From NCBI RefSeq assembly GCF_964355755.1, contig NC_092672.1, positions 18,224,501 through 18,288,500 of the forward strand: 64,000 bases of DNA, given 5' to 3'. Both the position numbers and the translations under genes were made by a program. The notes under the pieces are model-generated. The model ran no database searches, was not told the DNA's origin, and worked only from the letters and a program-made list of their open reading frames with translations. Origin of the DNA: Antedon mediterranea (Eukaryota; Echinodermata; Crinoidea; Comatulida; Antedonidae). This document shows positions 1 to 64,000 of the stretch, one piece after another; position 1 is the stretch's first letter, and each line of letters opens with the position of its first letter.

Positions 1-21
1 AGGAACGAGAGGAATATCTTT

Positions 22-204
22 TTACAATACAGTATTGCAAACTCCTAAATCTCTGTCTGGACTGGAATTTATGTTAACAAAGAATTTGATGTGCCCATAT
101 AGACACGATGACATTATATCCATACCATATTTGATTACATCACATTTTTTGTCACATAAAGTTTGATAGGGATGTCCCAAAGAAGGGTTCTTAATGTACT
201 TCAA
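22..204 (-). CDS. Possible terminal exon of an unrecognised gene
   Basis: An open segment of about 60 codons ends in a stop at the left edge. It has four cysteines, a GHPY motif and no low-complexity character, and it is preceded on the minus strand by a plausible but weak acceptor (TTTGAAG). A second open stretch on the same strand near 800-925 could belong to the same gene, but I could not place a clean donor. I do not recognise the protein. It may equally be a repeat-derived frame. Confidence 0.2.
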   Translation of the reverse strand: MKYIKNPSLGHPYQTLCDKKCDVIKYGMDIMSSCLYGHIKFFVNINSSPDRDLGVCNTVL

Positions 205-1022
205 ATTAATGACAGTTTAAAAAATGTTAAATCCATAGTTATCTTTTGAAAAAAAATTTAAAATGTTTTTAATTTCTAATTACTAATAAAACATTAAAAT
301 AAATTTGAAGCAATTTTTCTGAAATGTTTTTTGTTGCTTTGTAGTTGTTGTTGTTATCTTTTTCTTTAGGATCCTGTATGGGACAAGAGACTTCTCTTCT
401 TGTCTTCATCTAATACAGGATACCCAATAATAGGTCTTTAAAAGTTTAAAAATTATATCATATGTAAATTGTTATTTTTTTATTATTGAAATTAATAATA
501 AATGTTCTTGAAATGAAATTAAATCAATTTAACCAGAGAAAAATGCTCATTATTTTTTGTTTATATTTTCACCTTTATTTTTTAATATGGAAAATATTAT
601 TTTGTGTTTCTATGCCTATTATTTTCACATGTTTTGTTTGAAGTTGTGGTTTTTGCCTACATAAACTGTCAGTTACTGTACATTCAATTTTAATATTTTT
701 CAAATTATAATGGCAGCATACAATTAAGTAAAAAAGATGGTAAGATATTGTTGGTTGGGTATACTTCCTTTTATTACTAAGGGGTTTTTTAGTTGCATGA
801 ATTATGTTTATTTTTATGGTGTTTGCTATCCATGACAAGACACTTTTTAAGCCACTATGTGGCTGATGTTGTTGGTATGTTTTAAGGGCAGAGTCTAGGA
901 TTTCTTCTATAACTTTAATCATCAAATAACAATGTGATATAGAACTGCAAATTTGTTGTCAGCTGGTTGATAACAAAACCTATTTCTAAAGCCATTTGGC
1001 TTACATTTTTGGTGCTTTAATT

Positions 1023-1155
1023 TAATTAATTAATTTGACACAATAAATATGGGAAATCTGTAAGAATGAGAAAAAGTCACCCAATCGAGATTCGAACCTG
1101 GAAACTTCTGCTTGATATGCAGATGTTCTAACCATTAAACCACTGGAGCTTTCAT
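1023..1155 (-). repeat. tRNA-derived SINE
   Basis: On the minus strand 1150-1077 reads like a tRNA: an A-box (TGGTTTAATGGTTAGAACA), an anticodon stem TCTGC/GCAGA around a 7-base loop, and a B-box GGTTCGAATCT. The acceptor ends do not pair well, and the tRNA-like head is followed by a short unrelated body ending in an ATTAATTAATTAAA tail. This is the layout of a tRNA-headed SINE. A degenerate copy lies at 21388-21436. Confidence 0.6.
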
Positions 1156-1537
1156 GGTATTGTTGAAAGTCGATTGGATAGCGATTCTTTAATACTCTCG
1201 GCGTGGTACGCCGGAACAGCACTAGTCCCTTTAATTGTATGCATGCGCACCAGAGATCAAATACGTATATATATATTTGCTTAAAATACTTGTTAATGTT
1301 TTACATTTTCCTATTCTACAGTGGCATACAATATGGCTGTGTGCTTTCTTGTCCCAGCCAAAATATCCCCGATTATCTAATTTATAGTAACTTGGTATTA
1401 TCTGATATTTTATCACATATTTATTTATCCTTTAAAAATATATAGTATTTACAAAAGAAAATTCAATTCTTTGGTTTAAGATTTTGTTGTTGAATGTATG
1501 TAGTTAATAATGCTTTTAATGTGTTTATTTTCTCCAG

Positions 1538-18385
<16,848 letters not shown>

Positions 18386-19880
18386 TATTGATGTTTTTTT
18401 TCAACAAGAGCAAATTGGTAACTGTATATTGAAGACAATGTCACTATAGTTGTCATATATTAATTTATCACATTTTATATTAGTTAAATATAAAACAGTG
18501 GTAAACTTACTAAAGAGCCATTGATATTTTAGTCATTGATAGTTATTATAAATTAGTGCAAAATAGGTGTATAGTCTATTTAATAATTGCTGTATCTCAT
18601 AATAACCAAGTATATATTTAGAATTTTGACCTATTTCAAAGCTACATATTTAATAATTGTTGAACTTTTTAAAATGTTGATGTTACTTAAGTACAGTTGA
18701 CAAAATTGGTTTTGACCGTCTTGTGCAAATAGCAAAGTGCATGCCAAAAAGGCATATCTACCAACTTGCATATTGCCTGCTACAGTGCTAGACACTATTT
18801 GAACTGATTTGATTCCATATCTAGGGCTAATCTGCTAAAAACACGCCCATGTCACGTAAACAGACATTGTTTACCAAGTATATCAAACACGCCCATGTCA
18901 CGTAAACAGACATTGTTTACCAAGTATATCAAATACAGCAAAGTACATGTTTATAAGACCTTATACATTCAATTAATTTTAAACACAGTAAAATGGATGA
19001 ATGTTTGGAAATTAATTATTCAATTCCCAAATACGGGAGTTTCCTACTAATCATTTTTTAATATAAAGCTTAAGTTACATCAACATTTCAGTATAGTATA
19101 AAACTAGTCAACAGTTTTGTATCTTGATATTAATTTTGTAATTAAATTTGCAATGATGACGCAATGTGCAATTAAGTTTGACCAAATCACAGAACAACAT
19201 TACTCTATAGGTCTTTTACTTTAATAATATTTCATCCGCATACTTCAGTTAAGTATTTACATATGAGCCTAAACCTTAGTACTATATATATGAAAGTAAT
19301 GAAAATATTTACTATAAAGAATCAATTTCATGTTTGTATGTACAGTATTATTGGTTTATTGATGTGTGCTAATGTAATGTGACACACTGTAGTGTCTGCA
19401 CATGTATTATGTAATGTGACACACTAGGTTTATTACTGTAGTGTCTGCACATGTATTTTCTAAACTGCAAATTGTTTTTAGTTTGTATTGTGAAACTTTT
19501 TAGCGTTGTATACTATAGATAATTGTTATGTATGTATTATATACTTATATATATATATATATATTATATATCAGCAAAAACAATGCTGAAAACTATGGAC
19601 CAACAGATAGCTAATTCTACCTACACAGCAGGTCTGAGAAACACAAATAAAGCAGACAGAAGACGGAATGCAGTATACAAACAATTTATTGCTTTTACAA
19701 TTTTAAATACATTTTTTTTACTAATTATTCTTTTACTTAATTTTATTTTATATTACTATTTAAAAAAGATTATGTACAAATCAAACCCAATTTAAGTTAA
19801 AAATATTGAATACTGTACCATCTCTGTAATGAAAACATGTTAATACAAATAATGATTAATGAAAGATTTACTGAAAAGAT
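18386..19880 (+). other. Probable rabphilin 3' UTR and downstream flank
   Basis: AT-rich non-coding sequence follows the rabphilin stop. It contains a 46-bp tandem duplication at 18839-18930 and a second imperfect duplication around 19370-19460 (GTAATGTGACACACT...TGTAGTGTCTGCACATGTAT). AATAAA-type signals occur, but the cleavage site cannot be fixed. The open frame at 19523-19795 is very AT-rich and I do not support it as a gene. Confidence 0.4.
18839..18930 (+). repeat. 46-bp tandem duplication
   Basis: Two identical copies of a unit containing CACGCCCATGTCACGTAAAC and ATTGTTTACCAAGTATATC in the 3' flank of rabphilin. Confidence 0.85.
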
Positions 19881-20074
19881 TAAAGCGTGGTTCCCACTAG
19901 GACGCAACACAATGATGCATTGACGCAAAGTGCTATATTGCATAATAGTGGCAACTGATGATGCAACAGCGTTGCAAACATTGCAGGTTTGATTTCATGC
20001 AGGTGGGGAAAACACAATTATTGGAAGGGTATTTTCTTATGTTGCGTTACGTCGCTAGTGGGAACCACGCTTTA
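19881..20074. mobile_element. TA-flanked MITE
   Basis: About 190 bp with terminal inverted repeats AAGCGTGGTTCCCACTAG and its complement, flanked by TA on both sides, as in Tc1/mariner-derived MITEs. The repeats extend into GACGCAAC/GTTGCGT. No coding capacity. It lies between the two convergent genes. Confidence 0.75.
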
Positions 20075-20450
20075 TGTATGATTCCCAATAATAGAAAATA
20101 GCATTGTAAAACTCCATTTGAAAAATAAAGTAAATGATGTATGTAATATAAAATGTTTGATTTTGTGACTTGTAAAAGGATGCACCATGCATGTCAGTAA
20201 TAGCACCCTATATTTCAACAATTTTCTCATCTCATTATTATAATCAAAATAGTACTGTCTGTAAAATCACAATTGAGATAATATCTGTGCGATGAAATAT
20301 TTTTTATTACTACAGGCACAACATGAACTGCAGGAAAGATTGTTATCTTTCCTAGTGTTTGTTAATGACATACATTTTGCATCGAACTGTAGTGTAGAGA
20401 GGAATGAATAGTAAATTTAAAAACATCATGTATACAATAAACAGTTGCAA

Positions 20451-23400
20451 TTAAAGGAGCCCAGGGCCATGAGAATTTGTCACCAATAAAGGAACTTGAC
20501 GAACATGTTCCATTAAAAGGATATGATTGGCTGCCTGCCTTCCAGTTGATACAGAACGTTCCATGAGACTTGACGGGTACGAAGTATGAAGCCAATCACC
20601 AGCAAAACTTAAGTTTGGGATGCCACATCTATTAGGGAATGTTACATTAGGCCTAAACTGTTCTGTGTTGATTTTAAACGATGGAAAATTATCTTCAAAT
20701 GAATTAACATGATATGCAAGCATAGTGAAATTCTCACTGAATATTTCAGGATATATCATTTTAACAGTTGGTTGGATTATTTCCCACACTTTATCATCTG
20801 GTGTATCCTTTTCCTTCCATGTATACAGATGAAATTCCAGGACAGATCCATTGGTTTTATTAGCCCACATTGCAAAGTGTTCTTCCAACAGATGATACTG
20901 CGCTATAAGGTTGACTGGTGTATAATCTGGCGTTTCAAGAATATCTGGACGATTGTGAGGTTGTTTGTCAAACCAGGCGCGGAATATCTTGTACCTTGGT
21001 GCTAATGGTAACTTGCCAACTTTGGACTGTAAACATTGTAGACTAACTCCAATTTTTGAATCTGGTGAATAGTTCTTTTGTGTAGTATTAATAATTCTTT
21101 GAAGGCCAACCAGATTTGTAGCTAATATCACATGATCAAACATCTCTTTAGTTTCAGTTGAAATTACTTTGCCATTTGATGAATTGAAATATAAAGACTT
21201 CACAGTTGAATTTGTTTCAATTCTGATAAATAAATGATAAAATGACAATGACAATTTGCACAATAATTGAATACAAATTAACTAAACTATACCTATACAC
21301 ATATTTTATCTATATTACTTAAGAGATAGTCTAAACTGACAGTAAAATGAATAAATATTTGATAATAATGAGAATAAAATCTGCCACAACCAAGACGGGT
21401 TGATATGCAGATGTCCTACCATTAGACCTCTAGTTTTTAAATTTACAAATGGATTCCCAAAGAGATACTTTTGTATAAACTAACTAGTTGTCTAATGTAC
21501 CTGACACCATTTTCTTGTAAAACTTTTTTCCAAGGACCTATTACTGCATCTTGATAATTCTTGGTTGTAACTTCCCTTCCATCAGCCTAAAAATAAAATA
21601 AAGATATTTAATATGTAATTGGTCCATTTAAACAAACCAAATTTGTATTGTATAATTTTAATTAAAAAAATTAGAAGAAAGAATTACAGTATCCTCTTTC
21701 TATATTATACATAATCAATGGATTTTACCAAAATATAGGTGAACTTGATTATGTTCACATTAACTACCTGTTCAAGAGCAGTTGCTGACATGCAGTTTGA
21801 TTTATTTTTTATTTTCTTATCTTAACTTGCAATTGAGAAGTGACATATCAATCTAGAGTTATATTTACTTTATTAAAATATTATTAAAATAGAGATTTTA
21901 TAGATGGATACAGTTTTTTAATTACTGCATTTAAATACAGACAAATAATTAGCACCAACCTGTGGTTCACTTAGGAAATACATCTGCATATATGTGAGCA
22001 TTTCAGCTGCACTGATTGTATGCCTTTCATTCAACGTTACAGACAGAGCAGGTCGCATTATAATGCTATAAAATGCCTCATCAACATGCTTTTCTTTTGC
22101 CCAGTCATCTTAAGTAATAAAATAATAAAATAATATAAAATTGAACAGTCATTAAAATAATTAGTTTAGTTTAGTATAGCACAAATGTACAATATTAGTA
22201 TCAGCAACACAATATTTCTGTTAACAGATTAACAAATAAAATTTATTTTCTAAAAAACTGATTCCAACGCTAAAAAAAACTATGACAACCAGCCAGTCCA
22301 ACGACTCTATAGCCCCTTTCTCACAGAGCTGTGTGCCAGGAATCGGGAATATACCATTACCATGCCGGTATGGTTTTCTGTAAGAACGGATCGTCTTGAC
22401 ATCTGCTTTAGACCTAGTAATATTACTAGGGATATTCCCCGCAATGCCAGACGGGCATTCTGTGAGAACGTAATATTTAATTCCCCGTCGCGGCTTTGAC
22501 ACCTTTCGTCGCCTTGTAAATTGTACAGCATTCTATTGGTGTTTTACAGATTGCTGATGATGGCTAATTAATTGCTGTACCTGTATAATATATGCACAAT
22601 ATACTGTACATAGCATGTATTGCATAAATATGCTATAAAGGAAGATAATAATCTGTAACTTAAAATTCGCCGCAATATATCACTAGACAAAAATACTAAC
22701 AATAAAAGACGCCCTCAATAATTATTTTGTCAGAGACTTTTTATTGGCCGAATATGCCCGACTCCTTTCTCACAGAAAGCCGGTATATACCGGTTATATT
22801 TCCGGCACAATAGTCCGATGAGAATGGGTATATACCGGTAACGATACCGGCACGACGCCAGCATACTACCGGTATATTGCAGGCACATCTGTGAGAAAGG
22901 GGCTTATGAAATATATTTCATAGTGAAATCAAATGTTGATATAAAGTTTGCGGTACACCACATAGTTCTGAAAAGAAAGTTTCTAGAGAAGGGAGGAAAA
23001 CTTTCTATATTAATCAACCAATAAGGACTCGGTTCTGTACTAAAAAATAACCAAAAGTACTTACCAAGAGATATATTTGCATATTTCTCAAAAATAGTAT
23101 CATAATTGTAATACAATAAATCTGGCAAGGACAATGAGGACTCGATTGCATTAGTCATCTTTAGATTGGGACTGCGAAAAATGATACCTATGAATAAAAT
23201 TAAAATGCTAAATTTAAAAAATATCAGGAATGAATATAAGAATGCCTTATACCATCAAAAAGTGTAATTCTCACATTTTTTCATTCTCTGCAATTGATTT
23301 TTTTTTTTCAATATTAAACCAGGCCATTCCTTGTCTTGAATGTATTTGATTATGATAAAAAGAAAACAATCTCTCTCTCACCCGAGGTGTCTTAAGCCCA

Positions 23401-25337
23401 CACTAGCCTGCTAACAGTGGTAATGTACAAACATCATAGGCCTATGAGCTTTACATTGTCTTGTTGCTGAATTAATTATCTTAATTTTTTTGGCAGAATC
23501 CGTTAATATAATATATATCCCATCCAAACCGTTAAGAAGGAATCAAAATTAGTTCAATAGGCCTATATACAATTTAATTTTACAAAAAATGTACAGAAGT
23601 TTGTGACCTTAAAATACAAAAAAAATGTAATTAATTTCACCAGGCACTTTAAAGTTGCCTTTAAATTTTTAACCTTTTAAATGTGTTTTTGTATGTGTAT
23701 GCTATAAAATTGTTCTTATGTACATCCACTTAAAAATATCATTCCATTATTTGTCTTTTGAGAAATATTTGGACAGAGATTTGTAATGTTAGGATATACA
23801 GTATGTCTGAACTCACCAAGTAGATTTAACGGGAATGGCCCTTCACTATATATTTCCTCTGGTAAATAATTTCTAAAAACATAGTCGACCGCCTTCCACT
23901 CTCTAAAATTTCCATCGATTCCAAGTCTTTTGCGAATATCTTTAAACTGATGGTAGTTGTAAAACCAGGCTATAATATAAAATGTCCATATACAACTTTA
24001 TCCTTCTTAACAACACTGCATGTGGAGCATGTACTGTACCTTCTTAAAATGTAATACATTAATATAATTATTAAGCATTATTCAGTAAAAAAATAATCAA
24101 ATCACTGTCAAAATAGAACTTTTTCTTAATTTAATTTTCATGATGTAATTTCATAAAGTTTATTTTGAATTGTACGTTCCAAGAAAAAGTATTACAAAAA
24201 TAATGACCAAAGCACCAACAACTCATAAATAATGTCCTACCATGAAAGGCATGTTCAACAGGCCATGTTTGATTTAATCGCTCAATGTTTTTTGTATGAA
24301 GACGTCCACCAAGTACCAAATCCTTCTCACAAATTGTCACATTAAATCCTCTCTCGGAAAGTTCCAAGGCTGCTGAGAGACTTGCAAGACCACCTCCTAT
24401 AATATAAAATACCCTATTTATAGAGATCTACCAATACTTTTATAATTTATATTGCCTGCCTGGATGATCACACAACACTGAATATACTGACAATAAAGCT
24501 AGTGGTGTGACACCTTTCCCTTTAATTCACTATGTTCATTGGGACATACAGATTTCCTAGTTAAATATTGTTTCCAAATTATTAAATAAAAATCTGAACT
24601 TAAAACTGTTCATCCGAATTTTTAACAAACTACAAGTTGAAACTAGAAAGGCACTCCGAGAGTGGATACCTCCGCCGACTGTAAAAAAATTCTCCTACAT
24701 AAGATTTCTCCGGTAAAAGAAAAAAATATATATATATGTGTGTGCGTGTCTTAATGCTGTTTGTGATTTACGCTAATTTCACTACAAGCATGTGTATGCG
24801 AGTTTGGTGTAATGGTTATGTAACAAGCCTTTCAATTAACAATAGCTTCAGTTGACCAACAATAGAACAGCAATGCGAAAATCAAACGAGTGAATTTGAA
24901 TTTCAGTTTACTTGTTACTTTAAGACTGCTCGCCGGCTTTTGAAAAAATTCTGTCCTATCTTTTAACACTAGCAGGTCTGAAAAGTATACTAAAAAAGTG
25001 GTCCAGAATTGGGGGGACCATGGTCCCAAAATTTAATGGAATGGTCCATGACAATATATCTATCTGTATATTCATTTTGATAAAGATCTTGTATTTAATT
25101 TTTGAGTAATCCTGCTAACAAACAAACACACGCTACCGATTACATATACCTCCTTGGCGGAGGTAAATTTTATCAAATTGTCAAAATCAAAATGTGTGTT
25201 ATTGAATACTGTACCTGCTATAAGAACTGTCCTAGAGACTCCAGCTGGAAGCTTTGGAGCATCAGAAGGATTTACAGGTGGAATATCAACAGGTGGCTTT
25301 GGGAATGCTATGCAACATCCAACAAACAACAAACACC
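20451..25337 (-). CDS. FAD-dependent amine-oxidase / carotenoid-desaturase-like protein, 7 exons
   Basis: Exons in order: 25337-25215, 24396-24241, 23969-23817, 23187-23065, 22108-21960, 21586-21501, 21222-20451. All have GT-AG borders and consistent phases and give 519 residues to a stop. A hydrophobic run (CLLFVGCC) opens the first exon, so a signal peptide continuing from an unfound upstream exon is likely. Residues ~37-75 are the dinucleotide-binding fold (VLIAGGGLASLSAALEL, an acidic ICEKD end, GGRL). A helical middle (WFYNYHQF, DDWAKEKHVDEAF, NERHTISAAEML) resembles CruE/CrtU and phytoene-desaturase relatives. FAGDWLHTSYPSSLMERSV at ~469 is the C-terminal FAD motif. The substrate is unknown. 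It converges on rabphilin. The third glycine of the usual GxGxxG is a serine. Candidate ancient transfer from bacteria or algae, later gaining introns. Confidence 0.85.
21388..21436 (-). repeat. Degenerate tRNA-SINE fragment
   Basis: GGTTGATATGCAGATGTCCT and ACCATTAGACC match the anticodon arm and A-box part of the SINE at 1077-1150. It lies in the intron before the last exon of the flavoprotein gene. Confidence 0.5.
22309..22906. mobile_element. TA-flanked MITE rich in ACCGGTATATACC
   Basis: Terminal inverted repeats AGCCCCTTTCTCACAGA and its complement are flanked by TA. The interior has many copies of self-complementary CCGGTATATACCGG-type words. It lies in the intron between exons 4 and 5 of the flavoprotein gene. 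Open frames inside it are short and unsupported. Confidence 0.75.
24639..25164 (+). repeat. Interspersed repeat, copy 2
   Basis: Second copy of the repeat at 5289-5962, with the same start (GAAACTAGAAAG, ATACCTCCGCC) and the same end (ATACCTCCTTGGCGGAGGTA). About 100 bp in the middle are missing relative to copy 1. It lies in the first visible intron of the flavoprotein gene, ending about 50 bp from exon 25215-25337. Confidence 0.7.
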
Positions 25338-27364
25338 CTGAAAAATTTCACGTTACAAATTAATTCTTATATTCCACCGCACTATGGAACGCATTTTGAT
25401 TATTATGAATTTCATAATGTGATATAAATGAAATGCATTGATGATATGAATTTCAATTTCATGGTGCGATCTGAATGAAATGCTTTGGAGGGAACAATTT
25501 TTGTTTTGGTTTAAATAATTTCACTTTTTTCATTCAAAGCATTTTATTAACATGGCAACAAAATTTGTACCATCTATGCATTTCATTCACATCCAGCAAA
25601 ATTCATATCACCAATGCATTTCAATAAACACGTCATGAAATTCATATCACCAATGCATTTCAATAAACACGTCATGAAATTCATATCATCGTGTGTGTTC
25701 CATACAACTGCAAGCATACATTATGTTAGGACAAGCAAATCCTAATAGTTTGGCAATACGGAATTGTAATTAGAGAATGGTGTCAACCGTAAAACACACA
25801 CAGATTTCATTTGTCATCACTGACGCTGGCTAGCCTAGGCCCTCTTAATCCATATTGGTCCCAATCATCCTATTTGTTTGGCCTGATCATCTTAGCTCAG
25901 GGCACAAGAGTCTTGTGTTCGATATCATAATAATCCCGTTTTATTTTGGTCTTGATAAAATTAACATCCGGTATTCTGTATGGAACATCACACTGATACG
26001 TTTTTGCAGTATATAAGAAATCCACTAATAAAGGCTTATGGCTCAGTTTAACAGATAATATTACTTGAAAATGACCGGTGACTGGTTATTGACCTAAGTA
26101 CATAATTTAATAAAACTTGGTATATTTTATATTAATAATTATAACAACATAAATTAAAAAATATTTGTCGTAGGGAGCAAATTTTGGTGTCAGATTGTTT
26201 GCAATATTTATTTATATACTTGTCATAGTGCAACATTTTTTCCAAAAGTGAACGGAACATTTTTTTTCATGTATTAGCATTTGACCCACTTTCTAAATAA
26301 CGACATGCCGTAGAAAGTTGAAACTTAGGCGCACATTGTTTATAATAATAGATCTTATATACTTATATTCACTCTAATGGATTGTAATATTTGAAAAATA
26401 ACTTGTGTGAAGAAGTTCCAATTTTATTTGACCAAATAAATGCATCGGTAACGCCTCACAGTTGACTGCTCAATACAATAGACACGGAAGAACACATACT
26501 TTACTCTTTTTTTCTCAATTTTTTTTTCTCCTTATGTTAGAATAATTGTTTTTCTCCAGATTAATAAGGGGGCGGAGGGTGCGTGTGTCCCCCTCCCCCT
26601 CTGGATTTGCCACTGGTCAAACGCATTCGATTATGAAATTGTGATATGCCGAGAAATTTACTTTTAACTTCAATTTTATCAGTTTCTGAAAGAATTAAGC
26701 TTTGAAATTTGTAATATACCATTAATAATCAATTCCAAGCAGGTGGCTGCTCTCTGGTGGTAGGATTTGATTTGTTGCTCTGGTAGGTGGTCTAGTAGGG
26801 CCTAACCCTAGCCTAGAGGCCTGGCTAGCTACACGCGGCTACATACATGCCTCGCATTTTTTTGAAATATTTAATACCTCACAAATTTTCGGCATGCCTC
26901 GAATAACGCAGCTTCGCACTTGACCGATCATCCTATTTGTTGAGCCCGATCGTCTTACAACTTTGTTGGCCCGTTCGTGGTCGATTCCGATGAATTGTCC
27001 GTTCCGATCGCGCGCCTGTTCACTAGGCCTAGGCTTATCCTGACTTGATGTCTAGCCTACCTAGGCTAGGCCTACTAGCCTAGGCCTAGTTAGGCCCTAT
27101 ATTTTTAATTTCTAAAAATCAAGTGATGTGTCGTAATAATAACTAGGCCTAGGCTAGTGCATATTATCTATTAAATCAGACAATCATAGGGCCTACCATA
27201 AATGATAGAAATACTCGTAGCAACAGTGCTATGCAGGTGACCCTCCATCTCTCTAATAGGGCCTAGATCTCTTACACTACCACAGTTAGTAGACTATAGT
27301 AGGCCTAGACGCTCTATCAAAGAAGTTAGTGTGTGATCAAAGATCAGTGTGATCAAAGAATATA
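25338..27364. other. Gene-free stretch upstream of the flavoprotein gene
   Basis: I see no supported coding exon. The missing first exon and promoter of the minus-strand flavoprotein gene should be here or further right. The stretch holds a duplicated 39-bp segment (25600-25687), two inverted GCCTCGCA words near 26850-26910 and a dense cluster of AGGCCTAG/CCTAGGC palindromes from 26800 onward. Confidence 0.4.
25600..25687 (+). repeat. 39-bp tandem duplication
   Basis: Two copies of a unit with ATTCATATCACCAATGCATT and TCAATAAACACGTCATG. It sits within a wider stretch of related ATGAAATTCATAT/ATGCATTTCATT words on both strands (25390-25690). Confidence 0.75.
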
Positions 27365-27373
27365 TATCACAAG

Positions 27374-29420
27374 GGGTAGTAACAAAGTGCGAGGCAGCGA
27401 GGCACGCGAGGCAGGGAAGGCATGCGAGGCAAGTCAGAAATTTATGCGAGGCATCGTTTTACCATCATCAAAAAATGCGAGGCATCATTTTATCATTTCT
27501 CAAAATTGCAAGGCAGGAAATCACCGAAATTGAAGTAGCCTAGGCCTAGGCCCGCTAGGCTAGTTTCCTTTTGCACCTGCCTTGTATTTTAACCAACTTT
27601 ATCCTGAATACCACAGCTTAGAATTAGTAGGCCTACTTTAATGAAGAAAAATCACATAAAAGTAACAATAAATCCATTAAATTGGTGATTTTACAGACGT
27701 TGTTTTTCTCGCATTTCGCACACTCAATGTTCAATATTTTGGTTTCTATGGAACGCCAAAAGAGCAAAATTAATTAGAGGGCTAAAAACTCTGTGGAATC
27801 CATTTATATTTAACGCATTATTTGGTGAAAATCAAGTACAATTTCAATAGATTTTGTCACTGTCAGTAATGAAAAATGTTACTGTTGATAATGTACACGG
27901 TTTCGTTAACATTTTAAAGAATAAAATAGAAAAATTCATCATAATATCCTTAGTAGGATGTCCTAGGTCTAGACTAGGTAGTGATGTTGATTTAGGATCG
28001 ATTATTATTCTTTGAAAACAGAACAGTATCAGCAGTAACATATTACAGCATTTTTATTGACAAATTAACAAATATATTGAAATAAAACGTGTTTTTCACC
28101 AATAAATGCATGAGAAATTGACGCATTCCACTGAGTTTTAGTCCTCTATTATCGTTGCTCTTTTGGCGCTCCATAGAAACAAAAATATTGAACATTGAAT
28201 AAGTGAAATTCGCGAACAGTGTGCGAGAAACACGCCTGTAAAATCATTAATTTAAGGATTTATTTGTTACTTTTTATGTGATTCTTTCATTAAAGTACTC
28301 ATGAGGTATACTTCTAAGGTGTGGTATTCACACGATAAAGTTAGTTATCAAATTTGGAGTAAAAATACAAGCGAAGGAAACTAGCGCCAGGTTTATTAAT
28401 ACGTACATGGACAACAATAAATAAAAATCGTTCGTAATATACCTAGCTTACTAAAACAGGAATAGTGTATCATTATTAAATATTACACCAATTATTATTA
28501 TATCAAAATTGATTAAATTATTTTCTACATAGGCCTCTTATCTAGGTTAGGGCTAAGCATATTAGCTAAAGTTTAATTTTAGGCCTAGTATTACAATTGT
28601 CGGACGTAAATCTTTTTTCACACGCGCTCCAGAATTCTGTCGCAATTTTTTTCTTTGCGGCATGTTATTGGATCGCCATATCAGTTACCTTTTATTCACC
28701 GCCAGTTATTGAACTTGTCCTGGCAATCGCTGTTCACCTTATTTGCGAGAGAGGTACACCACACGTGTTGTTCCTAGAGAATGGAATGTCAAAAATGTCT
28801 TTGGCACGCCGCTCAGAGAGAAGTCTGTGCGTTGCTGCTGAAACCACGTGCTATAGGAGGGGAATGCACCACAATCCTCTGAGCTGAGGGCTGAATCATT
28901 CCGCTACCTGCTAAATAGTAAAGAGGGATTTTCCATCTCTCGGGTCTACCGGATCTAGGCGCAGGGGTGTGACAAAATATTATTTTCACTCTGCTATGTT
29001 CGAGAGACATGTGAGTGAACACGCTCGAAATGCCAACAAACATTGCAGTCATTTGATGAGTGTGTCGCTTTAACAATTATTGTTTATCGAAAGTTAGAGA
29101 CTGTCGTTTAGATTTTTGAACCGTAGTTTGGGCACTTTTGACACGATATGACTTGAATGAAAAAACAATCGTTACATAAAAATAAACAACATGATGAGTG
29201 TATACACGAATCTATTTAGATACGCTTGTATCGATTGATTATTAGGCCTATAATATAGCATAATAGCACGTTAAGATATGCCTCGCACCTTTTTGAAATT
29301 GTAAACTATATGCCACGCATGCCTCGCACTTTTAGAAATGATAAAATGATGCCTCGCACAAATATTTGGCATGCCGCGCATGCCTCGCTTGCCTCGCTGC
29401 CTCGCACTTTGTCAACACTC
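27374..29420. mobile_element. Foldback element with GCGAGGCA subrepeat termini
   Basis: The ends are inverted repeats of roughly 170 bp (27374-27540 and 29260-29420) sharing ACAAAGTGCGAGGCAGCGAG and ATGCGAGGCATC. They are built of tandem or spaced GCGAGGCA words. Flanks 27365-27373 and 29421-29429 are the identical 9-bp TATCACAAG. Subrepeat-rich long termini with a 9-bp duplication are the marks of foldback elements, which are related to Mutator transposons. No transposase is visible. A palindromic element is nested at 27559-28385. Open frames at 28597-29076 have no recognisable product. Confidence 0.8.
27559..28385. mobile_element. Palindromic element, arms ~270 bp
   Basis: Starts GCTAGTTTCCTT and ends AAGGAAACTAGC. 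The imperfect inverted arms share, in order, CACCTGCC/TTGTATTTT, AACTTTATC, AATACCACA, TCACATAAAA, AATAAATCC, TGATTTTACA, TCAATGTTCAATATTTT and TGGAGCGCCAAAAGAGCA, separated by ~250 bp. The same arms form the core of the element at 42917-43996. Confidence 0.7.
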
Positions 29421-29429
29421 TATCACAAG

Positions 29430-31627
29430 AATGAGTATTCCGCGATTTTTGCATGAGAAATTTGTAACAGAGAGCTCCAGTGAGTGATGCCCGCCCTCAT
29501 AAGGGCGGATGTATACATACTAAATATGCTTGATTTAATAGATATTATACATGTCACATTAAATAGAATTATGATAATAGTTTTTGCAATTGTAAACTAT
29601 TTTATAATACATATAGTGTACATTCACTTTTACAGACAATTATTTACTAACATGCTAAGTTAGTTCACAAAAAAGGCCTAACACAGCAACACCAAAAATC
29701 AATGAATCTGTAGGAACTTCACACACATATTTGCGTGTGTGCGCTCAACGCGTAAAGTTATGCAAATTGCTGTTGTAAATATAGCGAACGCGCAACGAGC
29801 GATCTCTCTCTCTCTGCGTCAAGTTTTCAACGAGAAGACATCGACATTTTTATGAGCAAACCATTGCGAGTTTTAATACAAGTTTTACGATAATAATTAG
29901 TTGTCCTAATTATTAGCACTATTACATTTTGATATTTAGCGTTTTAACTTTACATATTTTACTACGTGTTACTGTATGTTATCGTGTTTCAATTATTGTA
30001 CCGTTGTATATATTATTGTCCTGAACTAGTCTAGCCTATTAACCTTACACTGCGCACGTACGTACGCGCTTCGTGTGGATATGTGGTTTCTACACTCCGT
30101 ATAGTTTATTTACTTCGAGCCTAGGATACTTCCAGCTTTGGACATCGTTTGACTGCTACAATACTCCATTACCGTATTCTAAATAGGGTAAGTAAAGACC
30201 GAATTACTTATTCCCTAAAAATCGTTACTCAGCACGGCCTATTCTTTACCATTGCCGTGTACTACTCTACGCCCGGTAAATTAAGTATTGTTTTTATGAT
30301 ATAAATTAGTATAAAATACATGTTATTAATAGGACAAAATGTTAAATGTTATTAACATTTATTTGTTTTACCAGAAACAAGTTAAATATAGGAATATTAT
30401 TAAACAATCCTTCGTGAAAACGCGTAAACACCAACACGCCCGGTCACGCTATCGTAGCGCCCGGTTGATAAAGCAAACTGTTTATACGGCAGTTTTTACT
30501 AAATAAATTGCATAAAACGAACAATTAAATATCCAAATAGTATTTAACATGATGTTGGCATGTAGTTGATAACATTTTTTATCATGAAAATACTACCGGT
30601 GGTCTAGCCTTGGATTATTGAAATCGTCACAAAGTTGTATACATCCCAGATACATCCACACTTATGGCGGCGCCCTACCACATGGACAATATTACTGTTA
30701 CAGGGAAAATCGCGGATTACTCATTCTTGTGATATATATTCTTTGGTGTGATCATCAAAGATCAAAGTTGAGAGCGCAAGATATTATGGAACGCCTCCTC
30801 TGCCTTCAGTTCACATTTATCATGCAGTACACTATGGAACGCCTCCTCTGCCTTCAGTTCACATTTATCATGCAGTACACACCATGCCAATCGAAAATTG
30901 ACAACTATAACATTGGTTTCCATTATAGTCATGTCCATAAAATTTTTTGTTATTGTTATTGTCCTTTCCTTTTTTTTTCCAGTAAAAAACAGGTAAACTT
31001 CAAACATTTTAAACTTAAAAAGGTGTAATGTTCATTCAAAACCGGATATTTCGGTGCGGACATGGTAACTGTGGACCAGGTATTGCGTGGGCCATTGGTT
31101 CTGGGTCGTCATCATCATAGTTGCTATCTATTTCCAATCAACACTTACTTCTTGCCACACACCTTGCGGAATTAGGTTAGACATCCTTAGCGGTTCTCGG
31201 GCACTACTCTCTAATCGATTCCTGGAAACCAAACTTTGAGTCTCATGTTTCGTTTTAATTACCCCTTGATGACCTTTATATGCGATATCGGTAAAATTTT
31301 TGTCGTAAAGTCTTAGGGATCACTATTCTATTCTATGATCACGTAGCAGTATGTTCTTATCTGTGCTAATGATGCTGAGTAGGCCTAATGTTTCGTGTCC
31401 TTGTAACAAACCCACAACTGATGTACATTATACGTTTTATACGTTGTTTGCATAAACAAATAAAAACATTTCCAAACACACTTATTTGGAAATAACGCGC
31501 ACCCAGGGCAAGCTGATGGTACATCTTCTGTCATAACGAGACCTTGACTTGTACGACGAATGTTGAGAAAGTTAAGACATATTATATTATTATTATTGTT
31601 GTATCCAAATTGACAAGCAAAATAAAA

Positions 31628-31658
<31 letters not shown>

Positions 31659-32099
31659 TTCATTATGTTTTATATTGTATTGTGTATTATTTCTCAAAAT
31701 ACAGATTTCATCACTTTATGTGACAGTTGCATACATTATGCTAAATTGCTAAATAAAAGTAGGAAACAGGGTAGAGTAAAAACATCAGCAACAACAAAAT
31801 ATTACCGTATTTCCATTTTTTATTCATGATTTAATGGTCAATTTCCATGAATGTTAAATCCGATTTACTAACCAATACATTTAACCGAAGTTAATCTACA
31901 AAGTGCACGGAAACTTTTGACAAAGATATATTAATTGATACAAAATAAGTCAATCGATCAATCAAATAAACATTTATTTCTTTCATTTTCAAATGAACAT
32001 TAATACATTAATACATTAATACATTATACATTATAAATTCTGAGATTTTTTTTTGATATTTATAATAAATGATATGTATAAAAAGGTGATTAAATTATA
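29430..32099. other. Gene-free intergenic stretch
   Basis: No supported gene. It holds a 48-bp tandem duplication (30787-30882, unit beginning with ATGGAACGCCTCCTCTGCC), an (ATT)n microsatellite at about 31629-31657 that mimics an asparagine run on the minus strand, and an ATTAATAC microsatellite near 32000-32030. The open frame across 30618-31028 contains the duplication and is not convincing. Confidence 0.4.
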
Positions 32100-32155
32100 T
32101 AAAAAATGAAAGAGAAAACAATACTATATACATTTTTATGGGAAGAAAAAACGGA

Positions 32156-33066
32156 CTAATTTTTTTTAATATAGTTGCCTATTTTCGTATGTAAAATTGT
32201 AATGCAAGAATTGCACCAAATAATCTCGTTTGCAGGCATACCAACTTCAATTGTATTTTTGGGAGTTTTAGGTTCATACCAACATAACAAACACTTAACA
32301 TAAAATTCTTTTCTTTGCGTCTCTAAAGTTATATAGAGTTGTGATGCAGAGGAATTGAAATAGAGAGACGACATTATTTGGTATATTTCCATGCTGCTAT
32401 TTCATTGTTAAAAATTCTTTTGATCAAATTGATTTTAAAGGTAGTTATTATAGTAGGTACATGAACCATATCTAGACCTCTATGTATTTTGTTTCCAAAA
32501 ATAACCGTAGTCCGTTTTTCCTTCCCATAAAAATGTATATAGTATTGTTTCTATAGCTGTAATAACCCATTGAGGTACATCGGGGACCATAATTGGAAAT
32601 AAAATTAGGGATATAAGCAGTGATTTAATAATTACCACTTTACCTTTCAACGACAGATATCTTTTTTCCCATAGGTAAGTAATGTTTTGTTGTTTTTCTA
32701 TTCGCTTCGTCCAATTTTCCTCGATATTTTCAGCCGGTATTGTGCTTTTGCTTTCCCCTCATTTTTACAATTAATGTCTTCGACATTTTCCTTTTTATTA
32801 ACGTTATTACCAAGCCACAGGCCTTCTGTTTTATTTCTATTTAGATGCAAGCTTGACAAATTGAAAAATTCTTTAATGATTTTAAAAACATTTGAGATGC
32901 GAGCATCATCACCAAGGAATAATGTGTTGTCATCTGCATAGCTAGTAATTTTGATTTTGTTAATTGGATAATTTGTATTAGGCAATTTGATACCGTTTAC
33001 ATCTTTAGTCATTTTAATTTTGAGAGTGAAGATTTCCGTCGCTATGTTAAAAAGATAAGGACTCAA
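32156..33066 (-). mobile_element. Tx1/L1-like LINE fragment
   Basis: Minus-strand frame 33066-32698 is a reverse transcriptase: MSPYLFNIATEIF, then a YADDNTLFL catalytic box and KTEGLWLG, in the order seen in Tx1/L1 LINEs. Downstream, 32698-32156 continues in broken frames with the C-terminal LINE region (a FLWEGKTDYG segment at ~32520). The 5' part is missing, and the break abuts the gene-family fragment at 33063. A 42-bp inverted copy of 32512-32553 lies at 32119-32160. Confidence 0.75.
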
Positions 33067-33440
33067 TAGCCTGGCAGATATAATAGATGCTTGGAATATA
33101 AATGTTCTGACAGGAAATGTGTCATTGTTATCATGTTTATTATTAAAATCAATACCACAAAAAAAACAATGATCTTTGAACCAAAATTGTTGATCAAGAG
33201 AGCGAGGGTTGGTTTAGCTATAGTTTCTGTTTCTATCTTTCTTTTTTTCTCCACTTGTATACATTTCTTATTTATGAGGTCCTTCTACATGTAAAATGTA
33301 GTGCTTGTCTTGATAACACATGAAAATTGATGGATTTTCCCTCGCGGTGCTAGCTCTGTTAACACCAACAGCACCCTTTTCTGTCATTTTTACAATATCC
33401 ATTTCATCATCAATGCTCTTTCCACATATAGCACATTGGG
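33063..33440 (-). pseudogene. N-terminal Cys-rich fragment of repeated marine-invertebrate family
   Basis: Minus strand 33438-33268 reads CAICGKSIDDEMDIVKMTEK, with GAVGVNRAS following. After a frameshift, 33205-33063 reads FKDHCFFCGIDF and DTFPVRTF. From memory of the family this pair of CxxC-centred blocks is its usual N-terminus. It is truncated by the Tx1-like LINE at its 3' side. Upstream (to 33575) are further cysteines (CFLCTTCLSC) that may belong to it. Function unknown. The order of blocks is directly visible; family membership is recalled, not searched. Confidence 0.5.
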
Positions 33441-33671
33441 TAAAATGGATAGAGAACGGGATTGTTTAAATCAAAGATCTTTTTAATAAAGATGCAACAT
33501 TAAAATCTTTTTCACAACTTAAACAAGTGGTGCAAAGAAAACAATCCTTCACCATAGAATACTTTATGCTTTCTAATGCAGTCAAATAACCCCTTGTTAT
33601 TGTCAGGATATTATTTTTTCTATATTCTTCTTTCTTTCTACTTCGTCACAATTTTGGTTATAGTTACCATT

Positions 33672-33870
33672 AATCCACTCTTTTGGGAGATGAAGATAAT
33701 AATTGAAAATGAAAAGGATGACAGCATACTGAAACAATTAGTTTTGAATTTGGAAGGTTTTCATTCCTCTATGAGTTTTTTGTGCTATTGGTCATACGAT
33801 GCAGTCGTCCGGACTGTTATAATTAGATACTACTGCAGACTATTAATAATGAAATTAGACATATATAATA
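33672..33870 (+). pseudogene. Fragment of the same repeated family, opposite strand
   Basis: Plus strand reads IIENEKDDSILKQLVLNLEG and FHSSMSFL. After a +1 shift it reads AIGHTMQSSGLL. This matches the family's conserved GGFHxxMSFLGxIG block. It runs divergently from the N-terminal fragment at 33063-33440. It may be the upstream part of the copy split at 39998/47726, since all three lie on the plus strand in the expected order. Frameshift and later stops mark it as decayed. Confidence 0.45.
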
Positions 33871-34310
33871 GTGATCTGGTATTTCATTTATTTTCCACCT
33901 CCTATAGATAGTAACTGGCCACTGTCTGGGTCCCAAGGGTAAACACCATCCAAGTCAGTTAGCTAGACAAGAATATGCTGTCAAAACAAGTCATCCAGGG
34001 GTGTTTTCAGACATGCATGTTACAGTATCAGAGTTGTTTTCAATAACATGACAGCACAGGACTAAAAAAAAACCATGGAACTTGTTTTTGCAGACAATGC
34101 TGTAACATATATTATCTGTAAAGGCAATACATGGTCATTTTCTTGTTGATATGGCATTGAATGCATTGCTCATCTTGAAAGCATAGTATATATTTTCCAG
34201 TTGTCGAAGAAGATCTACGTGGCAAAACAGACATACTGAAGGCACTAGACATATTCGATGTACTTGTTAGAGCCCTACAGTTACTAGTCCTGTACATTAC
34301 AATTACTACT

Positions 34311-34775
34311 GTATATAGATATATAATCAGGGAAAATTTTCATTTAAAAATTTTGTTTAGCAATATTGCTAATCAAACTGATTTTTAAGTCGAGAAACAT
34401 AGTTTTGTATTGTATTTTTTGCTACACAATTTTCAAAATGTGTAGCAATAAGGTTGTTTTGTATAGCTTTTTGCTACGCTACACTGGCGAAAATGTTCCC
34501 TGATATAATACAACCTATAATCCTACTACCCTAGATATAGACATTTCTAAACTATTGATCTCAGCTCCGTTTCCATGGTAATTGATGAGTATAATATTAG
34601 TGTAAGGGGAGTTGGAATCACTGTTAGTGTAGGATATAGTTTTTAGTTGACCAGCTTGATGATAACACCTATGTACTGTAACTTGCTTGATATATTATTC
34701 TATTAAATTATCGGATCTATATTCTGTTGTGAAATACTGAAACAGTGTCCGAGATGTTTATACGACCCGGTAACA
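34311..34775 (+). repeat. Gypsy 5' LTR, interrupted by a hAT-like MITE
   Basis: Matches the 3' LTR at 39704-39992 except for a 175-bp insertion at 34328-34502. The shared part runs from TATAGATATATAAT to CCCGGTAACA with few differences. Confidence 0.8.
34328..34502. mobile_element. hAT-like MITE inside the LTR
   Basis: Ends CAGGGAAAATTTTC and, reversed, CAGGGAACATTTTC, the hAT-type CAGGG terminus. ATATAAT is repeated on both flanks (7 bp visible, 8 expected). The uninterrupted site is preserved in the 3' LTR. Confidence 0.7.
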
Positions 34776-34950
34776 TTTGGCGACCACGATGGGACAGGTA
34801 GGCAAATAAAGACATTTTAGAAGTAAAATAGAATTTAATGCTACCTGTTCAGCGACACGTCTGACCCATACTAGACTGTTGTGGTGCAACGAGTGCTGGT
34901 AGGATCGTAACAAGAACCTAGAAATAAGAGGGTGAGTTAGATTGACTACC

Positions 34951-36198
34951 ATGGCAAATGATATGACACCACTTCAATGCTACGAACTGGTAATAAAGCA
35001 GATAAATGCCGCAGATCAGCAGACTTTATTAAAGGTATGCAATTACTTAAAAATAAATGGGTACGAAGATATCACTGACAAGACAGATAGTAAATTGAAA
35101 TTAGGGAAGAAGATTCTAAAAGAAATTAATAAAGATGAATTAGAAGCACTGTCTGACGAACGTCTCATTGCCATGTTAAATGATCTGAGTAAATTCATGT
35201 ATGGGATTATTGTCGGTGTAACATCGAGTAATGTCACGACGACCAGTACGACTCCAGCGACGACAGATGGGGGCCTAGTTAGATTGACTAGACGAGACTT
35301 TAAAATTGCTGGACAAATTGGAGAGCCGAGACAAAAGGACCGACTCATATTTTCAAGTTTGGTCCACCAAATTGAAAATGCCAAGCTAAAGGCCATCCCC
35401 GACTCGGAAATAATAGAAGCTGTTGTACGGGCCGTGGGACCAGGATCAGCTCTACGCAGTTATCTTGAATGTCGCCGAAACATCACATTACCAAATCTGC
35501 GCCGAATGCTGCGATCCCATTATGGTGAAAAAGAAGCAACCAAGCTGTACCACCAACTTTCGAGGAACACCCAAGAGCCGAGAGAATCAGCCGGCACCTT
35601 CTTAGTTAGGACATTGGACTTGAGGCAGAAGGTGATATTTGCGAGCCAAGAGAGTGAAACTGGTTTGGAATACGATTCCAAACTAGTGGATAGTATGTTC
35701 AGACATGCATTGCTGACCGGATTAAGAAGTGAATCGATCCGAAATGAGTTAAAACTGTACTTACAGGACAAAGGAGTGACGGATGAAATACTGTTTGAAC
35801 GGATGAATAGTGCGGCAAGTAATAAAGCAGAGCGATGTGAAAAGCTTGATCGACACTATATTGTTGAGGTCAAAGAGAGTTGAGTGCACGAAGAGAAATA
35901 CCAGAAACCAAAGGAGGGCACCTTGATGCAGGAGATGGCCGAACTAAAGGCGGGAATGGCTGATATGGCAATTCTGAAGACCCAAATGGCCACCTTGCAA
36001 GAACTGTTGACTAATGAACCACCACGATTCCAAAGACAAGCACGTAGATTGTGCCAATCATGCCAGCAAAACAATGAAACGGAATGCAGTCATTGTTATA
36101 TATGTGGGTCGTCAGAACATTTCGCACGAGGATGTCGGCAACGAAGAAATGATCAATCGGGAAACGGCCGACGGTTACAGTCGGGAGACAAACTGTAA
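34951..36198 (+). CDS. gag: Gypsy gag with zinc knuckle
   Basis: The frame from the ATG at 34951 runs about 310 codons to a TGA at 35881-35883 and continues in the same frame to 36198. The second part contains CYICGSSEHFARGC, a CX2CX4HX4C zinc knuckle, preceded by an additional Cys cluster. The first part is an alpha-helical capsid-like region. The single in-frame TGA may be a mutation or a read-through site. Pol lies in the -1 frame relative to gag. Confidence 0.75.
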
Positions 36199-36311
36199 CC
36201 TGTAAATATCAACCCCACACGTCTCACATCTGTAACATCTCTCCAGAGAAAGAAGAGAAAATCGTTCGACTGGTAGGCAAGAAGTGCACAGTCACTTGCT
36301 ACTTTGAAAAA

Positions 36312-36965
36312 GTGAAGACGACAGTACTCTGGGACATGGGGGCCCAAGTGTCGATAGCACCAGCCTGGTGGGTATCGACATATTTACCGGACATGAAACC
36401 TAAACCACTTGATGAACTAATTGGGAACACCAACCTTCATTTACAAGCTGCAAATGGTACACCAATTCCATTCAACGGTTGGATCGAAGTGATCATGACT
36501 TTATCAACCAATCAGCCTGCACTTACGGTTACCTTACTAATATCACCAAATAATATGGAAAGGCCAATCCTGGGGTACAACGTCATTCAGGAGATAGTGA
36601 AAAGAGATAACACAAGTACGTCCATCCAAGCGGCTTTCCCAGCAATGAGAAAAACCGACATACAAGCATTTTTTAGCCTTATAAAAGCTGAATACCCACC
36701 TGAGGTAGCCACCGTCATCGTGGGGAGACAAGATGAAGTCAATCCTAAGCAGGGATCATCATGCGTGACATGTAAGGTACGCTCTCCTTTTTACTTTATC
36801 GGGAAATTACTACTATTTGAACCCGACGATCAGGCAGCACCTTCTGAGAAGTTACATGTAGGCCTACCACCTTCAGTGGTACAACTCCAGGACGGAACAA
36901 TGAAAGTGAACATATTTGTCTTAAATGACAGCAATAGTGACATAATTTTAAGAAGACGCACATAA
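36312..36965 (+). CDS. Gypsy aspartic protease region
   Basis: Retropepsin-like region with WDMGAQVS where D(T/S)GA is expected, then the flap-like GTPIPFNGW and the ERPILGYNVI segment matching the usual ILG motif. The active-site Thr/Ser is Met, which in known retropepsins would impair catalysis. It ends at a TAA and resumes in the same frame at RT. Confidence 0.7.
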   Translation: MKTTVLWDMGAQVSIAPAWWVSTYLPDMKPKPLDELIGNTNLHLQAANGTPIPFNGWIEVIMTLSTNQPALTVTLLISPNNMERPILGYNVIQEIVKRDNTSTSIQAAFPAMRKTDIQAFFSLIKAEYPPEVATVIVGRQDEVNPKQGSSCVTCKVRSPFYFIGKLLLFEPDDQAAPSEKLHVGLPPSVVQLQDGTMKVNIFVLNDSNSDIILRRRT

Positions 36966-36992
36966 TTAGGTTCCCTGAATATATTTGAAGGC

Positions 36993-38465
36993 ATGGAGAT
37001 CTGTGAAAAGGAAGCTGTACCACCAACGCCTGTAGTTATCAATTCAATGACTGATTCACCCCTAGGGATTCCACCAGTAAACTTAACAGACTTAAACAGA
37101 AATCAACTTAGAACTGCCACTGAATTGCTGGTGGACGAGGCAGCAGCTTTTGCGAAGAATGACAACGATTTGGGATGTTTGCGAGATTTAAACATGAAAA
37201 TTAGATTAAAAGACGACGAACCCGTTCAAAAAACATATATTTCCATCCCACCACCACTGTAAAGAGAGGTCAAGACCTATTTAAAAGATCTTATCGGCAG
37301 AGGATGGATTCAAAAGTCTGAGTCACCGTATTCATCCCCTGTTGTATGTGTTAGAAAAAAGGACTGCAGTTTAAGGTTATGCATAGATTACCGAGAGCTA
37401 AACAAAAAAACTATTCCGGATAGACAGCCTATACCTAGAATTCAGGATGTTTTGGACAGCCTTGGAGGAAACTCATGGTTCTCTACACTTGACCAAGGAA
37501 AGGCATATCACCAAGGATTTGTAGCCGAGGAGAGCAGACAAGCTACGGCATTCGTTACTCCATGGGGCCTGTATGAATGGCTTCGGATTCCATTTGGGCT
37601 TACTAATGCCCCAGCAGTTTTTCAACGACACATGGAGTCTTGTCTTGATGGTTTAATTGGTGAAATTACTGTTGTATACTTAGACGATATATTGGTATAT
37701 GGGAAAACGTTTGAAGAACACACAGCCAATCTACGACGAGTTCTGCAACGATTACAAGAACGAGGTGTGAAGTTAAAATCGAGCAAGTGTTTGCTTTTCA
37801 AGTGTGAAGTACGTTATTTGGGTAGAGTAGTCTCGGAAGACGGTTACACAATGGATCCCAGTGAAACGGAGGCAGTATTAGCACTACGTGACCGACAACC
37901 AACAACTGTAGGAGAAGTGAGAAAAATCGTTGGCCTTCTCGGGTATTATTGGCAATATATTCCCAAATTCTCAAGTATTGCAAAACCACTATATAATCTT
38001 TTAAAATGTGAGACTCAGAACGAGAAGCAGACGAAGAAAAAGAAGATGATGTCCAAACCCAATCGACGCCAAAAGAACAAGCAGATTCTCTCAAAACAAC
38101 CAGTAGTGTGGACCCTGCAGCATCAAAGCACACTAAGCACGCTCATCGATTGTTTAACATCACCACCTGTGATGGGTTTCCCTGATCACAGTCAACCATT
38201 CGTATTGCACACGGATGCATCCAAAGACGGGTTGGGAGCAGTACTTTACCAGTTACAAAAAGGAAAGCTCCGGGTTATTGCATACGGATCTAGGACCCTA
38301 AGCCCAGCAGAGAAAAATTATCATCTCCATTCCGGAAAACTTGAATTTTTGGCGCTGAAATGGGCTATTACCGAGCGGTTCCGGGATTATTTATATTATT
38401 CACAACCTTTTACTGTATATACTGACAATAACCCACTAAATATGTTCTTACATCAGCGAAATTGA
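36993..38465 (+). CDS. pol: Gypsy reverse transcriptase and RNase H
   Basis: Same frame as the protease, with a further TAA at 37260-37262. Visible RT motifs: [38 protein letters not shown] and YLDDILVYG. RNase H follows with [27 protein letters not shown] and TDNNPL. The frame breaks at 38465 just before the GYRWVAEL connection segment, which continues at 38462 in another frame. Confidence 0.88.
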
Positions 38466-39275
38466 ATGCGACTGGCTATAGATGGGTTGCCGAATTAGCG
38501 GACTTCAACTTCTCAATAAAGTACAGACCTGGACGAATAAACATTGACGCGGATACTTTATCGAGACTACCACTGGATATCAGCAATTTTAAAAATGACT
38601 TTACAGAAGAGGTCCACGAACCACACCATATCACCTTCAAGGGAACGGGCAGGAAGAGCGATTTAACCGAACATTATTATCTATGCTGGAAACATTCACT
38701 CAACAGACTTGTACATGCCTACAATTGTACACGACATGATGCAATGGATATTCACCATTCTTTTTGATGTACGGGAGATACCCACGTCTTCCAGTTGATA
38801 TTGCATTTGGACTCCATAAACCATCAGAGAGAGACACAGTAAATCCTTCCGAATATGCTCGTCAATGGAAATCAAACATGGAGTAGGTATATAGAGTAGC
38901 AGCGAGGAACAGTCAGAAATCAGCCAACAGAGGAACAACTACGATCGAAAGGTAGCGTACACGTCTCTAGAACCCGGTGACAGAGTATTGGTCAAAAACT
39001 GTGTGCACCCCGGAGGACCAGGAAAGTTGCAGAGCTTCTATGAAGATGATGTGTATGTGGTATTGGAACAAAAAGGTGAAGGCATGCCCGTTTATGAAGT
39101 TACACCAGAACATGGCCATGGTAGACATCGTACGCTTCATAGAAATCTTCTTTGTCCGTGTGACTACCTGCAGACGGAAGAAGACAAAGAAAATACCAGC
39201 TACGAACCATGTTCCAGAGAGGAAGCAGTGAACGGCCTCCAGCATTCTGATGATATATATATAAACTTTATTTAG
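38462..39275 (+). pseudogene. Gypsy RNase H tail and integrase remnant
   Basis: After the RNase H tail (YRPGRINIDADTLSRLP, to ~38580) the sequence passes within ~70 bp to the C-terminal integrase region (LNRLVHAYNCTRHDA at ~38700, MYGRYPRLPVDIAFGL in broken frames at ~38765). It then reaches the tail domain with YVVLEQKGEGMPVYEV and GRHRTLHRNLL (38990-39180). The zinc-binding domain and the D,D-E catalytic core are absent. Confidence 0.75.
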
Positions 39276-39703
39276 ACACGAGACTGATGTGCAGTACAAC
39301 TTGTTCAATCAATATTGATTGTTTTTACACAAGTTCGTGATACTGTATTACAAAACAAAAAAAATCAACACCATATAAATACAACAGAAACGAAAAAAAT
39401 TGAAATTGAAAAGAAACAAAATTACAGCAGAATCCCCTTCATCTGATTATATATTTACTGTCGTGGTACGTGAGACCATGCCCGGATTGATTTGGAAGTT
39501 TTCTCCCCGGGTATCAAGCGTGCGAGGCTTGGCTCAAATGAATGCAATATCAAGACCAAAAGAAAGACAACAAGTTGTTGATTGCCGTTACCAGACCATT
39601 TATTGTGTACGAATCAACGTCACTCAGAAAATAAAGAGAACGAAGAAAGGAAAACCCTGCAAATATACAAACAAGCGTTACATAATTTCAATATATATAT
39701 ATA

Positions 39704-39992
39704 TATAGATATATAATACAACCTATAATCCTACTACCCTAGATATAGACATTCCTAACCTATTGATCTCAGCTCCTTTTCCATGGTAATTGATGAGTAT
39801 AATATTAGTGTAAGGGGAGTTGGAATCACTGTTAGTGTAGGAGTTAGTTTTTAGTTGACCAGCTTGATGATAACACCTATGTACTGTAACTTGCTTGATA
39901 TATATATTATTCTATTAAATTATCGGATCTATATTCTGTTGTGAAATACTGAAACAGTGTAGGAGTATTTATGTTTATACGACCCGGTAACA
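39704..39992 (+). repeat. Gypsy 3' LTR
   Basis: Second copy of the LTR seen at 34311-34775, without the MITE. It is preceded by an (AT)n run rather than a clear polypurine tract. Confidence 0.8.
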
Positions 39993-40177
39993 TACTTATC
40001 AGAGACCAAGGTGAAACAAGGATTGATTGTACCGATGAGTCTATAACACACATACCTCAAAAGCTTGACAATGAAACATTTTCTCAAACAAAATCCTACA
40101 GGCTCATTATGGGTGCAGTATATGTCTATGGACTCCATAGAGTAGCACTTTGGGCATTCATTAAATCACAACGTACT

Positions 40178-40725
40178 TGTACGTGATTGGCGTACCATAC
40201 TTACCTGGGGTTTTGGACAGCGTGGTGTGTTCACGCAGGTTGGGTTGAAACGTTGTCATGTTATGTTATGTTGAAGTATAGCTTCTTACCTTTAGTGATT
40301 CTTACCTTTAGTGATTAAAAGAGGCTGTGAGCTTAATGCTCGTAATACTAGTTGCCTCCTCTCCTTTTGTTTATGTGAATGTCGAGGTTGTTTTTGAATT
40401 AATTTGTTTTTGTGCTGTTAATGACATGTTCTGGTAGTGAGTTCCATTTGTTGATTGCTCTGACGTCAAAATAGGTATCTCTCCTGATGGTTTTGTATCT
40501 AGGTTTAGATAGTGTAAGTGAGTGTCCTCTGGTTATATAACCTCCAGGGTTCTGCCTTAGAGTGAAAAATGAACTTGCCTCAATGTTTACTATACCACGG
40601 ATAATTTTGAACATTTCAATGAGATCACCTCTATCTCGTCTTTCTTCGAGTGTTGGTAGGTGAGTATTTAATAAACTTCACTTTACTGATAATAGTGGTC
40701 GATATATTTATTCGAGTCAGTAAAA
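40178..40725 (+). repeat. BEL-1 5' LTR with LINE insertion
   Basis: Equals the 3' LTR apart from the insertion at about 40276-40671. Confidence 0.85.
40276..40671 (-). mobile_element. 5'-truncated CR1/L2-like LINE in the LTR
   Basis: The minus strand encodes the C-terminal end of a non-LTR ORF2: MFKIIRGIVNIEASSFF, TRGHSLTLSKPRYKT, YFDVRAINKWNSLPEHV. Its 3' end carries two copies of AATCACTAAAGGTAAG, the kind of short tandem tail seen in CR1/L2 elements. It inserted into the LTR in antisense. Confidence 0.8.
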
Positions 40726-40955
40726 TTGGTGCCGAAACCTCCCTGATCTACTAGGTCTAGAATTTGGATGATAACGATCGGGATAAAGATACCAACGAAT
40801 CAGGTAATATTATGGATAAATTATTCCGAGTACCACATCGGCTAGTCTGACTCTCCAGGTAGGAGAGTTAGACAAACGAGTAGAAGCTTTGGACGCCGTC
40901 CAGAGCCAGGTAGAAGAAAAGCTATCGGACGATCAATTACGATTTTCGTTCTCGT

Positions 40956-41940
40956 TTGTTAAGAACAAAATTGGAAGCAATGAATAGAATAGCTGAGCTT
41001 TCCGAGCAGTCACAGTTACACGTGAGCTCGAGTAATAATGACACTACCAACGGTATTGGCAGTCGTCTTAATAATACAACAAAGCTACCTAAATTGGAAA
41101 TAAAGAAATTTTGTGGTGAAATATCTGAATGGCAGACATTTTGGAATCAATTTTGTGCTGAAGTGGATAGTACCACCATTCCCAAGGTTAATAAATTCAC
41201 ATATTTAAAAAACCTTTTTTCAGGAGAAGCTTTGAACAGCATTGCAGGTTTAGCGCTGACAGACATAAATTATGATATTGCAATTCAATCACTAAAAGCT
41301 CGGTTTGGTCGACCGAAGCGTATAATCTTTTCACATATTCAGGCACTCATTAATATCAATGTCAATACAAGTCAGGCTTCAACCGCAGCGGAGTTGTGGT
41401 CTATTCGAGATGAACTTAATGGACATGTCCAATCATTAGGAGCACTAGGGGTCAATGGAGAAGAAAAATATGGCATAATACTGACTCCCCTTATTTTATC
41501 ACGCTTACCCGGGCGCTTACCTCCAGAAATCCGCCTTGAATGGGCAAGATCAGGAATCGGTAAGAAGCAGATTTAAAATATTTACTGGAATTTTTTTAAT
41601 CAGAGATTGAGCGTCGCGAACGTTCTGAAGGGTTTGCGAATACGGTTCACAGTTCAGGAAGTGTGCAAAATCAAGGAACAGTTTCAGCTATGCCAGCTAC
41701 AGTTGCTGTTGCAGGTAAAATCAAGAACTGTATATTTTGTAATAGGACAAATCATAGCTCGTAGAAATGTAGACAACTTAGATCGATGACATATGCTTAG
41801 AAATCGAATGCGATTAAGGAAGCACACTCCTGCTTCAAATGTTTGAACACTAGTCACTTTGCAAGGAAATGCAGTTTCAAATGTCGCAGTTGTAACGGAC
41901 CTCATCATGAAATTATCTGGCAGAAATGAACAACACAGAC
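40956..41940 (+). CDS. BEL-1 gag (DUF1759) and zinc knuckles
   Basis: 40956-41576 carries the BEL gag core: LPKLEIKKFCGEISEWQTFW, NKFTYLKNLFSGEA and LKARFGRP. After frameshifts, 41730-41935 has Cys-rich zinc knuckles, with CFKCLNTSHFARKC followed by CRSCNGPHH. Confidence 0.8.
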
Positions 41941-42039
41941 AGCCACTCCGGTTCCAGTTTTCACAGAACCAGTAGTCCAAGCTGCAACTACAGAACCATT
42001 AGTCCAAGCTGCAACTACAACTCATTCGAACACTGACAT

Positions 42040-42598
42040 TCCTCATAGTTATACTGTCTTACAGAATGCTAAAGTCAGAGTTAAAGGTAGTAAAGTAATG
42101 TTGTAAATAAGGTAGGAGCAGTGGGGTTAACACCCAAATCATTTGCATTTGCTGCCTTTGGTGAAGGTAAGTCCTCACAAAATGAAACTAGGAATATTTA
42201 CAAATTAAATGTTGAAAATAAATATGGTAGGAATAATGAATTGCATTGAAGTTAAATCGATATGTGCACCCATGTTTAGAGCTAAGGTTCCACAGTCCTC
42301 CTTGAAAGCAGTAGCCCATCTCCCATTAGAAGATGACTATGACAAAGAGAGGGAGATCCATGTTGACATTTTAGTGGGCTTAGATTATTATTGGCAATTT
42401 ATGGGACGTGGCATACACAATCTTCCAGAGGGTCTGGTAGCCCAAGACACTGTTTTCGGTTGGGTTATCTCAGGGAGATGGAATTTGAATGACAATATAA
42501 ATGTTACTCGTAATCATAATGTTAACCATGTATCCCCACAGTTGCTTTGCATTACAGACATATCCGATGACAGATTGAAAAAATTCTGGGACAAGTGA
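42040..42598 (+). CDS. BEL-1 aspartic protease region (DUF1758-like)
   Basis: The upstream frame is broken by stops. 42209-42598 reads the protease-RT linker, with VDILVGLDYYWQF and LVAQDTVFGWVISG, both BEL landmarks. The catalytic DTG is not visible in an intact frame. Confidence 0.65.
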
Positions 42599-42602
42599 TG
42601 GA

Positions 42603-44825
42603 GTGCAAGATGCTGTACTGAAAGAGTTCAATGAGAGCATACGTCTGGTGAATGAGAGATATGAAGTTAAGTTACCATGGAAAGAGGGTATGAAAGAGTG
42701 CCTTCAAAATAATAGAGAGGTAGCTAAGGTGAGGTTAAATAGTCTGAATAGGAGGCTTGCTAAAGACAAAGAATTAGGTGAAAAATATGAGGCCTCTATC
42801 TCTGAAATGGAGAGATTAGGCATAATTGCTGAAGCTCACACCACAGATAGTGGTATTGTTTATTACCTTCCCCATCACCCAGTAGTGAAAGATGCCAGTT
42901 TTACAACCAAGGTTAGGGGGTGTCACGAAAGCTCAGACCACGAAAGCTCAGACCCCCTAAGACCTAAGATCACGAAAGCTAAGACCCAACACCTAAGATT
43001 ACAAATACTAAGATATACTACAGATTAAAAACAATACTTGTTTATCCATACATAATTTTAAACACAGTAGGTTTCATTTATTACCATAAATATAATTTAA
43101 TACTACCGCAAAACATAGATAAACTCACATTATTTTCGCCCGTTGAGTAAATGTATATTTTTTCTTTACAACAAACAAACTTGACGGGTTGTTTGTTGGT
43201 ATATATTTACTCCATTGTGTTGGTTCAGAGGATGTTTTTCTTACGCACCTGCCTTTCTTGTATTTTGACTCCAAATTTGTTGACTAACTTTATCCTGAAC
43301 ACCACACTTTAAAATTAGGACTTATAAGTACTTTCAGAAGGAGAAACACATAATAACAAATAAATAAATCCTTTAAATTGATGATTTTACATATGTGTTT
43401 CTTTGTATACTGTAATGTAACTCCTCGAGCTCCCACCATGCTCAATGTTTTTGTTTCCCTGGAGCGCCAAAAGAGCAACAATAATAGTACAAGCATAAAA
43501 ACAGAAAGAAAACGAAACAAAAAAACTTATCATGATTTTTAAATTAAAATTTATTTGCCAGTATTTATTTCTTCGTACTTGCATGATTATACTATTATCA
43601 TTACAATTTTAATTTTACATTGTTCCATCCACACTGTAGATGGACTCCACAGAGTTTTCAGCCCTCTATATAATTTTTGCTCTTTTGACGTTCCATAGAA
43701 ACAAAAACATTGAACATGGGGTAGGCCTACTGTAGTACTGTAGGTTAGTCATTTTGTGTGCGAGAAAAACGTCTGTAAAATCATCAATTTAAAAATGTAT
43801 TTGTTACTTTTTATGTGATTCTTTTTCATGAAAGTGCCAATTCTAAGGTGTGGTATTCAGAATAAATGTTGGGAGTTAAAATACAAGGCAGGTGCGAAAG
43901 ATAAATATTTGTAATCTTAGGTGTTGGGTCTTAGCTTTCGTGATCTTAGGTCTTAGGGGGTCTGAGCTTTCGTGGTCTGAGCTTTCGTGACACCCCCAAG
44001 GTTAGGGTGGTATTCGATGCCTCTACTAAATGCAATAATGGGATTTCACTGAATGATTGCCTAGAAACGGGCCCCCACTTATACCAGGACTTGTTGACAT
44101 TTTATTACGGTTCCGAAGGTGGAAAATTTGATTAACCTCTGACATTACAAAGGCATTTTTGCAAATCAAGGTCCATGAGGATGACCAAAATGTCCATAGG
44201 TTTTCTTTGGAAAAAGGAGGAGAAAATCAGAACAATGAAATTTCTGAGAGTGCCATTTGGCAATGCTAGTAGCCCATTTTTATTAAATGCCACAATTCGC
44301 CACCATTTGACAAAGTACCCAAGTTGCCTCCCTATTACAGAACTAAAGGATAACCTTTATGTGGATGACTGGCTCACAGGAGCTGACTATTATGAGGATG
44401 CATTATTATTGTTTCAACAGGCAAAAGAAATCATGGCCCAAGGGAAATTCCCCCTCACATCCTGGAACTCTAATAACACAAAGGTAACAGAGATGTTCTT
44501 TAATGAGTTTGGTTCAAAACACATAGAACGACAGAGTGTCAAGGTTCTTGGTTTGAAATGGATAAAACCTTCTGATAGTTTTGGATTTGATGTATTAGAT
44601 GTTTCAGAGGGATTAGTAGCAACAAAACGAGTTGTTTTGAGCATCTTAGCTAGAATGTTTGATCCATTAGGATTTCTAACTCCCTTCACTATGGCTGTTA
44701 AAATCTTGTTACAAGATATTTGGTTATTAAATTTAGGATGGGATGAACATACCCCAGAGATGATTCAGCAAAGGTTTGACAAGTGGATATATGGATTAGT
44801 CTATACGAAATTGGGAAATCCCTAG
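42603..44825 (+). CDS. pol: BEL-1 reverse transcriptase, split by a transposon
   Basis: 42603-42916 encodes the start of RT (LPWKEGM, then LGIIAEAHT and YYLPHHPVVK). RT resumes at 44006 with VVFDAST and NDCLETGPHLYQDLL and continues to MKFLRVPFGNASSPF, the catalytic YVDDWLTG and FPLTSWNSN up to 44825. A stop and a frameshift lie around 44130-44170. Confidence 0.85.
42917..43996. mobile_element. Young long-TIR element with 9-bp duplication
   Basis: Flanked by identical CAAGGTTAG at 42908-42916 and 43997-44005. The termini are perfect inverted repeats of about 91 bp starting GGGGTGTCACGAAAGCTCAG. Each contains the 15-bp word CACGAAAGCTCAGAC twice, a variant CACGAAAGCTAAGAC once, and ACCTAAGAT twice. 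Inside (43244-43898) are inverted arms homologous to those at 27559-28385. No transposase. The 9-bp duplication and subrepeat-bearing ends point to a foldback/Mutator-like group. Confidence 0.85.
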
Positions 44826-45452
44826 ATGCTATACTCCTGCATTGTTATGGTCAGGTATGTCGGATATTGAGTTACATGGGTTATATGGGGCAGTAGTTTA
44901 CCTTCGTATCCCAAAGTCTGATGGATTTAAAGTTTCACATCCAGAGCGAGAGTCTCTCCAGTGAAAAAAGTTTCACTTCCTCGTTTGGAATTATTAGGTG
45001 CCCTTCTTACTGCTAGGTTAGTAGTTTTTGTAAGAGACGCATTGAGACTTCAGAATGTAATTTGTAGATTTTGGACAGACTCCACAGTGACATTAGGCTG
45101 GATTCAAGGAGATCCAGCAAGGTGGGATACCTTTGTAAGAAACAGGGTTATAGAAATTCGTAACCTTTCACAGATAAACACTTGGGCCCATTGTCCAGGG
45201 AAACACAACCCTGCAAATTTGTTAACTAGGGGTATCTCTGCAGGAGACTTAGTATCATCTGGTGGTATTTGGCTTGATGGTCCAGCGTGGTTAGCTAATA
45301 AGTTTGATTTACCTACTCATAGTGTTTCATTAGAAGAAATAGAAAATGTAAAGCCAGAAACACAGTCAGCTTTGCTAGTAGAATTATGTCCCCCAAAGGT
45401 CAGAATATTTGATGTTCTTAGATGGGGTACTTTAGAAAAGCAGTTAGAATAA
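44826..45452 (+). CDS. BEL-1 RNase H region
   Basis: After a frame change, 44961-45452 reads LPRLELLGALLTARL, the RFWTDSTVTLGWIQG catalytic segment and WAHCPGKHNPANLLTRGI, which are BEL RNase H hallmarks. Confidence 0.8.
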
Positions 45453-45534
45453 ACTGCATTGTGTAAAAGGTTTGTCAAAAAGTTGAAAGGTCGGATGTGA
45501 CTTTCCAGAAAACTTCTCTCATGATGAACTGGCT

Positions 45535-46920
45535 ATGGCTAAACTTTGTTTATTTCAACAGGAAAAAGAAGTTGCATTTGGACAAGAACTAGATTCTTTA
45601 AAGAGTCGTAAATCTATAAGTGGCTCTTCTCCACTCTCTAAATTACGTCCATTTATGGGATATGACAGGTTGTTAAGAATTACGGGTCGTCTGCAGCAGG
45701 CAGACCTTTCTTATGATGAGAAACACCCTATCATTCTACCTAAAGGCCATTTCACAACATGGTTAATTCAATCATTTCATGTTAAATTACAAGATGCAGG
45801 TGTTGACACAGTTATCAATGCAGAAATACATATTGGATACTTGGTGTCAGAAAGTTAATGAAGTCCGTTAAAAAACGGTGTATACCATGCCAAAAAGTTG
45901 ATTCCCTGGCATGCAATGAAGTAGCAGCACCACTTCCGAAATTGAGAGTGCACCAGGCACCCCCATTTACGGTCACTGGTTTGGATTATGCCGGACCACT
46001 GTTCAGCCTTGATTTTCCGAATGTTAAGCTTTACATACTATATTGTTTACGTGTGCAGTGGTAAGAGCAGTCCATTTAGAATTGACTGAATCCTTAACTC
46101 AAAAAGATTGTATGTTGGTGTTCTATCAGTTTTTTATTCTGATAATGCTAAAACATTTGTAGGTGCTCGGACAGAGTTATCCACCCTTTTCGGTGAGGAG
46201 GGTCCGAAGTGGAAATTTATTGCTCCCAGATCTCCTTGGTGGGGAGGATGGTGGGAGCGTCTTGTTCGCTCCATTAAAGGAGCTTTAAAAAAGTCAATTG
46301 GAAGTAAATGTCTCAAAAGAACAGAACTCGAAACATCATTGCAAGAGGTAGAAGATTGTGTGAATTCTAGGCCATTAACCTTTGTTGGAGATGAGGTAGA
46401 CACTTCAAAGGCCTTAACCCCTTCTCATTTTTTAATAGGCAAGGTTGCAGGATTCCAAAATAAAATATCTGAACTTGAAGTAGAGATAACGAGAGCGAAT
46501 TTGTGTGAAAGAGAACTTGTGCGACAGAGAAGACTAGAGTTGTTTTGGGAAGTATGGAGCAAGGAATACTTGAGAAATTTACCTCCCACAATAAATGTTG
46601 GATTAGGTTTGCTTGTATTAATCCGTGAGGATAATATACCTCGCATGAAATGGCCCCTGTGACGTATTGTTAAAGAATTTCCTGGAAGGGACGGAGTGAC
46701 TCGATGTTTTGAATTAAAAACATGTAAGGGTAATTTAGTACGGGCTATACAAAGATTACATAACCTAGAGTTGGACGGTGGGAGTAACAACCTTCCACAG
46801 TCCGTATGCACATCCTTCCATAAGTCTTGTGAAATTAGTGGTAATGAGAAAAAGCCAAAGGAGAACAATTCAAGGCGTAGTAGTAGAACGATCAAACCAA
46901 TAGATAGACTTGATTTGTAG
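45535..46920 (+). CDS. BEL-1 integrase and C-terminal domain, frameshifted
   Basis: Three successive frames hold the zinc-binding HHCC region (HPIILPKGHFT to CIPCQKVD), the core start (VTGLDYAGPLF), the SDNAKTFVGA acidic segment and PWWGGWWERLVRSIK with the catalytic Glu. The DUF5641-like tail follows (WSKEYLRNLPP, LVLIREDN, GRDGVTRCFELKT). A gap and stops at 46020-46110 remove part of the core. Confidence 0.8.
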
Positions 46921-47567
46921 TAGTGTTTGTTTAATCAATAAATTGACTGATACAGTGTTTTCTATAGAGAGAATATGATTTAATGAAGAACTTTTATGTT
47001 ATTGTTTGACGTTATTTAACAGAAGTATCAGTAAAATTACTATTAATATCTTCAATTTGTTCTAGAAAAGATATACAAGTTAATTTAAATGATGGTTCTA
47101 ATGTTTATTCAAGTTTGTAAGAAGAACAGTTCAGTATGAATATTGTAACGATTTTGATACCCCTCTTATTGTTATGGAGTAGTCCTCTTAGGAGGCTTCT
47201 GATTGGTGGGAGCTCCAACCTTGAACAGGAAGAGTCATAGGCTTAAAAATTATCTGATCCAATCCATACTAGGAATTACTTTGTACCTGAAGTTACACGC
47301 AATTATTAGGTAGGGCATACGAATATCATTTCTATTATGTACTGTATCATCAGTTGTGAAAAGAATAAAACGCCTCCTGAATTCGTAACAGATTGTAGTT
47401 TGTGCTTCTGTACGTCATATTACTTACTTATCGTCGTCGGAATAACACCGACGCCAAACCCGCTAACAACGAGGCAGGGAAACGTTACAATATATATTGT
47501 TGCGTTGCGGCATTGCATTTGCCATATTTTATTTGTTGATATTTATAGTTAATATCAGGTGGGAGAA

Positions 47568-47720
47568 TGTACGCGATTGGCGTACCATACTTACCTGGGG
47601 TTTTGGACAGCGTGGTGTGTTCACGCAGGTTGGGTTGAAACGTTGTCATGTTATGTTATGTATGTTGAAACTTCACTTTACTGATATTAGTGGTCGATAT
47701 ATGTATTTGAGTCAGTAAAA
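47568..47720 (+). repeat. BEL-1 3' LTR
   Basis: 153 bp from TGTACGCGATTGGCGTACC to GAGTCAGTAAAA, matching the 5' LTR. Directly followed by the GTACT target duplication. Confidence 0.88.
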
Positions 47721-48370
47721 GTACTGGTAACTTCATGCAATATTTAGAGACACTTAAAAAAATGTTTCCATTCTACGCAGCCACTGGACACTCACACTAT
47801 GCTAAATCTGTGTATATCTATATCCAAGATATGTTTGACCTAAATGAATTACAGCCTGACATTTAACAAGAGGATGTACATGGTCAATTTGTCATCCGCA
47901 GAACCGACCGCTTCTGCGCTGGGTTGCCAACAGACTTGATAATAGAACAGGAACTAATGAGATGAAGACTACTGGCGGTCTTACTCGAGAAAGCGGTATG
48001 GAAGAAAGACATACCGCTATGCAATGCCTGCTTGTGCAGAAATCAATGATTCAATGCAAGAGCTATTATGAAAACAATATAGCACAAGTAAACAACACAA
48101 AGAAATGACACAAGCATGAAAAACCAGAGATCAAAAGTATGCAGAGGAGATAATATATTCATTTTTTGAGGATCCCAATCCCTTTGAAGCTGCAAAGGTG
48201 GTCCACAACATTGCAACTGGAGAGACAGGAACAGAATCAGCTAATCCTCACAAAGCTGTTGAAGTGGGAACAAACATTTTAAAGAAAATGGAAGGACAAT
48301 GTGCATTTCAGTACACATTTCGCAAAAAAAACCAAGTACTAGGATGTGACACTCAATGGTGAAACCGTAT

Positions 48371-48907
48371 GTATATAACACAATTTGGTCTTGGTGGTTT
48401 TCTCATCCTGTTAATCATACACAATGTAAAAGAGCGAATAAATCATTTCATCAGTTGATATAAGATCAATTTCATAAGTTGACATAAGGTCAAAGGTCAA
48501 CATTTTGCATTTATGCATATTAATTAGTTACCAAATAAATGGAAAGTTGTCCAAACTTAATATCGATAGTTTTACAAGCAATCAAATTATTTCATCAGTA
48601 AAGTTATGCTATTTTATTATAATTTTAATCAAAATAATTATAATACTGTAATTAATCAAATCAGACTTAAAATGTTATGCTGACCTTGAATAAAATAAAT
48701 GGTTAAAGCACAACTTATAAAACTTCATTTCATCGGTCAGAACATGGTTGCAGGCCTGCAATATTCATTTTGAGGCGATAAAGTATCTGATTTGATCTGC
48801 TTCTTTATGTTGGCAATATATAATTTGTTTTTATTTGTCTAAACGCAATGTTTCCGGAACCACCGGTAGGTGGCGTTGTACACGACTCAAGCCTTCACGG
48901 GACACAC
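48371..48907. other. AT-rich gene-free stretch (possible intron)
   Basis: Follows the donor-like GTATGT after the repeated-family exon. It has no coding signal, and I find no matching acceptor or downstream exon in this stretch. Confidence 0.3.
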
Positions 48908-48911
48908 TTAA

Positions 48912-50480
48912 AGGGGGGTTCCGGGTTTAAAATGAATAGTAAAAAATGTAAAATATATTTGTTTGTCTCTTGAACGGTAAAAGTTTCAATTTATATAAGC
49001 GCCCAGTGAAGCAGAACGAAGGCTGTGAAATCAGGCCAGATTACAAGTGCAGCTACGGCAAAATCACACTGTGGTTACAAAATAGGAAATTCGTGAAATG
49101 GTCCATCTTCCGACGACTCGTTATCAAAAACCATATCAATTACTTTTGTAAAATTATACTTATCTGATGTAATTTTAGTCGGTCTTCCCATTTATAAAGT
49201 CAATTTTTTATGAAAATTCATCAAAACAGTGAAAAATTAGATATGTTTGCACTTTACGTTTGCCGATTTTCGCACCGACTTAGGGAAAAATCAAAATCAA
49301 TGAAGCGTAACGTATACTGTACATTCCTGCTGAGGATCGAGCGAGACGAAAATACACGTGCTCTCTCTGCTGCCCATGCCTGGCATCGTCACGTGATAAG
49401 CAGATACAACAATACCAAACTGGTCGGGTCGAGTATACCCCGTCTATAATCACAACATGAACGATGTACAGTATTTGATTGAAGGTCGACTTGACCTACC
49501 GGATTGGTATAGATAATATAGCTCGAATGAGAGAGTTGGAATATTTGTGTAGTGCAGCCTAGTAAAAGGCCTGGTAGTATCAATTCGCATAGGGTCTACT
49601 ACTACACTAGCTAGCTCAATTTTTAACTGGGCCGGATCGGCTAGGTCTCCTTCCTACTACCTGGTCTACTTGCTTGATGCATGAGTATCCGCTTTTTTGG
49701 AGAGTATTAAGCCTATTTTATTTTAGGCCTACTTAGACGATCGGGACACCATACGTGTGGACGGCGATCGGACCTTGTTTTGCTTCAATATTTACAGCCG
49801 ATTTTGTAGAACGTTTTAGGTTCAGATTGTTTAGGAGTTTGGTTGATAGGATGGGTTTTGTTATTTATGGGCCAATCGTCTAGTAGTAGGCTAGCTAGGC
49901 CCATGGGCCCCATTGTTTTAACGTAGCCATCGTGGCATGGAATCCCTAGTCAGAATGGCTCTCGCCCATATTATTATTAGGCTAGGCCTAGAGTAGTATT
50001 GTACGTGAAGCCGATAATACGATCTGTACTATAGAGGTATAAAAATAGTATAATTTATTCCGTATCTGTACTAAATTTTGTATTTCATTAAATGTCAAAT
50101 AAATATATGCTACTACTGTTATTATTACACTTTAGGCCTAGCTTAGAAAATCTACAAAAAATGTATTTCACAATGATCGGGTGGTCGTCGTTTGACAGGG
50201 AAGAGAGATGTAAATTAGTTGACAAACACAACGTACATGACGTCGCGAGTTTGGAATCCACTGGTGACGTGATTTTGTGAATATCTCATGAATATTAATG
50301 AGCTTCCCTAAGCTGCTGAAAAACAGACTTTCCATGAATTTACCCTAAAATGTATATGAAATTTAATTTTTTTAATTTCTCGTTATTACTTCTTCATTCT
50401 GACATGTCTATATTGTTATAATATTTTTTATTTAATAAATAAACGATATTTAAAACCAATTTTAAACCCAGAATCCCCCT
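48912..50480. mobile_element. TTAA-flanked Kolobok-like element
   Basis: Terminal inverted repeats of ~22 bp (left AGGGGGGTTCCGGGTTTAAA; right, reversed, AGGGGGATTCTGGGTTTAAA) are flanked by TTAA at 48908-48911 and 50481-50484. TTAA duplication with AGGG termini fits Kolobok better than piggyBac (CCC termini). Short frames at 48970-49167 and 49210-49449 have no recognised domain, so it is non-autonomous or decayed. Confidence 0.7.
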
Positions 50481-50484
50481 TTAA

Positions 50485-52264
50485 TACTTTCGTAGAAAGA
50501 AATCAGGTAATGACCTAAAATGCCCCAGATATGTACAGTATGTTGTAGCCAACATTTTGACATTGTATCGCATGGAACGCCTTAGAATGGTTTTAAGAGA
50601 GTTCTTCGGCATGTCTTCGGAAGAAACGTCTTCGGAAGCGTTGGAATGTTCGGAAATATCACCCAAACAAAGTTTAAAATGATCATGCTGATTGGTCGGT
50701 TAAAATTCTTATGTACAGCAGTATATGTTTTATTCATTCATATACAAAATAAAACCCGATTGAATCAACGAGCTGGATGGCTTAGTGAGCTTGTATTGAG
50801 GGTATTGCCCATGGGGGTTGCAATAATTTTCTACTTGACAATCTTTTAAAATATTTTTTTTTTTAGTTTGAGAGAGATTATAATTATAATAATTATAAGC
50901 CGTCAGACAGATAGATGCACTATTAGACTAAACAATGATGCCACATACATGACCAATGTGAGTACAGACACTATCCTAACATTCACTTCCAACATCAAAA
51001 TCAGGAGGTGAGAGGTAGCATTCCACGTATGGATAATGCTCTCACCACTAGAATACTTCATCAACAACAGTCATACTCCAAGCACAGGAGGAACATAACA
51101 CAAAATTATGTGCAACATCAAAACAGCTCAAGACATGTGCACCAGTACATTGAAATCCCTTCACCGGACCATGCCTTCAACAAGCACTGCATGTTAGCCA
51201 AAGTAATAAATTGTACCTGGTCATTTTGCTAACACCTTCATCATTTAATTATTGTGCAGCAGCACAACATCTATAAATGTACAGGTAGCCCCTTTCATCT
51301 GACCAGACGCAACACATGGCATTTATCTCTAGTTCTGAAAAATTCTGGGTACTCAGATAATTTATTTTATTTATTTATTAACAATATTTAACTAGGGAGA
51401 TAACTGAGATTACTTGATGTACTAGACAGTCTGTGCACCTTAACTGGTAAACAAAATACAATTATGTGGTTTTTGGCAGAATTTTTTCAAAATCTTTTTT
51501 TTTTTTTTTTTTGGGAATTAGTCAAAGGGACAATACATCTTTAAACATAAAATCCAGCAAATTCTCAAGTAATATTATATTGACTGTGTATTTTTCGTGT
51601 AGGAATACTCGCGTTTGCCGATAAAAACAAAAGTCATCTACTGGGACTTGAACTTGCAATGATTTGTCACACCATTACAAGACAACGTTTCAGTTGTTGC
51701 GCCACACAACTTGCTTGAAGAAATTAATCAACTAAACAATGTATACATAGAGCCTCATTTGTTATTAGTCCTCCCTAGATGTGATGAAAGACCGTTTATG
51801 ATTAGTAACCTGTTACGCGCAACGTACCTCCTACCAAATAATAATATTATTATTGTTAATGTAGGCTTATTGATGGAAATTCTTCTGTTAATAAGTGAAT
51901 ATTTTATTGCCAAGGAATCATTAATTATTATTAGTATATTATTCTTCGCAAGGTAAGGTGAATGCAATGCCTAACTAGGCAGGCTTATTACAAAGGAGGC
52001 CTAGCTACACCCGACCCAGCAGTAGATATTCAACTTGTTGTTGGCTATGTAATATAACAGAGGAATAATATACATCCCTCAGCTAGTGCTTCAGGAAATA
52101 TATATTCCCTCAAACATAATATCATTTCCTCGGAGATGTTAAATCTTAAAAATTGGATGGCAATTTGTACCCTTTCGGGTGGTGATACTCTCCCTTCCTG
52201 CCACCGGACTGTCCTCTATAATAGGGAGAGGATAGTGACTGCGTTTAAGTGCGCAGTTAAGACA
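50485..52264. other. Gene-free stretch with a tRNA-like SINE relic
   Basis: No supported gene. 51640-51715 on the minus strand resembles a tRNA head (TGTGGCGCAACAACTGAAACG as A-box region, AAGTTCAAGTCCC as B-box). A poly-T tract lies at ~51497-51512. The BEL-2 homology to the right begins at 52265 without a detectable 5' LTR. Confidence 0.4.
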
Positions 52265-52747
52265 GATTGACATTTGGAGATAAGCCGGCACCAGCTATGG
52301 CGCAAACAGCTTTGAAGTTAACAGCGAAACAAAATGAAGCCAGATATCCAAGAGCAGCAATGGTATTAAAGAATGATGTTTACATGGATGATATACCGGT
52401 ATGTACCTCGGTTAGAATGGAAGAGGCAAAATCGCTCATCAAAGATATCGACATAGTGTTAAATAAAGGAGGCTTTACGGTGAAAGAGTGGGTATCAAAC
52501 AGCTGATTGGTGACAGACGACACAAAGGGCAAGATTGCATCTGTTTTGGAAAACAAAGACAACGAGGAAAAGGTATTGGGAGTCATCAGGTGGCAGAAAG
52601 AAGACGATAATTTAATGATTAGTGTGAAGATTGATTACACCTTGTTAAACGGAAGAATAAATAAGAGGAAGGCGTTAGGCGTCATAGCTAGAATATGGAA
52701 GAACCTGTTCTGTGAGCTAATGAAGCTAGATGAGCTAACATGTCCTA

Positions 52748-54472
52748 TACCCCTTTTACACTATCACCGTAACAGCGGTGTAACCCTGCGGTTGTTAGTA
52801 CACCGGGCCGTTAAAAGCCGGTGTTGTGGTTTTTATTGACTGGTAATGGGAAAATCCAACCACCCCGGTGTGCTCTCCCCGGGGTGAAACGAAGCTGAAT
52901 GTTTTCCGGTGTACCTTCTCCAGTGTAGTCGAATCTACACCGCAGACACAAAGTGTAAACGGTTTTTGTCATTCAACACTGAGCTGTCATTGACTTGAAA
53001 ATGTAACATGTTGTCACAGAAATACAATATATTATGCAAACAAAATAGGTTTTTTGCTTAAAGACCCCTTCCCTGCAATTTTGGACGTTTTTTGGAAAAT
53101 AATACATATATATCACTTTAAAAACATTAAACCATGTCATTCCTTGCCTTAAATGTACGTTTTATGGTAAATTATGATAAAAAGTGAGAAACAATGCACT
53201 ACCTAAGTAGCTCGCGGCGATCGACCTCTCGTGGACGGTCTTAGGCCTAGCCTAGCTAGGCTTAGTTTTGTAGGCCTAGCTGGTAAACATCGATAACGTA
53301 CGAACATCGTACGCTAGCTATATACCTAGCCTGACGTTGTATAGTTGCTGCATTAATTGTCTTTCTATTTTTGCCAGACTCCGTTGATACAAATTGGGGA
53401 AAACCCGGTATTTTCGCTGAAAAGTTAGGAGTCTTCCATTTGTTTTGGCTTCACGATCGATCGAAAAGTGGGCGAATTACAGGTGAAAAACAAAAATATC
53501 AATCCGCGCGCAATGCATTTTGGGATTTATAGCGGGCCGCTATAATTATTAGAATCGATTTATTTTTCACATTTTTAACCGTTAAAAAAGTTATCGCAGT
53601 AGGACCATATAGTATTATTTTTACATTAAATATAGTTTGTGATCTTAAATTAGATCTAAAAAACGTAGGGAATGGGGCTTTAAAATACATCTTTTTTTGC
53701 ATAAAATAATAATTGTACGATATATTGTGCTGTTCGTTATTTTCTTTTAAAGGCACAAACAAATTTGTGATTTTTCTTTTCTGCTGAAAATATTAAAAAT
53801 TGTTTGTTTGCATTCTACCTTACCAAAACGCCTAAAATAATGTAATATTGGTGTAACTCTACCCTGGCCGATTTTATGTTGGCCTAATTATTAAAAAAGT
53901 GAAAAATATATATATTACTGACGTTTCAATGGATGAAAATGATATCTTTTTTAGGAACTGAAAAAGAACCATATAATAATTTTCCTTCATTGATACATTG
54001 TTATGCTAATTATTTAAATACTTACCGTACCCTACCCTATTTTTATGCCAACCTAACAATTTAAGGCCTATTTAATGTACGTACAGTCTACAAGGCGGAA
54101 ATGCAGTCATTTTAAAAAGAAAAATAATTGTTAGGCCCTAATGTTTCAAATAATAAATGATAATCTTAATAGTCACAAAGAAAATATTACACTGGACTAC
54201 ATTCAAAATTAAATAAATTTTGTGTAGTTTCGGATTATTATGTTTTTATATGATATTTGTCGATATGTTCCAGTGTTTAACGTTTAAACCATAGTCAGTT
54301 AAGTTCCACGTGTGCGCTTGCAATAGTGATTTGATTGACAGCACCGGGGTGATCGATGTAGTGTAAATGGGCGCAACTCAAGTTTATATCGCAGTTTTTT
54401 GGCTAGTGTAAATGGAAATTGCCTCCGAGTTCAACTCATGTTCCTCTCTCAGTCGATAGTGTAAAAAGGATA
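52748..54472. mobile_element. 1.7-kb TA-flanked inverted-repeat element
   Basis: Ends (left CCCCTTTTACACTATC; right, reversed, TCCTTTTTACACTATC) lie between TA dinucleotides and exactly interrupt BEL-2 coding sequence: RT before, PRGLTP-like segment after. The interior is rich in GGTGTA/TACACC and ACCGGGG words. No transposase seen, so it is a non-autonomous DNA transposon. Confidence 0.75.
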
Positions 54473-54960
54473 CTAGAGGTCTCACACCAAAGGGCACCTC
54501 AGACGAGTTAACCTTAATAGTCTTCTGTGATGCCTCTGAGAAAGCCTATGGTTTATGTGCATATGCAAGATGGATATTAAATGATGGGACATATAAGACA
54601 AGGTTCATAGCTGGGAAGTCGAGAGTTGCACCAATAAAAAAGACTGACGATACCGAGATTAGAATTACAGGCTGCAGTAATGGCAGTAAGACTGGCATCT
54701 ATGATAATTGAAGAAACAAGGATTAAATTTAACCAGACAATATATCTGACGGATAGCATGATTGTGCTTGGCTGGTTAAGGAAATCTGTCAACTTTAAGG
54801 CATTCGTTGTCGAGAGTTGCGGAAATTCAGGAAAAATCTGACAAAGGTAATTGGAGACACGTACCGGAAGTATGAATCCTGCAGTGCTGACGATGTATCG
54901 AGGGGTATACCAGCAAGTAATTTAGAGGTAGGTGGATCAGAGGACCAGAGCTTCTTAAGT
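54473..54960 (+). CDS. BEL-2 RNase H region
   Basis: Broken frames read GLTPKGTS, FCDASEKAYGLCAYARW and LTDSMIVLGWLRKS, the catalytic landmarks of BEL RNase H, then a spurious-stop-rich stretch to 54960. Confidence 0.75.
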
Positions 54961-56388
54961 TGAATATTAATGACTGGCCCAATGAGAAAATCAGTGTTTC
55001 AAAAGATGATGATGAAGCAAAACTATGCATGAACATCCAAATCGCTGATGCTTCTAATGTTAAGCTAGATGGATTAGAAACATGGGAGATCCTGCTCAAA
55101 GAGTACAGAAAGCATCTTTATGGACTTGATTCTGAAGCATTAAATGTTGAGAAAGTAAAAGAGCTTGAATTGATCTTACTAAGAAGGGTTCAACAAGAAT
55201 GTTTTGGAGAAGAATTGAAAGCATTACAGAGAGGAAAAGAAGTATAAAAAAACAGTAAGTTGACCTTACTAGATCCCAAGTGTGATGAAGATACCAAGCT
55301 CATCAGAGTAGGTGGGAGATTAAGAAAGAGTAGTGGTAACTTGGAACTTGATGTTCACCCAGTTCTGCTGGAACCCAACCATCACATTAAAAAACTGTTA
55401 GTTAAAAGAATAGATGCTAATGTTTACAATCACCACGCTGGTGCGGAAAGTATTCACTTACATCAGGCGAAGATACTGGATCTTGAAGGGGAGAAGTTTG
55501 ATAAAGTCAGTGATGAGAAGTTGCATAGAATGCTACAAATGGCGAAGTAATTCTGAGGTTCCGAAAATGGCAGATGTCCCAGAAGCAAGATCAAGAATTG
55601 GAAAACCCCCTTTTTTCTCAACAGGAATAGACTGCTTTGGACCAATGCTAATAAAAATTAAACGATCACAAGAAAAAAGATGGGGAGTGATTTTTAAATG
55701 CCTAACAACGCGAGCTATCCATTTAGAAATAGTTAGTGGAATGGACACAGACACTTTTTTGTTAGCATTGAGAAGATTCATTGCAAGACGTGGAACTCCA
55801 AAAGAAATCCTTGCGGATTGCGGAACTAATGCCAAGAGAGAGCTGAATGAAGCGTTTAATAATATAAGAGTTGAACTGCAAGAACGGCTGGCTAAACAGA
55901 TTGAATTTAAATTCAATCCACCAGGTGCTCCACATTTTGGCGGTGTCTGGGAGAGGGACATAAAATCTGTGAAGACCGCCTTAAAATGCTGTCTCAAAGA
56001 TAGAGTAATTAGTGAGGTATTACTTGCGACTATAATGGTAGAAGTTGAAAGGCTTTTGAATGCCAGACCTTTGGGATACGCATCCAGTGATGTTGCAGAT
56101 CCAGATCCGATAACACCAAACTTGCTATTAATTGCACGATGGGATTCCACACTTCCAGCTGTTGCTGTAAAGCACATTGAACTCAAGGGGTGTCGTCAGT
56201 GGAAGCATAGCCAAGTGATTGCAGATTTATTCTGGAAAAGATTTGTTGGAGAGTACCTATCTAGCCTACAGATTAGACAAAAGTGGTATAGAGAAAGTTC
56301 CAATTAAAAAGTTGATGACGTCACATTGGTAATCAATGATCAACTGCCAAGAAGAGAATGGCTTATTAATAGGATTATTAAAGTGTAT
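54960..56388 (+). CDS. BEL-2 integrase
   Basis: 54960-55550 carries the linker and the HHCC-type region (HPVLLEPNHHIKKLL, HHAGAESIH). An overlapping frame 55414-56307 holds the core: STGIDCFGPM, RAIHLEIVSGMDTDTFLLAL, GTPKEILADCGTN and PPGAPHFGGVWERDIKSVK, i.e. D, D and E in order. It ends with WKRFVGEYLSSLQIRQKW, and BEL-3 interrupts right after RIIKVY. Confidence 0.85.
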
Positions 56389-56932
56389 TGTTGTTGTGGA
56401 CTGTATACCAAGTATATACTAGCCTTTTATTTTATACCTTACTTTAAGTAAAACCGGGATGATCAGTCATGACAAGACAACATTCCTAAGAACCCAAAGC
56501 TATGACCTTATAGGTTATTACCATGGAAACCTGCCCTCCCTCTCTTAGAAGATATGATAATTAGCTAAAGAAATCACACTTTACCTTACTGTGATAAAGG
56601 AAGAACACCTATTTTTTATTATACGGAATTTACATGATTGAAACAATATTTAAATGTTTTAGAAACAACAGAATTATATAGGATCCACAGTCAAGTGAGT
56701 AATTTAACTTTAGTTACTTGTAGTTTCAGTATTATAATTGTAGATTAGAGATTTTGTTATATATTGATTATAACCTCACCTAATCTTTTGAGGCTATTAT
56801 AAGTTTTAAAGTAAAGTAGATTCAATTAGGCATTTCAACTAATAATGATAACGTTGATCGAATGATTTATTGCATTTAATTGTTTAGAATGTTTATTGTA
56901 TTCTTTTATAGTTTACACGTTGGAATAAAGTT
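56389..56932 (+). repeat. BEL-3 5' LTR, 3'-truncated
   Basis: Nearly identical to 58947-59488, ending at GGAATAAAGTT where the deletion junction lies. Confidence 0.85.
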
Positions 56933-56941
56933 ACTACACCG

Positions 56942-58844
56942 ACAGTCAGGTGATTTTGGGATACATATCCAACGAATCTAAACGTTTCCACGTATATGTG
57001 GCAAACAGAGTCCACAGAATACACTCAGTATCTGACTCCAGCCAGTGGTACCACATTCATATTGACCAGAATCCAGCTGACATTGCATCAAGATCTGTGA
57101 GAGCAGAAGACCTTACAGTAGGAATACTACGTGGTTCACAGGACCCGAGTTTCTGTGGAGTTCACAGCCTAGTCCGACAAATTCCATCAATTTGAAAGAG
57201 GTGTTGCCGCTGAACGAAAATGACCCCGAAATCCGTACAAAGGTTTACACCAAAGCCACCAATGTAATGCCAGGATTAGGAACTGAAAGATTTAAACGCT
57301 TCTCGAGTTGGAAATCTCTCAAGCGAGCAGTTGCAGCCTTAATACTGAAGACCAGAGTGTTGAAGTCAAAAAGGGTAAACAAGCAGCAAGATGTGACACA
57401 ACGATTGCTAGAACGGCCGTCGTTGATTGAACTGCAACGTGCGGAAATGATCATACTAAAAGAGGTCCAGTACCAGTCTTTCAGCAAAGAAACATTAGAA
57501 CTGACACCCGAAAATAAAATTCAACCTACGATCAAGACTGGCCCTCTTAAAAAATTAAGTCCCTTCATAGACCAAGATGGACTGCTAAGAGTTGGCGGAC
57601 GCTTAAGAAGGGCTGACCTCGAACTTGGAGGCAAACACCCAATTCTCCTCCCGAAAGACAGCTACGTCTCTAAATTGGTCGCAGAACACTTTCATTATCA
57701 AGTGCAACATCAAAGTCGTCAGCTGACAACTGCCGCTATTCGATCAGGAGGCATGTGGATACTTGGAGCACACAACTTGGTAAGAAGTATCGTGAACAAG
57801 TGTGTTGTGTGCAGAAAACTCAGAGGAAAACCGTTAACCTAACAAATGGGAGACTTACCCAAAGACAGACTAGAGGCAACTCCGCCATTCACCAACGTCG
57901 GTACTGACGTATTCGGCCCATGACCTGTCAAAACAAGAAAAACCAGAGGTGGAGCAGCTGACTCCAAGAGATGGGCTGTAATCTTTACATGCCTCTGCAG
58001 CAGAGCCGTTCATGTCGAAATAATTGAATCAATGGATACATCAGCCTTCATTATGGCACTACGTCGTTTTATTGCATTACGAGGATCAGTTTCCAGACTC
58101 AGGAGCGACTAAGGCACCAACTTCATTGGAGCAAAGAACGAGCTTGACGCTTCACTTAGACAGATGGATCAGGCACTCGTTGACAGGTACCTGACCTCTC
58201 AAAATTGTCAGTGGATCTTTAACCCACCACATGCTTCACACTTCGGAGGAGTTTGGGAGAGGCAGATCGGAACCATTCGACGCATCTTAGAAGCAATGTT
58301 TGATCAACTGGGCGGACATCGACTCACACATGAAGTCCTAGTGACATTAATGGCTGAGGCATGCGCAATTGTTAATTCACGTCCCATCACCACACAATCC
58401 GCAGATCCAATAGCCCTCAGCCCCTCCATGCTATTAACTCAGAAATCCATGTCACTACATCCACCCCCAGGAAACTTTGTAAAGGAGGATATCTATGGAA
58501 GGAAGAGATGGCGTCAGGTCCAGTACCTGGCAGACCAGTTCTGGGCTCGCTGGAAAAAAGAGTACCTCCAAAATCTTCAATCTAGACAGAAATGGTTCCA
58601 TACCAAACCAGACATTTCAGATGATGATGTCGTGCTTCTTCGTGAAAAAGACGACCCTAGATGCAACTGGCCACTCGGACGTGTAATTAAGACATACCCT
58701 AGTGAGGATGGAAAGGTTTGCAAAGCTGACATCCTTATATGCCGAGATGGAACTCGACGTACCTACTTAAGACCAATCTCCGAGCTTGTATTGATCCAGA
58801 AAGCTCCAATCTCTACTTTGTTTAGACTTGATTATTCTGATTGA
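56942..58844 (+). CDS. BEL-3 RNase H tail and integrase, with stops
   Basis: 56950-57195: VILGYISNESKRFHVYVANR and WYHIHIDQNPADIASRSV (end of RNase H). 57192-57842: linker and zinc-binding region (HPILLPKDSYVSKL, then NKCVVCRKLRG) ending at a TAA. Core pieces (VGTDVFGP, ESMDTSAFIMALRRFIALRG) follow in broken frames. 58164-58844: NPPHASHFGGVWERQIGTIR, AEACAIVNSRPI and the C-terminal VVLLREKDDPRCNWPLGRVI, ending at an intact stop. Confidence 0.82.
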
Positions 58845-58946
58845 AAGTATACTAGGAATGATTGAATTACTATGTACAAGCTTAGTTATTAGAATATGTA
58901 GATTAAAAATGTTCCCTTTTAAGTTTTAAAATTTTTAGGCGGGGAG

Positions 58947-59621
58947 TGTTGTGGACTGTATACCAAGTGTATACTAGCCTTTTATTTTATACCTCACTTT
59001 AAGTAAAACAGGGATGATCAGTCATGACAAGACAACATTCCTAAGAACCCAAAGTTATGACCTTATAGGTTATTACCATGGAAACCTGCCCTCTCTCTCT
59101 TAGAAGATATGATAATTAGCTAAAGAAACCACACTTTACCTTACTGTGATAAAGGAAGAACACCTATTTTTTATTATACGGAATTTACATGATTGAAACA
59201 ATGTTTAAATGTTTTAGAAAAAACAGAATTATATAGGATCCACAGTCAAGTGAGTAATTTAACTTTAGTTACTTGTAGTTTCAGTATTATAATTGTAGAT
59301 TAGAGATTTTGTTATATATTGATTAAAACCTCACCTAATCTTTTGAGGCTATTATAAGTTTTAAAGTAAAGTAGATTCAATTAGGCATTTCAACTAATAA
59401 TGATAACGTTGATCGAATGATTTATTGCATTTAATTGTTTAGAATGTTTATTGTATTCTTTTATAGTTTACACGTTGGAATAAAGTTTGGGAACCATCGC
59501 TCTGACCTTTGGCCTTTATTTTGTTTCGACGAGTTAAACTAACTGGTGAAAATTGTGTTACCACTGAAGCTATACGACCCGACTTGAAACACTAGGCTAC
59601 ACGCAAACAGCAACCAGTACA
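58947..59621 (+). repeat. BEL-3 3' LTR
   Basis: Starts TGTTGTGGACTG after a purine tract, ends CCAGTACA, then TGTAT. The full-length LTR of this family in the window. Confidence 0.85.
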
Positions 59622-59944
59622 TGTATCCTAGTGATGATGGAAGAGTTAGAGTAGCAGATGTCGTTGTAAATAACAAAGAGTATAAAAGGCCAGTAACAAA
59701 GCGTATTAAGCTTGAGGAGTGGAAGTGTAAAAAAAAATAAAAAAATTAAATGTTTGGAAAATACTGTATAACTAATTTGTTGTATAATGGGATTTCCCCA
59801 TTGGTTGGGGAGTGTAAGATTTAGTTTAATCTTAATTGGCGCAGCCAACGGATTTGTGGGAGATGAGCGTAGAAAACGCTACCGTGTGTGTGTTACAGTT
59901 AAATACTAAGAAACATTAGTTTAAAATCAAAATCAGGTGATATA

Positions 59945-61150
59945 ATACGAGTAAAAGCAATTATAGGCCTATAGCTTTAGCTAGTGTGGTATCTAAGGTA
60001 CTAGAATCTGTATTAATTAAATTGTCCGGAGATAGCCTTAAGTCATCTGACCATCAGTTTGCGTTTAAATCGGGTCACTCCACAGATACATTTATATTTT
60101 GTTCAAGTTGTTGAATTTTATACTCGGCAGAATAGCCCTGTATATGCTTGCTTTCTTGATGCCTCTAAGGCATAATATGACAGAGTAAATCACTGGACTC
60201 TTTTTAAAATATTGTTAAACAGAAAGATGGCAACCGCAATTGTAAAATTGTTAGCGTGTTGGTACTCACAGCAACAGTTTTGTATTAAATGGGGAAGTAA
60301 TGGTTCTATGTAAGAAACGAAGTGCGAAAGGGCGGAATCATGTCTCCGTTACTGTATAATGTTTACATTGATGATCTGAATGTAGCACTTAGTAGATGTG
60401 GTTATGGGTGTAAAACCTCAAATATTGTCCTAAATAATTTAAGTTATGCTGATGACATGACTATTATGGCTTCATCTTTTTATGGGTTGAAAAATATGGT
60501 TAAAATATGTGAGCAGTATGGTGTAGAACATGATGTTATTTATAACGCAAACAAATCTGTCTGTATGGTTTTTTTCTCCAAAGAAGAAACATGGTGAAGT
60601 GGTATCAAATATTATGCTAAATAATGATATATTTTTATTTATTTAATTATTTATCTATTTCAATTTTTTTTTTTTTCGTTTTAAGGGGCTTCGCGTCTAA
60701 AGCATTAGCTTACAGTTTAACCCCGTTCACAACTTCAATTAATTTTTCAGGTCATTTTGTACTAATCTGTACTGTTGTATGTTATGGTCTAACAACACTG
60801 TTAAGATTATTAAATCTCTGGAGGTGTGCTACAACAACTCATGGAGAATGTTGCTAGGCTTACCTAAGCACTGTAGTGCTAGTAATATGTTTGCCACGAG
60901 GATAATTCCCTCTTTCTACGAGCATGTACGCAAGTGCGTCTATGGTTTTAGATTAAGAATTGTAAATAGTGAAAACGATCTGGTTTAGTTAGGTGTACCA
61001 CAAACTATTTGTTCCGATATTCATATCTCTACACATAAGTGGGAAAAAATCCTATTTTAGTTTGATTTTCCGGTTTCTTATTATTTGTTGTTGTATATTT
61101 AGTATATGGAATATTTATTCTGAAATAAATTGATAAAAATAGATAAAATA
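59945..61150 (+). mobile_element. 5'-truncated CR1/L2-class LINE
   Basis: Broken frames show NYRPIALASVVSKVLESVLI, QFAFKSGHSTDT, RKGGIMSPLLYNVYIDDLNV, SYADDMTIMAS and, after a gap at ~60600-60750, NNSWRMLLGLPKHCSASNMF. These follow the order of a non-LTR RT and its C-terminal region. It ends near a TTGATAAAAATAGATAAAAT tail. Confidence 0.75.
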
Positions 61151-61169
61151 TTGAGCATAACAAAAGTAA

Positions 61170-61700
61170 GTTGTTTAAATGGCTAACAGGTAACGTTTTA
61201 CAGATTTTAAAGTAATTAAATATACAGAAAGTTTTATTTTAACAGGGAGATCGTGCCATAGTTTAGGTCCAGCTATTGAAATAAAAAATTTATTTCTAGT
61301 TAATCTTGTAAAGGGAACATATAAACGTGTCCTTCTCAAATTATAATCATTACTTAAATTACTTTTTGATCAAATTCCAAGTATACAATGAGGAAGTTTA
61401 TTATTAATAAATTTAAACATAAAAATAGCAACTTGAACCTAATAATATTGTTTAAATAAAGGTTTGGATGGGGTTCGATAATGGGAAAAAGTGATGATTC
61501 TTGAAATACGTTTTTGTAACAAAATAAGTGTATCTTATTTATAATCAGGTGCCCAAATAATATTACAATATTGAAAATGAGGAAGAATAAGTGTATTATA
61601 AACAGACAGCAAATGTTCCTAAAAAGATGATTGTATGTTTTATTTTATCATTTACAGACTTGTGTTCATCAATCTGTAATTTATGTAGAGCGCGCTAGGC
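61170..61700 (-). mobile_element. LINE ORF2 C-terminal fragment
   Basis: The minus strand reads YNTLILPHFQYCNIIWAPDY, then LLQKRISRIITFSHYRT, VAIFMFKFINNKLP and GPKLWHDLP in near-continuous frame. This is the conserved C-terminal region of CR1/I-type LINEs. It is a different family from the plus-strand LINE next to it. Confidence 0.7.
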
Positions 61701-62241
61701 GTACACAAAAATGTCCCAATCTATATTATAAGTGAGAGAGTTTGTACGTTTGTTTGTCTTTCTGTTTGTTCGTTATAAAAATTGATGTTTCTGCACGTAA
61801 CTATACATATGGGGTATCAAAATTATCGCAATTGTACCGGGAAGGTTTTAAGCTACATTTTAAAAAGTCTGGGGATTTGGTAGGAGAGGGGGGGGGGGGG
61901 GAGTTGGGGTTCAGAGGATAGTGGAGATTTTGCTTAGGCTAGGGGTAGTAGGCTATCAAATTGACAAAAAGTATTTTAATTATCCCTGGGAAGGGGATGG
62001 GAGGGGGTGGCAATGTAGGCCTATCACCATGACCGAAACTGTACTTGGAATGTTTTAAACTACATTTGAAAACTACAACTTAGGGATTATGGGTTGGGAG
62101 TGATGGCTAACATAATTTGTACTGGCATCGTCTTAAAGACATCACCCAGTATCTGAGGTATGTTGGGAGGGGAAGGAGGAGGGGCGAAAATACTGGCGTA
62201 ATGAAGTAGCCTATCCCGATGGGGAACACTGTATGGTTTAG
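61701..62241. other. Gene-free repeat-like stretch
   Basis: Contains TCTATATTATAAGTGAGAGA followed by GTTTGTACGTTTGTTTGTC, the kind of start seen in many dispersed repeats, and a G15-type run at ~61890. No coding support. Confidence 0.35.
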
Positions 62242-62727
62242 AAATGATTAATTCCCTCCCTGAACCATTTGATGATGGAAAGTTTTCAGTCAGACAGACA
62301 CCAGGGAAGTTTAAGGGAATTTGGACAGACATGGGAGTGGAGACGACAATTATAAAAGAAAGCAAGAGCAACAGCGGAATAATAGGATTGACTCGTAGAG
62401 GTTCAGCTGTACTGAGGTAGACATGTATACGGCACCTTTATAGGTGTTTCGCCTAACAGGAAATGTCGAGGAAAAGGCAAATCAACACCCTGAAATATTT
62501 AAGGCTGGAAATAGAATGTTATTTATTTCAGGCGGATATCAAATGAGATTGATGTCAAAGGTGGTAAATCAGATAGGAATTAATGAAATTGTAGAAGACT
62601 TATTGTCAACTCATACTGAAGCTGATACAAGAATGCTCTTGTATTTTAACAACCGAATGATCACTATACATTCTAAAGGACGGCTAATTGTTAAAGATAA
62701 AGACGTGCTAGTTCTTTTGACACATTA

Positions 62728-63104
62728 GGGAGGTTTCGCAACCTTACGAATACGATAACGAAAACGGGTATAGTTTTTGATCTTTTGCACATTTTGCATT
62801 TGAATCAGGAATGATTCATGATTATAATATAATTATAGATTTATTGAAAGTAATTTACTAAAGTAATTAGTAAAAAGTAAAGGTCAATTTTGATAAATAG
62901 CAGTTTTTAAAGTCCTCACTCGCTTTGATGTTACGCTAGGCCTAGGCAGCCAAGCACCAAAGCAATACGTACCACCTGCGCTTCGCTCAAATTTACCGCA
63001 GTCATATTTTGGACGGCGCCCTCAATATTTTTCCTGCCTTACGAATAACGAATACGTGTGCATGACGTTTTCGTTATCGTATTTGTAAGATTGCAAAACC
63101 TCCC
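62728..63104. mobile_element. TA-flanked MITE in the gene-family copy
   Basis: Inverted ends GGGAGGTTTCGCAACCTTAC and, reversed, GGGAGGTTTTGCAATCTTAC extend to ~38 bp. Flanking TA at 62726-62727 and 63105-63106. It lies immediately after the DxDVLVLLTH block. Confidence 0.8.
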
Positions 63105-63434
63105 TATTATTGTTGAGAAATGCAGGGAATTTGTGAAGTTTGGTTTGAGACTGGCCACATGACCAAGATGTTAGATTTTAGAAGGTATATTCCAGTGCAT
63201 TCAATTCTGATCGGATTGGGAAAGAAGTTAGTAAAGTGTTGCCAGCTGCACATTCCCTTACAGAATGTGACACAGTCTCATCATTATTTGGAGTAGGAAA
63301 GAAAACAGTGTTCCGTATATTGCTGAAAATGCCAAAAGAACACTTAAATAATCTTCAAGATCTTAATGATGATGACATAAAGCTGTGAACTTTTCAAGGA
63401 AATTTGTTGCTAATCTTTATGATACTACTATGTA

Positions 63435-63670
63435 TGGCACGCCAAGCTGTCATTTATTTGGAAATAAAGATATCTTAGTTTAAAACTAAGATATCTTAGT
63501 TTAAAACTAAGATATCTTAGTTTAAAACTAAGATATCTCTATAGAGATATCTCTATTAAAAACTAAGATATCTCTATTAAAAACTAAGATATATCTATTT
63601 AAAACTAAGATATCTCTATTAAAAACTAAGATATCTCTATTGCTTGAATAAATGACAGCTTAGCGCGCCA
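63435..63670. mobile_element. TA-flanked MITE with palindromic 21-bp tandem repeats
   Basis: Inverted ends TGGCACGCCAAGCTGTCATT and, reversed, TGGCGCGCTAAGCTGTCATT, with TA at 63433-63434 and 63671-63672. The interior is a tandem array of AAGATATCTTAGTTTAAAAC units (3 copies), then AAGATATCTCTATTAAAAAC units (about 5). Each ATATCTTAGTTTAAAACTAAGATAT-type stretch is self-complementary, so each unit pair can form its own hairpin. Confidence 0.8.
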
Positions 63671-64000
63671 TAACTATGCGATTTGAAGGAACACATGAAT
63701 GTCTCAATAAGCTACGGGTTTGTATGGCAACAACACGTTGTGCATCAGTATCAAAACTTCCACCATGTGAAGCATCATTCCTGCAACACGTCAAACGTGC
63801 ATCATGGCAGACAAAGACATGGTGTAAATCACATGTGGCAAAACCAGAACTTCCGAACCCTATTGGAAATGGTTGGGAATTCAATGATAATGGTGTAAAG
63901 TCCTGTTTTTTTTTAAAGGCCAAACTGCAGTAGACAAATTGTGTTGTAAAGATTTATGTCGTCCGTTGAGGGCGCATATTATAATATGCTTCGAGTATCG

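Follow-up and report, generated by a model that had tools for sequence, protein, structure and literature searches.

A broken DNA transposon copy, probably of an AcademX-like family, with a predicted FEN1-like nuclease half in the Antedon genome

The locus at 62217-63941 (+) of the window, by which the whole 64,000-nucleotide stretch of DNA analysed here is meant (C3:18224501-18288500 within a 354-Mb assembly; C denotes chromosome labels, and L and E denote locus and element labels), is not a gene but a defunct DNA transposon copy with an internal deletion. The family to which it belongs is a transposon rather than an ordinary gene family, and its long frames are predicted to join a DDE transposase to a nuclease of the FEN1/EXO1/XPG group. 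That a transposon and this nuclease fold occur together here is close to certain, and the explanation as a whole, i.e., a dead copy of an AcademX-like transposon with a DDE transposase and a FEN1-like nuclease, is considered highly probable. In the preliminary description of this DNA, the locus had been assigned to a marine-invertebrate gene family; what had been seen is rather a transposon product, namely the C-terminal half of a DDE transposase encoded by a TIR DNA transposon. An invertebrate protein that keeps turning up uncharacterized thereby becomes a defined part of a named transposon type, and such copies can be repeat-masked rather than counted as genes.

The broken copy and the transposon nest around it

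The locus comprises four separated pieces of one element, which match paralogues at 85-98% DNA identity (Table 1). The peptides on which the preliminary description was based are present, in order, on the + strand: EADTRMLL and KDKDVLVLL are encoded in the frame 62444-62728, LTECDTVSSLFGVGKKT in the frame 63182-63388, and LPPCEASFLQHVKRASWQTK in the frame 63664-63933. Among the 2810 open segments of the window, the family profile of the nuclease half matches these pieces at E-values (5.5e-23, 4.1e-15, and 3.4e-10) that exclude chance, and the profile of the transposase half matches the open frame 62205-62417. The locus is regarded as a relic because its pieces lie in different frames, approximately 946 bp has been lost, and two inserts interrupt it. 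The first two nuclease carboxylates, positioned as in the paralogues, fall within the lost stretch, and the relic keeps five of the seven acidic positions, namely those of E-A-D, D-x-D, and the D of E-C-D; the residue preceding C-D, Glu in the relic, is Gly in 20 of 21 family members. The first of the inserts has a target duplication of 3 bp; the second, 240 bp long, is palindromic, contains repeats of the AAACTAAGATATCT type, and has a target duplication of 6 bp.

Table 1. Window positions of the parts of the two transposon relics and of the inserts in the first
Feature	Position	Strand	Evidence
First relic, piece 1, C-terminal portion of its DDE-transposase half	62217-62438	+	91% DNA identity to L006 3745-3978; transposase profile E 3.4e-8
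Deletion junction, ~946 bp (L006 3978 to 4924) absent	62439-62462	+	Comparison with paralogue L006
First relic, piece 2, carrying the nuclease motifs E-A-D (EADTRMLL) and D-x-D (KDKDVLVLL)	62463-62726	+	91% to L006 4924-5203; nuclease profile E 3.4e-10
MITE-like insert, inverted ends AGGGAGGTTTCGCAACC, flanked by ATT/ATT (62724-62726, 63106-63108), a placement that could move one or two bases	62727-63105		41-bp inverted arms, 93%; site uninterrupted in L006; matches the flanks of E22
First relic, piece 3, nuclease part with LTECDTVSSLFGVGKKT	63106-63432	+	94% to L006 5200-5528; profile E 4.1e-15
Palindromic insert, inverted ends and internal repeats, flanked by ACTATG/ACTATG	63433-63672		Site uninterrupted in L006
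First relic, piece 4, following the nuclease core, with LPPCEASFLQHVKRASWQTK	63673-63941	+	95% to L006 5523-5794; profile E 5.5e-23
Second relic part 1, transposase half, related to L031/L033	33648-34249	+	L033 272-318 at 47%, E 6e-6 to 7e-6; L031 402-472 and 479-498, E 0.001 and 0.048; profile E 3e-4
Second relic part 2, 27 aa	40059-40139	+	L031 539-565, E 0.006; weak alone, but in collinear order with the neighbouring parts
Second relic part 3, end of the transposase half and region before the nuclease core	47702-48341	+	L031 568-780, E 2e-40

The window holds two elements of the transposon family, both dead. Two or three copies had been expected in it; two were found by means of family profiles and relatives, and a third was not. 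When the relic's own peptides served as tblastn queries, nothing else in the window was matched significantly (the best match, at 47882-47962, had E 0.47), and the count of one copy taken from that search was wrong, as the family profiles and divergent relatives reveal the second, strongly diverged relic at 33648-48341. Its pieces at 33.6, 40.1, and 47.7 kb are considered one element because their matches run in order along L031, and their treatment as separate copies was dropped. Window positions 33651-34180, 40059-40139, and 47702-48338 correspond to L031 residues 402-498, 539-565, and 568-780, respectively. Two LTR retrotransposons cut this second relic, with LTR pairs at 34503-34776/39711-39993 (94%) and 40178-40271/47568-47661 (99%); reverse transcriptase and RNase H domains are found in the former (34503-39993) and Pao-type domains (Pao peptidase frames) in the latter (40178-47661), and both are nested in the one older transposon relic. 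Further retrotransposon frames occur at 55414-58844 of the window and at 3030-6419 of L008 (DUF5641 and rve, with Peptidase_A17 in L008), and one of these, with an open frame of 1130 aa, lies immediately beyond the downstream end of the window; transposons are thus nested throughout the region. In addition, a long tandem repeat open in three frames occupies 11667-12451 on the - strand. A scan of viral contigs with a single pattern gave no match, which is weak evidence.

Copies, ends and target duplications in the genome

When the genome was searched with the open frame of L005, the closest open paralogue (568 aa; C10:12834529-12836232), 77 of 588 candidates were scored and at least 79 match rows were obtained, with several rows to an element; with a 1247-aa member as the query, at least 45 rows were obtained from 37 scored candidates of 1186. 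At seven fully read loci (L009-L015), the frame is single and without interruption and spans 1247-1555 aa, lengths that may miss extra upstream exons, as the L009 frame begins inside the N-terminal Cys region. Within single long frames, the transposase and nuclease halves are both aligned, and fold models were built from L012 and L005, respectively. Several copies are nearly identical: L011 and L012 share 99.97% identity over 7747 bp on different chromosomes and between different flanks, and an identity of 98.6-99.2% over the main stretch is found for the pairs L013/L014 (C10 and C11), E22/E26 (C8 and C3), and E10/E19 (both copies on C8).

The ends of the element were placed in five near-identical pairs. 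Inverted repeats of approximately 0.5-0.87 kb are present in eight of these ten elements, with internal subrepeats in L013/L014 and E22/E26, and those of L011/L012 are short. Both ends were placed in nine of the ten, the left end of E20 not being found, and the nine elements are 5.5-8.0 kb in length with inverted ends that begin 5'-TAG. Directly beside the outermost TAG...CTA, at which the ends were set after the flanks had been inspected, eight of the nine carry an exact 3-bp target duplication (AGA, TAC, CTA, TCT, ATA, CCA, ACA, and TTT), for which the chance is approximately 1 in 64 per element, and none of these duplications extends to 4 bp. The remaining element, E13, has no target duplication at its placed ends. 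Furthermore, an empty site is available for E22, which sits inside a further member of the MITE family whose ends are AGGGAGGTTTCGCAACC and which also interrupts the relic in the window (C8 near 4419930 and 4426679): the intact MITE sequence at window position 62930 has CTA once, not twice.

Around the L005 frame, an inverted pair at 2226-2698/7823-8296 (96% identical, spanning approximately 6 kb, with no clear target duplication) was observed; this 474-bp pair was not accepted as the TIR, as its flanks are unmatched and the stretch is absent from L006 and L007. Matches to the nuclease half only, with a 545-aa frame and one TGA each, are found at C1:40306456, C3:19689515, and C10:11017615. One of these three places, L024, is 98% identical to the full-length L009 over the aligned part, which suggests that they may represent an amplified non-autonomous derivative.

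Predicted folds of the two halves

The nuclease half was examined in an alignment (A1) of 21 frames with a nuclease part spanning at least 250 aa, from which shorter or broken frames (e.g., L006, L007, and L031) were excluded; four pairs are at least 97% identical, so that 17 distinct families are represented, and the counts given below include those pairs. Members of A1 are 21-31% identical to the first sequence. The model of the L005 nuclease half built from these 21 sequences (pLDDT 80.2, pTM 0.77) was compared with known structures by VIA-align, by which EXO1 was matched at Z 14.8 (269 residues aligned, rmsd 4.0), followed by FEN1 (14.3), XRN2 (13.5), XRN1 (13.0), XPG (12.7), and GEN1 (12.1); the best 50 matches listed all belong to the 5'-nuclease group, one of them (9a88_I) being assigned by its XPG-like numbering. 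Foldseek placed XRN1 first (E 2.2e-4, TM 0.38), with FEN1 at 2.0e-3, and in a profile search of PDB sequences EXO1 accounted for five of the seven among the matches listed (best E 0.013). In two collinear segments of the latter alignment, the family residue D212 falls on D78 of EXO1 and D414 falls on D225 (GCD225). The PIN/XPG/FEN1-like fold proposed in the preliminary description is thus borne out by a paralogue model of fair confidence.

Exactly seven columns of A1 are at least 80% acidic among columns with at least 15 residues: D170 (19/19) and D212, E/D319, D321, D350, D352, and D414 (21/21 each). They follow the order of the seven metal-binding carboxylates of FEN1, which we take to be D34, D86, E158, E160, D179, D181, and D233; D212 and D414 are tied to EXO1 by alignment and the other five by order and secondary structure. 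The conservation of acidic residues, which had been named as a point to check, is therefore strict. Lys220 and Arg227, seven residues apart, are also invariant, and their counterparts in FEN1 are presumably Lys93 and Arg100. In the model, the segment GCDTISSLFGVGKK (GxGKK) is bracketed by two helices (398-410 and 424-433), a helix-hairpin-type place, as had been anticipated; the PDB profile search aligns it to EXO1 221-260. H408, before G-C-D, and K424, in GxGK, are each invariant as well (21/21) and may form a family-specific signature. Taken together, the nuclease half is predicted to adopt a FEN1/EXO1/XPG-like fold with the seven expected carboxylates kept, and, given that the families share no more than 21-31% identity with the first sequence, the fact that none of the carboxylates has been lost argues that nuclease catalysis is under selection. 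Sequence comparison by itself lends the fold weak support: scanning individual proteins against Pfam yielded no XPG domain; XPG_I was matched in one of the 21 nuclease-half members (E 0.0091, below the curated cut-off), which may explain the lack of annotation for such proteins, and XPG_I_2, presumably the asteroid type, was matched in none of the 21 at E 0.1 or better.

The transposase half was aligned (A2) from 15 frames with a transposase part spanning at least 280 aa; L011 and L013, near-copies of L012 and L014, are omitted from both alignments. The model of the L012 half built from A2 (pLDDT 80.2, pTM 0.80) was matched best to the P element by VIA-align (Z 12.1 and 11.9; 383 residues aligned, rmsd 6.7, 8-10% identity), a value to be read with the caution that Z below approximately 13, as here, may reflect merely a common arrangement in helical models. 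Hermes (7.8), ISCth4 (7.8), Transib (7.1), and RAG1 (6.6) follow, and retroviral integrases appear in lower rows among other RNase H-like and unrelated proteins. Foldseek returned no match for this half at E 0.001 or better, the best being Hermes at 0.058, and its first six places include Hermes, ISCth4, and Transib (E 0.058 or worse). Conserved acidic columns include D174 and D177 in the first strand and D339 after the fourth strand; two more, D578 and E582, lie beyond a helical insertion, in the last acidic helix. D174 is kept in 12/12 rows, D339 in 15/15, and E582 in 12/14, the two rows with Gln at the last position being those of the near-identical copies L010 and L019. From the model, D174 (or D177), D339, and E582 are proposed as the catalytic triad, and the long frames are predicted to hold a DDE transposase domain with a P-element/Hermes-like fold. 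The only Pfam call on this middle domain is DUF6589, which seven of the 15 members match at E 0.1 or better, the lowest value being 1.5e-8; L012 scores slightly above the cut-off for it (30.0 versus 27 bits, and 28.3 with the whole protein). Among the papers searched, none mentions DUF6589.

The Cys-rich N-terminus envisaged in the preliminary description is present in relatives and absent from the copy in the window. A CxxC...HxxC module precedes the DDE domain in most frames examined: both its CxxC and [YW]HxxC parts are seen in four of six long frames (L010, L014, L015, and L020), and the late-starting frames L009 and L019 contain the second part only. A CXC-like stretch at the C-terminus occurs in some families, being clear in L010, visible in L015, and absent from L014 and L009; Pfam TCR matches remain below the cut-off (E 0.0091 in L012 and 0.59 in L010).

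AcademX identity, possible mechanism and known systems

Academ DNA transposons reportedly go back to Kapitonov and Jurka in 2010 and the AcademX lineage to Kojima in 2020, the X presumably standing for XPG. According to a later article, AcademX has TSDs of 3 or 4 bp and AcademH of 9 or 10 bp, a difference that seems tied to the encoded nuclease versus helicase (Kojima, 2023, PMC10045372). The family described here fits on nuclease, transposase, and TSD length, and its assignment to Academ/AcademX, made from one published sentence of description, is therefore regarded as very likely correct. The family is accordingly not "undescribed" in kind, as nuclease-encoding AcademX with 3-4 bp TSDs was already named there, and the families in the Antedon genome may individually be undescribed. 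Among the papers searched for a link between Academ and XPG, none has "Academ," "XPG," and "transposase" together as whole words, and "AcademX" appears in a single one.

With regard to mechanism, the DDE domain would cut the ends of the element and join them to the target with a 3-bp stagger, and the nuclease would make or trim the other strand, either cleaving the second strand where the transposon ends or removing 5' flaps at donor or target junctions; movement would then require both catalytic centres. This specific role of the nuclease is put forward tentatively, at somewhat less than an even chance. A further-reaching reading, which we consider rather unlikely, is that AcademX would be a eukaryotic two-nuclease transposition machine, in which the DDE domain generates the 3' ends, the corresponding cuts in the 5' strand come from the fused FEN1-like nuclease, and their pairing sets the 3-bp stagger. 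The bacterial pair TnsA and TnsB provides the analogy for such a machine, and, if the reading were true, a flap-nuclease fold would serve as a core transposition enzyme.

Among the alternatives, the best surviving one, itself improbable, holds that the nuclease domain is a passenger or a regulator that only binds DNA and is dispensable for transposition. It would suit the predicted status of nuclease catalysis here and the variation of accessory nucleases and helicases among Academ and Kolobok lineages, as given in two articles (PMC10045372, PMC9587614). It is disfavoured because some carboxylates should have disappeared from a domain that is a passenger or lacks catalysis, whereas all seven are kept in every covered sequence (19/19 or 21/21) despite 21-31% identity; this conservation across very divergent families offers a testable case for a catalytic nuclease required for movement. 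More doubtful still is a TIR transposon of an unnamed, non-Academ lineage that acquired an XPG-like nuclease independently. Such an origin would agree with a transposase fold that is nearest in the PDB to the P element, with a middle domain matched by DUF6589 only (7/15 members), and with a comparison to Academ made by description; against it, a nuclease together with 3-4 bp TSDs is the combination printed for AcademX (PMC10045372), and a bivalve survey with 100 curated Academ elements (PMC10294476) indicates that Academ elements of great length are frequent in some marine invertebrates at least. Finally, the spread of a host PIN/XPG nuclease gene family (e.g., asteroid-like) by ordinary gene duplication, for which copies open for little beyond the nuclease half (L005, 568 aa; the 545-aa places) and the use of the fold by host repair enzymes might speak, is extremely improbable, as it is contradicted by the TIR and TSD structure (inverted ends, exact 3-bp duplications in 8/9 elements, and an empty site) and faces the transposase-like fold of full members, the near-identical copies on different chromosomes, and the lack of XPG_I_2 matches noted above.

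The AcademX-like transposon family can be compared with known systems in each of its halves and as a whole. With FEN1, EXO1, XPG, and GEN1 it has in common the predicted fold, the order of the carboxylates, a Lys and an Arg seven residues apart after the second Asp, and G-C-D before GxGK; by contrast, its identity to EXO1 and FEN1 is approximately 15% over the aligned part, and it has an extra region after the core (LPPC...H..R) and the fusion to a transposase. In the transposase of P elements, as predicted for the family, a long helical insertion in the RNase H-like core precedes the final acidic helix, but its identity to the family is 8-10%, and P elements make 8-bp duplications, whereas the family makes 3-bp duplications; P elements are not known to carry a FEN1-like nuclease. 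AcademX, as described by Kojima (2023, PMC10045372), is, like the family here, a DNA transposon with a DDE-type transposase and an encoded nuclease, and the 3-bp duplications lie within the printed 3-4 bp. The bivalve survey gives a mean length of 5565 bp for its Academ elements and places Academ almost exclusively in bivalves among the molluscs analysed (PMC10294476); most of the elements described here (5.5-8.0 kb) exceed that mean. AcademH, which belongs to the same superfamily by name and likewise encodes an accessory enzyme, differs in that this enzyme is a helicase and not a nuclease and the duplications are of 9 or 10 bp (PMC10045372), a contrast that makes what sets the duplication length directly testable.
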